Positions 1 through 64,000 of a DNA stretch of 64,000 bases are shown in pieces. Made by a program: the position numbers and the translations under genes. The notes below the pieces were generated by a model. It made no database searches and was not told the origin of the DNA. It saw nothing but the letters and a program-made list of their open reading frames with translations. Source of the DNA: Halomonas sp. M20 (GTDB lineage Bacteria > Pseudomonadota > Gammaproteobacteria > Pseudomonadales > Halomonadaceae); contig NZ_JACNMQ010000003.1 of NCBI RefSeq assembly GCF_020622265.1, positions 248,001 through 312,000 on the forward strand, given 5' to 3'. Within the stretch, counting starts at the first letter, position 1; each line of letters opens with the position of its first letter.

Positions 1-109
1 TGCTGTTCGCAACACTCATGGTCACGACGATGCTGATTAGCACCATGGCAGTGATCGCCAGTAGCGAGGCGACGATGCGTGCCACCAGGGAACGTTGCAA
101 CAGTCTCAT
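1..109 (-). CDS. narX: Nitrate/nitrite sensor kinase NarX, N-terminus only (runs off the window)
   Basis: The first 36 codons of a minus-strand gene are visible. They begin MRLLQRSLVARIVASLL and lead into one hydrophobic segment, as expected for the first transmembrane helix of a membrane sensor kinase. A purine-rich ribosome site (AGAGGA) lies about 9 bases before the ATG. The gene is divergent from narK, the arrangement of narXL and narK-narGHJI in Pseudomonas and enteric bacteria, and this context is the main reason for calling NarX. The visible part has no diagnostic motif, so another membrane kinase is possible. Confidence 0.6.
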   Translation of the reverse strand, partial: MRLLQRSLVARIVASLLAITAMVLISIVVTMSVANS

Positions 110-189
110 TGCGGTTGAAATCCTCTCGCTACCGAGGCCGTTGGTATCAGCCTCAACACGCAGATTTAGAAGTAAAAGCTCTACTACTT

Positions 190-203
190 TACTTGGTCAA
201 GTA
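190..203. promoter_or_regulatory. Perfect 6-2-6 palindrome between narX and narK
   Basis: TACTTG-GT-CAAGTA is a perfect inverted repeat in the divergent narX/narK promoter region. It starts and ends like a NarL heptamer pair (TAC...GTA) but is two bases shorter than the classical 7-2-7 site, and it does not fit the FNR consensus. An operator role is inferred from position only. Confidence 0.35.
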
Positions 204-218
204 CGAACCCTCAAAGCC

Positions 219-234
219 TACCTCAAAGGAGTTA
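219..234. promoter_or_regulatory. Weak candidate NarL 7-2-7 site
   Basis: TACCTCA-AA-GGAGTTA has the spacing of a NarL 7-2-7 site and agrees with 11 of the 14 consensus positions by hand comparison. It lies upstream of narK and downstream of the narX start. The match is imperfect and could be chance. Confidence 0.25.
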
Positions 235-305
235 CTCCCGATGCCCTTTTGACGCTGGGCGATGGCGTCGTGAAAATTTCTCTGATCACTCATGAGTCTT
301 CCGGT

Positions 306-1604
306 ATGTCCACGGCCCAATGCGCTAGTGTCTTCGAGGCAACCAATGGCTATCAGCCGTTGGTGGTGGCGTTGTTGTCGCCATTGGCCTTCGCCCTGGT
401 GTTTGCTTGCTGGACACTGTTCGCCGTGCTCGGTATGGAGCTCAAGCGCTCCCTGGGCTTTGACGAGTTCGATTTTGCCCTGCTATTGGCCACGCCGATG
501 CTGATCGCCGCAATGACCAGCTTACCCATGGCGCGGCTGGCGCAGCAGGTTGGTGGGCATCGTGTCATGCTGGGCTGTCTACTACTTATCTGCCCCTTTC
601 TTTGGTGGATCAGTGTCGCCGAGCGCTATGCCGAATTTCTATTGGCGGGTGCAGGGCTGGGTTTCGGTGCCGGCTCTCTCGCGGCCGGGCTAGTCTACGT
701 GGCAGCCTGGGGGCCGCGAGGGCGTATCGGTCTGGCGCTAGGCCTCTACGGTGCCGGCATGCTGGGCGCTGGGCTCAGTTATCTGCTATTACCCCTGGCC
801 AGTCAGGCCTATGGCTGGCGCTTGGCTCCAAAGCTTTATCTGTTGCCGGTATTGCTGGTAGCGATTTTGCTATGGCTGTTCGCCGAGAATGATGCAAATG
901 ACGATGGCGCTCCTATCTCTGGCTCCATGGAAGATACGCAACGCCGTGTTCGTCGACGACGCTGGCAACGACTGCTCGTTTCGTTATTACCGCCGGCGAG
1001 TTGGCATGTGTGGCGTCTAGCCCTCTATTACAGTTTCTTCTATGGCGCCTTCGTGGCGCTGGCGTTGTGGTTGCCAAGCTATCTTGCCGCGCAGTATCAG
1101 CTATCGCTACAGCAAGCGGCCCTATGGGCGTTATTGTTCATTCTCGCGGGCGGGACGGGGCAAATCCTCGGAGGGCTGTTGGCAGACTGGCGCGATTTCC
1201 GAGCACTGCGCTGGTGGGTCAGCGCCTGGGTGCTGATCTGCCTGTTTCTACTCTCTTACCCCCCATTTTCGATCCAGATTGAGGGCGTACATGGCACGGT
1301 CGCCTTCCATTTCAGCACACCACTGTGGGCTTTCGAGGCACTGCTAGTGCTGATGGGGCTGGCCATGGGCCTGGGCAAGGGCAGTCTGATGCGCCTGATC
1401 TATCGCGATCATGGCGATGACATGGCCCGGGTCGGTGGGCTGGCGCTGGCTTTAGGCGGGCTGTTCGCTGGGGTATTGCCGCTGGTATTCGTACTCGGCA
1501 ACGAGTGGGTCGGCATTCGTAGTGCCGGCTTCATGTTCCTGTATGGCGCTTTAGTGGTGTGCATGCTGGTAATGCTGTGGGACCACAACCGTACTGTCTC
1601 ATGA
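306..1604 (+). CDS. narK: NarK-type nitrate/nitrite transporter (MFS)
   Basis: A 432-residue major facilitator protein with about twelve hydrophobic segments, ending shortly before narG. NarK proteins bring nitrate in and/or send nitrite out for the membrane nitrate reductase. Conserved MFS features include the glycine-rich segment GAGLGFGAGSLAAG and the cytoplasmic loop ADWRDFRALRWW. The open frame extends back to base 18, but those extra residues are non-hydrophobic and overlap narX, so the ATG at 306, just before the first membrane helix, is preferred. Its ribosome site is weak. There is one narK here, whereas Pseudomonas often has two in tandem. Substrate direction cannot be decided from sequence. 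Confidence 0.85.
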   Translation: MSTAQCASVFEATNGYQPLVVALLSPLAFALVFACWTLFAVLGMELKRSLGFDEFDFALLLATPMLIAAMTSLPMARLAQQVGGHRVMLGCLLLICPFLWWISVAERYAEFLLAGAGLGFGAGSLAAGLVYVAAWGPRGRIGLALGLYGAGMLGAGLSYLLLPLASQAYGWRLAPKLYLLPVLLVAILLWLFAENDANDDGAPISGSMEDTQRRVRRRRWQRLLVSLLPPASWHVWRLALYYSFFYGAFVALALWLPSYLAAQYQLSLQQAALWALLFILAGGTGQILGGLLADWRDFRALRWWVSAWVLICLFLLSYPPFSIQIEGVHGTVAFHFSTPLWAFEALLVLMGLAMGLGKGSLMRLIYRDHGDDMARVGGLALALGGLFAGVLPLVFVLGNEWVGIRSAGFMFLYGALVVCMLVMLWDHNRTVS

Positions 1605-1818
1605 GCCCTCTGTTCATGTTATCCCTCGCGGCATTGCGCCCTATCTCCTTGGAGGTAGACCGGGGGTATGTGGAGGTAACCACGGCGAAATCTGCTTGCC
1701 GTTAACGCAGAATTGCCCTCAACACCCCTGCCGAAGGGAGCGATTCCGCATCTCCCCCGAAGGCTGGCCGAGTAAACCCCGTGTTTGCTCCCATTTTCTA
1801 GGAGCCTGGAGATCGTCC

Positions 1819-4800
1819 ATGAGTCACTTTCTAGATCGACTGAAGTATCTGGCCAACAAGCCACCCCAATTCGCCGACGGCCATGGCGAGACTCGTGATG
1901 AGGCCCGCAACTGGGAAGACGGCTATCGTCAGCGCTGGCAGCATGACAAGGTCGTGCGCAGCACTCACGGCGTGAACTGCACCGGTTCCTGCAGCTGGAA
2001 GATCTACGTCAAGAACGGCCTGGTCACCTGGGAAAACCAGCAGACCGACTATCCGCGCACTCGGCCGGATCTACCCAATCACGAACCTCGCGGCTGCCCC
2101 CGGGGCGCCAGCTATTCCTGGTATCTGTACAGTGCCAACCGTCTGAAGTATCCGCTGGTGCGCCAGACTCTGATCAGCTTGTGGCGCGAGGCGCGCCAGG
2201 AACACGCCGACCCGGTGGACGCCTGGGCGTCGATCGTCGAGGATCCGACCAAGACCAAGCAGTACAAGCGTATTCGTGGGCGCGGTGGTTTCCTGCGTGC
2301 CGACTGGGACGAGCTCAACGAGCTGATCGCCGCCTCCAACGTCTATACCGCCAAGCAGTATGGCCCGGACCGGGTGATCGGCTTCTCGCCGATTCCCGCC
2401 ATGTCGATGGTCTCCTACGCCTCCGGCGCCCGCTACCTGTCGCTGATCGGCGGGGTCTGCCTCTCCTTCTACGACTGGTACTGCGACCTGCCGCCGGCCA
2501 GCCCGCAGACCTGGGGCGAGCAGACCGACGTGCCGGAATCCGCGGACTGGTATAACAGCAACTATCTGATCGCCTGGGGTTCCAACGTGCCCCAGACCCG
2601 CTCTCCGGACGCTCATTTCTTCACCGAGGTACGCTACAAGGGCACCAAGACCGTCGCCATCACCCCGGACTATGCCGAGGTTTCCAAACTGTGCGATGAG
2701 TGGCTGAGCCCGAAGCAGGGTACCGACGCGGCGCTGGCCATGGCCATGGGCCATGTCATTCTCAAGGAATTCCATCTCGACAAGCCCAGCGTCTATTTTA
2801 CCGACTACGTGCGCCGTTACACCGACATGCCGTTTCTGGTCGAGCTGGAGCCTCGGGAAGATGGCGTCTACGCACCGGGGCGTCAGCTGCGTACCTCGGA
2901 TTTCGAGGGTGCACTGGGCCAGACCAATAATGCGGAATGGAAGACCGTCGCCTGGGATGAAACCAGCGATCGCATCGTCGTGCCGCGCGGTTCCATCGGC
3001 TTCCGCTGGGGCGAGAAGGAGGGGGACACCGGCCGTTGGAACCTGGAGTCCAAGGACGCTGACGGCAAAGAGATCAAACCGACCTTATCCCTGGCCGAGC
3101 GCCATGACGAAGTTGCTCGAGTCGGCTTCCCCTACTTCGGCGGCATTCAGCACGAGCACTTCGATCACGTCGAGGCCAAGGAAATCCTGCAGCACAATCT
3201 GCCCGCCAAGCGCCTGACCCTGGCGGATGGCCGCGAAGTGCTGGCGGTGACAGTGTTCGACCTGATGTGCGCCAACTACGGCATCGATCGTGGCTTTGGG
3301 AGTAACGAGGGCGAAGACGACGGCGCCACCAGTTACGAGCAGGTCAAGCCCTATACCCCGGCCTGGCAGGAAAAGATCACCGGCGTACCGGCGGAGCAGG
3401 CCATTCGTCTGGCCCGGGAGTTCGCCGACAACGCGGACAAGACCCAGGGTCGCAGCATGATCATCGTCGGTGCCGGCATGAACCACTGGTACCACATGGA
3501 TATGAACTACCGTGGCCTGATCAACATGCTGATCCTGTGCGGCTGCGTAGGGCAGACCGGTGGCGGCTGGGCGCACTACGTGGGCCAGGAGAAGCTACGC
3601 CCGCAGACCGGCTGGCTGCCGTTGGCCTTCGGTCTCGACTGGAACCGCCCGCCGCGCCAGATGAACGGCACCTCGTTCTTCTACAACCACTCCAGCCAGT
3701 GGCGCTACGAGAAGCTCGAGATCAAATCCATCCTCTCGCCCCTGGCCAAGGCCGAGGACTACCCTGGTTCGCTGATCGACTACAACGTGCGCGCCGAGCG
3801 CATGGGCTGGCTGCCTTCCGCGCCACAGCTGGATACCAACCCGCTGCGCCTGGCCAAGGCGGCCAAGGATGCCGGCAAGTCCACCGCAGACTACGTGGTC
3901 GACGAACTCAAGAGCGGCAAGCTGCGCTTCGCCGCGGAGCACCCGGACAGCCCACAGAACTTCCCGCGCAATCTGTTCATCTGGCGCTCCAACTTGCTGG
4001 GTAGTTCCGGCAAGGGCCACGATTACATGCTCAAGTATTTGCTCGGTGCCAATCACGGCATCCAGGGCATGGATCTGGGCAGCATGGACGGTATCAAGCC
4101 CGAGGAAGTCGATTGGCGGGAAGAAGCGGCGGAAGGCAAGGTCGACCTGCTGGTGACCCTGGACTTCCGCATGTCCACCACCTGCCTGTATTCCGACATC
4201 GTGCTGCCTACGGCCACCTGGTACGAGAAGGACGATCTCAATACCTCGGACATGCACCCGTTCATCCACCCGCTGACTGCGGCCACGGATCCGGCCTGGG
4301 AATCCCGCAGCGACTGGGATATCTACAAGGGCATCGCCAAGGCGTTCTCCAAGGTCTGTGTGGGCCATCTCGGCGAGGAAACCGATCTGGTGACCCTGCC
4401 GATGCAACATGACTCCCCCGGGGAACTGGCCCAGGCTCACGTTCTGGACTGGAAAAAAGGCGAGTGCGCGCCGATTCCCGGAAAGACCATGCCGAGCCTG
4501 ATCGAGGTCAAGCGCGACTACCCGGCGACCTACGAGCGTTTCACCTCGGTGGGGCCGCTGCTGGAAAGCATCGGCAACGGCGGCAAGGGTATCAACTGGA
4601 AGACTGAATCCGAGGTGGAGCTGCTGCGTGGGCTCAACCACCGCAAGCTCGACGGCCCGGCCAAGGGCCAGCCGATCATCGACACCGCCATCGATGCCGC
4701 CGAGATGATTTTGACCCTGGCGCCGGAAACCAATGGTCAGGTGGCGGTCAAGGCCTGGGAGGCGTTGTCCAAGATCACCGGGCGCGATCACACCCATCTG

Positions 4801-5586
4801 GCGCTGCCCAAGCACGATGAGAAGATTCGCTTCCGCGACGTGGTGGCCCAGCCGCGCAAGATCATCTCCAGCCCGACCTGGTCGGGGCTCGAGGACGAAC
4901 ATGTCTCCTACAACGCGGGCTATACCAACGTCCACGAGCTGATTCCCTGGCGCACCATCACCGGCCGTCAGCAGCTCTATCAGGATCACCCCTGGATGCG
5001 CGCCTTCGGCGAGAGCCTGTTGGTCTATCGTCCGCCCATCGACACCAAGGCGGTGGCCAGCGTCCACGCGCCGAAGAGCAACGGCAATCCGGAAATCGCG
5101 CTGAACTGGATCACGCCGCACCAGAAGTGGGGCATCCACTCCACCTACAGTGACAACCTGCTGATGCAGACCCTGTCCCGAGGCGGGCCCATCGTGTGGC
5201 TGTCCGAGGACGATGCCAAGTCCATCGGCGTCGAGGACAACGACTGGATGGAGCTGTACAACGCCAACGGCGCCATCGCGGCGCGGGCTGTGGTCAGCCA
5301 GCGGGTCAAGGTGGGCATGGCGATGATGTACCACGCCCAGGAACGCATCGTGAACATCCCCGGTTCCGAAATCTCCGGCACCCGGGGCGGTATTCACAAC
5401 TCGGTCACGCGGATATGCCCCAAGCCGACCCACATGATCGGCGGTTACGGTCAGCTTTCCTACAGCTTCAACTACTACGGCACCGTGGGCTCCAACCGGG
5501 ATGAGTTCGTCATCGTGCGCAAGATGAAGCGCATCGATTGGCTCGACGGCGAGGGCAATGACTACGAACAGGAGTCCGTGAAATGA
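1819..5586 (+). CDS. narG: Respiratory nitrate reductase, alpha (molybdenum) subunit NarG
   Basis: A 1255-residue catalytic subunit that reduces nitrate to nitrite at a bis-molybdopterin guanine dinucleotide cofactor, on the cytoplasmic face of the membrane-bound NarGHI complex. The N-terminal FS0 cluster ligands are seen as His50, Cys54, Cys58 and Cys93 (STHGVNCTGSCSW and RGCPRG), matching the unusual His-Cys3 set of E. coli NarG. The molybdenum-ligand aspartate is in ESADWYNSNYLIAWGSN. Length fits the family (about 1247 in E. coli). The ATG at 1819 is chosen over an upstream frame extension because MSHFLDRL is the family N-terminus and GGAG lies 7 bases before it. The last four bases overlap narH (ATGA), indicating translational coupling. 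Confidence 0.97.
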   Translation: MSHFLDRLKYLANKPPQFADGHGETRDEARNWEDGYRQRWQHDKVVRSTHGVNCTGSCSWKIYVKNGLVTWENQQTDYPRTRPDLPNHEPRGCPRGASYSWYLYSANRLKYPLVRQTLISLWREARQEHADPVDAWASIVEDPTKTKQYKRIRGRGGFLRADWDELNELIAASNVYTAKQYGPDRVIGFSPIPAMSMVSYASGARYLSLIGGVCLSFYDWYCDLPPASPQTWGEQTDVPESADWYNSNYLIAWGSNVPQTRSPDAHFFTEVRYKGTKTVAITPDYAEVSKLCDEWLSPKQGTDAALAMAMGHVILKEFHLDKPSVYFTDYVRRYTDMPFLVELEPREDGVYAPGRQLRTSDFEGALGQTNNAEWKTVAWDETSDRIVVPRGSIGFRWGEKEGDTGRWNLESKDADGKEIKPTLSLAERHDEVARVGFPYFGGIQHEHFDHVEAKEILQHNLPAKRLTLADGREVLAVTVFDLMCANYGIDRGFGSNEGEDDGATSYEQVKPYTPAWQEKITGVPAEQAIRLAREFADNADKTQGRSMIIVGAGMNHWYHMDMNYRGLINMLILCGCVGQTGGGWAHYVGQEKLRPQTGWLPLAFGLDWNRPPRQMNGTSFFYNHSSQWRYEKLEIKSILSPLAKAEDYPGSLIDYNVRAERMGWLPSAPQLDTNPLRLAKAAKDAGKSTADYVVDELKSGKLRFAAEHPDSPQNFPRNLFIWRSNLLGSSGKGHDYMLKYLLGANHGIQGMDLGSMDGIKPEEVDWREEAAEGKVDLLVTLDFRMSTTCLYSDIVLPTATWYEKDDLNTSDMHPFIHPLTAATDPAWESRSDWDIYKGIAKAFSKVCVGHLGEETDLVTLPMQHDSPGELAQAHVLDWKKGECAPIPGKTMPSLIEVKRDYPATYERFTSVGPLLESIGNGGKGINWKTESEVELLRGLNHRKLDGPAKGQPIIDTAIDAAEMILTLAPETNGQVAVKAWEALSKITGRDHTHLALPKHDEKIRFRDVVAQPRKIISSPTWSGLEDEHVSYNAGYTNVHELIPWRTITGRQQLYQDHPWMRAFGESLLVYRPPIDTKAVASVHAPKSNGNPEIALNWITPHQKWGIHSTYSDNLLMQTLSRGGPIVWLSEDDAKSIGVEDNDWMELYNANGAIAARAVVSQRVKVGMAMMYHAQERIVNIPGSEISGTRGGIHNSVTRICPKPTHMIGGYGQLSYSFNYYGTVGSNRDEFVIVRKMKRIDWLDGEGNDYEQESVK

Positions 5587-7151
5587 AGATTCGCTCACAA
5601 GTAGGCATGGTCCTCAACCTGGACAAGTGCATCGGTTGCCACACCTGCTCGGTGACCTGCAAGAACGTCTGGACCAGCCGCGAGGGCGTGGAATACGCCT
5701 GGTTCAACAACGTCGAGACCAAGCCCGGTATCGGCTACCCGAAAGAGTGGGAGAACCAGAAGAAGTGGCGCGGCGGCTGGCTGCGTCGCAAGGATGGCGG
5801 CATCGAACCGCGCATCGGTGGCAAGTGGCGGGTGCTGGCGAACATTTTCGCCAACCCGGATCTGCCGGAGATCGACGACTACTACGAGCCGTTCACCTTC
5901 GACTATCAGCACCTGCACACCGCCAAGATCAGCGAGCACCAGCCCATCGCAAGGCCGCGTTCGCTGATCTCGGGTCAGCGCATGAAGAAGATCGAATGGG
6001 GGCCTAACTGGGAGGAGATTCTCGGTACCGAATTTGCCAAGCGGCGCAAGGACGTCAACTTCGAGAAGATCCAGGCGGACATCTACGGTCAGTTCGAAAA
6101 CACCTTCATGATGTATCTGCCGCGCCTGTGCGAGCACTGCCTGAACCCGACCTGCGTGGCGAGCTGCCCGAGCGGTGCAATCTACAAGCGCGAAGAAGAC
6201 GGTATCGTACTGATCGACCAGGACAAGTGCCGCGGCTGGCGGATGTGCATCTCCGGCTGCCCCTACAAGAAGATCTACTACAACTGGAAGACCGGCAAGT
6301 CCGAGAAGTGTATCTTCTGCTATCCGCGCATCGAGGTGGGCTACCCCACGGTGTGTTCCGAGACCTGCGTGGGCCGTATTCGCTATCTTGGCGTGCTGTT
6401 GTATGACGCGGATCGCATCAAGGAAGTGGCCGCCTCGGAAGACGAGCGGGATCTCTACCATCGCCAGTGCGAGATCTTCCTCGACCCACATGATCCGGCG
6501 GTGATCGCTCAGGCACGCAAGGACGGCGTTCAGGACAACGTCATCAAGGCCGCCCAGGAATCCCCCATCTACAAGATGGCCATCGACTGGCAGCTGGCCC
6601 TGCCGCTGCACCCGGAGTATCGCACCCTGCCAATGGTGTGGTACGTGCCGCCACTGTCGCCGATCCAATCCGCCGCAGAGAAAGGGCATGTCGAATTCGA
6701 CGGTGTGCTGCCGAAGATCGAATCCCTGCGTATCCCGATGCGCTATCTCGCCAACATGCTCACCGCCGGCGATGAGGCCCCGGTGGTCCGTGCCCTCAAG
6801 CGGTTGATGGCGATGCGCCTCTACATGCGCGGCAAGCATGTGGAAGGCAATGCCGAGGCCGCGGTGCTCGAGGAGGTGGGCCTGAGCGTGGCCCAGGTGG
6901 AAGAGATGTATCGCTATCTCGCCATCGCCAACTACGAGGATCGGTTCGTGATTCCCACCAGTCATCGTGAAATGGCCCGGGACGCCTACGCTGAGAAAGG
7001 TGGCTGTGGTTTCACCTTCGGCGATGGCTGCCACGGCGGCAACGATCGCGCCAATCTTTTCGGTGGGCGCAGCCAGACGACGACCCTGGTCAAACCTGTC
7101 GAGACCTATGAGCCGCAGCCGAAACAAGAGAGGGAGGTGCAGCATGACTGA
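5583..7151 (+). CDS. narH: Respiratory nitrate reductase, beta (iron-sulfur) subunit NarH
   Basis: A 522-residue electron-transfer subunit that passes electrons from NarI haems to NarG. Four cysteine groups are visible: CIGCHTCSVTC at residues 16-26, CEHCLNPTCVASC, CRGWRMCISGC and a split C-terminal set. In the third group a tryptophan replaces one cysteine, the hallmark of the single [3Fe-4S] cluster of NarH. The start overlaps the narG stop by four bases and the stop overlaps narJ by eight, so the three genes are translationally coupled. Confidence 0.97.
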   Translation: MKIRSQVGMVLNLDKCIGCHTCSVTCKNVWTSREGVEYAWFNNVETKPGIGYPKEWENQKKWRGGWLRRKDGGIEPRIGGKWRVLANIFANPDLPEIDDYYEPFTFDYQHLHTAKISEHQPIARPRSLISGQRMKKIEWGPNWEEILGTEFAKRRKDVNFEKIQADIYGQFENTFMMYLPRLCEHCLNPTCVASCPSGAIYKREEDGIVLIDQDKCRGWRMCISGCPYKKIYYNWKTGKSEKCIFCYPRIEVGYPTVCSETCVGRIRYLGVLLYDADRIKEVAASEDERDLYHRQCEIFLDPHDPAVIAQARKDGVQDNVIKAAQESPIYKMAIDWQLALPLHPEYRTLPMVWYVPPLSPIQSAAEKGHVEFDGVLPKIESLRIPMRYLANMLTAGDEAPVVRALKRLMAMRLYMRGKHVEGNAEAAVLEEVGLSVAQVEEMYRYLAIANYEDRFVIPTSHREMARDAYAEKGGCGFTFGDGCHGGNDRANLFGGRSQTTTLVKPVETYEPQPKQEREVQHD

Positions 7152-7899
7152 TCAGACACTATGGAGCCTACGTGTGCTGGCGCGCCTGCTGGATTATCCC
7201 AGCGCGGAGCTGCAGGACGCCGTTCCCGAGATGATCGAGATCATCGCTGCCGAGAAGCGTTTGAACCCGCTGCTGCGTGGTGAGCTCATGAGCTGGTGCC
7301 AGCGTCTGCTCGAGGCGGATCTGCTTGACCTACAAGCCGAGTACGTGGCGCTGTTTGATCGTGGCAAGGCCACCTCGCTACTGCTGTTCGAACACGTGCA
7401 TGGCGAATCTCGGGATCGTGGCCAGGCCATGGTCGATCTGCTCGCCCAGTACGAAGCCGCCGGTTTCATACTCGACGCCCGGGAACTGCCGGATCACCTG
7501 CCGGTGTTCCTGGAGTTCCTTTCTACCCAGGATGAGGCGGAAGTAGGGCGCTGGCTGGGCGAGATTCGTCACATTTTGGCGCTGCTGGCTGCGCGTATCG
7601 AAGAGCGTGGCGCCGATCATGCCCTGGTACCCACCGCGCTGCTCGGACTGATCGGTGCCGAAGACGAGATCGAGCAACATCGGCCCAAGGTCAAGGAAGA
7701 GGAGCCGGATCACACTGCCGAAGCCTTGGACGCAGTATGGGAAGAGGAGGCGGTGCGCTTCTCTGCGCAGTCCGACGAGGACTGTGCCCTGCAGTCCGCC
7801 GAAGGCCGGCGCTTGGCCGAACGCAAGCACGCGGTCGCCAGCGAACCCGTACGTATCATGCCCGCGCCGAACGCTACGTCCGCAGCGATCGAGCGTTAA
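7144..7899 (+). CDS. narJ: Nitrate reductase assembly chaperone NarJ
   Basis: A 251-residue soluble chaperone that binds the NarG N-terminus and allows molybdenum cofactor and FS0 insertion before membrane attachment. It has the typical acidic, helix-rich TorD/NarJ fold, with the family pattern ELPDHLPVFLEFLS in the middle. The acidic, low-complexity C-terminal tail is usual for NarJ. The ATG at 7144 lies inside the end of narH (8-base overlap) and is preferred to frame extensions that would run deep into narH. Confidence 0.93.
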   Translation: MTDQTLWSLRVLARLLDYPSAELQDAVPEMIEIIAAEKRLNPLLRGELMSWCQRLLEADLLDLQAEYVALFDRGKATSLLLFEHVHGESRDRGQAMVDLLAQYEAAGFILDARELPDHLPVFLEFLSTQDEAEVGRWLGEIRHILALLAARIEERGADHALVPTALLGLIGAEDEIEQHRPKVKEEEPDHTAEALDAVWEEEAVRFSAQSDEDCALQSAEGRRLAERKHAVASEPVRIMPAPNATSAAIER

Positions 7900-7912
7900 C
7901 CGGAGAATCGCC

Positions 7913-8596
7913 ATGTTTGTAGAATACTTGCAGCACCTCATCTACGGTTACTACCCGTATCTGGCCGGTACGGTGTTCCTGGTCGGTAGTCTGATGCGCT
8001 TCGATCATGGTCAGTTCACTTGGAAGACCGGTTCCAGCCAGATGCTTTCTTCGAAGAACATGCGTCTGGCCAGCAATCTTTTCCATATCGGTATTCTGGT
8101 GATCTTCTTTGGCCACCTGTTCGGCATGCTCACGCCCCACTGGGTCTATGCACCTTTCCTGAGTGCCGGATCCAAGCAGATCCTGGCCATCCTCATCGGG
8201 GGCATCGCCGGCGTGCTGGTGCTGATCGGAGGCGGCATGCTGCTGCATCGTCGCCTGACCAACCCGCGGGTCAAGGCCTCTTCCAGTACCATGGATACGC
8301 TGATCCTCGCCATCCTGGTGTTCCAGGCGGCGCTGGGTATTGTCACCGTGTTCTTTTCCCTGGGCCATCTGGACGGCGAGATGATGCTGACCCTGGCCTC
8401 CTGGGCGCAATCCATCGTGTTCTTCAGCGGCGGCGCGGCGGATTACATGGCGGAAGTCTCCTGGATCTACAAGCTGCATGTGTTCCTGGGCCTGACCATC
8501 ATCCTGCTGTTTCCGTTTAGCCGCCTGGTGCATGTGTGGAGCATTCCGCTGGGTTACCTAGGACGGAACTATCAAATCGTGCGCCGCAGGGGCTAA
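7913..8596 (+). CDS. narI: Respiratory nitrate reductase, gamma (cytochrome b) subunit NarI
   Basis: A 227-residue membrane protein with five hydrophobic segments that oxidises quinol and carries two b haems. The four haem-ligand histidines are present at 58, 68, 189 and 207, close to E. coli positions 56, 66, 187 and 205. The start has a good ribosome site (CGGAGAA) and lies 13 bases after narJ. It completes the NarGHJI set. Confidence 0.96.
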   Translation: MFVEYLQHLIYGYYPYLAGTVFLVGSLMRFDHGQFTWKTGSSQMLSSKNMRLASNLFHIGILVIFFGHLFGMLTPHWVYAPFLSAGSKQILAILIGGIAGVLVLIGGGMLLHRRLTNPRVKASSSTMDTLILAILVFQAALGIVTVFFSLGHLDGEMMLTLASWAQSIVFFSGGAADYMAEVSWIYKLHVFLGLTIILLFPFSRLVHVWSIPLGYLGRNYQIVRRRG

Positions 8597-8714
8597 AACT
8601 GGCTTTGCTCGGCCATGCGTTGTTGGAGATCGGCTCAAAATGCTCATTTACAGGCTCGTAAACTCCGCTTTTTCGCCGTTCTCCGCCTAGCCTGGCCATC
8701 GCACACTCAGTTTT
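8595..8714. repeat. Long imperfect inverted repeat inside the nar operon
   Basis: The narI-ppiC gap is almost entirely one imperfect inverted repeat. The left arm (about 8595-8651) begins AAAACTGGCTTTGCTCGGCC and the right arm (about 8658-8714) read backwards begins AAAACTGAGTGTGCGATGGCC less its last base. The arms meet at TTTAC/GTAAA (8647-8651 and 8658-8662) around the loop AGGCTC. It could fold as a long stem in the transcript. The form resembles a dispersed palindromic unit; no second copy was noticed in this window. Confidence 0.7.
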
Positions 8715-8732
8715 GAGGTTGAGGAGAAGAAT

Positions 8733-9554
8733 ATGCAGATGATTGAAGTCGAAAACCTGCCGGGGGGGAGCGCCGCTCCCCCGATCCGAGTGGGTGACGT
8801 GGCGATAGCCGAGGAAGCGATCGCTCAGGAGATGCAGTACCATCCTTCAGAGAATGTCAGCGATGCCCAGCTCAAGGCGGCGCGTGCCTTGGTGGTGCGG
8901 GAGCTATTGAGCCAGCGAGCGGCGGAACTCGGTCTCGCGCCGATCGTGGATGACAAAGGGGTCGAGAACGACGCCGCCATGACCGAGTTGCTGGAGCGGG
9001 AGCTCGAGGTGCCTGAACCCGATGAAGCTGCCTGCCAGCGCTTCTTCGAGGCCTATCCGGAGCGTTTCTTCGAGCCGGTGCAGATGCAGGTGCGGCATAT
9101 CTTGTTGCTGGCCGCCCCGGAAGACGCTCAAGCGCGGGATGCCCAGTATCACCAAGGCGTCGAGTTGCTCGAAGAACTGGCAGTAGCGCCGGAGCGTTTC
9201 ACCGAGTTCGCTTTGCGCCATTCCGCTTGCCCTTCGAAGAATGAAGGAGGGGAGCTGGGCTGGTTGACGACCGGCCAGACCGTGCCCGAGCTTGATCGTG
9301 CCTTGCAGCATCTGCCCGGAGGGCTTCATGATCGCCCATTGGCATCGCGCTACGGCTGGCACCTGGTCAGCATCGACAAGCGAATCGAGGCCCAGCCGCT
9401 GCCTTTTGAGGTGGTCGCGGATAAAGTTCGCCATACGCTGCACGAACAGGCCACTCGCCGTGCCCTGCGCCATTACCTGCTGGCGCTGGAAGAAACCTAC
9501 GGTGTCGAGGGGCTGGCTCTGGATAAAGATGCGGACGGCGCTTTGATGCAGTAG
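8733..9554 (+). CDS. PpiC-type peptidyl-prolyl cis-trans isomerase of the nar operon (NifM-like)
   Basis: A 273-residue parvulin-family protein. The parvulin core runs from about residue 118 (VQMQVRHILL) through ACPSKNEGGELGWLTTGQ to the conserved SRYGWHLVSID. An N-terminal helical region of about 110 residues precedes it, as in NifM. There is no signal peptide, so it is probably cytoplasmic. The same kind of gene follows narGHJI in Pseudomonas aeruginosa, suggesting a role in folding nitrate reductase; that role is inference. The ribosome site GAGGAGAA precedes the ATG at 8733. Confidence 0.85.
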   Translation: MQMIEVENLPGGSAAPPIRVGDVAIAEEAIAQEMQYHPSENVSDAQLKAARALVVRELLSQRAAELGLAPIVDDKGVENDAAMTELLERELEVPEPDEAACQRFFEAYPERFFEPVQMQVRHILLLAAPEDAQARDAQYHQGVELLEELAVAPERFTEFALRHSACPSKNEGGELGWLTTGQTVPELDRALQHLPGGLHDRPLASRYGWHLVSIDKRIEAQPLPFEVVADKVRHTLHEQATRRALRHYLLALEETYGVEGLALDKDADGALMQ

Positions 9555-9607
9555 ACCTGACAAGCATTGCGGTCTACTGGACCAACAACAAGGAGAAGGT
9601 AGACGTC

Positions 9608-10345
9608 ATGTGTCCCAGCACATCTCATTCATCAGGGCAGCAACCTTCGCTCACGTCGACGCAGGTGCGCGAGCTAGTCGTCCAGGTGCCCTGGTTCAGT
9701 CATCTGCCCGCTTCGACAATCGACGCCATGCTGGCATCGTCTCGATTACAGGCAATCGAACACCATGAATGGCTGTTTCACCAAGGTGAAGCCGCCGAAT
9801 ACTTGTATGCTGTGCTCAGTGGCGGAGTACGCCTGGTCCGAACTTCCGACGATGGCCGCCTGGCAACCATTCGGTGCGCTGAGCGTGGCGATACCGTGGG
9901 CGAGTTGAGCATGCTGTCGAACGAGCCCCGCTATCTATATTCCGCCGAAGCCTTGATGCGAACGGAAGTACTGGTACTGAATCTTGCACAGTGCTGGCGC
10001 TATATCGACGCTAACGCAGAGTGTCGTGCGAAATTCATGCTGCAGCTCTCTGGCGAGTTGGCCGATCGCCTGGAGGACATGGTGCTGTTGACCCAGGGTG
10101 ATGCCCTATCACGTCTGATTGGTTTTATCCTGCGTCAATTGCCTGAACCGCCGCAACCGCCTGGCGTGGTTCATCTGGATACACCGAAATACCTGCTGGC
10201 AGCGCAACTGGCGATGACGCCGGAAACCCTGTCGCGGTTGCTCACTCGCCTGCGTGAGAGCGGCGCCATTACGGTCGAGCGCCAGCAGCTGATCGTGCAT
10301 GACGCTCAGCAATTGAGAAAGATGATGGCGGTGAAGAAACAGTAG
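9608..10345 (+). CDS. dnr: Crp/Fnr-family regulator of the DNR type
   Basis: A 245-residue regulator with an N-terminal cyclic-nucleotide-like beta barrel (about 30-130), a dimer helix and a C-terminal winged helix. The recognition helix carries E206, S209 and R210 (MTPETLSRLL), the residues FNR uses to read TTGAT half sites. It lacks the N-terminal cysteine set that holds the FNR iron-sulfur cluster, which points to the DNR subgroup that senses NO through haem in Pseudomonas. Its place just after the nar genes fits control of denitrification. Symbol by family; the true signal is not visible. Confidence 0.8.
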   Translation: MCPSTSHSSGQQPSLTSTQVRELVVQVPWFSHLPASTIDAMLASSRLQAIEHHEWLFHQGEAAEYLYAVLSGGVRLVRTSDDGRLATIRCAERGDTVGELSMLSNEPRYLYSAEALMRTEVLVLNLAQCWRYIDANAECRAKFMLQLSGELADRLEDMVLLTQGDALSRLIGFILRQLPEPPQPPGVVHLDTPKYLLAAQLAMTPETLSRLLTRLRESGAITVERQQLIVHDAQQLRKMMAVKKQ

Positions 10346-10500
10346 TATTCGTGAAACGTGAAAAACGGCTGGATAGTGCGTAATTCGCTATCTGGCGACC
10401 TATGGATACTCTCAAGCAAATAAAAAATCGGCCGATTAAGATGCCAACTGGTTTGGTCGGATGTAGGCCGCGAACCCACGTTTAATATATAGATAAAAAT

Positions 10501-11547
10501 ATGATAGCTATTCATGCACGTTCGGGAAGCTTTAGCGATAAATGGATCGAGTACTGTGAAACGCATCGCATCGCCTACAAGCTGGTCGATTGTTACGCAC
10601 TCGATATCATAGAACAGATGCGCCCCTGTAGTGGCCTGATGTGGCATTGGGCAGAGAGTGACGGCAAGTCGTTGCTGTTTGCCAGGCAGTTGACCGCCGC
10701 GCTCGAGACAATGGGCAAGAAGGTGTTTCCCGGCAGCGCTACCATCTGGTATTACGACGACAAGATAGCGCAGAAGTATCTACTCGAAGCGATAGGTGCT
10801 CCGCTTATCCCTAGTCATGTTTTCTACGATAAGCGGAAGGCGCTGGAGTGGGCGGAGGCTGCCGATTTTCCCAAGGTGTTCAAGCTGCGAGGCGGCATTC
10901 TGTCGGAAAACGTGCGTATCGCCAGGGACCGCAAGGCCGGCGTCAAATTCATCGAGCGGGCTTTCGGATCCGGTTATCAGGCCAAGAGCCGCGTTCATTA
11001 TCTTAACAAGCAGCTACGTCGATTCGGCCGGGAAAGGAACCTGCAGTCCTTCGTCGGCATCGGACGGGGAGCCTACCGCGTTGCCTTTCCCACGCCCCAG
11101 GTGACGAACAACACCACCATCGAAAAGAACTACGTCTATTTCCAGGATTTTGTTCCTAACAACGATCACGATATCCGCGTCGTTGTAATCGGGAAGCGAG
11201 CGTTTGCTGTCAAGAGAATGGTTCATGAAGGGGATTTCAGAGCCTCGGGTAGCGGGCATATTATTTATGATCCGTTGCAGATTCCTGAAGAGTGTTTAAA
11301 GATCGCCTTCGACGTCACCGACCGGCTCGGTTCTCAATGTGCCGCCTACGATTTCGTGTTTGGTGAAAATGGGCCGATGATAGTGGAAGTAAGCTACGGT
11401 TTTTCAATATCGGCGCACCGCCCCTGCCCGGGATACTGGACATATGAGCTTGAGTGGAATGAAGGCGAGTTCTTCTTCGAAAGTTTCATGATCGAAGATT
11501 TCATTGCGGAGTGTTCCAGCATTCAAAGAGAAAACGAGAGGGCGTGA
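10501..11547 (+). CDS. ATP-grasp ligase-like protein of unknown substrate
   Basis: A 348-residue protein with a RimK-like ATP-grasp fold. An N-terminal region (1-90) precedes the ATP-binding half, where KVFKLRGG is the lysine-bearing nucleotide strand, and the C-terminal half ends with the metal-binding pattern AAYDFVFGENGPMIVEVS. Such enzymes join a carboxylate to an amine, often in cell-surface or peptide modification. A stop at 10483 fixes the ATG at 10501, which has only a weak ribosome site after an AT-rich leader. It converges on a second, unrelated ATP-grasp gene. No substrate can be named. Confidence 0.75.
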   Translation: MIAIHARSGSFSDKWIEYCETHRIAYKLVDCYALDIIEQMRPCSGLMWHWAESDGKSLLFARQLTAALETMGKKVFPGSATIWYYDDKIAQKYLLEAIGAPLIPSHVFYDKRKALEWAEAADFPKVFKLRGGILSENVRIARDRKAGVKFIERAFGSGYQAKSRVHYLNKQLRRFGRERNLQSFVGIGRGAYRVAFPTPQVTNNTTIEKNYVYFQDFVPNNDHDIRVVVIGKRAFAVKRMVHEGDFRASGSGHIIYDPLQIPEECLKIAFDVTDRLGSQCAAYDFVFGENGPMIVEVSYGFSISAHRPCPGYWTYELEWNEGEFFFESFMIEDFIAECSSIQRENERA

Positions 11548-11642
11548 ATTCTTCGTGGAAATCCACAAAATCGAAGAATGCATTGCCTATTTCAATAGCG
11601 GGATTGGCTTCTCTGACTCGGTTTCAAGTTTAGATGTCGAGT

Positions 11643-11664
11643 CCCGCGTTATTGATTACGCGGG
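11643..11664. other. GC-rich hairpin between the convergent ATP-grasp genes
   Basis: CCCGCG and CGCGGG flank the ten-base loop TTATTGATTA. It sits between two converging genes, where a terminator is expected, but no T-run follows on either strand, so intrinsic termination is uncertain. Confidence 0.35.
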
Positions 11665-11692
11665 CCCGACAACTAGACATTTTCTGAAAAGA

Positions 11693-12814
11693 TTAGATGG
11701 CTTGGTTAGAATGCTCTTTTTTAAAGTGGCAAAGTAGGTCTGCAAAGTTTGGACCATGCACAGCTTCGCTAAATTTTATGTCATTATGGCCAGCATTCCA
11801 TTCCATTATTTCAGTTTCTTCATTTTCATTAATGCTAATATCCCAGCCGATGCAGCTAACAAACGGGTAGTTGTTATGAAGGTTTTCAACTTCCCGTAGA
11901 GCGTTTTTTAAATTAGGGATAACCAGTCCGTTAAAATGTTTTTTTGTGTCGGGGTGAGAGTCTGTTGCTCTCCAGTCCACCAAGTAGCCAGTAGGAAATA
12001 ATTCACCGGTATCTAAATTAATGGCGATCCTAATTGTATTAAACACCTGGACATGTTTAGACAGCGAATTACCACTACTACTTCCTATTCTAAGGTAGGC
12101 TGCCCGTGTCGTAGCAACACCTTTAGGGTCAAGCGCTGTCGTTATCCTTATGGTTGCTCCTGGATGAGGGTATATTTCATCAAAAAATCTATGTTGTTTG
12201 ATAACTTTTTGAAAGACACCGTTGGATAAATCCATTTTTTCGGCATCCCAATTGTCTTTAAAGAAAAATTCAACTCCTTTTCCCTGTAAAGAGTTGTTTT
12301 TTTTGAAGATGACAGAGTCTCTCTCATTAAATAATAAGTCAAAAGCCTCCTCGGGTGTTACTGGGTTGTAATTGTCAGGTTCGAAAAAAATGCCATTATG
12401 GTAATATAGTATATCTGGAAGCTTGTCTGTCTTTAACAGCCTGTTTGATAACGCCTTTAGATTAGCTGGGATGGAAAATTCTCCGTCCATTTTAGGGACG
12501 ATATTTGTTCCATAGTAATTGTCTGGAATCCATCCTTCCTTAAACTGTCCCTGCATGGCTGAATAAACATATAGCCATGGAGCATATTTCTTGTCACCTA
12601 GATATTCAGTAGCATGTTTGTCGCATAGTGAAATAGTTTCTTTTGATAGCTTTCCATTTTTATTTTCAATGGCCTTTAACGCTTTCAACGCACTTTTTTT
12701 GTGTGATTGATGGTAGCGATAGCTTTTTATGCTTTTGGTTAAATGGTTTGCAATAAAATTAGGTAGTTTTTTCAAAATGGAAGACCTGTAAGATATTTGA
12801 ATACGGTTACGCAT
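11693..12814 (-). CDS. Sugar-transfer-associated ATP-grasp family protein
   Basis: A 373-residue protein resembling the ATP-grasp family often found near polysaccharide genes (PF14397 type). Visible features are a basic N-terminus, SVIFKKNNSLQGKGVEFFF as the lysine/glycine nucleotide segment near residue 170, TIRITTALDP, a segment with GYLVDWRATDSHPDT, and a C-terminal GWDISINENEETEIMEWN with the acidic metal ligands. Codon use is much richer in A and T than the flanking genes, which suggests recent transfer. Its start ATGCGTAA overlaps by eight bases the end of a truncated ABC exporter frame, so the two were probably an operon. Function is unknown. Confidence 0.7.
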   Translation of the reverse strand: MRNRIQISYRSSILKKLPNFIANHLTKSIKSYRYHQSHKKSALKALKAIENKNGKLSKETISLCDKHATEYLGDKKYAPWLYVYSAMQGQFKEGWIPDNYYGTNIVPKMDGEFSIPANLKALSNRLLKTDKLPDILYYHNGIFFEPDNYNPVTPEEAFDLLFNERDSVIFKKNNSLQGKGVEFFFKDNWDAEKMDLSNGVFQKVIKQHRFFDEIYPHPGATIRITTALDPKGVATTRAAYLRIGSSSGNSLSKHVQVFNTIRIAINLDTGELFPTGYLVDWRATDSHPDTKKHFNGLVIPNLKNALREVENLHNNYPFVSCIGWDISINENEETEIMEWNAGHNDIKFSEAVHGPNFADLLCHFKKEHSNQAI

Positions 12815-13016
12815 GCTCTGTTATGCGTTGGGAAATAGTATTATGCTTTAAAAGCTGAAAATAATTCTCTTGATCCACCATTTGAACATCGACGAGAAGA
12901 TATGTTGAATCACGTTTTTTAACGGTAACCAAACGGTGTGAAAACGTAATGATAGTCTTTTCTGAGAAGCTATGGATGGCATCCATAACCAGCTTTCCAC
13001 TGATGCCATCCAACGC
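12807..13016 (-). pseudogene. Decapitated ABC exporter ATPase (C-terminal end only)
   Basis: This frame keeps only the last part of an ABC exporter ATPase domain: the D-loop ALD at its very start, then KLVMDAI, the switch-histidine motif KTIITFSHRLVTVKK, YLLVDVQMVDQENYF and FQLL, in the order of families with aHRLsTv and vveqGtHeeLL. Walker A, the signature motif, Walker B and the membrane domain are missing, and an in-frame TAA lies directly upstream at 13017-13019. The remnant ends inside the start codon of the ATP-grasp gene, so an exporter was probably once coupled to it. ATPase function is lost. Confidence 0.7.
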
Positions 13017-13240
13017 TTACCTGGACTTTCCTAAGCGCTCGATGGCCAGGTGCTTGTCTTTTATCTCTTCCAAGTGTCCAAGAGTCGCGTCCCTGGGTAA
13101 AAGTTTTTATACGCCTGATTTTGGCGGCAAGTTTTGCTAAACGGACTTCAATTTCTTGGAGAAAACAAATGGCCAGCACAAAAACCAACGTTATATGTGT
13201 ATTGCAGATATAATTTAGTAATTAATATCGGTTAGAGGAA
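13017..13240. other. Mosaic spacer with possible second gene remnant
   Basis: On the minus strand two frames read like one small helical protein split by a frameshift near 13085: EIEVRLAKLAAKIRRIKTF in one frame, then DATLGHLEEIKDKHLAIERL and a stop after GKSR in another. It does not match the ABC remnant next to it. On the plus strand, GGAG precedes an ATG at 13170 that opens only 14 codons. Nothing here can be assigned to a known family; it looks like rearrangement debris. Confidence 0.35.
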
Positions 13241-14131
13241 TCAAGTCGCCAGCTTCGTCACGATAAACGCCTCCATCGCCTGGGCCGCCGGCGACAGGCT
13301 GCGCTTGCGCGGCCTTAACAGGCCAATTTCGCGTTCGACCTTGGGATCGGCGAAAGGGATGAAGCGCAGTCGTGGATGTTCTTTCGGAAAAGCCAGCTGG
13401 GGTAGCGTAGTCACGCCCACGCCGGCCTCTAGCATTGCCGTCAGCGATATCATGTTGGCGACGAAGTAGGCGTTCTGCTCGAGTAGCGGCGCTGCCTCGG
13501 TGCCTTCCAGCAGTCTCGATGTGCCGTTGCCGATCACTACCTGACGCTGCAGCTCCTGCCAGTCGAGTGTTTCCCGCTCAGCAAGAGGGTGATCGGTGCG
13601 GCATACTACCCCGACCCTGTCCCGTAACAGTGGCGTGAAGTCCAGCTCGTCTTCCATTTGTCCCTCTTGCCTCGACCACACGCTGCCCACGCCCAGATCC
13701 GCGTCGCCGCTCGTCACCTGACGGCGCACGAACTCTGCGTTACCGTCCTGCAGGCTGACCTTGAGATCAGGATAGAGGGCAATGAACTTCCCCAGTATCT
13801 CCGGCATGAGCCGACTGGCCACCGAGGGGACCGCGGCAATATCAAGATGCCCGGCCTGCTTGTCGATCTGGGCCTTGAGCTCGCGACTCAGCCGGTCGTG
13901 CTGGGCGATGAATTCACGAAAGCGTGGCAGGCAATAGAGGCCGAAGGGTGTCAGCTGCGCTTTTCCGCTCTTCTCGAACAATGATTGCCCCAGCCGTTGT
14001 TCGAGCTCCTTGATTGCCATGGAAAGCGCCGGCTGGCTGCGGTGCAGATGTCGTGCCGCCGCATTGAAGCCACCTTCATCAATGATGGCCAGCACATAGC
14101 GCAAGGGCTGAATCTTCAATTCCGGCGGCAT
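13241..14131 (-). CDS. LysR-family transcriptional regulator
   Basis: A 296-residue LysR protein. The winged helix-turn-helix is at residues 8-65 (FNAAARHLHRSQPALSMAIK) and the effector-binding domain follows from about 93. It is divergent from the aldehyde dehydrogenase gene that opens the 14-20 kb cluster, the usual arrangement for a LysR regulator and its target. The ligand is unknown; from context it would be the cluster substrate or an intermediate. Confidence 0.9.
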   Translation of the reverse strand: MPPELKIQPLRYVLAIIDEGGFNAAARHLHRSQPALSMAIKELEQRLGQSLFEKSGKAQLTPFGLYCLPRFREFIAQHDRLSRELKAQIDKQAGHLDIAAVPSVASRLMPEILGKFIALYPDLKVSLQDGNAEFVRRQVTSGDADLGVGSVWSRQEGQMEDELDFTPLLRDRVGVVCRTDHPLAERETLDWQELQRQVVIGNGTSRLLEGTEAAPLLEQNAYFVANMISLTAMLEAGVGVTTLPQLAFPKEHPRLRFIPFADPKVEREIGLLRPRKRSLSPAAQAMEAFIVTKLAT

Positions 14132-14190
14132 CGCTATAGTCCCCTCGTTTCATGCGGTCAGCAGTAAGTAAAATTTATCGTTTAATTTTT

Positions 14191-14202
14191 ATAATTGATT
14201 AT
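14191..14202. promoter_or_regulatory. Candidate LysR-type operator core
   Basis: ATAATTGATTAT is an AT-rich inverted repeat in the intergenic region between the divergent LysR and aldehyde dehydrogenase genes, 52 bases before the dehydrogenase ATG. It has the loose dyad form of LysR sites, but the surroundings are AT-rich, so the evidence is mostly positional. Confidence 0.3.
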
Positions 14203-14253
14203 ATTTATAGCTCATTCCCCGCTAGGCTGACAGCAATCTTTCAGGAGGTTTTC

Positions 14254-15693
14254 ATGTCTAACGCTCACTCCCTCTATATCGATGGCCAGTGGATCGCCGG
14301 TAGCGATACGCTGACCAACACGAATCCTTCGGATACAAGCGACGTGATCGGTGAATTCGCCCAGGCCAGTACCGATCAAGTGCAGGATGCCATTACAGCG
14401 GCCCGTCGTGGTACTCGCGAGTGGGCCAAGAGCGGCCTGGAAGCGCGTTACGGCGTACTGATGGCGATCGGCAATGAGCTGATTGCCCGCAAGGACGAGC
14501 TGGGTCGGCTGCTTTCCCGGGAAGAGGGCAAGACCCTGGCGGAAGGCGCAGGCGAGGTCTATCGCTCCGGGCAGTTTTTCCATTATTACGCCGCCGAAGT
14601 GCTGCGCCAGATCGACGATCGTGCCGATTCCGTTCGTCCGGGTGTCGAAGTGGAAACCCGCCGTGAGCCGGTCGGTGTGGTCGGTATCATCAGCCCCTGG
14701 AACTTCCCGTTGGCAACGGCGGTGTGGAAGATCGCCCCGGCATTGGCCTTCGGCAATGCGGTGATCTTCAAGCCCGCCAACTTGGTGCCCGCCAGCGCCT
14801 GGGCCTTGGCCGAGATCATCAGTCGTCAGGAATTGCCAGCAGGCACTTTCAACCTGCTGATGGGCTCCGGTAGCCAGGTCGGCGATGCGTTGATCTCGAG
14901 CCCGGAGATCGACGCGGTGAGCTTTACCGGCTCCCTGGAAGTCGGTCGTCGTGTGGCCGCAGCCACCGCAGGCAATCTGGTCAAGTGCCAGCTCGAGATG
15001 GGCTCCAAGAACGCCCTGATCGTCGCGGATGATGCAAATCTCGATCTAGCGGTAGAGGCCGCCTTTGCCGGCGCCTATTCCGGTACCGGTCAGAAGTGCA
15101 CTGCCTCGTCACGCTTGATCGTGACGGAAGCCGTTCACGACGCTTTCGTCGAGAAGCTGGTCGAAAAGCTCAAGACCATCAAGGTCGGTCACGCCCTGGA
15201 AGAAGGCGTGCATCTGGGGCCGGTCGTGGATTCCCGCCAGCTTGAGTCCAATCTATCCTGGATCGAGCGTGGCAAGAAAGATGGCGCCACCCTGGTCTTC
15301 GGCGGTGAGCGGCTAGAGCGCGACACCGATGGCTTCTTCATGGCGCCGACGCTGTTCACGGATACCCGCAACGACATGGCAATCAACCGTGAGGAAGTGT
15401 TCGGTCCCATCGCCTGCGTGATCAAGGTGCGGGATTACGAGGAAGCCATCGCGACCCTCAACGACACGAACTTCGGTCTGACCGCCGGCATCATCACCGA
15501 TTCTCTGAAACTGGCCAGCGACTTCAAGGCTAGGGCCGAGACCGGCTGTGTGATGGTCAATCTGGCCACCGCCGGTACGGATTATCACGTGCCCTTCGGC
15601 GGACGCAAGGATTCGAGCTTCGGGCCTCGGGAGCAGGGCCGCTACGCCCGGGAGTTTTATACCCAGGTCAAGACTTGCTACGTGAAGGCGTGA
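14254..15693 (+). CDS. NAD(P)-dependent aldehyde dehydrogenase
   Basis: A 479-residue aldehyde dehydrogenase of the superfamily that oxidises aldehydes to carboxylates. The nucleotide-binding segment SPWNFPLATAVWKIAPALA, the general base E248 (QLEMGSKN) and the nucleophile C282 (GTGQKCTASS) are present. AGGAGG lies 5 bases before the ATG at 14254, which is chosen over a longer frame that would enter the promoter. It heads a cluster with an M19-like protein, a BCCT carrier and two unknown proteins, so its substrate is probably an aldehyde made from an imported onium or amino compound. The exact aldehyde cannot be read from the sequence. Confidence 0.9.
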   Translation: MSNAHSLYIDGQWIAGSDTLTNTNPSDTSDVIGEFAQASTDQVQDAITAARRGTREWAKSGLEARYGVLMAIGNELIARKDELGRLLSREEGKTLAEGAGEVYRSGQFFHYYAAEVLRQIDDRADSVRPGVEVETRREPVGVVGIISPWNFPLATAVWKIAPALAFGNAVIFKPANLVPASAWALAEIISRQELPAGTFNLLMGSGSQVGDALISSPEIDAVSFTGSLEVGRRVAAATAGNLVKCQLEMGSKNALIVADDANLDLAVEAAFAGAYSGTGQKCTASSRLIVTEAVHDAFVEKLVEKLKTIKVGHALEEGVHLGPVVDSRQLESNLSWIERGKKDGATLVFGGERLERDTDGFFMAPTLFTDTRNDMAINREEVFGPIACVIKVRDYEEAIATLNDTNFGLTAGIITDSLKLASDFKARAETGCVMVNLATAGTDYHVPFGGRKDSSFGPREQGRYAREFYTQVKTCYVKA

Positions 15694-15702
15694 GGTAGGG
15701 TT

Positions 15703-16695
15703 ATGTCTCAGGAAATGCTCATCGTCGATGGTCTGCAGTACTCCAGCTGGTCCCGGGAAATCTTCGAGCAGATGCACGAAGGCGGGGTCGATGCGGTGCA
15801 CGCCACCCTAGTCTATCACGAGACCACGCGAGATACGCTGAGCCGGCTGGGTGAGTGGAACCGGCGCTTCGAGGCCAACAGCGATCTGATCATGCCGGTG
15901 CATGAGCCGGCGGATATCCAGCGCGCCCGAGAGGCCGGCAAGGTGGGCATCTTCCTGGGCGCTCAGAACTGCTCACCGATCGAGGACGACATCGATATGG
16001 TGGCGGTAATGCGTCGGCTGGGGCTTTTGATCATGCAGCTCACTTATAACAATCAGAGTCTCTTGGCCTGCGGTTGTTACGAGAGCAAAGACAGCGGTAT
16101 TACCCGCTTCGGTCGTCAGGTGATCAAGGAGATGAACCGGGTCGGCATGGTCATCGACATGTCCCATAGCGCCGAGCGCTCGACCCTGGAGGCCATCGAG
16201 CTCTCCGAGCGGCCGGTGATCATTTCCCACGCCAACCCCAATGCCTGGCACCCGGCTAAACGCAACAAGTCGGACAAGGTGCTCAAGGCCATTGCCGAGT
16301 CTGAGGGAATCCTAGGCTTTTCGGCCTACCCTTTTCACCTCAAAGACGGTCCAGACTGCACCCTGGAAGCATATTGTGACATGATTGCGGCCACGGCTGA
16401 CCTGATGGGGATCGAGCATATCGGTATCGGTACCGATCTTTGTCAAGGCCAGCCAACGTCGGTGCTGGAGTGGATGCGTAACGGTCGTTGGTCGAAGGAG
16501 ATGGATTACGGCGAGGGAAGCCAGGCCAATGCCGGTTGGCCGCGCCCGCTATCCTGGTTCCGAGACAATCGCGACTTCCCCAATTTGATCGAAGGACTGC
16601 GTCAACGCGGGTTCGATGACGGGGAAATCGAACGCATCATGGGCCGCAATTGGATTGAGCTGCTCGAACGAGCCGCGACGCCAACGGCTGCCTGA
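15703..16695 (+). CDS. M19 membrane-dipeptidase-like protein with altered metal site
   Basis: A 330-residue TIM-barrel protein of the renal dipeptidase family. The second half keeps MVIDMSHSAERSTLEAI and PVIISHANPNAW. However, the first metal pair HxD, normally near residue 20, reads IVDGLQYSSWS, and the usual bridging glutamate reads GAQNCSP, so the classical two-zinc site is not intact. Related proteins occur in the betaine and dimethylglycine catabolic cluster of Pseudomonas (PA5396 type), where they are not proven peptidases. It starts 9 bases after the dehydrogenase. Role is unknown; it is not a standard dipeptidase. Confidence 0.75.
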   Translation: MSQEMLIVDGLQYSSWSREIFEQMHEGGVDAVHATLVYHETTRDTLSRLGEWNRRFEANSDLIMPVHEPADIQRAREAGKVGIFLGAQNCSPIEDDIDMVAVMRRLGLLIMQLTYNNQSLLACGCYESKDSGITRFGRQVIKEMNRVGMVIDMSHSAERSTLEAIELSERPVIISHANPNAWHPAKRNKSDKVLKAIAESEGILGFSAYPFHLKDGPDCTLEAYCDMIAATADLMGIEHIGIGTDLCQGQPTSVLEWMRNGRWSKEMDYGEGSQANAGWPRPLSWFRDNRDFPNLIEGLRQRGFDDGEIERIMGRNWIELLERAATPTAA

Positions 16696-16754
16696 TCGTT
16701 TTCCGTTATGTTCCAAGCCCAACACCAACAGTTGACAATAAAGGGCCATTAATC

Positions 16755-18341
16755 ATGAGCAATGACAGTGCAAAGAGCCACTCGTCATCACAAAGCAAGA
16801 CCTCTCGCTGGGGCGACCCGGTCGTTCTCGGCGTCAGCATCGGGTTCATCGTGCTATTCGTGGCATTGTCACTCTATGACCTCGACATGGTAGCTAATGG
16901 TATCAGTGAAGGATTTGCCTGGACCGCCAAGACTCTGGGCACCTTCTTCCAGATGCTGCTGCTGCTGACCTTCTTCATCGCCATGGCGCTGACCGTATCT
17001 TCTGCCTCGGGCGCGCGTATCGGCAATCGCCATACGCCCGAGATGAGCAACTTCAAGTGGTTGTCGATCATCATGTGTACCCTGCTGGCAGGGGGCGGTG
17101 TATTTTTCGCCGCAGGTGAGCCAGTCTATCACTTCATCGTCACGCCGCCGGCCTTCGATACAGAACCGGGCACTGCGGAAGCGGTGTCGAACGCCTTGGC
17201 GCAATCCTTCATGCACTGGGGTTTTCTGGCTTGGGCAGTGTTGGGTTCGCTGACTGCCGTGGTACTGGCGCACCTTCACTACGTCAAGGGTCATCCATTG
17301 CGTCCCCGTACGCTTCTTTATCCGGTATTGGGTGAGAAGTTCATGAGCGGCTGGTTTGGCGGCTTGGTGGATGCGCTCTGTGTCATCGCCGTGGTGGCAG
17401 GCACCGTGGGACCGATAGGTTTCCTGGCGACCCAGGTGGCCTACGGCTTGCATGAACTGTTCAGCTTCTCCGAAGGTTTCGGCACTCAGCTCATCGTGCT
17501 GGTGGGTCTGGGCGTGGTGTACGTCACATCCGCTGTAAGCGGTATCGATCGCGGTATTCAACTGCTCAGTCGTTTCAACGTCTTTCTGGCCTTGGCCATT
17601 GCGGCGGCCATCTTCATCTTCGGCCCTACGCTGTTTCTGACCAATGCCTTCTTTCAGGGCTTCGGTGAATATCTGACCTCGTTCTTCACCATGGCCACCA
17701 TGACCACGGAAACCGCCCCGGAATGGTGGATGCAGTGGTGGACGGTGTTCTTCTTCGCCTGGTTCATTGGCTATGGTCCGTTGATGGCGATCTTCGTGGC
17801 GCGTATCTCTCGCGGTCGTACCGTGCGTCAGATGATCCTCGCCGTGGCGGTCATGGCGCCTATCGCCACGACGGTCTGGTTCACCCTGCTAGGCGGATCA
17901 GGTATCTACTATCAGTTGAACGGCGCCATCGATCTTGCGGATGCCCTCAACAACTTCCAGTTCGATGTGGCGACCCTGACCGTGGCCCAGGCCTTGCCCG
18001 GTGGCACCTTCATGGCGTTGGCCATTCTGCTGCTGACCACCATCTTCGTGGCCACCACCGGCGACTCCATGAGCTATGCCATTGCCGTGGTGGGGTCTGG
18101 ACATGACGATCCCAATGCATTCATCCGCGCCTTCTGGGGCATCGCCATGGCGGTAATGGCGGGCATCCTGCTGTATATGGGCTCGGGTCAGATAAGCGCC
18201 TTGCAACAATTCATCGTGATTACCGCGATTCCCGTATCCCTTGTATTGCTGCCATCGCTTTGGACAGGGCCTCAGGCGGCCTATGCCATGGCGCGAGAGC
18301 AAGGGCTACTGCCCAAGGAGAAGGAGCATGCACGATCTTGA
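16755..18341 (+). CDS. BCCT-family betaine/onium carrier (first of three)
   Basis: A 528-residue carrier of the betaine-choline-carnitine family with about twelve membrane segments. The signature region EWWMQWWTVFFFAWFIGYGP followed by ARISRGRT is intact, including the tryptophans that bind the quaternary amine. Its last 14 bases overlap the next gene. Position inside a catabolic cluster suggests import of the substrate for breakdown rather than osmotic stress alone. Candidate substrates are glycine betaine, carnitine, DMSP or relatives. Confidence 0.88.
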   Translation: MSNDSAKSHSSSQSKTSRWGDPVVLGVSIGFIVLFVALSLYDLDMVANGISEGFAWTAKTLGTFFQMLLLLTFFIAMALTVSSASGARIGNRHTPEMSNFKWLSIIMCTLLAGGGVFFAAGEPVYHFIVTPPAFDTEPGTAEAVSNALAQSFMHWGFLAWAVLGSLTAVVLAHLHYVKGHPLRPRTLLYPVLGEKFMSGWFGGLVDALCVIAVVAGTVGPIGFLATQVAYGLHELFSFSEGFGTQLIVLVGLGVVYVTSAVSGIDRGIQLLSRFNVFLALAIAAAIFIFGPTLFLTNAFFQGFGEYLTSFFTMATMTTETAPEWWMQWWTVFFFAWFIGYGPLMAIFVARISRGRTVRQMILAVAVMAPIATTVWFTLLGGSGIYYQLNGAIDLADALNNFQFDVATLTVAQALPGGTFMALAILLLTTIFVATTGDSMSYAIAVVGSGHDDPNAFIRAFWGIAMAVMAGILLYMGSGQISALQQFIVITAIPVSLVLLPSLWTGPQAAYAMAREQGLLPKEKEHARS

Positions 18342-20082
18342 TAGCCAACCACGTGTCAGACCTCTTCTGCGTCCTGCCGAGCAGGTCATGGAATTGGAAC
18401 GGCTGGGCAGTTTACACGCCAGCCGCCTGAGCTTCGTGCGCTCGCTGGTGCGCCAGATGGCGCGCCAGCGCTGGCAGGTGAGCTGTAGTCGTTTCGAGCT
18501 CGACGACAATGGTCATGGCACGGCTATCTATCGTGTGCAGACACCTCATGGGCGCTACCATGAGGTGATCTTCTCCCAACCCTTGAGTGACGAAGCCCGC
18601 TCCGACCGAGTCATCGCCGAGGCCTGGGATGTCACCTTCGGCCTGGTCGAGGGGGATGTCGACGAATCACTGCTCGAGCAGATGGCGGCCAACGTGCCGC
18701 TACAAGAAGCCGGCCGGCAGCACCCGCGGCTGCTGGTGCTGTCTCGAGCCAATCGCAGCCTGCGTAACTTCTCCCATTTTACTCAGGCACTGGCGGAAGG
18801 CCGTCAGCCGGATCCTGCTTGGTTGACCAAGGTGGGGTATCTTTACCGTACTACCGCCGTCTACGGTAACGGCAAGTTTGGCATTGCGGACTTCGCGCGC
18901 CTGCAAGACAGCCCGGACTTCAAACGACCGTTCTCAGCGCAAATGCTTGCAGTCTATCTGCTGCGCCACTTCTCCATTGCCCAGGTGGAACATATTGCCC
19001 GTGTCCGATCGCCGCAAGCCGCGGTGACCATGGACCCCGAGCTGCAACGTTATCTGGGAATAGGCAACTCCACGGGCCTGGGAATGGCGCCATTTCTGAT
19101 CAACCACCCCAAGTTGATTCAGCAGTGGGTGCACTGCCGTGAGCAGGCGTTGGGTCTGGCCATCGATCAGCTCCCCAGCGAGGCGGACCGCCTGCGCCTG
19201 ATTGAGCTCACACGCCGCGCCCTTACGCACCTCGAGCAGACGGTCACCGAGGATGTGGAGCAGGGTGAGCGCAATGCCGCTATCGTGGCGGCGCTACCGG
19301 AAGTAGTGACCTGGCTGGAGCAGGTGCCGCTGAGCCTGGATATGTGGCAGCAGCTAGTGGCCTGGGGGGAGCGCACGTTGCCTCTGGAGGCCCAGGAGCT
19401 TATCAATACGCTGTTGATCGAGCTTTATCCGCTCCAGGTCGATACGCTCGAGGACCATATGGGGGCCGATGAGCGTATGGAGCTGGTGCCGGACATGGCC
19501 TTGGTGCGGCTCAAGCAATTGATCGAAACCCATTACGATTGGGCACTTGCCGAGGACTACGATGCACTGGATGCCTGCTACTGGTTCTGGTATCGCTCCG
19601 CGGAGAAAGAGGAGCCGCGCCTTGGGGTGCGCTACACGGAGCCGGGACAGGAAAAAGAGATGCCCTTGGCCATGGCCCCCCGAGTACGCAAGGCCCACGA
19701 AGCGCTGAGTCGCTTTCTTGAGGATCACCCCCGGGCGCTAGTCGTGGAATTCCTGATGGCCAACCCGCGTCACAAGGAGATCGTTCGCCGTATCCAGGCA
19801 ATGGCGGATACGCCCTACGGTGAGATTCGCGCCAATCTCTGGCACCGGGACATGAAGCCTATGCACCTGTTGCGCACCAAGCTCTCGTTCTTCGGCGCCA
19901 GCCGTTTCGACCCTAAATCCGATCGCTGGGTGCGCATCACCTTGTTCCAGGGCGCGCCCCTGGTCGAGGAATTGAACGCCGAGCCGGTGAGTCTGGCTGA
20001 CTTCGACGACTGGAGCTTCCCCCTGGAGCCCAAATTCAACGATATGCCAATGACGAACGAGTTGGCTGTTCAACAGGGGTGA
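18328..20082 (+). CDS. Conserved protein of unknown function, 584 residues
   Basis: No family was recognised. The protein is soluble, acidic and mostly helical, with no signal peptide. Stretches that look conserved are HGRYHEVIFSQPLSDEARSD near residue 75, GKFGIADFARLQ, GIGNSTGLGMAPFLINHPKL near residue 245, DACYWFWYRSAEKEEPRLG and the C-terminal TKLSFFGASRFDPKSDRW with LFQGAPL. The ATG at 18328 follows AAGGAG by 7 bases and overlaps the BCCT gene by 14 bases, so translation is coupled. Its partner genes suggest an enzyme or accessory protein of the same catabolic pathway. Confidence 0.85.
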   Translation: MHDLDSQPRVRPLLRPAEQVMELERLGSLHASRLSFVRSLVRQMARQRWQVSCSRFELDDNGHGTAIYRVQTPHGRYHEVIFSQPLSDEARSDRVIAEAWDVTFGLVEGDVDESLLEQMAANVPLQEAGRQHPRLLVLSRANRSLRNFSHFTQALAEGRQPDPAWLTKVGYLYRTTAVYGNGKFGIADFARLQDSPDFKRPFSAQMLAVYLLRHFSIAQVEHIARVRSPQAAVTMDPELQRYLGIGNSTGLGMAPFLINHPKLIQQWVHCREQALGLAIDQLPSEADRLRLIELTRRALTHLEQTVTEDVEQGERNAAIVAALPEVVTWLEQVPLSLDMWQQLVAWGERTLPLEAQELINTLLIELYPLQVDTLEDHMGADERMELVPDMALVRLKQLIETHYDWALAEDYDALDACYWFWYRSAEKEEPRLGVRYTEPGQEKEMPLAMAPRVRKAHEALSRFLEDHPRALVVEFLMANPRHKEIVRRIQAMADTPYGEIRANLWHRDMKPMHLLRTKLSFFGASRFDPKSDRWVRITLFQGAPLVEELNAEPVSLADFDDWSFPLEPKFNDMPMTNELAVQQG

Positions 20083-20154
20083 TCGCAGATAACAACGAGA
20101 CGACTGTGTGATGGTCGTGGGCCGATGGTGGGCCGATAGAGAGAAGGGCGAAGC

Positions 20155-20922
20155 ATGAAAGTATCCTACAACGAGCTTCAGGGTCTATGCCGCAAGGCGT
20201 TCAGCGGCATGGAGTTCGAAGAGGGCGAGGCTGCGGACGCCGCGGATATGGTGGCCTGGATGCAGTGCCATGGCCTGGAGGGGCTCAATGCCCTGGGTCG
20301 CGGGCTGGATCATCTGTTGCAAGAAGACCCCAATCAGCTGACCAGCATTCTCTACAATGATGGCGATCTTGCCGTGCTCGACGGTCACGGCCAGAGCGTG
20401 CTGCGCAGTTCGAGCCTGGCGGTGGAACTGGGCTTCGCCAAGGCCCGGGCGCGGGGGCTTGCCATCATCAAGATCCGGCGCTGTCACAATCGCCAATTGA
20501 TCATGGGCTATCTATCCCGGTTGGCGGGGCGAGGCATGAACGTTACCGCCTTCTGGCGCAACGCCCAGATGCCGTTGACCGAGCAGGTAGTGGGTTTCCG
20601 CGCCAATAGTACGGTACCGGAGATTCGCGTCTATGCCGTCCACGAAGTGCCAGAAGAGAATGAGCCCAACGATGGCATTACCCTGGTTCTGGCCAACCAC
20701 GTCGATCTTCTGCCGGCAATGCGCTCGGACTATCACTACGAGGTATTGGCCCGCCAGGAGGAATCCGAGCTGCTGGCCTGCCGCGAGCGCGCCTTTGCCG
20801 AAGGCATCGATGTCGACGACGCGCTATGGCAGCGGCTCAAGACTCTGGCCTCGCGCATCCTGGTGGAGTCCAGCGATGCCTCACGCGGTGGCGCCGGGGC
20901 GGGAACCAACGATAACGATTGA
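20155..20922 (+). CDS. DUF3726-like protein of unknown function
   Basis: A 255-residue protein beginning MKVSYNELQGLCRKAFSGM, which resembles the DUF3726 family by my recognition; no search could be run. It has no membrane segment or signal peptide. The centre has IIKIRRCHNRQLIMGYLSR and the C-terminal end is disordered. It follows the 584-residue protein by 72 bases on the same strand and converges with an S1-type gene. The two unknown proteins probably act together, which is an inference from order only. Confidence 0.75.
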   Translation: MKVSYNELQGLCRKAFSGMEFEEGEAADAADMVAWMQCHGLEGLNALGRGLDHLLQEDPNQLTSILYNDGDLAVLDGHGQSVLRSSSLAVELGFAKARARGLAIIKIRRCHNRQLIMGYLSRLAGRGMNVTAFWRNAQMPLTEQVVGFRANSTVPEIRVYAVHEVPEENEPNDGITLVLANHVDLLPAMRSDYHYEVLARQEESELLACRERAFAEGIDVDDALWQRLKTLASRILVESSDASRGGAGAGTNDND

Positions 20923-20943
20923 ATGGCCAGCTCGTGGCGCGCC

Positions 20944-21603
20944 TCACTCGGAGCGTGCCAGCCGAATCCCTTTCGCCTCGATGACGATCCGCCGCTGCTT
21001 GTAGAGCTTGCCAATGGCCTGCTTGAAGGCGCTCTTGCTGATGCCCAGCTGCGATTTGATGGTGGCCGGCGAGCTCTTGTCGCTCAGAGCCAGAAAGCCT
21101 TGATTCGCCTGCAACGCGTCTATTATCCGTTCCGCGGCCAGTTGCTGCTTTTCCGCCCCCGAAGGCAGTAGGGAAAGATCCAGCCGGCCGTCCTCGCGCA
21201 CCCGGCGCACGTAGCCCTCCATGCGTTCACCGCGTTTCGGCGGGCGCGTCAATTCATCGTGATACAAGAGCCCCCAGAAACGCTGGTTGACCACTGCCTT
21301 GACGCCAAGGTCGGTTCGCTCGCCGATTACCAGGGCGACCTTGTCGCCGTTTTTCAGCCCTTCTGCTTGATCGATGATGAAATCCTCGAGTCGCATCGAC
21401 GCCGCCGGTCGGCCTTGGTCGTCCTCGAAGATCATCACCAGCACCTGCTGACCGACCCGGGGGCGGCTGCGCTGCTCGCTGTAGGGCAGCAATAGGTCCT
21501 TGGGGCGCCCCCAGCCGAGAAAGGCACCAGCATCCTTGATCGCCACCACCTCGAGCAAGGCGACGTCACCGATGGTGGGTTGAAAGAAATGATCTCGAGG
21601 CAT
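20944..21603 (-). CDS. S1-domain RNA-binding protein, CvfB family
   Basis: A 219-residue protein with tandem S1-like beta-barrel modules and a C-terminal winged helix. It begins with the S1-like VALLEVVAIKDAGAFLGWG, continues with a repeat around VGQQVLVMIFEDDQGR, a third module around RMEGYVRRVREDGRLDLSL and ends with SQLGISKSAFKQAIGKLY, the winged-helix part typical of CvfB. It is a housekeeping-type gene, probably unrelated in function to the catabolic cluster that surrounds it. Confidence 0.85.
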   Translation of the reverse strand: MPRDHFFQPTIGDVALLEVVAIKDAGAFLGWGRPKDLLLPYSEQRSRPRVGQQVLVMIFEDDQGRPAASMRLEDFIIDQAEGLKNGDKVALVIGERTDLGVKAVVNQRFWGLLYHDELTRPPKRGERMEGYVRRVREDGRLDLSLLPSGAEKQQLAAERIIDALQANQGFLALSDKSSPATIKSQLGISKSAFKQAIGKLYKQRRIVIEAKGIRLARSE

Positions 21604-21773
21604 GGGCGGTTTTCCTTTCTGAGCATTCGGGCAAGGCTGTTCCGAGTGCAGGTTAGCAAGATGTCGACCTTGGGCGCGACGCTTAGCGTTCCGCTCGCGT
21701 CATGGTCCTCTTGCGTGCCAGGGCCTGCGCTATGCTGCGAACGTAGCTCCCATTCAACCGCAAGGGTAGTGCC

Positions 21774-23030
21774 ATGACCCTGTTCGACAACAAGAATACC
21801 TACCTCAACGCCGTTGCCAAGGATGCGTCGCTGGTGAACCCGGTGAGCGACACCACCCACCGCCGGGCACGCGCCTATCGGCTGGCCCGGGTCAGGGAAG
21901 AGCTGGCGCGTGACGACTGCGCGGCGGTGCTGCTCTACGATCCGGTGAATATCCGCTACGCCACCGATGCCTCCAACATGCAGGTCTGGACCGCCCACAA
22001 CGCCGCGCGTTATGCCCTGGTTTTCGCGGACGGCCCGGTCATTCTCTGGGAGTTTCATAACTGCGCGCATCTGTGCGCTCATCTAGAAACCATTGACGAA
22101 GTACGCTCGGCGATCAACTGGGCCTATTTCGGCGCCGGCCCGCGGGTGGCGGAAAAGGCCCGGGAGTGGGCCGCGGAGATTGCTTCGCTGCTGCAGGAGT
22201 ATGGTGGCGGCAACCGACGCCTGGCGGTAGACCGCATGGAGCCGGAAGGCGTGCATTGCCTCGCGGCCCTAGGCGTGACGCTGCGCCAAGGGCAGCCACT
22301 GCTGGAGCAGGCACGTTCGGTCAAGTCCAGTGAGGAGCTCGAACTGATTCGCTGGACGATGACGGTGTGCGATCACGCCATCGAGCGCATGCGCCACGAG
22401 CTGCGCCCGGGCATGACCGAGCAACAGCTATGGGCCCACCTGCACTACGAAAACATCCGCCATGGCGGCGAGTGGATCGAAACGCGACTGTTGGCCTCGG
22501 GGCCGCGCACCAATCCATGGATGCAGGAGTGCAGTTCGCGCATCATGCAGGAAGGCGAGATCGTCGCCTTCGATACGGATATGATCGGCCCCTACGGCTA
22601 CTGCGCGGACGTCTCCCGGGCTTGGATCGTCGGTCATGGCGCGCCGAGTGCCGAGCAGCGGCGTTTGTATGGCATCGCCCACGAGCAGGTACACTACAAC
22701 ATGGCGCTGCTGCGGGTCGGCATGACCTTCAGGGAGTTCAGCGCCAGGGCCTGGGCCATTCCCGAGGCGTTCTACGCCAATCGCTACTGCTGCGTGGCCC
22801 ACGGCATCGGCATGGCGGACGAGTATCCGGCCATCGCCCATGCCGGTGACGACTGGATCCGTGCCGGCTACGACGGCGTGTTCGAGGCAGGCATGACCGT
22901 CTGCCTGGAAAGCTATATCGGCGCCGTCAGTGGCAGGGAAGGCATCAAACTGGAGCAACCGGTGCTGCTCACCGAGGCGGGCTGTGTACCCTTGACGAAC
23001 GCTCCCTGGGAGGAGGAGTGGCTATGCTGA
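21774..23030 (+). CDS. dddP: DddP-like M24 family protein (possible DMSP lyase)
   Basis: A 418-residue creatinase/prolidase-fold protein. DddP cleaves dimethylsulfoniopropionate into acrylate and dimethyl sulfide without peptidase activity. Compared from memory with Ruegeria DddP, the metal ligands appear as D267, D269, D279, H343, E379 and E394, and the reported catalytic aspartate as D349 (AHGIGMADEYP). The segment NIRYATDASNMQVWTAHN also matches DddP strongly. It is clearly distinct from the creatinase at 27.9 kb. DddP homologues without lyase activity exist, so the reaction is probable rather than certain. The BCCT carrier upstream could import DMSP. Confidence 0.72.
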   Translation: MTLFDNKNTYLNAVAKDASLVNPVSDTTHRRARAYRLARVREELARDDCAAVLLYDPVNIRYATDASNMQVWTAHNAARYALVFADGPVILWEFHNCAHLCAHLETIDEVRSAINWAYFGAGPRVAEKAREWAAEIASLLQEYGGGNRRLAVDRMEPEGVHCLAALGVTLRQGQPLLEQARSVKSSEELELIRWTMTVCDHAIERMRHELRPGMTEQQLWAHLHYENIRHGGEWIETRLLASGPRTNPWMQECSSRIMQEGEIVAFDTDMIGPYGYCADVSRAWIVGHGAPSAEQRRLYGIAHEQVHYNMALLRVGMTFREFSARAWAIPEAFYANRYCCVAHGIGMADEYPAIAHAGDDWIRAGYDGVFEAGMTVCLESYIGAVSGREGIKLEQPVLLTEAGCVPLTNAPWEEEWLC

Positions 23031-23344
23031 AACGATTCGTCTGAACCGACTGCCATATCGGAAATACAACAATACGGGAGGACACTGCCTATGGACGAAC
23101 GCTGCCCACCCCCCTGAAACTGTTTTAGAAGGCTATTTTGGAATACGGCTGGCCGATGGAGCGATGAGTTAGTCATGAGCGAAGTCGACGCGTGCAGGCA
23201 AATTTTTCAAAAGAATGCTCACAAAGACTCAATCTTGAGCTTTACTTAGGAAAAACGCGTGTTGAAGAATAAATAACTCGCTGAAGTTTTATTAGATACG
23301 GCATAATAAGTAATATTAAAAAATTATAATGCCTCTTGGTAAGC
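23031..23344. other. AT-rich spacer before the hybrid kinase gene
   Basis: No gene was found on either strand. Base composition shifts to AT-rich from about 23230, as expected for a promoter region of the following gene. The only ordered element is the palindrome that begins at 23345. Confidence 0.5.
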
Positions 23345-23367
23345 ATATCAGTACGTAGTACTGATAT
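23345..23367. promoter_or_regulatory. Perfect 10-3-10 palindrome directly before the kinase ribosome site
   Basis: ATATCAGTAC-GTA-GTACTGATAT is a perfect inverted repeat. It ends one base before the ribosome site AGGGAG, with the ATG at 23380. It could be a repressor operator, or an RNA hairpin that limits access of ribosomes to the kinase message. Confidence 0.55.
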
Positions 23368-23379
23368 AGGGAGTGGGTC

Positions 23380-25959
23380 ATGGGAGGTTCCGATAGCTCG
23401 GCTGGGGAAACTCAGTCTCGAGAGTGGGCGTGGCCGTCCCCCGCGCAGGGAAACGCCAGTTTCGAGCACCTTTCGATCTTGGCTAGCGATATCTTCGACG
23501 CATCTTCGGTGTTACTGGTGCTGGAAGATGCGGATCGCCTCTGGGTGAGTCCCGGGTCGGACTTGAAACTGACGGCTTGCATCAGCACTCTGCTGTGCCG
23601 GCTCGTTATCGATGGCAATGCGCCAAGACTCATCGAAGATACTCTCGATCCGCCTGTATCCGAAGAGGATTTTCCTCTCGATCAAATCCCGCAGGTTCGC
23701 TTCCTTGCAGGTTACCCGCTCTATCTGCAGGGCTCTCGCCCGGTAGGCGCACTATGTCTTCTGGATGATACTCCTCGCAAATTCGATGATCGTGCCTGGC
23801 GTCTATTGCGTGGTCTGACGCAGCAAGCGGAAGAGCTTTTGCGGCTACACGCCCAGTGTCGGCAAAAAGCACAGGAGCAGGCCCGCAGTCGCAAGCTTTC
23901 GTCACTTTATTACAATGTGTTCGACAGTTGTCGTGAACCCATCTATGTGCGCAATCGCAGTGGCAGTTTTCTGGCGGCCAATCGCGCAAGTTATGCTTTG
24001 ATGGATGAAAAAACAGAGAATCTTCCCGAGCAGGTGCGTTTGAGTGATTACTTTCCAAAGGAGGTAGTGGAACGGCTCGAACAAGGGGAGCGCGAAGTCA
24101 TCGAACATCATGAGTCACGCAGCGTGCTGTTGCCACCTATCAAGAACTGTCAGTTCGAGATCACCATTTCACCGTTGATCGATGAGCTAGGCGACGTGCG
24201 TGGCGTGGTATCCGTGGCTCACGATATTACCGAGGAACATCGTCAGGCCCTACTGCTCAAGGTGCTGCATCAGGGCATCACCGATTATCAGGCGCTGATG
24301 TCCGGTGAACGACTATGGGATTTTCTACTTCAGGCACTGCGTAAGCTGACCTTGAGCGATTATGGCCTGATTGGGGAGGTGATCGATCAACAGGGCACTC
24401 CGTCCTTGAGGATTCATGCGATCACTGACCTCATCTGGGATGAAGAGTCGCGTCAGCTGATGCAGGGGCTGCGCAGTGGCGACGTGCTGCTGTCCAATCC
24501 AGAGAGCCTGCTGGGGCGCGTATTCGCTCAAGGCGAAACGGTCATGTCCGACGATCTCTACAGCCGGCCCAAACAGGGCGGCTTTCCTCCGAACAATCCG
24601 CGCTTGCACAACTATCTGGGCGTACCCATCTATGATGGTGAGACGTTGATCGGCATGTACGGCATTGCCAATGGTCACCAAGGCTACGATGAGGCGCTGC
24701 TGGAGCGATTGAAACCCTTCACGGCGACCTGTGCGCTATTGATCAATCTTTACCGCCAGTTCGCCGAACGCGAACAGGTAATGCAGGAGCTGGCCTACGC
24801 CCGGGACGAGGCCGAGCGAGCCAGTCAGGCCAAAAGTGAGTTTCTTTCCGGCATGAGTCATGAGTTTCGTACGCCCTTGAATGCCATTCTGGGGTTCGCG
24901 CAACTGCTCTTGAACAGTCGTCGATCGCCCTTGGATGAGCGTCAACGGCGACAGGTGGCCCACGTTGAAAAAAGCGGTCATCATCTGCTGAATTTGATTA
25001 ACGAAGTGCTCGATCTATCGCAGATCGAAGCAGGACGACTTCAGCTTTCTCTCGAGGCCGTTTCGCTACAGGTGGTGATTCAGGACGTTGTCGAAACGCT
25101 CTCGGCGGCTGCTTACCAAGGTGACGTCACGATCAAGTTTGACGAATGCACCGAGGATTTAAGGGTGCGCGCCGATTACACTCGCCTCAAGCAAGTGCTG
25201 CTCAATCTGCTTTCCAACGCCATCAAGTACAACTCACGCCCGGGACATGTGCATATCCACTGTCGCCCTCGCCAGGAGACTCTGCGCGTGATCGTCAGTG
25301 ATACGGGGCCGGGAATTCCCAAGGATCGCCATGCCGAACTCTTCCAGCCGTTCAGTCGTCTGGGCGCGGAACACGGCGCCATTGAAGGCACCGGTATCGG
25401 TCTTTCCCTGACCAAGAAGTTGGTCGAGCGCATGGCCGGCACCATTGGCGTCGAGAGTGTAAAAGGCCGGGGTAGCCAGTTCTGGTTCGAATTGCCGTTG
25501 GCCTTGGAAAGCAAAACCGTCTCGGGCATATCCCGGGGCTCGAAACGCACGGCTTTACACTCCCATGCACAGCGTCGTTGGCAAGTACTGCATATCGAGG
25601 ACAATCCGGCCAATCAGCGCCTCATGGAGGATATCTTCATCGATTACCCTATGCTCGAGTTGCACGGCGCTGCGAGCGCCGAGGCAGGTATGGAATTGTT
25701 GAAAAATCAGCCCATCGATCTGATTTTGATGGACATCCACCTACCCGGTATCGACGGTTATCAAGCCTTGAACCGGCTGCGCCAGGAGTCGCGCTTTACC
25801 GACCTGCCGATCATCGGGTTGTCGGCCGATGCCATGCAGCGCGATGCCTACCGTGACACCGCTACCGAATTCACGGACTTCTTGACCAAGCCTCTCGATA
25901 TCACAGCGCTGATCGATGCGATATCGAAGACGCTGCCAGAAAGTGTGGCACGGTCATGA
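23380..25959 (+). CDS. Hybrid sensor histidine kinase (GAF-PAS-GAF-HisKA-HATPase-REC)
   Basis: An 859-residue cytoplasmic kinase without membrane segments. A GAF domain (about 25-165) with VRFLAGYPLYLQG, a PAS domain (about 185-290) and a second GAF (about 300-460) with PRLHNYLGVPIYDGETLIGM precede the kinase core. H494 lies in SHEFRTPLNAILGF; the ATP domain has NLLSNAIKYN, DTGPGIP and GTGIGLSLTKKL. A C-terminal receiver domain has D785 (LILMDIHLPG). The stop overlaps the next gene by four bases (ATGA). The input signal is unknown. Confidence 0.93.
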   Translation: MGGSDSSAGETQSREWAWPSPAQGNASFEHLSILASDIFDASSVLLVLEDADRLWVSPGSDLKLTACISTLLCRLVIDGNAPRLIEDTLDPPVSEEDFPLDQIPQVRFLAGYPLYLQGSRPVGALCLLDDTPRKFDDRAWRLLRGLTQQAEELLRLHAQCRQKAQEQARSRKLSSLYYNVFDSCREPIYVRNRSGSFLAANRASYALMDEKTENLPEQVRLSDYFPKEVVERLEQGEREVIEHHESRSVLLPPIKNCQFEITISPLIDELGDVRGVVSVAHDITEEHRQALLLKVLHQGITDYQALMSGERLWDFLLQALRKLTLSDYGLIGEVIDQQGTPSLRIHAITDLIWDEESRQLMQGLRSGDVLLSNPESLLGRVFAQGETVMSDDLYSRPKQGGFPPNNPRLHNYLGVPIYDGETLIGMYGIANGHQGYDEALLERLKPFTATCALLINLYRQFAEREQVMQELAYARDEAERASQAKSEFLSGMSHEFRTPLNAILGFAQLLLNSRRSPLDERQRRQVAHVEKSGHHLLNLINEVLDLSQIEAGRLQLSLEAVSLQVVIQDVVETLSAAAYQGDVTIKFDECTEDLRVRADYTRLKQVLLNLLSNAIKYNSRPGHVHIHCRPRQETLRVIVSDTGPGIPKDRHAELFQPFSRLGAEHGAIEGTGIGLSLTKKLVERMAGTIGVESVKGRGSQFWFELPLALESKTVSGISRGSKRTALHSHAQRRWQVLHIEDNPANQRLMEDIFIDYPMLELHGAASAEAGMELLKNQPIDLILMDIHLPGIDGYQALNRLRQESRFTDLPIIGLSADAMQRDAYRDTATEFTDFLTKPLDITALIDAISKTLPESVARS

Positions 25960-27734
25960 AACTATCCAGCTGCGAGAAAGAACTCGTTGGTAAACACGTG
26001 CTGATCGTGGACGATCAGCCGGTTAACGTGGAACTGCTGGAAACGCTGCTCGAAGACTACGGATTCGAGAACATAGAAGGATTGAGCGATCCACGCAAGG
26101 TGCTCAAGTACTGCCAGCAGCGGCCCCCCGATCTGATTTTACTGGATATTCGGATGCCGTATCTGGATGGTTTTCAGGTGCTCGAGCAACTCGATGCGCA
26201 GTTTGACGAGTGGATGCCGGCGGTCATCGTACTCACGGCACAGATCGACGATCAGACGCGTCAGCGAGCCTTGAGCATGGGAGTTCGGGACTTCTTGAGC
26301 AAGCCCTTGAAACATGATGAGGTCATTCAGCGACTGAACAATGTGTTGTCGGTGCAACATCGTTACCAGCTGCGCGATCGCGAGGCGGACGCTCTCGAGC
26401 TGATGGTGGCCGAACGTACCCGGCAGCTAGAGCATCAGTCGCACTCCGACCCCATTACCGGCCTACCCAATCGACGCGCATTGCTGCAACATCTCGACAA
26501 TTTTGTACGATCGGGGCGTTCGATCGGGCTGTTGTTCATCGCGTTGGATAGCCTGGACGACATCATTCGTCTCCATGGTTACAGCGCTAGCGAGGCGCTG
26601 CTATGGAAGCTAGGGAAAACGCTGCAACACCATCTCGAGGAGGAACACTATCTTGGTTTGTGGGCTGGCGGCGAGTTGCTAATCGTCTGGGCGGATGCGC
26701 CAGATGATCTGGTCTTGAAGCAACTGGCTCAAAAGATACATGCCCTAGTGCATACGGACCATCGGATTGGCGAACTGCTGTTGCCGCTCAAGGCGCGTAT
26801 CGGGTTTCATCATGGCGTTGGCGGAGAGCCGGAGCGTCTAGTGCAGATGGCGGTACTGGCGCTGCCGCGCCAGGGCAAATCACCGATACAACGCTATACC
26901 CGACAACTCGAGGCCGCGCAGCAAAAACAGCTCAGCATACAGCAGGCGTTGCATGGGGCGGTATCCCGAGGCGAGTTTTCGCTCAGCTATCAGCCCAAGG
27001 TATCCCTGACAAGCGGCTGCACCCAGGGGGTCGAGGTCCTGTTGCGTTGGTATCATCCCTACTTGGGGTGGGTGTCGCCGGAGGAGTTCATTCCTCTAGC
27101 CGAGGCCTCGGGCGATATCCTTGGCATAGGTGAATGGGCCCTGGAAGAAGCCATCGTTCAGGCAGCGAGCTGGTATACCCAAGACTTGCTCGAGAATGAC
27201 TTCGATGTGGCCATCAATGTATCCGTGCGGCAACTGGTGCAGGACGGTTTCGCCGACCATCTGCTGACGTTGCTAGCCGATCAAGGTTTGCCCCATGAAC
27301 ACCTTTCCCTGGAGATCACTGAATCCGATCTTATGGTGGATGTGGAAACCGCTCGGGTTCAGTTACTGAGGTTGTCCCAATCCGGCGTACGTGTCGCCAT
27401 CGATGATTTCGGTACCGGTTACTCGTCTCTAGTGTATCTGAAGTCGTTGCCGGTATCGGTACTCAAGATCGATCGTGCCTTCGTAGAAGGTCTGGTAGTA
27501 AACACCGACGATCAACGATTGGTAAGCATGATCCTGAGCCTTGCTCATGGTAGTGGCTGTCTGGTCGTGGCGGAGGGCATCGAGACCGAAGAGCAGGCTG
27601 CCTTGCTGGCGAAAATGGGCTGTGATCAGGGTCAGGGCTATTTCTACCTGCCGCCACGAAACGCCGATGAACTGGTGGCCTGGTGTCGTACTCGAAAGCC
27701 TGCTCGCAAACACCTGGGGAGTGCATTCAAGTAG
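25956..27734 (+). CDS. Response regulator with degenerate GGDEF and EAL domains
   Basis: A 592-residue protein with an N-terminal receiver domain (VLIVDDQPVN, phospho-acceptor in LILLDIRMPY), a linker helix, a GGDEF-fold domain (about 165-300) and an EAL domain (about 325-575). The GGDEF site reads WAGGELLIVW, so cyclic-di-GMP synthesis is probably lost. The EAL domain has EVLLRWYHP, with glutamate kept, and IDDFGTGYSSL, so phosphodiesterase activity is likely. Coupled start with the hybrid kinase indicates a two-component pair that lowers cyclic-di-GMP. Confidence 0.9.
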   Translation: MKLSSCEKELVGKHVLIVDDQPVNVELLETLLEDYGFENIEGLSDPRKVLKYCQQRPPDLILLDIRMPYLDGFQVLEQLDAQFDEWMPAVIVLTAQIDDQTRQRALSMGVRDFLSKPLKHDEVIQRLNNVLSVQHRYQLRDREADALELMVAERTRQLEHQSHSDPITGLPNRRALLQHLDNFVRSGRSIGLLFIALDSLDDIIRLHGYSASEALLWKLGKTLQHHLEEEHYLGLWAGGELLIVWADAPDDLVLKQLAQKIHALVHTDHRIGELLLPLKARIGFHHGVGGEPERLVQMAVLALPRQGKSPIQRYTRQLEAAQQKQLSIQQALHGAVSRGEFSLSYQPKVSLTSGCTQGVEVLLRWYHPYLGWVSPEEFIPLAEASGDILGIGEWALEEAIVQAASWYTQDLLENDFDVAINVSVRQLVQDGFADHLLTLLADQGLPHEHLSLEITESDLMVDVETARVQLLRLSQSGVRVAIDDFGTGYSSLVYLKSLPVSVLKIDRAFVEGLVVNTDDQRLVSMILSLAHGSGCLVVAEGIETEEQAALLAKMGCDQGQGYFYLPPRNADELVAWCRTRKPARKHLGSAFK

Positions 27735-27863
27735 CTGAAAATAGGGTTTTTCTAGAAGGATATTTGCAGGTGCAATGAGTGCATTTACGCTAGTCATTTG
27801 CCCTTTGAGCGGCCGCTGTCGATAGTCGAGGTGAGGCTAACACAACAACTCAAGGAGCATGTC

Positions 27864-29072
27864 ATGCAGTTGCCATCACTCATCGAGATTCCCAACGGTG
27901 ACAAGGTCACCCCCACCTTCTCCGATCAGGAAATGAAGTCGCGTCTGGACCGGCTGAGACGCCACATGGCGGAGAACGATATCGATGCGGCGGTTTTTAC
28001 CTCCTATCATAACATCAACTACTTCAGCGATTTCGTTTACTGCAAGTTCGGTCGGGACTACGGCCTGGTCGTGACCCAGGACAAGTTCACCACGGTTACC
28101 GCCAACATCGACGGTGGACAGCCATATCGGCGTAATCGGTTGGGCGACAACATCGTCTACACCGACTGGCAGAAGGATAATTTCTTCAAGGCCATCAAGC
28201 AGCTATGTGGAAACAGCAAGCGTGTCGGCGTTGAGTACGATCACCTGACCCTGCAAAACCAGCAGAAGCTCAAGGATTCATTGGGAGGCGTCGAGTTCGT
28301 CGATATCGGCGTACCTACCATGAAGATGCGCATGCTCAAGTCCGCTGAGGAGATCGAGCTGATCCGCAATGGCGCCCAAGTGGCAGACGTGGGCGGCGAA
28401 GCGATACGCGACGCGATCAAGGCCGGCGTACCTGAATATGAAGTTGCCCTGGCGGGCACCCAGGCCATGGTGCGTGAAATCGCCAAGCGCTTTCCCCATG
28501 GCGAGCTGATGGATACCTGGGTATGGTTCCAGTCCGGTATCAATACCGACGGCGCCCATAACCCGGTGACCAGCCGCAAGGTGCAGCCCGGCGACATCCT
28601 GAGCCTGAACACTTTCCCAATGATTGCCGGTTACTACACGGCGCTCGAGCGTACTTTGTTCTGCGAGCACGCCTCCGACGAGCATCTACGCCTATGGGAA
28701 GTCAACTGCAAGGTTCACGAGCGCGGCCAGGAACTGATCAAGCCGGGCGTGCGCTGCAGCGACATCGCCCACGAGCTCAACGAGATCTTCGCCGAACACG
28801 ACCTGCTCAAGTACCGCACCTTCGGCTATGGCCACTCCTTCGGTACATTGAGTCACTATTATGGCCGTGAAGCCGGTCTTGAGTTGCGCGAAGACGTCGA
28901 CACGGTCCTCGAGCCCAACATGGTCGTGTCCATGGAGCCGATGATCATGATTCCCGAAGGCCAGCCCGGCGCCGGTGGCTATCGTGAACACGACATCCTG
29001 GTAATCCACGAGGACAAGACCGAGAACATCACCGGCTTCCCCTATGGGCCGGAACACAACATCATCAAGTAA
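27864..29072 (+). CDS. Creatinase (creatine amidinohydrolase)
   Basis: A 402-residue M24-fold enzyme that splits creatine into sarcosine and urea. It follows the Pseudomonas putida creatinase over its whole length (403 residues), including FTSYHNINYFSDF, GVEYDHLTLQNQQ and GYGHSFGTLSHYYGREAGLE. The catalytic histidine is H232 (INTDGAHNPVT), the same number as in P. putida. AAGGAG is followed by the ATG at 27864; the longer frame upstream has no ribosome site. A strong terminator follows. A BCCT carrier and creatininase lie downstream, giving a compact creatinine-to-sarcosine module. Confidence 0.95.
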   Translation: MQLPSLIEIPNGDKVTPTFSDQEMKSRLDRLRRHMAENDIDAAVFTSYHNINYFSDFVYCKFGRDYGLVVTQDKFTTVTANIDGGQPYRRNRLGDNIVYTDWQKDNFFKAIKQLCGNSKRVGVEYDHLTLQNQQKLKDSLGGVEFVDIGVPTMKMRMLKSAEEIELIRNGAQVADVGGEAIRDAIKAGVPEYEVALAGTQAMVREIAKRFPHGELMDTWVWFQSGINTDGAHNPVTSRKVQPGDILSLNTFPMIAGYYTALERTLFCEHASDEHLRLWEVNCKVHERGQELIKPGVRCSDIAHELNEIFAEHDLLKYRTFGYGHSFGTLSHYYGREAGLELREDVDTVLEPNMVVSMEPMIMIPEGQPGAGGYREHDILVIHEDKTENITGFPYGPEHNIIK

Positions 29073-29080
29073 ACAAAATG

Positions 29081-29107
29081 AAAAGGGGAGCCAGGCTCCC
29101 CTTTTTT
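29081..29107 (+). terminator. Rho-independent terminator after creatinase
   Basis: AAAAGGGGAGC-CAG-GCTCCCCTTTT forms a strong stem followed directly by further T residues, 8 bases after the creatinase stop. Most messages should end here, so the BCCT and creatininase genes need their own promoter. Confidence 0.92.
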
Positions 29108-29136
29108 GTGTGCTCCATTAAAAAAACAACCGGAGC

Positions 29137-29159
29137 GTTTTCGCAACTAGTGCGAAAAC
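29137..29159. promoter_or_regulatory. Perfect 9-5-9 inverted repeat before the BCCT gene
   Basis: GTTTTCGCA-ACTAG-TGCGAAAAC lies 6 bases before the ribosome site GGAGA of the BCCT gene and follows the creatinase terminator. It may be an operator or a leader hairpin. The LysR regulator at 31.7 kb is a possible ligand-responsive partner, but the link is unproven. Confidence 0.5.
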
Positions 29160-29177
29160 CCGTATGGAGAAGTGACA

Positions 29178-30908
29178 ATGTCGAATAACAGCACAGAGCA
29201 GAATGCCTCTGCCGGGAACTCCCAGTCTCCCGGGAGCGTGGAGGTTCCTCGATTCACGGGCAAGGATCTTCCACCCGTTGGCCGATTATTTATCCAGTTT
29301 GCACCGCCGATAGCGATCATTGCCCTTATTGCGACGGTGCTAATCAATCCTGACGGTGTGGCCGCAGTCATTTTCGATATGCGTAGCTTTGTCACCGGCG
29401 GGTTTACCTGGATGTTCATCCTGTATTCGCTTTTTGCCGTGGCAGTGTGCGCCTGGCTTGTGTTCAGCAAGGTTGGTGGAAGGGTTCGATTGGGTGGGCC
29501 GGATGCGAAATCCGAACACAGCAATTTTGCCTGGTACTCGATGCTGTTTGCCTGCGGGCAGGGCATCGGGCTGATTTTCTGGTCGGTGGCAGAACCGATC
29601 ATGCTTCGTGATGAAAGTCCTGTCATCCAGGCGACGGCAGGCAACGTCGCTGAGGGTGGCCTTGTCTGGGCTTATTTTCATTGGGGTTTCACCGCCTGGG
29701 CCATGTATTGCGTCGTGGCGGTGTGTCTTGCCTATTCGCATCACAATCTGGGCAAGACCCTGACTTTTCGCGAGGCTACGGTGGATATTCTGCCAAAGTG
29801 GGCCCAGGGCGGCGCCGGCGTGGTGGTAGAGTTGCTGGCCATCATGGCCACGATACTTGGCTTGGCTACGTCCTTCGGGTTCGCGGCACTGCAGTTCAGC
29901 TCCGGAATCACCTCCTTCACCGGGATTGCGTCGTCGCCTGCGGTTTGGTTGATTGTTATCCTTGGATTGGCAGTTCTCACCGCAGTCTCGGCTTTCTTCG
30001 GTATCAGCAAGGGCATGCGCGTAATCAGTGAGACCAACTCCATCCTCAGTGTCGTTCTGGTCATTGCTGTTTTTGTGTTTGGCCCGACGCTATTTATCAT
30101 TTCCAACGTCACTCAGACCTTTGGCTCCTTCTTTACTAATTTCGTGGCCATGAGCTTCTGGACGGACGCGCCGAGTACCGCGGAGCCACTGACATCCTGG
30201 CAGGACAGCTGGAATGGCTGGTGGACCGTGTTCATCTGGTGCTGGGTCATTGCATTTTCACCCTTCGTGGCGGGTTTCATCGCACGTATTTCCCGAGGTC
30301 GTACCATCCGTGAATTCGTGATTGGGGTGACCGTCGTTCCTTCCCTGATCGTCATGGTATGGATTGGGGTTCTCGGATCGGCTGCTATTTTCTATGACGA
30401 TCAGACCGGGCGTGGGATCTCGACAGCGGTGGGCGAGAACGTCTCCAGCGGACTGTTCGTGATGCTGGAATCAATACCCATCGTCGGTAGCCTCCTGCTC
30501 GTAGTCTCGACCGTGTTGGTGGCGACGTACTATGTCACATCGCTGGATGCCGGTACCTACGCACTATCAGACTTCGTATCTTCACCGAAAAAGTCAGGGG
30601 CGTGGTTCCGAGTGGTTCTGGTAGCCAGTATTGCCGCAGTCGCGTCACTATTGCTGACCGTAGGCGGAAGCGCTGTGGTCGATACGGTGCAGACCGGTAC
30701 CATCATTGGGGCGTTCCCCTTCTCCATTGTCATCATGCTCATGATCGCCAACATGATCAGGCGGCTCTTGAAAAGAGATCGGTCGACCAGGCAGCTGGAA
30801 AGGGCGGTCAACGACCCGAATCCCAACGTCAAGTTGCACGTGGATGACAACGGTGAAGTGCAGTCAACGCCGGATATGGCAAATCCAGATGGTTTAGCTT
30901 CTCGGTGA
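29178..30908 (+). CDS. BCCT-family carrier of the creatine module (second of three)
   Basis: A 576-residue carrier with about twelve membrane segments and the BCCT signature WQDSWNGWWTVFIWCWVI followed by ARISRGRTIRE. N- and C-terminal tails are hydrophilic. It lies between creatinase and creatininase, so creatine or creatinine is its most likely cargo; most BCCT members carry quaternary amines, and creatine is not quaternary, so the substrate would be unusual. The ATG at 29178 is preferred to the GTG at 29172 because GGAGA lies 7 bases before it. Confidence 0.87.
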   Translation: MSNNSTEQNASAGNSQSPGSVEVPRFTGKDLPPVGRLFIQFAPPIAIIALIATVLINPDGVAAVIFDMRSFVTGGFTWMFILYSLFAVAVCAWLVFSKVGGRVRLGGPDAKSEHSNFAWYSMLFACGQGIGLIFWSVAEPIMLRDESPVIQATAGNVAEGGLVWAYFHWGFTAWAMYCVVAVCLAYSHHNLGKTLTFREATVDILPKWAQGGAGVVVELLAIMATILGLATSFGFAALQFSSGITSFTGIASSPAVWLIVILGLAVLTAVSAFFGISKGMRVISETNSILSVVLVIAVFVFGPTLFIISNVTQTFGSFFTNFVAMSFWTDAPSTAEPLTSWQDSWNGWWTVFIWCWVIAFSPFVAGFIARISRGRTIREFVIGVTVVPSLIVMVWIGVLGSAAIFYDDQTGRGISTAVGENVSSGLFVMLESIPIVGSLLLVVSTVLVATYYVTSLDAGTYALSDFVSSPKKSGAWFRVVLVASIAAVASLLLTVGGSAVVDTVQTGTIIGAFPFSIVIMLMIANMIRRLLKRDRSTRQLERAVNDPNPNVKLHVDDNGEVQSTPDMANPDGLASR

Positions 30909-30943
30909 TGGTATGAAGCCAATGGGTATCGAGGTTAGTTGAA

Positions 30944-31702
30944 ATGAAAAATATCAAGATTGAAAACATGGACTGGGTGTCCTACAAGGGCAAGACCGAG
31001 AAAGGACAGTGCAGAATCATCCTGCCGATCGGTGCGATCGAGCAGCATGGTCCTCACATGTCCCTTAACCCGGACGTGCTGATCCCCAGTTATATTGCAG
31101 AACAAGTGGCACAAAGAGGTGACAACATGCTGGTGGCGCCGGCCATCAGCTATGGCTACAAGTCTCAGGTGAAATCCGGTGGTGGCAACTTCTTTCCGGG
31201 CACTACCTGCGTCTCGGGAAGCTCTCTAGAACAGTACGTCTATGACGTACTGCTGGCCTATGTGAATCATGGCAACCGTGAGTTCGTCCTGATCAACGGC
31301 CACTTCGAGAACTCCATGTTCCTGTGCGAGGCAGCAGACAAGCTGGTCAAGCACTGCGAGCTGCGCAACCTTGAAGTGAAGGTCTACCTGCTTTCCTACT
31401 GGGATTTCATCAGCGAAAAAACCATCGCCAAGGTGTTTCCCGATGGGTTTACCGGCTGGGCCGTCGAGCATGGGGGTATTCTGGAAACTTCCATCATGCT
31501 CGAGCTTCATCCGGAGCTTGTGGATATGGATAAGGCGGTGCATGTCGAGCCTGCCACGTTTCCCCCCTATGATGTGTTCCCGGCCGATCCGAGCTGGGTG
31601 GCCGAAAGTGGCACACTCTCTTCTCCTGTAGATGCCACTTCAGAAAAAGGGCGCTGGATACTAGATGAGTGCATCGAGGGAATTTCAGGGCAGCTGAAAT
31701 GA
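30944..31702 (+). CDS. crnA: Creatininase (creatinine amidohydrolase)
   Basis: A 252-residue enzyme that interconverts creatinine and creatine. The metal ligands E33, H35 and D44 (GAIEQHGPHMSLNPDVL) and H120 with E122 (INGHFENSM) match the two-metal site of Pseudomonas creatininase. Further family segments are GYKSQVKSGGGNFFPGTT, LLSYWDF and FPPYDVFPADP. It follows the BCCT gene by 35 bases, probably in one transcript. Together with creatinase it yields sarcosine, but no sarcosine oxidase or urease gene is in this window. Confidence 0.95.
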   Translation: MKNIKIENMDWVSYKGKTEKGQCRIILPIGAIEQHGPHMSLNPDVLIPSYIAEQVAQRGDNMLVAPAISYGYKSQVKSGGGNFFPGTTCVSGSSLEQYVYDVLLAYVNHGNREFVLINGHFENSMFLCEAADKLVKHCELRNLEVKVYLLSYWDFISEKTIAKVFPDGFTGWAVEHGGILETSIMLELHPELVDMDKAVHVEPATFPPYDVFPADPSWVAESGTLSSPVDATSEKGRWILDECIEGISGQLK

Positions 31703-31737
31703 AGGTCAGGTAACTTCCGTTAACAGGGCATCGTCAA

Positions 31738-32622
31738 TCACAGGGTCTCGTATCGGCTCTTCTCCAGATTGGCGATGCCTGCACGAATAAAGTCCAGGGC
31801 GCGGTGTGCGGCGGCACTCAAACGTTCGTTCTCGTAGTAGACGCCGATGCAGACATTGCCCAGTTTCGGCAGATTTGCGGTGTGCTCGATACTTTTCAAC
31901 TGACTGGGAATGGTCGAGTGCGCCATGACGGTAACGCCGAGTCCTGCCTCTACCGCAGAAAGTAGCCCTAACAGACTCGGGCTGGTGTACACCATTCTGT
32001 GCGGCTTTTCATGGGCGACTAGCACTTCTTCGGTAATTCCCCGATAGACGCACCCTTGAGGGTATGTAATCAAGGGAATGCTTTCCTGAGGCGATAGCTT
32101 GTAGTCGTGGGCCATGACCCACTCCAGAGGCTCGATGCGATAGTCGCGTCGGTCACGATGCTCGTCACCGTTGACCCGCTCCATCAATAGCACGATATCG
32201 TAGAAATGCTTCTGATAGCGCTGCTGAATGGCCTTGCTGATGTCGCAATCCACCTCCACGGAAACGTTGGGGTGGCTCTTGGTGAAACTTCTGAGCACCT
32301 TAGGCAGGAAGGCCAGTTCGAAGTCGTTGGGGATACCGAGGCGCACCTTACCCGAAACGCCTTCGCCTTTGATCTTATGGATGATCTCGTCGTTGATTTC
32401 GAGCATCTTCTTGGCCGACTCGTACAGATATTCGCCATCGGCGGTGAGCGTCAGGCTAGTACCGCGCAGGAAAAGCCGCGTATCGAGTGTTTCTTCGAGT
32501 TTCTTGACCTGCAGGCTGATGGCGGGCTGTGAGCGCCCCAGCAGTTCTCCCGCGCTAGTGAATCCGCCCAAGTCCTTGATGGTAACAAAGGTTCTCAAGA
32601 GATCCGTCGGTATGTTCTTCAT
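31738..32622 (-). CDS. LysR-family regulator between the creatinine module and a symporter
   Basis: A 294-residue LysR protein with the helix-turn-helix at residues 16-60 (FTSAGELLGRSQPAISLQVK) and an effector domain from about 93. It converges on creatininase and diverges from the small membrane protein and symporter genes, so the symporter promoter is its most direct target. It may also control the creatinine genes. The ligand is not evident. Confidence 0.88.
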   Translation of the reverse strand: MKNIPTDLLRTFVTIKDLGGFTSAGELLGRSQPAISLQVKKLEETLDTRLFLRGTSLTLTADGEYLYESAKKMLEINDEIIHKIKGEGVSGKVRLGIPNDFELAFLPKVLRSFTKSHPNVSVEVDCDISKAIQQRYQKHFYDIVLLMERVNGDEHRDRRDYRIEPLEWVMAHDYKLSPQESIPLITYPQGCVYRGITEEVLVAHEKPHRMVYTSPSLLGLLSAVEAGLGVTVMAHSTIPSQLKSIEHTANLPKLGNVCIGVYYENERLSAAAHRALDFIRAGIANLEKSRYETL

Positions 32623-32694
32623 TATTGTTCCCCCCTATTGGCATACATGATGCCGGGATTAGCCATACAAATTGGTCACCCCTGACTCGCTGCA

Positions 32695-32711
32695 ATAACG
32701 TCAATTGTTAT
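32695..32711. promoter_or_regulatory. Candidate LysR box before the symporter operon
   Basis: ATAAC-GTCAATT-GTTAT is a 5-7-5 inverted repeat that fits the T-N11-A form of LysR sites. It lies between the divergent LysR gene and the small membrane protein gene, about 80 bases before the latter. Confidence 0.4.
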
Positions 32712-32792
32712 AACGGTATTCGCTGCGCTTGTTTAACCCCCGCAGCAGCAACAATCCTATTTTAACAAGCTCAATAACAAGAGGATGCGATC

Positions 32793-32912
32793 ATGGATTC
32801 CTGGGTATTGTCCACCTTCCTGGTGCTGACCATCTACATGTTAGTGCATGCCGGTGCCGCCTACGTGCGCCGTGAGTTCAAGCGCAAGCAACAAGAACAA
32901 AAGGGGAGGTAA
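32793..32912 (+). CDS. 39-residue single-span membrane protein linked to a symporter
   Basis: A short gene starting MDSWVLSTFLVLTIYMLVHA, with one membrane helix at about residues 4-24 and a strongly basic tail ending KRKQQEQKGR. The ribosome site AGAGGATG lies upstream. Its stop codon falls within the ribosome site region of the sodium:solute symporter five bases ahead, so the two are probably coupled. The pairing recalls YhdT with PanF in enteric bacteria, though this protein is half that size. Its role may be to help assemble or regulate the carrier. Confidence 0.7.
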   Translation: MDSWVLSTFLVLTIYMLVHAGAAYVRREFKRKQQEQKGR

Positions 32913-32917
32913 TCATC

Positions 32918-34372
32918 ATGGATGGCTATCAAATATTCAACTGGGGTCTCTTGCTGATCACCTTCGGGCTGATGATCTATCTGGGCTTTCTATCCTCGCG
33001 CATGATGAAAAAAGACGACGAGGGTGGCTTCTTGCTGGCAGGACGATCTCTCGGCGCTTTCGTGGGTGCCGGTACCATTGTGGCCACCGGCTTCAGCGGC
33101 TGGGGATTCGTGGGTTCTCCCGGAGCCACCTATCAGTTCGGCGCAGTCGAGGTGCTGGGCAATTTCTTTTTTGCGCCGGCGATGATGATTGCGGTGCTCT
33201 ATTTCGCCAGTTTCCTGCAAGCCAAGGCGGTGGATATGGGCAGCAATACCATTCCCGAGTACATCGCCCAGATTCACGGCGGCGGCACCTTGGGTCGCGC
33301 GGTACAAGGCCTGGCGGCGGTCATCACCATCATACTGCTGTTGGTGTTTCTGACCAGTCAGATCAAGGCGGTGGCATTGCTTGGCGCCAACTGGCTGGAT
33401 ATCGAAATGACCAACAGTGCGCTCTTGATGGTCGGCGTCATCATCATCTATACCATGCTGGGCGGGCTTGCCGCCGTTGCCTGGACGGATACAGTGATGG
33501 TCTGCGGCATGGCAGTCGCTGCGGTATTGATCGTCGTTCAGATATTGACCAGCGTGAACCTGGGCGAGTGGGAAAGCGCGCTCAACGCCATCGATCCGGA
33601 ACTCTTGAATCCCACCACCGGCGCCCACTATGGCGATAGCCCGGCAGCCATATTCCTGGTGCTGCCCTATGCGTTCCTGTTCGCAGCGGTATTACCCTTC
33701 ATGGCGGTGCGCTTTCTGGCCTTCAAGCCGGACGTCAAGCTGCACAAGATGGGGGTTTACGTGGCGTTTTTCGGTGCATTGTTGAGCCTTGTGCCGATCG
33801 TAGGGCTTTATGTGCGCATGAAGGTGCCCGGCCTGGAAGATCCAGACAATGCCATGCCGGTTTATCTGGCGGAGTTCATGCCGCCGGCCCTGGAAGGCTT
33901 GATTACGCTGTTCATTCTGTTCGCCATGAAGTCTACCGCTAACTCGCTGTTGCACACCGTGGCCTCCGCGACCTCCCACGATCTGCGTCTGGCGCTATTC
34001 GGCAATTTCTTCCATCGCGCGTCTCTGGTGCTATGGATCAACCGCTTTGCGGTGGTCATCCTGGGCGTCGTGGCGCTGTTGATGATGCTCTATGCGCCGC
34101 CCTTCATGCTCTCCTGGCTAGGCATCCTGGGCACCGGTACGTTGCTGGCCAGTTTGATCGGCCCGGTGTTCATCTCGACTTTCTGGCAGGGCTCCGCCTG
34201 GGGCGCGATCGTTGCCATGCTGGCGGGCTTCATTACCAGCGGCTACATGATGCTGTTCGCCGATGTCGGCTGGCTGATGGGGCCTCTTACTGGCTGCGTC
34301 GTTTCCTCGATCTGCTACGTAGGCGTATCCTTGGTCACTAAGCGTACGGCATATCAGAAAGCAGCGGCCTAA
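32918..34372 (+). CDS. Sodium:solute symporter (SSS family, PanF-like)
   Basis: A 484-residue carrier with about thirteen membrane segments. The N-terminal half carries AGRSLGAFVGAGTIVATGFS, the family sodium-site region, and SNTIPEYIAQIHGG. The middle has the core FILFAMKSTANSLLHTVAS. AGGGGAGG precedes the ATG at 32918 inside the end of the small membrane gene. Cargo is unknown; the divergent LysR gene and nearby creatinine genes suggest a nitrogenous or carboxylate compound. Confidence 0.87.
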   Translation: MDGYQIFNWGLLLITFGLMIYLGFLSSRMMKKDDEGGFLLAGRSLGAFVGAGTIVATGFSGWGFVGSPGATYQFGAVEVLGNFFFAPAMMIAVLYFASFLQAKAVDMGSNTIPEYIAQIHGGGTLGRAVQGLAAVITIILLLVFLTSQIKAVALLGANWLDIEMTNSALLMVGVIIIYTMLGGLAAVAWTDTVMVCGMAVAAVLIVVQILTSVNLGEWESALNAIDPELLNPTTGAHYGDSPAAIFLVLPYAFLFAAVLPFMAVRFLAFKPDVKLHKMGVYVAFFGALLSLVPIVGLYVRMKVPGLEDPDNAMPVYLAEFMPPALEGLITLFILFAMKSTANSLLHTVASATSHDLRLALFGNFFHRASLVLWINRFAVVILGVVALLMMLYAPPFMLSWLGILGTGTLLASLIGPVFISTFWQGSAWGAIVAMLAGFITSGYMMLFADVGWLMGPLTGCVVSSICYVGVSLVTKRTAYQKAAA

Positions 34373-34383
34373 AGTCGCCATGT

Positions 34384-34414
34384 CATCCCCGGGGCTCTTT
34401 GGGCCCCGGGGATG
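34384..34414. terminator. Strong GC hairpin after the symporter gene
   Basis: CATCCCCGGGGC and GCCCCGGGGATG form a 12-base stem with loop TCTTTGG. It sits between the end of the symporter gene and the converging amphi-Trp gene. The T-run is poor, so termination may be partial. Confidence 0.6.
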
Positions 34415-34448
34415 CTCGTTAACGGGGGCATCGGAATTTTTACGCCAT

Positions 34449-34673
34449 TTACTCTTTCGTCCATTTTATTTGAAACTCGATCTCCTCTTCGTTTTTCTCC
34501 CGTTCATGCTCGATGCTGTAGGTCGCTCGTACAGGTACATAGATCCTTTCACCGGCAATACTGATTTCAAACTGCTGCCCCTTTTCGAGGCAGTCCGCAA
34601 GACGGCGCAGCTTCGCGATGAAGTCGGCGGTGGGGTAACTTTTCTCGATATCTCTATCTGTCTTGTCGTTCAT
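34449..34673 (-). CDS. Amphi-Trp domain protein
   Basis: A 74-residue protein whose middle and end (FIAKLRRLADCLEKGQQFEI, AGERIYVPV and EEIEFQIKW) follow the small amphi-Trp domain, a family of unknown function with alternating aromatic strands. It overlaps the end of the HAD gene by four bases (ATGA), so the two are translated together. Confidence 0.75.
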   Translation of the reverse strand: MNDKTDRDIEKSYPTADFIAKLRRLADCLEKGQQFEISIAGERIYVPVRATYSIEHEREKNEEEIEFQIKWTKE

Positions 34674-35293
34674 GATCTCTTCTTGTTGTTTGGCAATTGC
34701 CTGTTTTGTAGCAGTAGAGTGGCGAGCTCGCTCAACTGGTCGACGACGAGATCTGCGTCCTCAGTGAAGCGATGATTATCACCATAGCGATACAGACAGC
34801 TCAAAGCACCGGCAGCCCTGGCAGTTTGCAGGTCAAAAAGAAAGTCGCCCACGTAGATGAGCTGTGATGCGCTAGCGTTGAAATGAGCGGCAATCTTGTT
34901 CAACCCATCCGGGTTGGGCTTGGGTGCGCAGTCTTCCCGGGTCAGGGTCAGATCGATGGGGATTTCCAGGTTGCGCTTGGCAAGCTCCATGGCCTGACGG
35001 GTATTGCGGGTGAGAATCGCGGTATAAAGACCAACGCCATGGAGTGTATCGAGCAGTTGTTGAGCACCGGGCATCCAGGTAGCGGCTGATGCCCCGGCCA
35101 TTTCATGACGGTGGATGACCTGGTGAGCATGTTGAACCTGGTTGTTATCTTCCAGCGTGGCGATGTGCTCGAGCAAGCCGACATCTTCGGGAAAACCAAG
35201 CTCTCGACGAATGGCAGGAAAATCCAGGCGTGAATCAATCAGGGTGCCGTCCAAGTCGAAGGCGACGACGGTTAAGTTCGCAAGGTCCAGCAC
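34670..35293 (-). CDS. HAD-family phosphatase (phosphoglycolate phosphatase-like)
   Basis: A 207-residue HAD hydrolase. Motif I is VVAFDLDGTLID with the nucleophile aspartate, motif II is AILTRNTR, the lysine is in EDCAPKPNPDG and motif IV is IYVGDFLFDLQTARAAG. The start is taken as GTG at 35293, because AGGAG lies 7 bases before it and the frame upstream of it does not look like HAD sequence. Substrates of this subgroup are small phosphate esters and cannot be named. The gene is followed by the coupled amphi-Trp gene. Confidence 0.85.
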   Translation of the reverse strand: MLDLANLTVVAFDLDGTLIDSRLDFPAIRRELGFPEDVGLLEHIATLEDNNQVQHAHQVIHRHEMAGASAATWMPGAQQLLDTLHGVGLYTAILTRNTRQAMELAKRNLEIPIDLTLTREDCAPKPNPDGLNKIAAHFNASASQLIYVGDFLFDLQTARAAGALSCLYRYGDNHRFTEDADLVVDQLSELATLLLQNRQLPNNKKRS

Positions 35294-35413
35294 CGGGCGG
35301 CTCCTATGGCAGGAATAGGATGAAGAAAAAGGTAAATTAAGTTCTATTACTATTTCTGACATTATCAGCGTCAATTTCAATACTCTCTCAACAATAACCT
35401 TCGAGAATCATCG

Positions 35414-36937
35414 ATGCATAAAAAACGCTCACGACTCGACCCCTACGTCTTCTGGCCCGCCATCGCCGTACTGCTGGTAATCACGGCGCTGCTGGCCGGT
35501 TTTCAGCAAACCCTCGCGCCCCTGATGACCCAAGCCCTGAACCTGATCAACAATCGACTGGATTGGGTTTTCGAGTTCTTAACCTTTGGCATCTTCGTCA
35601 TGCTGCTATGGTTTGCCTTCGGGCGCTACGGGAGGATTCGCTTCGGCGGGCACGGCGAGCCTCAAGCCTTTGGCAACTTCAGCTACGGTGCCATGCTCTT
35701 CTGCGCCGGTATGGGCACCAGCATCATGTTCTGGTCCATCATCGAGCCGATGTACTACTTTCAGGGGCCGCCATTCCAGGTAGAGGCCAAGAGCGACGCA
35801 GCGGTGGAATGGGCGCTGACCTATGGGCTCTTCCACTGGGGCGTGTCCGCCTGGTGCATCTACACCCTGCCCACCGTCGTGATCGCTTATTCCCTCTACA
35901 ACAAGGGCAACAAGTCGCTGAAGATCTCCCAGGCATGCAAGGGGGTACTGGGCGCCACGGCGGACGGCTGGCTGGGGCGCATCATCGATATTTTCGTGAT
36001 CTGGTCCTTGGTAGGCGGACTGGGTACGTCCCTGGGGCTCGGCGTGCCGATGATCTCAGCCGGCATCGGCGATATCTTCGGTATCGAGCAGTCTACCCAG
36101 CTCAGCATCATCATCATTCTGATCTGGTCGGTCATCTACCTGACCAGCGCCACCCTGGGGCTCGAGAAGGGCATCAGCAACCTGAGCAACCTCAACGTCT
36201 ATCTGGCGGTCACCCTGGCCCTGTTCGTGCTGCTCGTCGGCCCCACGAGCTTTCTGCTTTCCTATTTCACCGACAGCTTCGGGCGCATGGCGCAGAATTT
36301 CCTGCGCATGAGCTTTTACACCGACCCGATTCGCCAGGGCGGCTTTCCCCAGAGCTGGACGGTATTCTATTGGGTCTGGTTTGCCTGTACCGCGCCCTTT
36401 CTCGGCCTGTTCGTGGCGCGTATCTCCAAGGGGCGTACCATCAAGTCCGTCGTCGTCAACATGCTCGCCTGGGGCACCTTGGGCGGCTGGCTGTACTTTG
36501 CCGTCATGGGTGGCTACGCCATGCACCTGCAACTGACCGATGTGTTTGATGTGGTGGGCAGCATGGCGGAAAACGGCGATGCCCAGACCATCATCAATGT
36601 GCTCAACACCCTGCCCCTGGGCAAGGTCGTGGTGATCTTCTTCGTCGTCCTTGGCTTCATCTTCCTGGCCACGTCGCTTGATTCGGCGTCCTTCGTGCTG
36701 GCTTCTACCGCCTCCATCGGCGAAGAGGATGGCGAAGAGCCGGCTACCTGGCACACCATCACCTGGGGCGTGCTCATGGCAGTGCTGGCGATTTCCCTGC
36801 TGCTGATCGGTGGCTTGAAGGTGGTGCAGTCCTCCACGGTCATCGTCGCGGTGCCGGTACTGTTGATCTATCTGCTGCTGATTGCTTCCATTGTCTGCTG
36901 GCTACGCCAGGACCATGGACCACAGGGAGAGAAATGA
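35414..36937 (+). CDS. BCCT-family carrier coupled to a CocE-type hydrolase (third of three)
   Basis: A 507-residue carrier with about twelve membrane segments and the BCCT region FPQSWTVFYWVWFACTAPF followed by ARISKGRTIKS. The glycine-rich helix GAMLFCAGMGTSIMFWSIIE is also typical. Its stop overlaps the start of the hydrolase gene, so both are made together. The likely cargo is an onium compound that the hydrolase then cleaves, such as a betaine or choline ester or an acylated or peptide-linked derivative. Confidence 0.88.
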   Translation: MHKKRSRLDPYVFWPAIAVLLVITALLAGFQQTLAPLMTQALNLINNRLDWVFEFLTFGIFVMLLWFAFGRYGRIRFGGHGEPQAFGNFSYGAMLFCAGMGTSIMFWSIIEPMYYFQGPPFQVEAKSDAAVEWALTYGLFHWGVSAWCIYTLPTVVIAYSLYNKGNKSLKISQACKGVLGATADGWLGRIIDIFVIWSLVGGLGTSLGLGVPMISAGIGDIFGIEQSTQLSIIIILIWSVIYLTSATLGLEKGISNLSNLNVYLAVTLALFVLLVGPTSFLLSYFTDSFGRMAQNFLRMSFYTDPIRQGGFPQSWTVFYWVWFACTAPFLGLFVARISKGRTIKSVVVNMLAWGTLGGWLYFAVMGGYAMHLQLTDVFDVVGSMAENGDAQTIINVLNTLPLGKVVVIFFVVLGFIFLATSLDSASFVLASTASIGEEDGEEPATWHTITWGVLMAVLAISLLLIGGLKVVQSSTVIVAVPVLLIYLLLIASIVCWLRQDHGPQGEK

Positions 36938-38937
36938 TGGGTGTATTCGACGTCGACTACAGCAAGATTCACGAACGAACGGACCTGCCTTATGCCGTCG
37001 CGGTCACCGAGCATGCGCCTATCGAGCTTGCGGACGGCACCGTGCTCTCCGCCAAGCTGTGGCTTCCCGAGGGGCTCGCCACGGCCCGAGGCGTGATCCT
37101 CGAGTATTTGCCCTATCGCAAGGACGAGTTCACCGCGCTGCGCGATGAAATTCGCCACGCCTATTTTGCCGGCTGCGGCTATGCGGCGGTGCGGGTGGAC
37201 ATTCGCGGCACCGGCGATTCCGGCGGCATCATCACGGACGAGTACCCGCATCAGGAGCAGCAGGACTGCCTGGAGATATTCGACTGGATCGCCGAGCAGT
37301 CCTGGTCCGCCGGCAATATCGCCATGATCGGTAAGTCCTGGGGGGGCTTCAACGGCCTGCAGATGGCGTCCTACAACCATTCGGCGCTGAAGACCATCGT
37401 CACGCTGTGCTCCACGGACGACCGCTACGAGGACGACGTTCATTATCGTGGCGGTACCTTGATGGCCTCGGATATGCTGTGGTGGGCCTCCACGATGTTC
37501 GCCTACAACGCCCGCCCGCCTTTTCCACGCTTTGTCGGCGACAAGTGGCGCGAGATGTGGCTGGAACGCCTGGAAAAAACGCCGCCTTTCGTCGAGACCT
37601 GGCTCGAGCACCAGACCCGGGACGACTACTGGCGCCAGGGCTCGATCTGCGAGAATTTCAGCGATATCCGCATTCCGGTGCTGACCATGAGCGGCTGGGC
37701 GGACGGCTACACCGACGCGGTGTTCCGACTGATGGATAACCTCGACGTACCCAAGCGCGCCATCATCGGCCCCTGGGCCCACGAGTTTCCCGACCTGGCG
37801 ATACCCGGGCCGCAGATCGGCTACCTGCAGGAGTGTGTCAGCTGGTTCGACCGCTGGCTGGCCACGGATGCCACGGACGAGCCCCACAAAGACAGCTTCG
37901 TCGTCTACCTGCAGGACAGCGTGCCCCCTCAGACCACCTATGACTATCGGCCCGGAGAGTGGGTGGATATGTTGGCCACGGATATCTCGCATATGGACGT
38001 GCTGGACGTCTTATCCGGGCAGCGCACACTCGCCAACCGCCAGCATCACGGCCTGTATTCCGGCGTGTTCTGTCCCTTTGGCCAGGAAGGCGATCTGCCC
38101 GACGATCAGACCATCGATAACGCTCTGGCCACGTCGCTGACGCTCTCGCCGGCGGAGCAACCGCTCAATATTCTCGGCAAGACGCAGGTCAAGCTGCGCC
38201 TGAAAAGCAATCAGCCTACCGGCAACGTGCATGCGCGGCTGACGGATGTGTCACCGGCGGGTGAGAAGACCTACATTACTGCGGGCCAGTTCAATCTTAC
38301 CCATCGTCACTCCCATGCGGTGCCGGAAGAACTTCCGTTGGATGAATGGTTCGACGTCGAGTTCGGCCTGGATGTCATCGGCTATCAGTTGCCGGCAGGA
38401 CATCAGTTGGAAATCAGCCTGAGCCCCACCTACTGGCCGCAGATATGGCCGGCGACGACGGTGGCGGAACTCCAGGTCGATCTGGGTCACAGCCAGGTAC
38501 GGGTGCCCCGGGCCACCGAGCCGGTATTCACCGAACTGCCCTTCACCCGGGCGGAAACCGCCAGACCCCTGGCTAAGACGGTGCTGCGTGAAGGCAGTCG
38601 CACCCGCCGCGTCATCAAGTCCCTGACCACTCGGGAATGGCTGCTCGACGACTTCTCCGACGAGGGGTTGCGCATGCTCGATCACAACGGCATTACCTAT
38701 GGCACCAAGAATCATAACGTCTGGCGCATCCGTGAGGGCGAACCTCTGAGCGCCGTGACGGAGTCCAACTGGGAAGTGGATCTGAGCGATGCGGACATCC
38801 GCATTCATGTGGATACCCAGAGTCGCATGAGCTGCGACGCGGAGAACTTCTATCTGGTCAACAGTCTGCAGGCCTTTGAAGAAGACGAGGAGATCTATCG
38901 CAATACTTGGGAGAAAACGATTCCCCGGCATTGGTAG
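36934..38937 (+). CDS. CocE/NonD-family hydrolase (X-Pro dipeptidyl-peptidase fold)
   Basis: A 667-residue alpha/beta hydrolase with the N-terminal catalytic domain and C-terminal jelly-roll domain of the cocaine esterase and PepX class. The nucleophile is S135 (MIGKSWGG). Other class features are YRKDEFTALRDE, VRVDIRGTGDSGG, the acid region SGWADGYTDAVF and the histidine in GPWAHEF. There is no signal peptide, so it is cytoplasmic and would act on imported substrates. Translation starts at ATG 36934 or the adjacent 36937. It is an esterase or amidase; the substrate is inferred from the BCCT partner only. Confidence 0.87.
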   Translation: MMGVFDVDYSKIHERTDLPYAVAVTEHAPIELADGTVLSAKLWLPEGLATARGVILEYLPYRKDEFTALRDEIRHAYFAGCGYAAVRVDIRGTGDSGGIITDEYPHQEQQDCLEIFDWIAEQSWSAGNIAMIGKSWGGFNGLQMASYNHSALKTIVTLCSTDDRYEDDVHYRGGTLMASDMLWWASTMFAYNARPPFPRFVGDKWREMWLERLEKTPPFVETWLEHQTRDDYWRQGSICENFSDIRIPVLTMSGWADGYTDAVFRLMDNLDVPKRAIIGPWAHEFPDLAIPGPQIGYLQECVSWFDRWLATDATDEPHKDSFVVYLQDSVPPQTTYDYRPGEWVDMLATDISHMDVLDVLSGQRTLANRQHHGLYSGVFCPFGQEGDLPDDQTIDNALATSLTLSPAEQPLNILGKTQVKLRLKSNQPTGNVHARLTDVSPAGEKTYITAGQFNLTHRHSHAVPEELPLDEWFDVEFGLDVIGYQLPAGHQLEISLSPTYWPQIWPATTVAELQVDLGHSQVRVPRATEPVFTELPFTRAETARPLAKTVLREGSRTRRVIKSLTTREWLLDDFSDEGLRMLDHNGITYGTKNHNVWRIREGEPLSAVTESNWEVDLSDADIRIHVDTQSRMSCDAENFYLVNSLQAFEEDEEIYRNTWEKTIPRHW

Positions 38938-39033
38938 TGAGTCAATGAAGCTTCATGGCTGATATTGTTACTGGCCCCTAAGCGCAAATAAAATAATCAG
39001 CATATTTATATTATAAGTTGCGACGAGCAAAAA

Positions 39034-39058
39034 GCCCGATGCGCTTAATGCATCGGGC
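39034..39058 (-). terminator. Rho-independent terminator of the RTX gene
   Basis: Read on the minus strand, GCCCGATGC and GCATCGGGC form a 9-base stem with a 7-base loop, followed by a T-run (complement of the A residues at 39029-39033). It lies about 40 bases beyond the RTX stop codon. On the plus strand no T-run follows. Confidence 0.88.
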
Positions 39059-39096
39059 CTCGCTTGCTATTCTGTGTCAGCGATAGGAAGTCGCCC

Positions 39097-39921
39097 TCAG
39101 GCGATAGTGAAGTAGTCCGCCATATTGGCATTGATGTCGTCCGCGGCCACTCCGATCATCATAATTTGGGTCTGTTCACCCAGTTCGACCGCAGTGCCTT
39201 CATCGGCATCCGTGACGCGACCCGCCAGGTCAGAAAGGCTTTCGATATCCGTATCGTTGATGTTGGTGGCGACGATGATTTGATCGTTTGCGGCAGCGAA
39301 GTCATGGATCTCATCGTTGCCGTCGTCACCGATATAGAAAATCTTGGTGCTGCTGCCTTCGGTGGGCTGGCCGTCCTCATCGGCGCTGCCGAAGATGATG
39401 TCGTCACCGCTCTCACCCTGGATCTGGTCGTCACCGGTACCGCCGTGAAGCCAGTCGTCGTCTGCACTGGCAAAGATGATATCGTCGCCTTCGCCGCCAA
39501 AGATCACGTCCTGACCGGTACCGCCGTGGAGCATATCGTTACCGGTATCGCCGTACAGGGTGTTGTCGCCGGACTTGTCGCCGAAGATGGCCACGAGGAT
39601 GTCGTCGCCCGGGCCGCCCAGCAGCTGATCGTTGCCTTCGCCGCCCCTGAGCATGTCGTTGCCTTCTCCGCCGGCCAGCCAATCGCTACCCGCGCCGCCG
39701 TGGATCAGGTCGTCACCGTTCTCGCCGAGAATCGCATCGCTGCCGTCGCCGCTATAGGCAACGTCGTTGCCATCGCCGAGATGGGCTATATCGCTGTAGT
39801 CGCCAAGGCGCAACCCATCATTGCCACCCCTTGCGCGAACGAGGGAGGAGTCGCTGCCGAAGATGAGTTCACCTTCGTCGGTACCATAAGTCAGACCGCT
39901 GGCTTCCTGGATAAAGGACAT
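39097..39921 (-). CDS. RTX-type calcium-binding repeat protein
   Basis: A 274-residue acidic protein made mainly of glycine-aspartate nonapeptide repeats of the form GGxGxDxLx, for example LAGGEGNDMLRGGEGNDQLL and LHGGTGDDQIQGESGDD, which fold as a calcium-binding beta roll. A C-terminal domain of about 75 residues (STKIFYIGDDGNDEI to ADYFTIA) may hold the export signal. Such proteins leave the cell by type I secretion, but no such exporter lies nearby. The ATG at 39921 is chosen over an upstream one because AAGGAAAC precedes it. It contains no recognised enzyme domain. Confidence 0.82.
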   Translation of the reverse strand: MSFIQEASGLTYGTDEGELIFGSDSSLVRARGGNDGLRLGDYSDIAHLGDGNDVAYSGDGSDAILGENGDDLIHGGAGSDWLAGGEGNDMLRGGEGNDQLLGGPGDDILVAIFGDKSGDNTLYGDTGNDMLHGGTGQDVIFGGEGDDIIFASADDDWLHGGTGDDQIQGESGDDIIFGSADEDGQPTEGSSTKIFYIGDDGNDEIHDFAAANDQIIVATNINDTDIESLSDLAGRVTDADEGTAVELGEQTQIMMIGVAADDINANMADYFTIA

Positions 39922-40146
39922 GGTGTTTCCTTCGATGAATAGCATGGCTGCATCGTGTGGATGCATTGAGTCACGTTTAGCACTGCCTTAAAGATTGAAC
40001 CGGACCAATATCTTGATGGCCAAGGTTGCCAATAGCCGCGTTAAGCGCAGGCAGAATGATAGGTGCCATCGTTTGGATTGATAGGCGATTTTTGTAGTGT
40101 TTTGTTGGCGAAAAATGTGCTGTGAGCTAATTTAGCTAATCTGCTG
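39922..40146. other. Upstream region of the RTX gene, no gene seen
   Basis: No convincing reading frame occurs on either strand. A short direct repeat, AGCTAATTT then AGCTAATC, lies near 40126-40142. The region should hold the RTX promoter. Confidence 0.45.
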
Positions 40147-40395
40147 TCAGGTAGGAGCGTAATCATCCGGTCGCTTATATCTGGTCACGGCAAGTAGCTC
40201 TGCGGCTCTTGCGACAAGCCCTTGAGGCCATGAAGACAATCCCGGTGATCGATCTGGCGCGACGATTTTAGCTTCCAGAGACCCATTCTCATATCTTTCT
40301 AGCTCGACGTTGATGATGGCAGGCCTGTCCGCTCAGATGACTTTGCCTTCATCGGTGCAGTTGATCAATTCGCTGCCCTGATTCTGAATTGCCAT
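40147..40395 (-). pseudogene. Small gene interrupted by an in-frame TGA
   Basis: AAGGAG precedes an ATG at 40395. The frame reads MAIQNQGSELINCTDEGKVI, then TGA at 40333-40335, then continues open for 61 codons as ADRPAIINVELERYENGSL and so on to YKRPDDYAPT and a TGA at 40147. The part after the stop has protein-like composition and good codon choice. It looks like one roughly 82-residue gene broken by a single base change, or a readthrough case. No family was recognised. It may be a partner of the RTX gene just downstream. Confidence 0.5.
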
Positions 40396-40553
40396 GCTCC
40401 GCTCCTTGAATAATCGCTGTGTCTGCTAAGGTTGTGTTTAACGCCGTGCCGATGACTGTACCGGTCTCGGTAGTAGTTTTCACAACGAGAATCGTTGTGC
40501 TTTGCAAAAAACAAATATATCAATAACTGGTATTTGTAGCATTTTGTCAGCGT

Positions 40554-42059
40554 CTATCTCTCAACGTGCAGCGGATGACGGTGAGGGCTGTTCTTCCGGT
40601 CTCGCAGATCCTTGAGCGCAACCCCGAGGGCGCCAAGGACGACGACGATGATCAGGCCGAACCCGAGGGCTACGGCTACCGGCCAGGAGGAGGTCACGCC
40701 AAGCGCGGCAAAGACCGCCGCGGTGATGACGGCGATGCCGATGGAGGTGCCGATGCGTTGGCCGGTCTGCATGATGGCGCCAGAGCTTCCCGCGTACTGC
40801 AGGGGAACCTCCGCCAGGGTCAGCGCCTGGTTGGGGCTGATCACGGCACCCTGAGCCGTGCCGATCAGTGCCAGGGAGAGCAGCAGCCACCAGATGCTCA
40901 GATAGCCGCCTGCATGCAGCAGCACGACGGCGATACTCGCAGCAAGGCCGGTGAGGGCGAGAAGCAGGCCACAGATAACCATCTTGCGCCCATAGGTCAT
41001 CACCCGCCGACCGGCCCAGCTGGCTGCATAGGCCGAGATGAAGGCGGCTGGCGTGCTGATGAGACCGGTTGCGAGGGCGGATTCACCTAGGCCCTGCTGC
41101 AGATACAGTGCCACCAGCACCCAGATGCTGGTCATCCCGGTAAAGTACAGGGTCATGATGAGAGCGCCGTTGGTGAAGCTGCGGGTGGAGAATATGCTCA
41201 GATCCACCATCGGACTGCGACCTAGGCGAGCATAGCGTCGTTCCCAGCCAACCCAGAGCGCGACGAGGGTCACGCCTAGCGGGAGCAGCAGCCAGGTGAG
41301 AGGCGACGACTGGGACTCCATGAACGGGAACAGCACGGCGAGCACCGCAAGCGCTAGCAGTACGGCTCCAACCGGGTCCAGGGAGCGGAATGTATGCAGC
41401 ACCCCGCGGGGGGTGTTCGTCGACTCTTCTGGCCCATGACTGAACAGCGGTTTCGGGAACCAGGCAAGCGCCATGACGATGGCGGCGATACCAATGGGCA
41501 CGTTGACCAGAAACGTCAGGCGCCAGCCGAGATCGGCACCACCAAGTTCGATCAGCAGGCCGCCCAGCACCGGACCGATGCCAACCGACAGGCCGACCGC
41601 GGTGCCAAAATAGCCGAACGCTCTGCCACGCTCCGACCCGCGAAAATACTGCTGGATCATGCCCACGCCCTGAGGGCTCAGCAGCCCCGAGCCGACGCCC
41701 TGCACGAATCGGGCGATATTGAGCCAGTCGGCATCTGGGGCCAGGCCCGAGGCAATTGAAGCTGCCGTGAATACCGCCACACCGACAACGAAGATGCCAC
41801 CTCGTCCCAGGAGATCCCCAGCGCGACCGGCGGCTACCAGCACCACGCCGAAGGTCAACGCATAGCCCGACAGCACCCACTGCAGATCGGACTGGGAAGC
41901 CCCCAGCCCCTGCTGAATGGAAGGCAGGGCGACATTGACGATGCTGACGTTGATCAGCGACATAGCGATGGCTGCCAGCAGCACCGCTAGGATGCGCCAG
42001 CGCGTCGAATCATCGATCGACTCGTCGCTTATCTTCCTTGAATCAGACCGACTTTGCAC
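40554..42059 (-). CDS. DHA2-type drug efflux transporter (MFS, 14 spans)
   Basis: A 501-residue carrier with about fourteen membrane segments. MSLINVSIVNVALPSIQQGL is the first helix and GRAGDLLGRGGIFVVGV the MFS loop motif A; RFVQGVGSGLLSPQGVGMI and GIGPVLGGLLIE (motif C of proton-coupled drug exporters) follow. The start is GTG at 42059, with GGAG about 10 bases before it; no ATG precedes the first helix. No regulator or outer-membrane partner adjoins it. Substrate unknown. Confidence 0.85.
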   Translation of the reverse strand: MQSRSDSRKISDESIDDSTRWRILAVLLAAIAMSLINVSIVNVALPSIQQGLGASQSDLQWVLSGYALTFGVVLVAAGRAGDLLGRGGIFVVGVAVFTAASIASGLAPDADWLNIARFVQGVGSGLLSPQGVGMIQQYFRGSERGRAFGYFGTAVGLSVGIGPVLGGLLIELGGADLGWRLTFLVNVPIGIAAIVMALAWFPKPLFSHGPEESTNTPRGVLHTFRSLDPVGAVLLALAVLAVLFPFMESQSSPLTWLLLPLGVTLVALWVGWERRYARLGRSPMVDLSIFSTRSFTNGALIMTLYFTGMTSIWVLVALYLQQGLGESALATGLISTPAAFISAYAASWAGRRVMTYGRKMVICGLLLALTGLAASIAVVLLHAGGYLSIWWLLLSLALIGTAQGAVISPNQALTLAEVPLQYAGSSGAIMQTGQRIGTSIGIAVITAAVFAALGVTSSWPVAVALGFGLIIVVVLGALGVALKDLRDRKNSPHRHPLHVER

Positions 42060-42222
42060 CGGATCTTGTCTCCGCTTCCTGGGGGGTAAGTATGAATAGC
42101 GCCGAGAGCAGACGAATTCGCCTACAAGAGTGACACCATCCCTGCCAAGAATGAAGGCGCGCCCGTTTGCTTACCTCACTGTAGTGACCTCGAATGTTTT
42201 CATGCCCTGTAAGCGGGTGCTA

Positions 42223-42951
42223 CTAGCCGGGCAATAGTCGGCGCTGCATCTTGGCAGGCTGTGCACCGGGGAAGTTGCGCTCGATGAGGCGCATGGCGAT
42301 GGTCAGTACCACCGTCAGGGCAATGTAGATTCCCGCGATCAACAGCAAGGGCTCATAGACCAGGAAGGTCTCGTCGCGCACCAGGTTGGCGGCCTTGAGC
42401 AGATCCATGACGGCGATGGTGGATACCAGCGGCACGGACTTGAGCAGCAGGATCATCTCACCGGTGAGCGTGGGCAGACAGAGCTGCACGGCCCGCGGCA
42501 GCCATAGACGATAGAGCACCTGCCAGCGTGACAGCCCGAAGGCCCGGCCCGCGGCCAGTTCGCCGCTGGGCACGCTGAGCATGGCGCCGCGAAGCACCTC
42601 GCCGGAATAGGCGCCCACGCTGATGGTGAAGGTCAGCGCGCCGTAGAAGAACGGATCGCGCAGCAGCGGCCAGATGATGCTTTCCTGAATGCCGGGAATC
42701 TCCGGCAGTAGGCGCCCCACGCCATCATAAAAGAAGAACAGCTGCACCAGTAGCGGCGTGCCGCGGATCACCGTGGTGAAGCCGCGTACCAGCATGGCAA
42801 TCGGCTTGGGCGCGGTGATCTGGACCAGGGCGATGATGACCGCCAGTATCAGCCCCAGGATGCCGGACACCGCCACCAGCAGCAGCGTGTTGACGAAACC
42901 CGTCCAGAGATATTCTTGATAGAAAGGATCGAAGATCCAGGAAAAATCCAT
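42223..42951 (-). CDS. Amino-acid ABC transporter permease (HisM type)
   Basis: A 242-residue inner-membrane permease of the polar amino-acid family, with five or so hydrophobic segments. The family motif region reads VRGFTTVIRGTPLLVQLFFF near residue 55 and the cytoplasmic contact loop GELAAGRAFGLSRWQVLYRL near residue 130. It is the last gene of the transporter set. With its partner permease, ATPase and binding protein it should bring in a basic amino acid such as arginine, given the adjacent AruH-like enzyme. Confidence 0.9.
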   Translation of the reverse strand: MDFSWIFDPFYQEYLWTGFVNTLLLVAVSGILGLILAVIIALVQITAPKPIAMLVRGFTTVIRGTPLLVQLFFFYDGVGRLLPEIPGIQESIIWPLLRDPFFYGALTFTISVGAYSGEVLRGAMLSVPSGELAAGRAFGLSRWQVLYRLWLPRAVQLCLPTLTGEMILLLKSVPLVSTIAVMDLLKAANLVRDETFLVYEPLLLIAGIYIALTVVLTIAMRLIERNFPGAQPAKMQRRLLPG

Positions 42952-42996
42952 GGTGTTGTTCTCTTGGAAGTTGGCTTAGACCTCTTTCAGCAGTGC

Positions 42997-43707
42997 CTAG
43001 GCGTTGTCTGAAAGCTGGCCACGCCGAACGACGCGCTCCGCCCAGCCGAAAAGCGCGTTGGAGCCCAGTGTCATGACCAGATAGAGCGCTCCCGCGACGC
43101 TGTAGAACAGGAAGTAGGAGCGGGTGCTCGCCGCCGCTTGCTGGGCGGTGAAGAACAACTCCTCGAAACCGATCACGCTGATCAACGCCGTATCCTTGAC
43201 CAGGATCAGCCACAGGTTGGACATGCCGGGCAGGGCATTAGGCAACATGCCGGGAATCACGAAACGATGAAACCGGGTCCAGCGCGAGAAACCATAGGCA
43301 TCCGCGGCTTCGAGCTGGCCGCGAGGAATGGCCAGAATGGCGCCGCGAAACACCTCGGTCATGTAGGCGCACTGAACGAAGGCCAGCACCCCCACGGCAG
43401 TGACGAAGCCGCTGATCTGCATGGCGCTTTCGAAGCCCAGCGCACCGAGCCCCGCATTGAGTGCCTGGGTGCCGGCGTAGTACAGCAGGATGATCAGCAA
43501 CAGCTCGGGGATGGCACGTACAAGGGTGGAGTAGGCGGTGGCCAGGGCCTGTAATGGTCCCCAGCCGCTCAATCTAGCGCTGGCGCCGATCAGCCCGAGC
43601 GCCAGGCCGATGGCATAGGCCAGTAGGGCGATCTCTATCGTCACGAGTGCCCCTTCCAGGATCGGCCCGGCCCACTCCTGGAGTCCTTCGTTCTGATAGT
43701 TTTCCAT
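42997..43707 (-). CDS. Amino-acid ABC transporter permease (HisQ type)
   Basis: A 236-residue permease paired with the gene that follows. Family segments are TLVRAIPELLLIILLYY and the ATPase-contact loop GQLEAADAYGFSRWTRFHRF. The ATG at 43707 (MENYQNEGL) is preferred to a TTG-initiated frame extension starting at 43746. It lies 81 bases after the binding protein gene on the same strand. Confidence 0.9.
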   Translation of the reverse strand: MENYQNEGLQEWAGPILEGALVTIEIALLAYAIGLALGLIGASARLSGWGPLQALATAYSTLVRAIPELLLIILLYYAGTQALNAGLGALGFESAMQISGFVTAVGVLAFVQCAYMTEVFRGAILAIPRGQLEAADAYGFSRWTRFHRFVIPGMLPNALPGMSNLWLILVKDTALISVIGFEELFFTAQQAAASTRSYFLFYSVAGALYLVMTLGSNALFGWAERVVRRGQLSDNA

Positions 43708-43788
43708 GGTGAGATTCTTTATCGAATGAGCAGGATCTTCCGCCAAGGCTTTACCCTGGCGGAAGAAGCGATGAGCTAGGAAAGGCGA

Positions 43789-44574
43789 TCAGCCGCCGCA
43801 GATATCCGTTCCGAAATACTGCTGCGAAAGCTCGCTGCACCTGCCGTTTTCCACCACTGCGGCGATGGCGTCGTTGAGCTTGCTTTCGAGCTCGTCATCG
43901 TTTTTGCGCAGCCCGATGCCGATACCTTCACCAAAGGCTTCATGCTTGGGCGCCGTGGCAATGATGGCGTACTCCTGGGCTTCGTCCCGCTCGACAAAGG
44001 CGGTCATGACGATCTTGTCGGCGAGCATGACATCGATACGCCTGGCCAGCAGATCGCGGTTGACCTGCTCCTGCTGGTCGTAGATCTTGAGCTCGACGCC
44101 GCTGTCGCGCAGTTCCCGCCGCGCATAAGTGGCGTTTGTGGTGGCGCCCTGCACGCCGAGAATCTTGCCGTCCAGCCCTTCGGGAATCTCGAAGTCGGCG
44201 TCCTTGGCTGCCACATAGGCCGCCGGGGTGTAGTAGTAGGGATCGGTGAAGTCGATGACCCGCTTGCGTTTATCGGTGATCGACAGGGAGTTCATGATCA
44301 TGTCGATCTTGCCGGAGTTCAGTGCCGGAAAAATCCCGCTCCAGCCGGTCGGGGTGACCTCGCACTGCACCTGCATTTCCTCACACAACGCTTGGCCGAG
44401 CTCGACCTCGAAGCCGGTCCAGTCGCCATTGGCGCTCTTGTAGCTAAAAGGGGGGTAGGGTTCCGCTGCAATGCCGATCTTCAGCGGCTCCTGGGCCAGG
44501 CTGGCGGTGCTTAGGGCCAAAGCGGCGAGTCCAGCCGCCATGACCAAGGTGTGCTTCATCAGAGTCGTTTTCAT
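43789..44574 (-). CDS. Periplasmic amino-acid-binding protein of the ABC transporter
   Basis: A 261-residue family 3 solute-binding protein. The signal peptide is clear (MKTTLMKHTLVMAAGLAALA, cut near SLAQ-EP). The mature part begins LKIGIAAEPYPPFSYKSANG and has GWSGIFPALNSGKIDMIMN and TDPYYYTPAAYV, as in lysine-arginine-ornithine binding proteins. A pair of cysteines near the N-terminal lobe and another near the C-terminus may form disulfides. GAGGATAG precedes the ATG. Confidence 0.92.
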   Translation of the reverse strand: MKTTLMKHTLVMAAGLAALALSTASLAQEPLKIGIAAEPYPPFSYKSANGDWTGFEVELGQALCEEMQVQCEVTPTGWSGIFPALNSGKIDMIMNSLSITDKRKRVIDFTDPYYYTPAAYVAAKDADFEIPEGLDGKILGVQGATTNATYARRELRDSGVELKIYDQQEQVNRDLLARRIDVMLADKIVMTAFVERDEAQEYAIIATAPKHEAFGEGIGIGLRKNDDELESKLNDAIAAVVENGRCSELSQQYFGTDICGG

Positions 44575-44601
44575 CAGCTATCCTCGTTTGTTGTTTTCTT
44601 T

Positions 44602-45390
44602 CTATGCCACGCTGGACAGAAACTGCCGGCAGCGTGCGTTGCTCGCTCGTTCGAAGACCTGTTGTGGCGTGCCGGCTTCGGCAATTTCCCCTTCATGCAG
44701 GAACACCACCTGATGGGAGACTTCCCGGGCAAAGCTCATTTCATGGGTCACCATCAGCATGGTGCGCCCCTCGGCGGCGAGATCGCGTATCACACCCAAC
44801 ACTTCGCTTACCAATTCTGGGTCCAGAGCTGACGTGGGCTCGTCGAACAATAGCACCCGAGGCTCCATGGCCAGTGCTCGGGCAATGGCAACCCGCTGTT
44901 GCTGGCCGCCAGAAAGATAGGCTGGGTATTGGTCGCGCTTGTCGGAAAGACCTACCTTGGCCAGATAATGCTCACCGAGCTTGACCGCCTTACGCCGGCT
45001 CAAGCCGCGTACCCGCAACGGCGCCTCAATGACATTGCCCAGCACGGTCAGATGCGGCCAAAGATTGAACTGCTGGAACACCATGGTGACCTTGGCGCGC
45101 AGGCGATGGATTTGGCGGCGATCCAGACCGGTGATGTTGCCCTCGGCGTCATGAGTGAAGTGAATGTCCTCATCGGCGATGGTTAGTTCACCTTTATTGG
45201 GACGCTCGAGCAGGTTCATGCAACGCAGTAGCGTGCTCTTGCCGGAACCACTCGAGCCAATGATCGAGACCACCTGGCCTTCAGCGACACTAAGGGAGAC
45301 ATCCTTGAGGACCTCGAGTTCTCCAAAGCATTTGACCAGATGACGAGCATCGATCATTGGGGCAGACGTTGTTGTTGTATTCATAGGCAC
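44602..45390 (-). CDS. Amino-acid ABC transporter ATPase
   Basis: A 262-residue ATPase of the HisP class. Walker A is GSSGSGKST, the signature is YLSGGQQQRVAIARAL, Walker B is VLLFDEPTSALDPE and the switch histidine is in MVTHEMSFAREV. The Q-loop is VFQQFNLWPH. The gene can start at GTG 45390, directly after the aminotransferase stop, or at ATG 45384. It is the energy unit of the amino-acid transporter below. Confidence 0.93.
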   Translation of the reverse strand: MPMNTTTTSAPMIDARHLVKCFGELEVLKDVSLSVAEGQVVSIIGSSGSGKSTLLRCMNLLERPNKGELTIADEDIHFTHDAEGNITGLDRRQIHRLRAKVTMVFQQFNLWPHLTVLGNVIEAPLRVRGLSRRKAVKLGEHYLAKVGLSDKRDQYPAYLSGGQQQRVAIARALAMEPRVLLFDEPTSALDPELVSEVLGVIRDLAAEGRTMLMVTHEMSFAREVSHQVVFLHEGEIAEAGTPQQVFERASNARCRQFLSSVA

Positions 45391-46572
45391 TCAAGCTGTT
45401 GTTGTCAGGCATTGCTCGGCACAGCGTTCGATCCGTTTGCAGGCCTCGCCCAATAGTTCCGCTTCCACCGTCAGACTCAGGCGCACGAAGCCCGCCGCCG
45501 AGGGGCCGAAGGCCTCGCCGGATAGCACGGATACATTCTGCTCCGCCAGCAGGCGGTCGGCGAAGGCCTGGGTGGATAAACCGGTACGGCGAATATCCAC
45601 CATCATGAACATGCCGGCCTTGGGTGTGAGCACCTCAAGTACCTCGCTGTCGGCCAGGGTCGCCAGAACCACATCCCGGCGCTGCCGATAGGTCTCGCGC
45701 ATCTGCGCGAGTTCTTGCGGCGGATGCTCCAGGGCGTGACAAGCAGCGTCCTGGATAAAATCCGGGCAGCCATAGAGCATGCATAGCGCCAGATTGGTCA
45801 GGTGCTCGATCAGCTTCTCGGGACCGATCACCCAGCCCAGTCGCCAGCCGGTCATGGCATGGGATTTCGACAGGCTGTCCACCACCGCGGTGCGTTCCGA
45901 CATGCCAGGGAGGGTGGCAGGGGAGATATGTTCGTTCTCGAAGACAAGCTCGCCGTAGACTTCATCGGAGATCAGCCACAGGTCATGACGCTGACACGCA
46001 TCGGCGATGGCCTGCCAGTGTTCTCGGCTCAGTACCTGGCCGGTGGGGTTGTGCGGGCTGTTGACCAGCATGGCCTTGGTGCGTGGTGTGACGGCCGCCT
46101 CGATATCCGATGCCCGGGGCAGGAAATCCTCGTCCGCGTGCAGCGATACCCGCACCAGAGTGGCGCCAGCGGCTTGCAAAGCGGCTTCATAGGTGACGTA
46201 CATGGGCTCGAAGACGATCACCTCGTCGCCAGGGTCGAGCAGACACTGAGCGACGGCGTAAAGCCCGCACTGGGCGCCGGCCAGCACAGCGACGTTATCC
46301 GCCGTGGCGCTGCCGCCGCGCTGGCGATGTTGGGCGGCAATCAGTTCCCGCAGGCGCAGCTTGCCCTGAACGTCGGCGTAGTGGGTCGCGCCGGCCTGCA
46401 AGCTCGTCACGGCGCTGTCTATGATGGGCTGGGGCGTGACGAAGTCCGGATCGCCGATGGAGAGCACGATGATATCCTCGCCCCGGGCCTTGCGCTCCAT
46501 GGCGTGATAGTGAATATCCCAGGCGGCTGCGCCTTCACCGGCGATGCGATTCGTCAGGTCAGAGTAATGCAT
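45391..46572 (-). CDS. aruH: Arginine:pyruvate transaminase-like enzyme (AruH)
   Basis: A 393-residue class I PLP aminotransferase closely resembling Pseudomonas aeruginosa AruH, which moves the alpha-amino group of arginine to pyruvate and starts the arginine transaminase pathway. The N-terminus MHYSDLTNRIAGEGAAAWDI and the segment AMTGWRLGWVIGPEKL match AruH, and the PLP lysine is K236 in SLSKSHAM. It abuts a basic-amino-acid-type ABC transporter, which fits arginine use. AruI, the next enzyme of the pathway, is not in the window. A related guanidino or N-methylated amino acid is an alternative substrate. Confidence 0.8.
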   Translation of the reverse strand: MHYSDLTNRIAGEGAAAWDIHYHAMERKARGEDIIVLSIGDPDFVTPQPIIDSAVTSLQAGATHYADVQGKLRLRELIAAQHRQRGGSATADNVAVLAGAQCGLYAVAQCLLDPGDEVIVFEPMYVTYEAALQAAGATLVRVSLHADEDFLPRASDIEAAVTPRTKAMLVNSPHNPTGQVLSREHWQAIADACQRHDLWLISDEVYGELVFENEHISPATLPGMSERTAVVDSLSKSHAMTGWRLGWVIGPEKLIEHLTNLALCMLYGCPDFIQDAACHALEHPPQELAQMRETYRQRRDVVLATLADSEVLEVLTPKAGMFMMVDIRRTGLSTQAFADRLLAEQNVSVLSGEAFGPSAAGFVRLSLTVEAELLGEACKRIERCAEQCLTTTA

Positions 46573-46584
46573 GATGGCTCCTTT

Positions 46585-47508
46585 TTACTGGATAGCGTCC
46601 TGGGCTGGTTGTCCATCCCGCCTCGTCACTCCCTCTAGAAACGCCCTGATCTGATCCGGATGATCCTCGATCCAGGCCTCGGCGACGTCTTCCAGATTCT
46701 TTTCCTGTTGACTGAACTCGTCGATGAACCGGCTTTGTTCCTCCGCGCTGAACACGACTTGATCCAGCAGCTTGGTCAGATTGGGATTGGCTTCGCTGAA
46801 ATCACGCCGAACGATGGTGCGGATATCGCTTTTGCCGTTCTCCTTACCGTAGACGCTTTCCGGGTCGTCGAGAATGGCCATGTCGTACTTGGGCGCCATC
46901 CAGTGCGGTGTCCAACCGTAGAAGACGATCCAACGCTCATCCCGGGCGGCGGCATCGACCTCCGCCAGCATGCCCGCAGTAGAGGATTCGCGGATGTTCC
47001 AGTCGCCCAGGCCGTAGACATCCGCATTCACGGCGTCGTTGATGGATTCGCTGACGGTGGAGCCGCTTTCGATAGAGTAGAACTCGCCATCGAAGCGCTT
47101 GCGATTTTCCGGATCATTCAGTTGGGCGGCGCTGGTGATGCCCGCATCATGCACATAACCCGGCACCGCGAATCCCATGCGCGCACCCTCGACGTTGTTG
47201 CCCAGATCGACGATGGCATCGGACTGTATGGCGGCGTCATAAATCTTCTGCTGGGCAGGCAGCCAACCCCCGAGAAAGACGTCGGTATCGCCGGATTGCA
47301 GGGTGCTGTAGCCCACGGTGCTGCTCATGTCGATACGGTTGGCCCGGTAGCCCAGATCGTCGATGAGCTTTGCGACGATTTCGGTCTTGACCGTTACCCC
47401 GGGCCAAGGAGGCACCACGAAGTTGACCGTATCCGCTTCATCGGCGGCCTGAACGGTGAGGGGAAGTAGCGTCAAACTGGCAATAAACAATGTCTTGCGT
47501 AGTGTCAT
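46585..47508 (-). CDS. Betaine/choline-type ABC substrate-binding protein (ProX/ChoX class)
   Basis: A 307-residue exported binding protein with a signal peptide (MTLRKTLFIASLTLLPLTVQAA) one residue too long to quote exactly as a run but clearly cut after QAA. The mature part has VNFVVPPWPGVTVKTEIVAK, MSSTVGYSTLQSGDTDVFLG and WIVFYGWTPHWMAPKY; the aromatic residues resemble those of the OpuAC family that cage trimethylammonium groups. No matching permease or ATPase is adjacent, so it may feed a transporter encoded elsewhere. It lies between the oxygenase/HD pair and aruH on the same strand, suggesting a quaternary amine as pathway substrate. Confidence 0.85.
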   Translation of the reverse strand: MTLRKTLFIASLTLLPLTVQAADEADTVNFVVPPWPGVTVKTEIVAKLIDDLGYRANRIDMSSTVGYSTLQSGDTDVFLGGWLPAQQKIYDAAIQSDAIVDLGNNVEGARMGFAVPGYVHDAGITSAAQLNDPENRKRFDGEFYSIESGSTVSESINDAVNADVYGLGDWNIRESSTAGMLAEVDAAARDERWIVFYGWTPHWMAPKYDMAILDDPESVYGKENGKSDIRTIVRRDFSEANPNLTKLLDQVVFSAEEQSRFIDEFSQQEKNLEDVAEAWIEDHPDQIRAFLEGVTRRDGQPAQDAIQ

Positions 47509-47588
47509 AGGGTTGCCCTCATTATTGTGTAAGGCGCTGGTTGAGTAGCGCTCTGCCGCCTCCCGGCGGGCAAGTAGAAAAACAGAAA

Positions 47589-48176
47589 TCAGTTCTTGGC
47601 GGCTACCTCAGGTGTTTGCTCGGCACCGAACGGGGCGCGACTCATGATGCGCTCCACCATGGGCACGAAGTGCTCGAGAGGCAAGGTGTCGTAGTCCGGA
47701 TCGAAGGCGCACTGATCCCAGTCGTCGCAGAAGCGCACGGTGCGGGCATAGGCCGTGTGGTCGCGATATTGCTCCCGGGCCTTGGGGTCGAGGCCGTAGA
47801 AGTGGCGATAATGGTAGCCTTGGAACAGCTCGTGGTGGCGAATCATCCAGGTGTTGAGCGGGTCGATGAAGGGCTCGAGAATCCCCGCGGCGATTTCCGC
47901 ATGATTGGCCGGCGCCAGGTCGTCGCCGATATCATGCAGCAGGGCGCAGACCACGGTTTCCTCGTCGGCGCTGTCGCGCAGCGCCCGGGTGGCGGTCTGC
48001 AGGCTGTGCTCGAAGCGGTCCACCGGGTAGCCGTGATTATCGCCCTTGAGATGTAACAGGTGTTCGAGCACCCGGCGGCTGGCGTCGTTCTGATACGCTT
48101 GGAAGTGCTTGTCGATGATCTGCCAATCCTCGGCGCGGCTTTCGTCGAAGCGCTTGAAGGTTGCCTGGTTCATCAT
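47589..48176 (-). CDS. HD-domain protein coupled to a 2-oxoglutarate oxygenase (PhnZ/TmpB-like candidate)
   Basis: A 195-residue HD protein. Probable metal ligands are H57 (RFEHSLQTA), H81-D82 (LLHDIGD), H92, H114/H115 (IRHHELFQGYH) and an aspartate in CDDWDQCAFD. HD oxygenases such as PhnZ and TmpB use a mixed-valent di-iron site to cleave a hydroxylated phosphonate to phosphate; they are paired with a 2-oxoglutarate oxygenase, as here. The pair overlaps by four bases (ATGA). In PhnZ a glutamate and tyrosine precede the EHSLQ motif; here the aligned stretch is GYPVDRFEHSLQ, with tyrosine but no glutamate, so the substrate or chemistry may differ. A phosphohydrolase is the alternative. Confidence 0.7.
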   Translation of the reverse strand: MMNQATFKRFDESRAEDWQIIDKHFQAYQNDASRRVLEHLLHLKGDNHGYPVDRFEHSLQTATRALRDSADEETVVCALLHDIGDDLAPANHAEIAAGILEPFIDPLNTWMIRHHELFQGYHYRHFYGLDPKAREQYRDHTAYARTVRFCDDWDQCAFDPDYDTLPLEHFVPMVERIMSRAPFGAEQTPEVAAKN

Positions 48177-49294
48177 GCGCCCTCCCTTAGTTGTGTCTGT
48201 AGAACGCGGCGACGGCTGGCGGTGCTATCCCGGTCCACGTAACCCTGGCGCATATGGCGTATGCCGCCTTCCAGTTGAAAGGCGGTGCGACCGTGGAACA
48301 AGCGGTAGTTGTCCAAGATCAGCATTTCACCCTGGTCGAGCTTGAGATGCACGGTCAGTTCATCGGAGGTGATCAGCTCGTAGAAGCGCTGCCGGGCGGC
48401 GTAGTAGTGCTCCAGGGTGGCCGGATTGTGGGCGGGAATGCGCTCGGTACGATTGGAAAAGCGCACCCGGCGTAGCTGACCTTGGCTGTCGAGCTCAATC
48501 AGCGGCCCTTCGCTTTCCAGATGGGTTGTGTCATCGGTGTACACGAACTCCGTGGCGAGCTGGCTCAGGCAGTCGAAGTGCTCCGGAGACTCTTCTCGCA
48601 GCCGCCGGGCCGCCATGAAGCCGTCCACCAGGGTGCTGTCACCACCCTCCGCAGCGTTGGTCAAGCAATGCAGCCAGATATAGCCAGGGATGGGGTCGCG
48701 ATAGGGGTTGTCGGTATGCGGTTCCAGGCCGCGCTGGGTCATGGTCAGGTCATAGGCTTGAGGCACGGATTTGACGTCGGCGATGCCGCCCCAGTTGGTG
48801 CGCCGCAGCGGGCCGATGCGATCGATCAGCGCCTGCATGCCGTCTTCATCATTAGGCACACCGCGCACCCGCACGAAGCCGTAGCGGCGCAGATCCTCCA
48901 GCATCGCCAGCAGCCGCTCGTCGCTTTGCAGCGCAACATCGAAGTCTGCCTCTGGCAGCGTGGCAAGCCCTGCATCCCAGAGAATCAGGTCGTCGGGTAT
49001 GTCGCGCTTGCTGACATCACCTGTCTCGCGAAGCGCCGCTAAAGGAAAGGCCGTGCGATGTGCGTCGCTGAACTGCAGGCGGAGTGTTTCACCCTCGACC
49101 TTGGCTTCTTCGATGGTCAGGTCGAGAGGTAGCTGAGCGGCCTCGATCAGGCGCTGACCGGTCTGGGCATCCAGCGTCTCGGTATCCGGGGCGCGCTCCC
49201 GCAACCACAAGGCGGCGAAGCAGCGCTCCCGGTCTTGATCGCGCAGGACTAGACGACGGCCTTGGGCATCCAGCGTGATGTCGGCGGTGGTCAT
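48173..49294 (-). CDS. Gamma-butyrobetaine-dioxygenase-like 2-oxoglutarate/Fe(II) oxygenase (TmpA-like candidate)
   Basis: A 373-residue oxygenase with an N-terminal domain of the GBBH type (1-90, LVLRDQDRERCFAALWLRER) and a TauD-fold catalytic domain. Iron ligands are H193, D195 (LEPHTDNPY) and H334 (LFHGRTAF), and the 2-oxoglutarate arginine follows in MRQGYVDRD. TmpA, which hydroxylates trimethylaminoethylphosphonate, and gamma-butyrobetaine hydroxylase both belong here, so sequence alone does not decide. Coupling to the HD gene and the betaine-type binding protein favours a TmpA-like or novel role. The AraC regulator is divergent. Confidence 0.78.
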   Translation of the reverse strand: MTTADITLDAQGRRLVLRDQDRERCFAALWLRERAPDTETLDAQTGQRLIEAAQLPLDLTIEEAKVEGETLRLQFSDAHRTAFPLAALRETGDVSKRDIPDDLILWDAGLATLPEADFDVALQSDERLLAMLEDLRRYGFVRVRGVPNDEDGMQALIDRIGPLRRTNWGGIADVKSVPQAYDLTMTQRGLEPHTDNPYRDPIPGYIWLHCLTNAAEGGDSTLVDGFMAARRLREESPEHFDCLSQLATEFVYTDDTTHLESEGPLIELDSQGQLRRVRFSNRTERIPAHNPATLEHYYAARQRFYELITSDELTVHLKLDQGEMLILDNYRLFHGRTAFQLEGGIRHMRQGYVDRDSTASRRRVLQTQLREGA

Positions 49295-49352
49295 GGTTCG
49301 CGATTCTCCACGGCATTTGGGTGATGGATGACGGCATTGGCTTTAACTTAGT

Positions 49353-49398
49353 GCCATAATTGCAATCGAGTTTGATTTTTTTGGCCATATGATTGCAG
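49353..49398. promoter_or_regulatory. Candidate AraC half-sites between regulator and oxygenase
   Basis: Two similar direct repeats, GCCATAATTGCA starting at 49353 and GCCATATGATTGCA starting at 49384, are 31 bases apart, close to three helical turns. They lie just before the AraC-type regulator and in the divergent region shared with the oxygenase. AraC-family proteins often bind direct repeats. The match is short. Confidence 0.35.
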
Positions 49399-49407
49399 TT
49401 ATTTGCC

Positions 49408-50421
49408 ATGAATGAACCTTTCTCGACAATTTGGCCCTATCCGCATCCGGACATTCCACCGGTGCTGCGGCCGGAAGAGGCCGAACACACCATTGATGTC
49501 TGGCTGCTGCCCAAGTTCTCGATGCTGTCTCTCGTTTGCCTGCTGGAGCCGCTGCGGGTCGCCAATCGTTTCGGTCGCGCACTGTTCGCCTGGCGTTTGC
49601 TATCGAGTACCGGTGAGCCGGTGGTGGCCAGTAATGGCGTACGTACTGATGTGGATGGCCGGCTCGAAGAGCTCAAGGCGTGCGAACTGCTGATGGCGAT
49701 CTCTTCTTACGAGGCCGAAGCAACGGTGACTGCCGGCGATCGCGCCATGCTGCGCCAGGTCGCGGCGTTTGGTGGCAAGGTCGGGGGGCTGGATACGGCG
49801 CCCTTCATTCTGGCCCGGGCCGGGGTACTGGAACGTCAGCCGGTGGCCTTGCATTGGGAGAGTATCCCGGCGTTCCAGGAGGAGTTTCCGCATCTTGTAG
49901 TCAGCCGGTCACGCTTCGAATTCACTCCCCAGTGTTTGACCGGTTCCGGCGGCGCGACGGGCATCGATATGATGCTGCAATGGATCGAGCAGGGTTATGG
50001 GCCAGCGTTGGCGGAGGCGGTCAGTCGCCAACTGGTGCACCAGCGCTTTTCCGAAGGCGAGTTGCGTGAACATCAGGCTCAACGGCAGCTAAGGCATTTG
50101 CCGCGCACGGTGGCCAACGCCCTAGCCATCATGGAGGCGCACCTGGGCCAGGTATTGCCGATACCGGAAATCTGTCGGCTGGTGGGGCAGTCCCAGCGCC
50201 AGCTATCCCGCCAATTCCAGGCGCACTTCAATGAGACCCCCAAACAGTGCTACCTGGGTATGCGCCTGGATCAAGCCCGGCGCATCCTCACCGACAGCCG
50301 TTGCCGAATCACCGAGGCAGCGCTGGCCACGGGGTTTACCCATCTGGCGCATTTTTCCCGGGCGTATCAGATGCGCTTCGGCGAGCGTCCCAGTGAGACC
50401 GCGGAGCGGGGTGCTATTTGA
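49408..50421 (+). CDS. AraC-family regulator with GlxA-type ligand domain
   Basis: A 337-residue regulator. Residues 28-195 form the DJ-1/PfpI-like domain (IDVWLLPKFSMLSLVCLLEP, GGLDTAPFILARAG) and about 225-330 hold two helix-turn-helix units (LPIPEICRLVGQSQRQLSRQ and ITEAALATGFTHLAHFSRAY). GbdR and CdhR, which sense glycine betaine and carnitine in Pseudomonas, have this plan. The ATG at 49408 is preferred to a TTG at 49393. It is divergent from the oxygenase/HD pair, its likely target. Confidence 0.9.
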   Translation: MNEPFSTIWPYPHPDIPPVLRPEEAEHTIDVWLLPKFSMLSLVCLLEPLRVANRFGRALFAWRLLSSTGEPVVASNGVRTDVDGRLEELKACELLMAISSYEAEATVTAGDRAMLRQVAAFGGKVGGLDTAPFILARAGVLERQPVALHWESIPAFQEEFPHLVVSRSRFEFTPQCLTGSGGATGIDMMLQWIEQGYGPALAEAVSRQLVHQRFSEGELREHQAQRQLRHLPRTVANALAIMEAHLGQVLPIPEICRLVGQSQRQLSRQFQAHFNETPKQCYLGMRLDQARRILTDSRCRITEAALATGFTHLAHFSRAYQMRFGERPSETAERGAI

Positions 50422-50494
50422 GCCGATGTTGCTAAAGAAAAGCCTGAAGCCGTCGATACTTTTCTTTCGTAAAGATTACTTGTCCGGAGCCAAT

Positions 50495-52561
50495 ATGAGC
50501 GGTACCTATAATTTCTGGTTGGTCGCCCTGTCGCTGGTAGTCGCATCGCTGGCATCTTATACTGCCCTTGATCTGTCGGGTCGTATCGCTTTGCTCAAGC
50601 GCTCCAGACTGCGCCATCTATGGTTTGCAGGTGGTGCCGTGGCCATGGGGCTAGGTATCTGGTCTATGCACTTCATCGGCATGCTGGCGTTTTCACTGCC
50701 GATGGCGATGGGCTATGACCTGGTGATTACTGGCTATTCACTGGTCATTGCCATTGTCGTCTCCTGGTTCGCGCTACATGTCGTCACGCGTGCGAAACTA
50801 GGTATTTATCGCCTCGTTGTGGGCGGTATATCGATGGGCCTCGGCATCGCCAGCATGCACTATACCGGTATGGCTGCCATGCAGATGCAACCCGCCATTG
50901 AATACGAACCGGGGCTCTTTGCTACTTCCATCGCCATCGCCATCGCCGCCTCCGGTGCCGCTCTCTGGATCGCACACACGCTCAGCGTCTCCGACCATTA
51001 CCGTGTCTTCATCAAGCGCGTCATCGCCGCCTGCGTGATGGGCATTGCGATCTGCGGCATGCATTATACTGGAATGGCCGCGGCCCGCTTTCCTCAGGGA
51101 ATGGTCAGCGGCGCGGCCAGTAGCATCGACTCCCATTGGCTCGCCACTACGGTTACCCTGTTCACCTTTGCCATCTTGGCCGTAACACTGATCCTGTCGC
51201 GCTTCGATACCAGGAACAGTCACCTGGCCGGCTCGGTGTCTCAGTTGAATGGCCAGATCGTCCATATGGCGACTTTCGACACCCTGACCGAACTGCCGAA
51301 CCGACATACTTTGACAGAGCGTATCGAGCGGGCTATCGAGCATTCGAGACGCCGGCACAGCCTGTTCGCAGTCCTGTTCATGGATATCGATGGCTTCAAG
51401 ACCATCAACGATTCGCTCGGTCATACTGTGGGCGATGAGGTCTTGAAATCTTTCGCACGACGACTGCTTTACTGCGTACGCAACGACGATACCGTGGCTC
51501 GCCTCGGTGGCGACGAGTTCGTGGTAGTGCTCGAGAACATTGCCTCGCCGGACGATGCCAGCCGCATGGCCAAGAGCGTCCTCGAACGGATGCGTAAAGG
51601 ATTCTGGAATGATGATCAACCCCTGCAGGTCATGCCCAGCATCGGCATTGCCCTGTTCCCTCAGGACGGCAAGAGCGTCGATACGCTGCTCAAGAATGCC
51701 GATGCGGCCATGTACGAGGCCAAGCATGGCAAGAGCACCTATTGCTTTTACGAAGCGAGCATGAACGAGAAGGCCTCGCGCATCCTGACGATTCACCAGG
51801 CGCTGCTCGAGGCGCTGAACAACGGCTATTTCCTACTGCATTTCCAGCCCAAGTTCCACAGTGCCAGCGGTGAGCTCTCGGGGGCCGAGGCGTTGCTGCG
51901 TCTCGATCACCCCGAACTGGGCCCGCTCATGCCGGGGGAATTCATCCCGATCGCCGAGCGCTACGGGCAGATCGTCCAGATCGGCTACTGGGTGGTAAGC
52001 GAAACCTGTCGCCAGATCCGGCGCTGGCAGCGCGATGGCCGGCAGGCGGTGCGGGTGGCCGTCAATCTCTCGCCCCGGCAATTGGCGGAGCCGGATCTCG
52101 TCACCAAGATCCTCGCCATCGTCCACGCGGAAGGCGTCGATTGCGATCAGTTGATGTTCGAGATTACCGAGACGGTAGCAATGCAGAATGCAACGCGGAC
52201 CATCGAAATGATCCGTGAATTCCAGGCAAACGGTTTCGAGATTGCGATCGACGACTTCGGCACCGGCTATTCCAGCCTTGCTTACCTGCAGCGCTTCCGG
52301 GTCAAGCAGTTGAAGATCGATCGCTTTTTCACCAATGGCTTGGATACCCATGCCCAGGAAGGCAGCGCCATCGTCTCGGCGATCATAGCCCTGGCCCACT
52401 CACTTGATATGGGTGTAGTGGCCGAAGGCGTCGAAACGCCGTCGCAGCGCGACAAGCTGAAGTCCTTGATGTGTGACGAGATGCAAGGCTATCTGCTTGG
52501 CAGACCACTGTCTGCCGATGCTTTCCAGGCCCTACTGCAAACGCTGAGAGAGCGAGCCTGA
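50495..52561 (+). CDS. MHYT-GGDEF-EAL cyclic-di-GMP protein
   Basis: A 688-residue membrane protein. The N-terminal MHYT sensor has seven helices and three motif copies (MHFIGM, MHYTGMA, MHYTGMA), thought to bind metal and sense a gas. The GGDEF motif at 338-342 (RLGGDEFVVV) is intact, and the EAL domain has EAL at 465-467 (GAEALLRLDHP) with IDDFGTGYSSL, so both synthesis and breakdown are possible. The ATG at 50495 follows CCGGAGC; the longer upstream frame overlaps the AraC gene. It stands alone between two amine-oxygenase loci. Confidence 0.93.
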   Translation: MSGTYNFWLVALSLVVASLASYTALDLSGRIALLKRSRLRHLWFAGGAVAMGLGIWSMHFIGMLAFSLPMAMGYDLVITGYSLVIAIVVSWFALHVVTRAKLGIYRLVVGGISMGLGIASMHYTGMAAMQMQPAIEYEPGLFATSIAIAIAASGAALWIAHTLSVSDHYRVFIKRVIAACVMGIAICGMHYTGMAAARFPQGMVSGAASSIDSHWLATTVTLFTFAILAVTLILSRFDTRNSHLAGSVSQLNGQIVHMATFDTLTELPNRHTLTERIERAIEHSRRRHSLFAVLFMDIDGFKTINDSLGHTVGDEVLKSFARRLLYCVRNDDTVARLGGDEFVVVLENIASPDDASRMAKSVLERMRKGFWNDDQPLQVMPSIGIALFPQDGKSVDTLLKNADAAMYEAKHGKSTYCFYEASMNEKASRILTIHQALLEALNNGYFLLHFQPKFHSASGELSGAEALLRLDHPELGPLMPGEFIPIAERYGQIVQIGYWVVSETCRQIRRWQRDGRQAVRVAVNLSPRQLAEPDLVTKILAIVHAEGVDCDQLMFEITETVAMQNATRTIEMIREFQANGFEIAIDDFGTGYSSLAYLQRFRVKQLKIDRFFTNGLDTHAQEGSAIVSAIIALAHSLDMGVVAEGVETPSQRDKLKSLMCDEMQGYLLGRPLSADAFQALLQTLRERA

Positions 52562-52575
52562 AGGCATCGTATCCT

Positions 52576-53862
52576 TTACTGCTCGACCACAGCCTCCTGA
52601 TGTGACTGATCGAACGCCTCGACCCGCCGTTGGCGTTCGGCTCGCCACAACATGCGCAGCCGGGAACGGATCTCATCGCGCTCCATGTAGCAGCCCTGCA
52701 GCCAACGGCGGCCTGAACTGCCCTCGAAGGCGTCCCGGGCGTGTAGCAGGCGACGGTTGTCGAAGATCACCAGATCGCCGGGGTGATAGGTGAAGCGCTG
52801 GGCGAAACGCGGCTCCTTGAGCATGCGCTGCAGCTGCATCAAGGCGTCATAAGCCGGTTCGATGTCATCAAACGGTGCCATCAATGGGCCGCGCAGGAAG
52901 TCGGCGATGCGTACCTCAACCAGGCGCCCTCGATCATCGAGCTTGATCATCGGATCGAACCAGACGTAATCCGTCACCTTGGCGGTGTTGGCGTAGCACC
53001 AATGAACACGAGTCAAGGTCGCGAAAGCCTCGGGATGCTCATCGCGCAGCGTCTCGGCAATGGCGAAGCCGTCCGCCATTACCGCCTGACCGCCTTCGAC
53101 GCTGTTTTCCAGGCAGTGCAGGAACTGCAGCCCCGGTTGATATTCCCGGGTGGGCAGATCCACGTGAAAGGGCAGGGCGATGGAAGTGTAGGCGTTGGAG
53201 TCCGGGTCTGGTTTAGCCTTGACGTCGAACAGGGTGCCGAAGTTGGTATCCCGCATGGGGCCTATGCGCTCGGCGATGCGCGCCAGGGTGCCGGGCTCCG
53301 TAGGCAGGTTGCGCAGGCGCACCAGCCCGTGACCGAGCACCGCTTTCAGGGCGCTTTCAAGCAGCGCCTCGAACTGTGGGTCGTCTTTCGTATGGGTATC
53401 TGTATGAGAGAGCCAACCGCTGGCGTCCAGGCTGATAGGTTCCGCCATGTCCTTGCCGGTCCAGGTGGTCACCGGCACCAGCGGCGCGTCTGGTTGCTCG
53501 AGGTTGGAGTAGTCATTCGCCCGCAGCCAGCCTGGGTGAAAATGCAGGGTGCGATTTTCTGGGGCAAAGGTGACGCTCAAGGCGCCGTGATCGTCCAGCC
53601 TCGCCGCGCTGATCGTCGGCCATCCGCCGAGACTCGAAAGATCGAGGATACGCTCCCGGGTGGCGGGATTGACGGTGCTCTCGTCGGCGGCATTCTCGCG
53701 CAGCCAGACGCTGTGATAGTGGCTGACTCGTCCATCCTGCCAATGCAGTTCAAGCACGCGTTCATCGTGGCTGACCCGGGCAGGCCATACCTCAATGGGC
53801 CAGGCGTCGTAATCCGGTGTGAGGGGAAGGCGATAATCGGTCGCTGTGCTGGTCATGATCAT
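52576..53862 (-). CDS. Gamma-butyrobetaine dioxygenase-like 2-oxoglutarate oxygenase
   Basis: A 428-residue oxygenase with the GBBH N-terminal domain (HDERVLELHWQDGRVSHYHS, SVWLRENAAD) and a TauD-type catalytic domain. Iron ligands are H233, D235 (LPFHVDLPTREY) and H374 (LLHARDAF), and the C-terminal arginine region is GRRWLQGCYMERDE. The sequence fits gamma-butyrobetaine hydroxylase (carnitine synthesis) better than the paralogue at 48.2 kb. An AraC regulator lies just upstream on the same strand. No gene for carnitine breakdown is in the window, so the product use is unknown. Confidence 0.8.
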   Translation of the reverse strand: MIMTSTATDYRLPLTPDYDAWPIEVWPARVSHDERVLELHWQDGRVSHYHSVWLRENAADESTVNPATRERILDLSSLGGWPTISAARLDDHGALSVTFAPENRTLHFHPGWLRANDYSNLEQPDAPLVPVTTWTGKDMAEPISLDASGWLSHTDTHTKDDPQFEALLESALKAVLGHGLVRLRNLPTEPGTLARIAERIGPMRDTNFGTLFDVKAKPDPDSNAYTSIALPFHVDLPTREYQPGLQFLHCLENSVEGGQAVMADGFAIAETLRDEHPEAFATLTRVHWCYANTAKVTDYVWFDPMIKLDDRGRLVEVRIADFLRGPLMAPFDDIEPAYDALMQLQRMLKEPRFAQRFTYHPGDLVIFDNRRLLHARDAFEGSSGRRWLQGCYMERDEIRSRLRMLWRAERQRRVEAFDQSHQEAVVEQ

Positions 53863-53988
53863 GGTTGCCTTGGGAACATTTTACGTTAGCATGCCCGTCT
53901 GGGTCTTCATCGACATGACATAACACGACGGCTTATTAGCATGACTCGCCATGTCATGAAGGGTAGTGCCTGGGGCGTCATGAACGAT

Positions 53989-54954
53989 TCAGTCGGGATG
54001 CCGATCCGAGCGGGGGCTGAGGCTGTAGCGTCCTTTATAGGCTCGGGAGAAACTCGAAGGCGAGGTAAAGCCACAGGCTAGGCTGATACTCAGAATATCG
54101 TGATCGGTTTCCTTTAGAAGCTGACGCCCACGGCCGAGACGCAGCGCAAGATAGTGATCGCGAGGGCTTGCGGTCAGTTCCTGCTCGAACAGCCGTTGCA
54201 GTTGGCGCAGCGAAATACCCACTCTCTCGGCGATATCGCCGACGGATAACGGCATCTCGATATGCTGCTCCATCAACGCTACCGCCTCGATCAGAGCATG
54301 GCGATGAGTGCCCAGCCGGCGGGTCAGGGTCAGGCGCTGATGGTCATGCTGGGTGCGCATGCGGGCATGAATCAACTGTTCCGAGACCGCGTTGGCAAGC
54401 TCGTCGCCATGACGCCGCGTAATCATCGCCAAAGCCATGTCCATGGCGGCAGCACCGCCGGCACAGGAAAAGCGCTCAGTGCTTATTTCGTAAAGTGATT
54501 CAGTGGCGTCGATCTCGGGGAAACGTTCGCGAAACGTCGGCAGGCTTTCCCAGTGCATTGTCACACGCTGCCTTTCAAGTAACCCTGCGCGAGCCAGAAT
54601 GAAGCTGCCGGTATCGATACCCCCCAATACACAGCCGCGTTGCGCCAACCGGTTGAGCCAGCGAATTAGCTCGCGGGACAGGGTCGCTTCCGGCTCGAAG
54701 CTGGCCACCACTGCCAGACTGGCTAACGGCGGAGCCGAGTCCAAGGACGTATCCGCTAGCAGGGTCATGCCATTGCTGGCGCTGATGGGCTGGCCATCCT
54801 GGCTGATCACATGCCAGCAAAAGACCTCCTTGCCCGCAATGCGATTGGCGATGCGCAGTGGCTCCACCGCGGAGAAGAACGCCATCATCGAAAAGCGGGG
54901 CAGCAATAGGAACCCGATGGGCTCGGGCCAAGGCCCTTGATAGTCCAGGCGCAT
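53989..54954 (-). CDS. AraC-family regulator with GlxA-type ligand domain, second copy
   Basis: A 321-residue regulator with the DJ-1/PfpI-like domain at the N-terminus (PIGFLLLPRFSMMAFFSAVE, GGIDTGSFILARAG) and two helix-turn-helix units at the C-terminus (LSVGDIAERVGISLRQLQRL and ILSISLACGFTSPSSFSRAY). It resembles CdhR/GbdR regulators of carnitine and betaine genes. It is transcribed towards the butyrobetaine-type oxygenase 126 bases away and may control it. Confidence 0.9.
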   Translation of the reverse strand: MRLDYQGPWPEPIGFLLLPRFSMMAFFSAVEPLRIANRIAGKEVFCWHVISQDGQPISASNGMTLLADTSLDSAPPLASLAVVASFEPEATLSRELIRWLNRLAQRGCVLGGIDTGSFILARAGLLERQRVTMHWESLPTFRERFPEIDATESLYEISTERFSCAGGAAAMDMALAMITRRHGDELANAVSEQLIHARMRTQHDHQRLTLTRRLGTHRHALIEAVALMEQHIEMPLSVGDIAERVGISLRQLQRLFEQELTASPRDHYLALRLGRGRQLLKETDHDILSISLACGFTSPSSFSRAYKGRYSLSPRSDRHPD

Positions 54955-55008
54955 GCAGGTGTCTCGCGATAATCAATGTTGTAAAGCGACGCAACCCCCT
55001 ATCCTAAT

Positions 55009-56343
55009 CTAAGAAGAATCTGAAGAAGATGGCGCCAGTTCGAGCCGCGCCTTCTCCACCAGCTCCTCCGGTAGTTCCTTCTTGACCGATACGCCGAGTT
55101 CACGAAACTCACTCGCCTGCTTGATCAAATTGCCCTTGCCGCCGGTGAGCTGGCCAAGCGCCTGGTCATAGCTCATTCTCGCGCCATCCAAACGTTTGCC
55201 GACATCCTGCATGCTCTCCAGGAATACCCGCAGCTTGTTGTAGAAGCGCTCGGCGCGATTGGCGAGTTCGGCGCTGTGCTTGCTTTGATCCTCGAAGCGC
55301 CAGAGCTGGCGCACGATATTGAGGCTCGTCAGTAGCGTCGTGGGCGTGGTGACCAGCACGTTGTTCTCGATGGCGCGCTGATAAAGCGTGTCGTCGAACT
55401 TCAGCGCCTCGACGTAGGCGGACTCCACGGGAATGAACATGATCACCACCTCCGGGGAGTTGAGCCCGGGCAGGTCGTAGTAGTGCTTATCCGCCAACTC
55501 GTTTATGCGATCGCTGACCGCCCGGCTGTGTTCTGCCAAGGCCTGGGTACGCTCAATGTCCTCATCGCTGTTGACGTAGCGCACGTAGGCGGAAAGCGAC
55601 GTCTTGGCATCGATGATCAGATGCTTGTTTTGGGGCAGATAGACGATGGCGTCCGGGCGGCGGCGTCCTTCCTCGGTGGTGAAGCTGACTTCCCGCTTGT
55701 AATCCGTGCCTCGTCGCAGCCCGGAACCATCCAGCACGTTCTCCAGCATGAGTTCGCCCCAGTTGCCCTGAATCTTCTTCTGCCCTTGAAGTGCCTCGGT
55801 CAGACGCTGGGCCTGATCGGTAATCTCCCGGTTGAGGCTTTGCAGGTTTCTGAGCTCCGTGCGCAGCGCTTCCTGCTGCCGAGTGTCCTGATGATGCAGA
55901 TTCTCGATCCGCTCCCTAAACCCTTTCATCTCAGCATGCATGGGCTGAAGCAGGTTGGTCAGGTTTCTCTCCGAGAATTCGCTGAAGCTCTTGCCCTTGC
56001 GCTCGAGCACCTCGTTGGCCAGATTCTCGAACTCCTCCTTGAGCTGTTCTCGGCTGGTGTCGACAAAAGCGAGCTGCTCATCGAAATGGCGCTGTTTCTG
56101 TTCGAGGGTGATCGACATGCGTGTATTGGCTAGGCGTTCATCCTGTAATGCTTGCGAAGTGTGATCGAGCCGCTCCCGGGTCTGGGCAAGTTCCTGCTCA
56201 CTTTGTTGCAGACGCTGGTGATAGTGCTGGGCCGCCTGCTGACTGACGATCCATTTGCTGCGCAGGATCAGAAAGGTCAACAGAACGCCTGCCAGTAGGG
56301 CAGCAAATAAGTAGAGCGCCAGATAGAGGGAATCGGTCGGCAT
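55009..56343 (-). CDS. rmuC: DNA recombination protein RmuC
   Basis: A 444-residue protein with one N-terminal membrane helix, a long coiled coil (about 30-175, rich in Q, E and R) and the RmuC nuclease-like core with GNWGELMLENVLDGSGL, RRPDAIVYLPQ, LIIDAKTSLSAYVRY and VIMFIPVESAYVEAL. It limits inversions of short repeats in E. coli. The start is taken as ATG 56343; the frame can be extended by six codons to a TTG at 56361. A chromosomal housekeeping gene. Confidence 0.93.
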   Translation of the reverse strand: MPTDSLYLALYLFAALLAGVLLTFLILRSKWIVSQQAAQHYHQRLQQSEQELAQTRERLDHTSQALQDERLANTRMSITLEQKQRHFDEQLAFVDTSREQLKEEFENLANEVLERKGKSFSEFSERNLTNLLQPMHAEMKGFRERIENLHHQDTRQQEALRTELRNLQSLNREITDQAQRLTEALQGQKKIQGNWGELMLENVLDGSGLRRGTDYKREVSFTTEEGRRRPDAIVYLPQNKHLIIDAKTSLSAYVRYVNSDEDIERTQALAEHSRAVSDRINELADKHYYDLPGLNSPEVVIMFIPVESAYVEALKFDDTLYQRAIENNVLVTTPTTLLTSLNIVRQLWRFEDQSKHSAELANRAERFYNKLRVFLESMQDVGKRLDGARMSYDQALGQLTGGKGNLIKQASEFRELGVSVKKELPEELVEKARLELAPSSSDSS

Positions 56344-56449
56344 GGGGTAATTCTCAGGCAACGATGATCGGAAACGCTGGTTCCCGATAATATCAGCGAT
56401 CGGTGAAAGCCGCAGAATCGACTATTGATCAGCCGGATTTGCTATCGTG

Positions 56450-56796
56450 ATGCGGTCTTCCCCTAATCGGAATCTGCTTGTGGCTCTCGCCAACACTCAT
56501 GGGTTGTCCATTGGCTTCGTATTGCTGCCGCGCTTCACCCTGTTGCCCTTTGCCGGCTTCGTCGATTGCCTGCGTCTGGCGGCTCGCCCTGCCAGCCCCT
56601 GGAGAATTCCGACTATCCCAAGCAGAGCATCATTGCGGTCGGCGAGCGTTGCAGCTTTACCGAGACCATGCACTTCTCGCACAACTTCAAGGAGTCTTTC
56701 GGCTATACCCTGACGGAAATTCGTAAGGGAGATGCCGTCCTGCAGCAGGAATTGGTTGATCCCTTCTTCCTGCATATCGGCAAGCTCGATGGATAG
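56450..56796 (+). pseudogene. Scrambled remnant: GlxA-type regulator start joined to an unknown gene end
   Basis: From 56450 one frame reads like the beginning of a GlxA-type AraC regulator (GLSIGFVLLPRFTLLPFAGF then VDCLRLAA) for about 45 residues. Near 56585-56596 it stops resembling that family, and another frame continues as a plausible protein end: LENSDYPKQSIIAVGERCSF, HFSHNFKESFGYTLTEIRKG and LVDPFFLHIGKLDG before TAG at 56796. The second part was not recognised. The simplest reading is a deletion that joined the ends of two genes; neither is functional. Confidence 0.6.
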
Positions 56797-57292
56797 CGCT
56801 TGGGTGCTTTCTTGATAGCTGCAAAGGTAAATGGTTTGCCCGATTGAAAGTTTTCGCAAAGTAATGGCTTTTACCAAGGAGATGGTCGTTATATTTGCGT
56901 TTTATGCAACGTTTTTCGTATTTGCAATCTCTTGCGCTATATGGAATATCGTGTACGAGTCTATTGTTCCATAATTTTCATTGAGTTAAAGGTTTTTTCC
57001 ATGCTTTCCCAATGGCTTTCCTCCATTGGGAAGGGGGGGGATAAATTATTGCTCTTCATATTATCAATTTTGGCCGAAATGGCATTAGACGATTCTAGAT
57101 GCAGCGCATAGTCTTTATAATATCAAATAAAGTTAGTCTTTAGTTTTGATAATTAATGATATTAAGAGTTAGCTGTTAAGTAGTTAGTGCATGAGTTGGC
57201 TGTCGGGTTTTTAAGATTGCTGACGCAATGCTTAACACGGTAATAAAAAAGTAAGTCTTATAAATAAATATAAATAACATTGGAGAAAAGAT
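56797..57292. other. AT-rich non-coding region before the N-methylhydantoin cluster
   Basis: About 500 bases without a convincing gene. GC content falls sharply compared with sequence to the left, marking the edge of an AT-richer segment that runs to the window end. A hairpin with a run of eight G residues lies near its middle; a promoter for the next gene should lie near 57150-57280, but I could not place one reliably. Confidence 0.55.
57006..57040. other. 10-base perfect hairpin followed by eight G residues
   Basis: TTCCCAATGG-CTTTCCT-CCATTGGGAA is a perfect inverted repeat (57006-57032) and is followed at once by GGGGGGGG (57033-57040). There is no T-run, so it is not a standard terminator. 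The G run is a possible slippage site. Role unknown. Confidence 0.6.
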
Positions 57293-57988
57293 ATGTCACA
57301 AGATCTGATGAAGATGCTGGAACAAGCCTTCGAGGAATCCACCAAACTGTATCAAGAGCGCGGCTTTCAGCGGCGCGTTGGCTTTGGTAAGCGTCCCGCA
57401 CTGGTAAGCGTTGATCTCGCCAATGCTTGGACCCGCCCGGGTAATCCCTTCACCTGCGACCAGGAGAAGATGGACAACGAGATCATTCCCGGCATGCAGA
57501 AGCTCCTTAAGGCCTTCCGTGCCGCGAATCTGCCGGTTATCCATGTGACGACGGCCTATGAGATCACCGACCGCAACGCGCCGTTCACCGACATGGGACT
57601 ATGGCATAACAAGATTCCCGTCGATGTCGTTGACCTTGCCGACAAGGAGCTTTGGGCCATCGACAGCCGCATTGCCCCGGTCGAGGGAGAATATACGCTG
57701 CTGAAGAAGCGTGCCTCGTCCTTTCACGGGACCGAACTCGCTGGCATCCTGCGCGCCAATAATGTCGACACGATCCTCGTGACCGGCGTGACGGCCTGCG
57801 CCTGTGTACGCCAAACGATCTGCGATGGGATCGCGGATGGTTTCCGCCCTATCGCGGTCAAGGAGTGCATCGGCGACCGGGTGCCTGGCGCGGTAGCCTG
57901 GAACTTGTTCGATATCGACGCCAAGTTTGGGGACGTGGTGACCGTCGATCATTGTGTCGATTATATTGATACAGTCAATAAAGTATAA
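57293..57988 (+). CDS. N-carbamoylsarcosine amidase-like isochorismatase-fold hydrolase
   Basis: A 231-residue cysteine hydrolase that would split N-carbamoylsarcosine into sarcosine, ammonia and carbon dioxide. The catalytic triad is D41 (LVSVDLANAW), K138 (LLKKRASSFHG) and C171 (TGVTACACVRQT), aligned from memory with the Arthrobacter enzyme. The later segment ECIGDRVPGAVAWNLFDIDA and KFGDVV also matches that enzyme closely. GGAGAAAAG precedes the ATG. HyuA/HyuB follow, so the gene forms the last step of creatinine breakdown through N-methylhydantoin. Related carbamoyl-amino-acid amidases are an alternative. Confidence 0.85.
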   Translation: MSQDLMKMLEQAFEESTKLYQERGFQRRVGFGKRPALVSVDLANAWTRPGNPFTCDQEKMDNEIIPGMQKLLKAFRAANLPVIHVTTAYEITDRNAPFTDMGLWHNKIPVDVVDLADKELWAIDSRIAPVEGEYTLLKKRASSFHGTELAGILRANNVDTILVTGVTACACVRQTICDGIADGFRPIAVKECIGDRVPGAVAWNLFDIDAKFGDVVTVDHCVDYIDTVNKV

Positions 57989-58043
57989 CTTATTGCCCTA
58001 ATGCTGCTGAGACAATAAATATAGTCATCTTGGGAGAAATAGC

Positions 58044-60131
58044 ATGGCACGTATAGGCGTGGACGTAGGCGGTACTAATACAGACTTAATATTGGAAACC
58101 AGTGACAATGACTCGGTGGGGAAAGGAATATATCAGCACAAAGTACCTAGTACGACGGATGATCAATCCGTAGCGGTGATGCAAGGCATCATCGAAATAT
58201 GCGAAAAAGCAAGAATCAACAAAAATGAAATTGACCATATCGTTCATGGAACCACAGTAGCAACGAATATCTCCATTGAACATAATGGTGCCGAAGTGGG
58301 CATGCTTACTACAAAAGGTTTCCGCGATATATTACATATTGGAAGACATAAAAGACCACATAACTTTTCCTTGCATTTCGATGTTCCATGGCAAACGTCT
58401 CCTCTAGTAAAGCGCCGTAATCGAATCCCCATCAGTGAACGGGTATTACCTCCCAATGGCGACGTGGAAACACCTTTAGATGAAGAGGAAGTTAAAGCAG
58501 CAGCTGAAAAGTTAAAGAGAGAGGGCGTTAAATCTGTCATTATCGGCTTTCTCTACTCATTCCTAAATCGCGACCACGAAATCCGTGCCAAGGAAATCGT
58601 CAAAAGCATCATGCCGGATGCCTACGTTTGCTGTTCTTGTGAAGTGGTTGATGCCATGCGGGAGTATGAACGGTTTTCAACAACCGCGATGAATGCCTAC
58701 ATTGGACCTAAAACATCTTACTACCTAAAGCATCTAGAAAGTGAGTTAAAAGAACAGGGAATTCACGCCGATCTACGCCTCATGCAATCCAATGGCGGTG
58801 TGGCGACCATCGATAGCTGCTGTGAGAAGCCGGTTAATATTTTGATGTCGGGCCCCGCAGGTGGTGTGATTGGTGGGCATTATTTCGCAAATCTGGACGG
58901 AGAAAAAAATATCATTACCGTGGATATCGGCGGAACGTCGGCCGATATTTCCACGCTTTCGGATGGTGGTATAAAAATAATGAACCCACGGGACTCCTAT
59001 GTTGGAGGACACCCCGTGATGGTTCCAATGATTGATCTTATCACTATCGGCGCCGGTGGAGGTTCAGTTGCTTACGTAGATGAAGCCGGTGGTTTTCAGG
59101 TAGGACCACGCTCTGCAGGCTCGATGCCAGGGCCTGCTTGTTATAACCGAGGCGGGACCGAGCCGACAGTCACTGATGCCAATATCGTGCTAGGACGCCT
59201 GGATCCCGATCAGATGCTCGGCGGTGATCTACAAGTAGATCCTGCGCTCTCCATCGAAGCCATTAGAGAAAAGGTGGCAGAGCCCCTTGGGCTAAGTGTA
59301 AAGGATGCGGCGCTGGGTATTATTAAAATAATAAATAACAATATGGCGCTCGCAATCCGCTCGAATTCTGTCGCTAAAGGGGTTGATCCACGCGATTACG
59401 TATTAATGCCCTTTGGTGGTGCAGGCCCGGTTCACGGCCCCGCACTAGCCGAAGAAATGAATGCCAAGGCAGTGCTATGCCCCCCTGCACCTGGTATCAC
59501 GTCGGCCGCCGGTTTGTTGACGACAAACCTACAATACGAAGCCACACGTTCTCTGCTGTGTGATCTCGACACTATTTCGAAAAATGATTTCGAAAAAGCC
59601 ATTGTTTATGTGAATGAACTCGAAGAAGAAGTCACGGGTAAACTTCGTGATGATGGGGTCGATGATGCCCATATCAATTTAATACGGCTAGCCGAATGCC
59701 GGTATCATGGGCAGGGGTTCGAGTTGCGTGCCGACGTCCCGGCAGGCGAGTTGGATCAAGATAAGCTGGCGACTGTAATTGAGAATTTCCATAGAACGCA
59801 TGAAGCGGATTATGGGTATCGTTTCAATGATGCGGCAGTCGAACTCGTGACATTGCGTGTTATCGGCACATCGGAGTCAAAAAAGCTAACCTGGGATACC
59901 TTGAAAGAAGCAAGTGTCGACGATCTCAAAGAAGCACTGATGTATGAGAGGAAAACGACATTCGATGATGGTGAAGAGCTGCTTACGCCCCGCTATAACA
60001 GGAGTTTATTGGGAGCCGGTCAAGTTATAGAAGGCCCTGCCATGCTGATGCAACATGACTCTACTTCACTGGTACCTCCTGGTTGGGTAGCCAAAATATC
60101 TGCCCATGGAAATCTTATAATTTCTAAATAG
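58044..60131 (+). CDS. hyuA: ATP-dependent hydantoinase (N-methylhydantoin amidohydrolase), subunit A
   Basis: A 695-residue protein of the hydantoinase/oxoprolinase A family with an actin-like ATP site: MARIGVDVGGTNTDLIL (phosphate 1), ITVDIGGTSADISTL (phosphate 2) and FGGAGPVHGPALAEEM. With subunit B it opens the hydantoin ring using ATP. The neighbouring N-carbamoylsarcosine amidase suggests N-methylhydantoin as substrate; acetone or acetophenone carboxylases and oxoprolinase share the fold. GGGAG precedes the ATG and the stop is 14 bases before subunit B. Confidence 0.87.
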   Translation: MARIGVDVGGTNTDLILETSDNDSVGKGIYQHKVPSTTDDQSVAVMQGIIEICEKARINKNEIDHIVHGTTVATNISIEHNGAEVGMLTTKGFRDILHIGRHKRPHNFSLHFDVPWQTSPLVKRRNRIPISERVLPPNGDVETPLDEEEVKAAAEKLKREGVKSVIIGFLYSFLNRDHEIRAKEIVKSIMPDAYVCCSCEVVDAMREYERFSTTAMNAYIGPKTSYYLKHLESELKEQGIHADLRLMQSNGGVATIDSCCEKPVNILMSGPAGGVIGGHYFANLDGEKNIITVDIGGTSADISTLSDGGIKIMNPRDSYVGGHPVMVPMIDLITIGAGGGSVAYVDEAGGFQVGPRSAGSMPGPACYNRGGTEPTVTDANIVLGRLDPDQMLGGDLQVDPALSIEAIREKVAEPLGLSVKDAALGIIKIINNNMALAIRSNSVAKGVDPRDYVLMPFGGAGPVHGPALAEEMNAKAVLCPPAPGITSAAGLLTTNLQYEATRSLLCDLDTISKNDFEKAIVYVNELEEEVTGKLRDDGVDDAHINLIRLAECRYHGQGFELRADVPAGELDQDKLATVIENFHRTHEADYGYRFNDAAVELVTLRVIGTSESKKLTWDTLKEASVDDLKEALMYERKTTFDDGEELLTPRYNRSLLGAGQVIEGPAMLMQHDSTSLVPPGWVAKISAHGNLIISK

Positions 60132-60145
60132 TGCTGATGAGGTGA

Positions 60146-61906
60146 ATGATGAAAAATAATACAGTCGATCCTATTACTCTCCAGGTGATAAGTGGCGCAC
60201 TAGATACAATTGCTGAAGAAATGGGGCATGTGCTCTACCGCATGTCTTTTTCTTCTATCATTCGAGAATCACAGGACTTGGGAGCGGGGTTGTTCGATGC
60301 TAACTATCAGACGATCTGCGAATCCGAGTCGACCCCTATGCATATTGGTTCGATTCCCGCTTATCTCCGCGGTGCCGAGCAAACATTGCAGGATGGCGAA
60401 TGGCATGAAGGGGACGTGATTGTTCACAACCACCCTTATTATGGGTCCAGCCATACACCCGATCTGGCTATTATAATTCCTATTTTTTATCAAGGTGAAC
60501 TGGTCGGGTTCTCGGGTAATACGGCCCATCATATTGATATCGGTGCCGCGACCCCCGGCCTGATTATCGACGTGGGCGATGTGTATGCAGAAGGTATGCT
60601 TTTTGCAGGGCTGAAGTTATATGAAAAAGGCGTAAGAAACGAAGGCCTTGCTAAGATGATTACGGCCAATAGCCGTGCATCTAATCAGCTCATGCGTGAT
60701 ATCGAGGCTCAGGTTGCCTCGGCAAAGCTTGGGGTTAAAAGGTTTAAAGAGCTAATCGATCGATATGGAAAGGGTGTTACTTTTTCCGCCATTGAACAGT
60801 TGATCAACTATTCCGAAAAGATGCTCAGGCAAAGAATACAAGAAGTACCCGATGGCGAATATCGTGCCGAAGGGTTCTTAGATGACGATGGAAGAAATCG
60901 TGAAAATCGATTGCCCGTCGTGGTGACGGTAAAGGTAGAAGGAGATTCGGTGGTCGTCGATCTAACAGGTTCAGCGCCTCAAACACCTACCGCTTACAAT
61001 GTACCTTTTGAAGGGTCGTGTAAGGTGGCAGCATATGCCGCATTCCGAAAGCTTCTTTTAGACGCATGCAGTCTCGAGGTACCCATTCCTTCGAATGAAG
61101 GCTCATTCAAGCCAATCAGTGTAGTGGCTCCGAAAGGTTCTATCTTTAATCCGAATTTCCCCGCCGCTGCTGAGGCTCGGTTTACTCAATGCAATAGGAT
61201 GATTGATCTCATCATCAAAGCTCTCTCACCTGTGCTACCAGATAAGGTTATTGCCGGTAGCTCCGCATCTATCTCATTTGCGTCTTATGCTGGCATGAAG
61301 GAAGACGGTGATTACTGGGTCTTCTTGGAGGTTAATGAAGGCGCTTATGGAGGAAGGCCGAAATCGGATGGTCCGGATTCTATTGATAATCTCATGGCAA
61401 ATACACGCAATAACCCAATCGAAGATCTTGGTATGCACCTGCCGATGATCTGTGATCGCTATGAGTTACGAGATGATGTTATGCCAGGTGCGGGTAAGCA
61501 TCGTGGAGGTATTGGTGTCGTTAAATCGCAGCGTGTTCTTACACCAGGATTTATTACTCATGAAAGTGAGCGCCACTACGATGTTCCCTGGGGAGCATTT
61601 GGAGGAAAGGATGGGGCTGTAGGAAAAACGGAGATTTATAATTACTCTGATAGTAAGAGTATAAAGGAGATGCCCTCCAAGTTTTCAGGGTACGTAACCA
61701 AAGCCGGCGATGTAATGGCTTATTATTCTCCATGCGGTGGTGGTTTTGGTGATCCCTTAGAACGCTCAGCGGAAAAGGTAAGAGAAGATGTTTTGGATGA
61801 CTTCTGTACCGTAGAGCATGCCTACGAGGTATATGGCGTAGTTTTAGATGCTGACCTTAGGGTTGATGTTGGGGCGACCGAAAAACGTCGACAGGCAGCA
61901 AGTTAA
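60146..61906 (+). CDS. hyuB: ATP-dependent hydantoinase (N-methylhydantoin amidohydrolase), subunit B
   Basis: A 586-residue protein of the hydantoinase B/oxoprolinase family. It begins VDPITLQVISGALDTIAEEM and shows SSIIRESQDLGAGLFDA, the metal-site segment VIVHNHPYYGSSHTPDLAI, GNTAHHIDIGAATPG and the C-terminal SPCGGGFGDPLERS. It forms the partner of subunit A. Translation may begin at ATG 60146 or 60149 behind GAGGTGA. Codon use is AT-richer than most of the window, like its neighbours. Confidence 0.88.
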   Translation: MMKNNTVDPITLQVISGALDTIAEEMGHVLYRMSFSSIIRESQDLGAGLFDANYQTICESESTPMHIGSIPAYLRGAEQTLQDGEWHEGDVIVHNHPYYGSSHTPDLAIIIPIFYQGELVGFSGNTAHHIDIGAATPGLIIDVGDVYAEGMLFAGLKLYEKGVRNEGLAKMITANSRASNQLMRDIEAQVASAKLGVKRFKELIDRYGKGVTFSAIEQLINYSEKMLRQRIQEVPDGEYRAEGFLDDDGRNRENRLPVVVTVKVEGDSVVVDLTGSAPQTPTAYNVPFEGSCKVAAYAAFRKLLLDACSLEVPIPSNEGSFKPISVVAPKGSIFNPNFPAAAEARFTQCNRMIDLIIKALSPVLPDKVIAGSSASISFASYAGMKEDGDYWVFLEVNEGAYGGRPKSDGPDSIDNLMANTRNNPIEDLGMHLPMICDRYELRDDVMPGAGKHRGGIGVVKSQRVLTPGFITHESERHYDVPWGAFGGKDGAVGKTEIYNYSDSKSIKEMPSKFSGYVTKAGDVMAYYSPCGGGFGDPLERSAEKVREDVLDDFCTVEHAYEVYGVVLDADLRVDVGATEKRRQAAS

Positions 61907-61947
61907 GAATAATATAACGCTATTTTATATCTTATAGAATCGTTTGT

Positions 61948-61988
61948 TTGCGCAGGTGGGCATCATATGTATGCTCACTTGTACGCAA
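61948..61988 (+). promoter_or_regulatory. Hairpin between hyuB and the permease gene
   Basis: TTGCG plus CAGGTGGGCAT pairs with ATGCTCACTTG plus CGCAA, with two G-U pairs, a two-base bulge and the loop CATATGT. There is no T-run, so it is more likely an mRNA processing or stability element, or an attenuator, that separates enzyme and permease expression. Confidence 0.5.
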
Positions 61989-62069
61989 GCAATGAGAGCG
62001 AGTTCTATCAAAGACATATTTAACACCTTCTGATTAAAATTTAATAAGTACAATTAAAGGAAGCCTACA

Positions 62070-63584
62070 ATGTCTTCAGATATCAGTGCAGAGTCGTTGA
62101 GTGCTCAAAAAGAGACGCCTAGAAACAAGCTTCTAGAACAGTCTATTTTACCGGTTGCGATCAATCAGAAACCTATATCTGCATTAGGCTTTGTATGGAT
62201 CTGGATTGGTATCGCAGTCATGATCGCAACTTTTCAACTTGGAGCTAATGGTGTTACTGGTCTGCCACTAGCTCAAGTTGTGACAGTAATCTTTATCGCT
62301 AATATGGTGCTGGCCCTCTTGATGATGCTAACCGCTGACATCGGGACGGAGCATGGTCTTTCGTTTGCCGTTTATTTACGAGCGCCTTTTGGAGTGTTCG
62401 GGACTCACTTGCCTTCTGTATTCAGAGGTGTAGTCGCTGCTATTTGGTTCGGAATTTTGACGTACTTGGGTGCCCTTGCTCTCAATGGAATCGTTGAATA
62501 TTTTATAGGATACTCTAACTGGCCTCTTTGGTATGCAGTTTTTGCTCTTGTTCAAATGGCTAATACTGCCCTCGGGATAAAGGCCGTCGAACGCCTTGCC
62601 GCCATAGCTGCACCCGCAATAATGGTGATATCTATTTGGATGTATTACACGCTTGACGTGCTTGCAAAGACGAAAGGCGTTAATATATGGACTTTTGTTG
62701 GGAATCAAGAGGTTACTATTTTGACTCTGTTTCTCGCTAATGTCGCATTCTGGTCCACCTTGGCCATTGATATCCCTAATATTACGAGGTTTGTCAAAGC
62801 ACACTCTGGTACAAAGAACTTTTTCTCACGCAATAGAAATATTTTTGCGGCACAGCTTTTCGCTTTGCCCGTTACTCAAGCTTGGGTAGCCTTGATTGGA
62901 GCCGTTTCTTTCATTGCTGCCGGCGATTGGAATCCAATCAATGTTATACAAGAACAAAGTGCTGGTTTTAGTCTTATCGTGTTATTGATTTTAATAATAT
63001 TAGCGCAGTGGTCAACAAATAGTGCTGCCAATCTTATACCGGCGGCCCTGACATTTGTGAATGCGGGAGCTCCATATGTTAAATACCCTATGGCAGTATT
63101 TATTGCTGGTGTAGTCGGTACTCTCTCCATGCCTTGGGCCATTCTAGATAATCTTTTTTCTTTCTTATTTTCTTATGGGTCATTTCTCTCGGCGATTGGC
63201 GGTATCATGATTGCGGATTATTATCTAATAAGGAAGCGGCGGCTCAATGTACCTGAACTCTATATATATTCAGGTCAGTTTTATTATACAAAGGGATTCA
63301 ATCTGGCTGGTGTGGTAGCCTGGTTTAGTGCGGGTGGTATCGCATTTTACTCTGGGTCCTGGGCATTTTTGGTCGGGTTCTTTTCCGGAGCCATCATATA
63401 TTTCATATTGATGAAAGCTTTTGTTATGCGAAAATATACTCAGACGGAGTGTAGCAATAAAAATAGTGACGAGTTTTTAGCGACGAGTGTTGGCATGAAC
63501 TGGATCTACGATGAAAAGAGCAAGCGCTTTTCGCGCGTACCAAATGAAAAAACCGAGCTGAAGGCGGCTAGAGAGGACCTTTAA
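62070..63584 (+). CDS. NCS1-family permease, probably for N-methylhydantoin or creatinine
   Basis: A 504-residue carrier of the nucleobase:cation symporter 1 family, which moves cytosine, allantoin and hydantoins. It has about twelve membrane segments, with ATFQLGANGVTGLPLAQVV in helix 1, GLSFAVYLRAPFGVFGTHLP, the family SIDIPNITRF-like segment LAIDIPNITRFVKAH and QWSTNSAANLIPAALTF. Both ends are hydrophilic. AAAGGAAG precedes the ATG. Downstream of HyuAB it is likely to import the ring compound. Low GC matches the cluster. Confidence 0.87.
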   Translation: MSSDISAESLSAQKETPRNKLLEQSILPVAINQKPISALGFVWIWIGIAVMIATFQLGANGVTGLPLAQVVTVIFIANMVLALLMMLTADIGTEHGLSFAVYLRAPFGVFGTHLPSVFRGVVAAIWFGILTYLGALALNGIVEYFIGYSNWPLWYAVFALVQMANTALGIKAVERLAAIAAPAIMVISIWMYYTLDVLAKTKGVNIWTFVGNQEVTILTLFLANVAFWSTLAIDIPNITRFVKAHSGTKNFFSRNRNIFAAQLFALPVTQAWVALIGAVSFIAAGDWNPINVIQEQSAGFSLIVLLILIILAQWSTNSAANLIPAALTFVNAGAPYVKYPMAVFIAGVVGTLSMPWAILDNLFSFLFSYGSFLSAIGGIMIADYYLIRKRRLNVPELYIYSGQFYYTKGFNLAGVVAWFSAGGIAFYSGSWAFLVGFFSGAIIYFILMKAFVMRKYTQTECSNKNSDEFLATSVGMNWIYDEKSKRFSRVPNEKTELKAAREDL

Positions 63585-63607
63585 AATATTTTCGTGGAAT
63601 GATAGTG

Positions 63608-63646
63608 CTGCGGCAGGGATGATAGCCACTTGCATTCGTGCCGCAG
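63608..63646. other. Weak hairpin between convergent permease and LysR genes
   Basis: CTGCGGCA (63608-63615) and TGCCGCAG (63639-63646) can pair across a 23-base loop, in the position of a bidirectional terminator. The long loop and lack of a T-run make the call weak. Confidence 0.3.
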
Positions 63647-63649
63647 ACT

Positions 63650-64000
63650 TCATTGAATATCCAGCTCGTTTTGCAGCAAGTCTCTGAACAACTTAAAGCT
63701 TGAGCTAATATAAGATTGATTCCATGCGGCGATCGTCTCGATCCTGTGTTGTTCGTTCGCAAGTGGCACGATAGCGATGCCTTCGCGCTTGAAACTCTTT
63801 GCGCATTCGGAGTACAGGGATATCCCCATGTTGGCAGCCACCAGCCCGAAGATGCCATTGCTGGTGGTAGCCTCTTGAATGACATAAGGTGTAAAGCCCG
63901 ATTTCAAGCACAGCTCGAAGGTATAAGTACGGAACGCTTGCCAGCCACTTTCCGCGCCCAGTATGAATCTTTCCTCCGCTAACTCTTCTATCTTGATGCT
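63650..64000 (-). CDS. LysR-family regulator, C-terminal part (runs off the window)
   Basis: The last 116 residues of a LysR effector-binding domain, read from the window edge: IEELAEERFILGAESGWQAF, then GFTPYVIQEATTSNGIFGLV, then AANMGISLYSECAKSFKREG and a C-terminal tail ending NELDIQ. The DNA-binding part lies outside. It converges on the NCS1 gene and is the likely regulator of the N-methylhydantoin cluster. Confidence 0.85.
   Translation of the reverse strand, partial: SIKIEELAEERFILGAESGWQAFRTYTFELCLKSGFTPYVIQEATTSNGIFGLVAANMGISLYSECAKSFKREGIAIVPLANEQHRIETIAAWNQSYISSSFKLFRDLLQNELDIQ

Follow-up and report, generated by a model that had tools for sequence, protein, structure and literature searches.

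An overlapping 2-oxoglutarate oxygenase–HD protein gene pair in Halomonas sp. M20, with an HD partner outside the PhnZ/TmpB family

In the window, the 64,000-nucleotide stretch of Halomonas sp. M20 DNA analysed here, the gene for a TmpA/GBBH-like Fe(II)/2-oxoglutarate (2OG) oxygenase overlaps by four bases the gene for an HD-domain protein, which, judging from its sequence, is probably a di-iron oxygenase of a family separate from PhnZ and TmpB. We put at about one in two the probability that the pair forms a two-step module, in which hydroxylation would be followed by HD-type oxidative cleavage, probably of a C-C bond, of a cationic amine other than a phosphonate. The first-pass annotation had read the locus as a coupled 2OG oxygenase and HD oxygenase-like protein, with TmpA and TmpB/PhnZ as the nearest solved relatives, and this much holds. 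Its closer comparison, a TmpA/TmpB-like pair, survives for one partner only: the oxygenase exceeds the cut-off of the TmpA model, whereas the HD protein fails that of TmpB.

A conserved, overlapping gene pair

The pair lies on the minus strand, next to genes for transport and amino acid metabolism and opposite a divergent regulator:

42223..45390, minus strand: amino-acid ABC importer of the lysine/arginine/ornithine type, four genes (ATPase 44602-45390; binding protein 43789-44574; permeases 42997-43746 and 42223-42951)
45391..46572, minus strand: class I PLP aminotransferase, in the same gene run
46585..47508, minus strand: OpuAC/ChoX-type binding protein (249 bits, under the 379 of the ChoX model)
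47589..48176, minus strand: HD-domain protein of 195 aa, probably a di-iron oxygenase from a family other than PhnZ/TmpB
48173..48176, minus strand: four-base overlap ATGA, the oxygenase stop codon lying under the HD start codon
48173..49294, minus strand: TmpA/GBBH-like Fe(II)/2OG oxygenase, 373 aa, with H193-D195-H334
49393..50421, plus strand: divergent GlxA/GbdR-like AraC regulator (GbdR model: 204 bits, cut-off 480)
52576..53862, minus strand: second GBBH-family oxygenase (GBBH model: 328 bits, cut-off 414.75)
53989..54954, minus strand: GbdR-like regulator beside the second GBBH

Both reading frames, their overlap, the oxygenase triad H193/D195/H334, the betaine-type binding protein and the GlxA-type regulator are as first annotated. 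A scan for promoters and terminators gave fewer matches than in shuffles. Lack of conservation of the pair in related genomes had been named as a refutation; instead, the pair is conserved, and in 52 of 53 related loci (52 from Halomonadaceae and one from Saccharospirillum, some strains contributing two) the last four bases of the TmpA-like ORF lie within the HD ORF, as checked by frame. At the 53rd locus, L031, the end of the contig cuts the pair. Gene calls at the relatives' loci were made by codon score, and 8 of 80 rows without a called HD gene (L009, L011, L027, L032, L033, L056, L064, and L083) were placed by homology. Given this recurrence, the overlap exceeds chance.

The HD protein and its family

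The HD protein of the window falls far below the cut-offs of the family models for C-P cleaving enzymes, scoring 39.1 bits against 300 for TmpB (NF049941), 24 against 300 for PhnZ1, and 41.1 against 214.6 for Phn-HD (TIGR03276); a search of its own genome with the last of these returned nothing over 214.6 bits. In the tree (a quick search without bootstrap), 111 rows of the new family stand apart from 8 TmpB/PhnZ rows with an SH-aLRT of 100. The underlying sample of 220 sequences was reduced to 170 by removal of exact duplicates and own-genome copies, to 121 by cutting the Halomonadaceae to eight plus the window, and to 119 by removal of contained copies. On these models, the tree and the pocket residues described below, C-P cleavage, which the first-pass annotation had favoured, was dropped as the first choice. 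PbfA, which it had placed among the HD relatives, is a PLP-dependent lyase according to a passage of PMC10574752.

In fold and profile, the protein is nevertheless nearer to known oxygenases, PhnZ and TmpB, than to HD hydrolases. A profile search of the PDB placed PhnZ (2.7e-14) and TmpB (1.9e-12) first, followed by a dGTPase-like protein at 0.037, and profile-profile comparison linked the HD family to PhnZ/TmpB with a probability of 99.4. With the AlphaFold model (pLDDT 94.8), all ten Foldseek matches below E 0.001 were TmpB or PhnZ (TM 0.58-0.66); tRNA-processing-enzyme chains came next (E 0.029-0.064, TM 0.45-0.46), MIOX matched at E 0.27-0.29 (TM 0.49-0.52), and HD hydrolases, among the 50 matches listed, reached a TM of 0.35 or less. 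Firm clustering with phosphohydrolases, which had been named as a possible refutation, did not appear in the sequence and fold searches made. The Pfam models give a mixed picture: MIOX (PF05153) is matched at E<=0.01 by 12 of 46 new-family members (best 1.2e-4), the window protein being without a match, and HD_4 is matched by 13 of the 46, which counts against the oxygenase reading. A PF05153 search of 200 Pseudomonadota genomes found no match, and none in the controls either.

The part of a 2020 review that lists HD-domain oxygenases names only MIOX, PhnZ, and TmpB (PMC8177086), and a passage of PMC10574752 adds methylphosphonate variants and the fused PhoF. With MIOX the window's protein shares the HD di-iron fold and the lack of a YxxE loop, as described in a section of PMC8177086, but the fold match is weaker (TM about 0.5) than that to PhnZ/TmpB.

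The full set of likely metal ligands reported earlier is present: H57, H81, D82, H92, H115, and D154 align with H34, H58, D59, H80, H104, and D161, given as the metal ligands of PhnZ in a passage of PMC7916636, and the six di-iron ligands (H...HD...H...H...D) are found in all 111 new-family rows of the alignment. The ligands alone are no proof of an oxygenase, because phosphatases such as YqeK can have dinuclear HD sites with six ligands too, as stated in part of PMC8177086. It is the pocket that sets the family apart. The substrate loop YxxE, given in the same source as Y24/E27 in PhnZ and Y30/E33 in TmpB, aligns with N47/Y50, so that not only the PhnZ glutamate, already noted as absent, but also its partner tyrosine is gone. 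Across the 111 rows, the E27 position (PhnZ numbering) never holds E and holds Y/F in 106, Y24 is kept in 16 (vs 7 of 8 TmpB/PhnZ rows), H62 is replaced by D in 104 and K108 by Q in every row, and the R158 position is mostly E/A/D/H, whereas all 8 TmpB/PhnZ rows keep E27, H62, K108, and R158. PhnZ K108 and R158 are, we presume, phosphonate contacts. The window's protein carries the corresponding signature, Y50, D85, and Q119, and in the profile-profile alignment lacks some 19 residues that PhnZ and TmpB share. The earlier suspicion of a different substrate is supported.

Members of the new family occur in 62 of 398 Pseudomonadota genomes; no relative was found in a phage collection. Among the titles and abstracts listed in searches of the open-access literature, none described the family or gave it a function; one public record labels a member phosphohydrolase, and the words COG4341 and HD phosphohydrolase occur in part of PMC4510999.

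The TmpA-like oxygenase and other partners

The window's oxygenase passes the TmpA model NF049936 (439.2 bits, cut-off 400), under which its own-genome paralog (325.5), the copy on plasmid pF045_1 (347.5), and that of L085 (329.1) remain. It shares the TauD fold and a GBBH-like N-terminal domain with GBBH/BBOX, but reaches only 270 bits against 414.75 on the GBBH model TIGR02409; the more GBBH-like protein is the separate gene at 52576-53862, which has the F/F/Y cage of Pseudomonas GBBH described in a passage of PMC4736438 and, on sequence grounds, is probably a gamma-butyrobetaine hydroxylase outside the pair.

In the oxygenase tree, four TmpB-partnered TmpA rows form a clade of their own (96/93), and the window's protein falls in the sister clade (89/89). 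All 15 rows of the latter carry N191D (human GBBH numbering), and the window's branch adds W181A (F in TmpA) and Y194M (Y/F in TmpA); the window's protein also has N292S. Of 19 oxygenases whose genes adjoin a new-family HD gene, four do not belong to the sister clade, and N191 is retained in three of these. Positions N191/N292 do not fix the substrate, because human and Pseudomonas-type GBBH differ there; a trimethylammonium substrate is, however, less likely for the window's clade because the aromatic cage positions are lost (W181A, Y194M).

Compared with TmpA/TmpB of Leisingera caerulea (6npb/6npa), the window likewise has a TauD-type 2OG oxygenase adjoining an HD protein with the same six ligands, and a four-base overlap also occurs at the TmpB locus L141; the HD protein, however, stands in a separate clade, lacks YxxE, and has H62, K108, and R158 replaced, and the oxygenase differs by N191D, W181A, and Y194M. 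PhnY/PhnZ and Gimesia PhnY/PhnZ1 also follow a 2OG hydroxylase with an HD di-iron oxygenase, but the window's partner is of the TauD rather than the PhyH type and the PhnZ pocket residues are missing. PhyH-type partners occur at the PhnZ-like loci L111 and L112 and likewise at the new-family loci L058, L118, L211, L214, L215, and L217, with four-base overlaps in the PhyH-HD pairs of L211, L215, and L217.

The coupling was surveyed at 83 further HD loci, excluding the Halomonadaceae set, the own paralog, and the TmpB/PhnZ loci and including some close relatives. A 2OG gene lies directly beside HD (same strand, within 300 bp) in 14 of them (TauD/TmpA 6, PhyH 5, Asp-hydroxylase 3), a count obtained with models partly built from the counted neighbours and set against a background (1 ORF in 866 kb) that is biased low; the class II aldolase count likewise rests on a model partly built on HD neighbours. 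At the other 69 loci an adjacent 2OG gene is missing, which counts against the two-step reading.

Proposed chemistry and its alternatives

By analogy with the families of the two proteins, the TmpA-like enzyme would add a hydroxyl to a carbon close to the positively charged nitrogen of an amine taken up by the cell, and the HD protein, acting as a mixed-valent di-iron oxygenase, would then use O2 to break the bond adjoining the new hydroxyl. The likeliest bond to be cut would be C-C, a cleavage of the myo-inositol-oxygenase kind, yielding a betaine-type acid that could enter glycine-betaine catabolism; the group released would probably not be a phosphonate, because both pockets are changed at the sites that accommodate one in the known pairs. 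Candidate substrates include homocholine or beta-alanine betaine, a guanidino compound, and delta-valerobetaine or some other compound derived from trimethyllysine or a basic amino acid, the last suggested by the adjoining aminotransferase and basic-amino-acid importer and the AruI-type decarboxylase of relatives. These same genes, the aminotransferase and the AruI-type decarboxylase, together with a class II aldolase next to the pair, are hard to fit into the two-step scheme and count against it.

Neighbours at the 83 loci give partial hints of amine metabolism. A gene of the ChoX/ProX type, SoxB, BKACE, or carnitine dehydrogenase lies within 4 kb of HD at 11 loci (L205 by a weak match, and 4 of the 11 being near relatives or of the same clade), a low share that counts against the proposal. 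Loci with a gene inside 4 kb and ORFs beyond number, respectively, 2 and 1 for OpuAC-type, 11 and 4 for GlxA/GbdR, 5 and 1 for SoxB, 3 and 3 for BKACE, 4 and 4 for carnitine-dehydrogenase-like, and 6 and 4 for acyl-CoA dehydrogenase genes, so that no single marker is in strong excess. Sarcosine-oxidase-beta genes occur near HD at some loci, and plasmid pF045_1 has the order TauD-HD-ChoX-choline dehydrogenase-aldehyde dehydrogenase. Carnitine, suggested as a substrate by the overlap of HD with a carnitine 3-dehydrogenase gene in two genomes (the model being run on the L219 copy only), was rejected: the genome has its own L-carnitine dehydrogenase (454 vs 414 bits) and a BKACE-like gene elsewhere on the same contig. 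When the own genome was searched with models for AruI, aldolase, and carnitine dehydrogenase, control genomes were matched too.

The strongest competitor, in our view somewhat unlikely, assigns the pair to catabolism of a basic amino acid or guanidino compound, with the aminotransferase, the AruI-type decarboxylase, and the LAO-type importer acting on a substrate without trimethylammonium. The aminotransferase is kept in 46 of the 53 related loci, the importer genes in 44, and the AruI-type gene in 44 (the L010 copy scoring 805 bits against 500), in line with the eroded aromatic cage of the window oxygenase's clade. Against this stand the ChoX-type binding protein, present in 47 of the 53 and, in the window, with W35, W82, and W199 aligned to tryptophans of ChoX (2reg), and the loci L084 (Kushneria) and L082 (Onishia), which keep oxygenase-HD-ChoX without the aminotransferase and AruI-type genes; moreover, among 96 loci scanned, L204 (aminotransferase) and L066 (AruI-like) are the only ones beyond the Halomonadaceae set to have such a gene within 6.5 kb, at 28% identity each.

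Oxidative decarboxylation is improbable. Here, the 2OG enzyme would produce an alpha-hydroxy carboxylate, for instance from beta-alanine betaine, and the HD protein would release glycine betaine and CO2, keeping the TmpA/TmpB scheme with a carboxylate for the phosphonate; the choline dehydrogenase- and betaine-aldehyde-dehydrogenase-like genes of pF045_1 could, by an inferred route, supply beta-alanine betaine from homocholine. The loss of basic residues and the presence of D85 in the HD protein and D191 in the oxygenase would, however, better suit a neutral or cationic group. We also doubt that the HD protein is a phosphatase or other hydrolase and a mere operon partner: the six-ligand sites of phosphatases, the 69 loci lacking an adjacent 2OG gene, and the phosphohydrolase label of one member would fit, but PhnZ/TmpB lead the fold and profile searches by a wide gap to hydrolases, and the HD family is coupled to three different 2OG families. 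Least credible is a divergent TmpA/TmpB whose HD pocket has been remodelled but which still cleaves trimethylaminoethylphosphonate or a similar phosphonate, since the oxygenase's TmpA score and sister position to TmpB-partnered TmpA, the nearest structures of the HD protein, and the betaine-type binding protein are set against the TmpB score, the pocket positions mostly or wholly replaced in the 111 rows with the ~19 residues gone, a genome without a PhnJ match, and no phosphonate gene recognised among the HD-locus neighbours inspected by eye.

The two-step module acting on a non-phosphonate amine invites a wider idea, which we offer tentatively: a further kind of HD di-iron oxygenase, paired with three 2OG families across the tree, might cleave C-C, not C-P, bonds of hydroxylated quaternary or cationic amines, and such two-oxygenase relays might quite generally lead from onium compounds to acids of the glycine-betaine type.

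For phosphonate surveys, the TmpA model can over-call, and phosphonate use could be mis-assigned, because it passes an oxygenase whose partner is not TmpB; a signature of Y/F at E27, D at H62, and Q at K108 separates the families simply. This large sister family, sharply defined and with intact ligands, another pocket, and repeated 2OG partners, offers a direct test of whether HD-oxygenase chemistry extends past inositol and phosphonates to amine and betaine catabolism.

Gene pair, surroundings, and conservation

In Halomonas sp. M20 (genome of 3.89 Mb, 15 contigs), the gene of a 2-oxoglutarate (2OG) oxygenase overlaps that of an HD protein by four bases, the ATGA at 48173-48176 on the minus strand, in the following setting:

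47589-48176, minus: HD protein, 195 aa, downstream gene of the pair
48173-49294, minus: oxygenase of TauD fold whose N-terminal domain is GBBH-like, 373 aa, upstream gene of the pair
Below the pair, same strand: OpuAC/ChoX-type binding protein gene
Below the pair, same strand: aminotransferase gene
Below the pair, same strand: lysine/arginine/ornithine-type ABC importer genes
Divergent from the pair: GlxA/GbdR-like regulator gene

HD matches at E≤0.001 were found in 26 of 58 genomes (M20 and its relatives; 2 of the 26 are weak), and the nearest HD genes among named records belong to uncultured Halomonas, Halomonas sp. PR-M31, and Modicisalibacter coralii. The TmpA-like ORF ends four bases inside the HD gene in 52 of 53 related loci (52 from Halomonadaceae and one from Saccharospirillum), which, by distance limits, also contain genes for the regulator (51/53), ChoX-type protein (47/53), aminotransferase (46/53), importer (44/53), and an AruI-type 5-guanidino-2-oxopentanoate decarboxylase (44/53). 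The AruI-type gene directly follows the HD gene in most relatives (e.g., L010:10576-12168); it is absent from the window locus and its two nearest relatives (L006 and L007), and a copy is present elsewhere in the M20 genome (L224, 777 bits). M20 carries a second pair (locus L133), 46% (HD) and 35% (oxygenase) identical to that of the window and likewise overlapping by four bases.

Relatives of the caprolactamase alpha subunit lie near both M20 pairs (58371-60131 in the window; L133:12769-14820), scoring 518 and 520 bits, under the cut-off of 1000, and this proximity may be a coincidence. The window further encodes a second GBBH-family oxygenase (52576-53862) with the cage residues of Pseudomonas GBBH and its own GbdR-like regulator (53989-54954); this oxygenase is probably a gamma-butyrobetaine hydroxylase. 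Genes for L-carnitine dehydrogenase and a BKACE-like protein are found elsewhere on the same contig (L230).

The HD protein and its family

The HD protein looks like an oxygenase of the PhnZ/TmpB class. A PDB profile search with 46 members placed PhnZ (2.7e-14) and TmpB (1.9e-12) on top, with a dGTPase-like protein next (0.037). Using the AlphaFold model of the window protein (mean pLDDT 94.8), Foldseek returned ten matches below 0.001, every one TmpB or PhnZ (TM 0.58-0.66), followed by two tRNA-processing-enzyme chains (E 0.029 and 0.064, TM 0.45-0.46) and then two glycyl-tRNA synthetase chains (TM 0.30-0.33); MIOX matches also came after the tRNA-processing enzymes (E 0.27-0.29, TM 0.49-0.52), and HD hydrolases among the best 50 reached TM 0.35 at most. 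At E≤0.01, Pfam MIOX matched 12 of the 46 members and did not match the window protein. All six metal ligands (H57, H81, D82, H92, H115, and D154 in the window) are present in 111/111 rows of the new family, and these ligands alone cannot decide between oxygenase and phosphatase, because dinuclear HD phosphatases also exist (review PMC8177086).

Judged by sequence models and phylogeny, the window protein is neither TmpB nor PhnZ. Its scores lie far under the cut-offs of the Phn-HD model (41 vs 214.6 bits), the TmpB model (39 vs 300), and the PhnZ1 model (24 vs 300), and in a 119-row tree (short search, without bootstrap), the 111 new-family rows are separated from 8 TmpB/PhnZ rows by a long branch (SH-aLRT 100). 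At the positions of PhnZ E27, H62, K108, and R158, the TmpB/PhnZ rows have E, H, K, and R (8/8), whereas the new family has Y or F (106/111), D (104/111), Q (111/111), and E, A, D, or H (103/111). Moreover, about 19 residues around the QGG motif of PhnZ/TmpB lack a counterpart in the window protein. In PhnZ, K108 and R158 presumably contact the phosphonate. E27 orients the amino group of the substrate and H62 its hydroxyl, and R158 belongs to a proton chain with D161 (PMC7916636).

A sample of 398 Pseudomonadota genomes, searched at E≤1e-10, contained 62 with a family member, M20 counted; three of these (G196, G451, and G482) have weak matches only (43-56 bits). Its public annotation is inconsistent: one member is an "inositol oxygenase family protein" (Phaeobacter, L147:8004-8627) and another a "phosphohydrolase" (Sphingobium, L148:5882-6481).

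Oxygenase partners

The window oxygenase passed the NCBIfam TmpA model (439 vs 400 bits) and scored 270 bits on the GBBH model, below the cut-off of 414.75. In a 32-row tree from a careful search, four TmpB-partnered TmpA proteins form one clade (96/93), the sister of which (89/89, not starred) comprises 15 of 19 oxygenases adjoining new-family HD genes; among the remaining four, those of L075, L078, and L126 form a separate clade retaining N191. The second oxygenase of Gluconacetobacter L085 groups with GBBH-like proteins, as does the second one of the window. N191 and N292 of human GBBH bind the substrate carboxylate (PMC4497603), and position 191 is D in 15/15 oxygenases of the sister clade. 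Within the aromatic cage, W181A and Y194M mark the Halomonadaceae branch and L085, and L133, L134, L149, and L190 retain F/F/Y, the cage composition described for the GBBH of Pseudomonas (PMC4736438). An altered anion site is only softly suggested, because human and bacterial-type GBBH also differ at 191 and 292.

Among 83 HD loci outside the Halomonadaceae set, the M20 paralog, and TmpB/PhnZ loci, 14 have a same-strand 2OG neighbour within 300 bp and 69 have none.

Table. 2OG-type neighbours of new-family HD genes
TauD/TmpA type: L075, L078, L085, L134, L149, L190
PhyH type: L058, L211, L214, L215, L217
Aspartyl/asparaginyl hydroxylase type, directly before HD (third 2OG family in partnership): L065, L068, L069

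Beyond 2 kb from HD, one 2OG ORF was counted in 866 kb, with models partly built from the HD neighbours counted. TauD- and PhyH-partnered rows are scattered over several parts of the HD tree.

Amine-type context and proposed chemistry

On P. aeruginosa plasmid pF045_1 (L149), the gene order is TauD-HD-ChoX-choline dehydrogenase-aldehyde dehydrogenase. NCBIfam confirmed ChoX (458 vs 379); the choline dehydrogenase reached its subfamily (756 vs 605) and missed the betA equivalog (674 vs 732), and the aldehyde dehydrogenase fell under the cut-off of each of 25 models listed. In two genomes (L218 and L219), the HD gene shares four bases with a gene for carnitine 3-dehydrogenase (the L219 copy, on which alone the model was run, scored 596.6 against a cut-off of 592 bits) in a carnitine-type operon, where an acyl-CoA dehydrogenase gene follows and a BKACE-like gene is near. 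Within 4 kb of HD, a betaine-type binding protein gene is found in L056, a sarcosine-oxidase-beta gene in L071, L073, L077, L188, and L192, and a ChoX/ProX-type, SoxB, BKACE, or carnitine-dehydrogenase-like gene in 11/83 loci (L205 by a weak hit only); GlxA/GbdR genes occur there in 11/83 loci vs 4 ORFs further off, without clear excess. The amine reading thus draws its support from certain informative loci rather than from the family at large. Class II aldolase genes lie within 4 kb in 11/83 loci, as counted with models partly built from these neighbours; the aldolase/adducin loci (L056, L058, L068, L069, L137, L138, L145, L148, L153, L202, and L204) come from distant lineages and include a 12.9-kb Sphingobium plasmid.

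By analogy with PhnY/PhnZ and TmpA/TmpB (PMC8177086, section 1.4), the 2OG oxygenase would hydroxylate the substrate, and the HD protein would cleave the bond beside the new hydroxyl with O2. The absence of the phosphonate-pair residues from the HD family, together with the altered anion site of the oxygenase, makes a phosphonate improbable as the leaving group and C-C cleavage the likeliest reaction. The window pair would share its proposed working mode, not membership, with TmpA/TmpB and may represent a distinct variety of HD di-iron oxygenase system.
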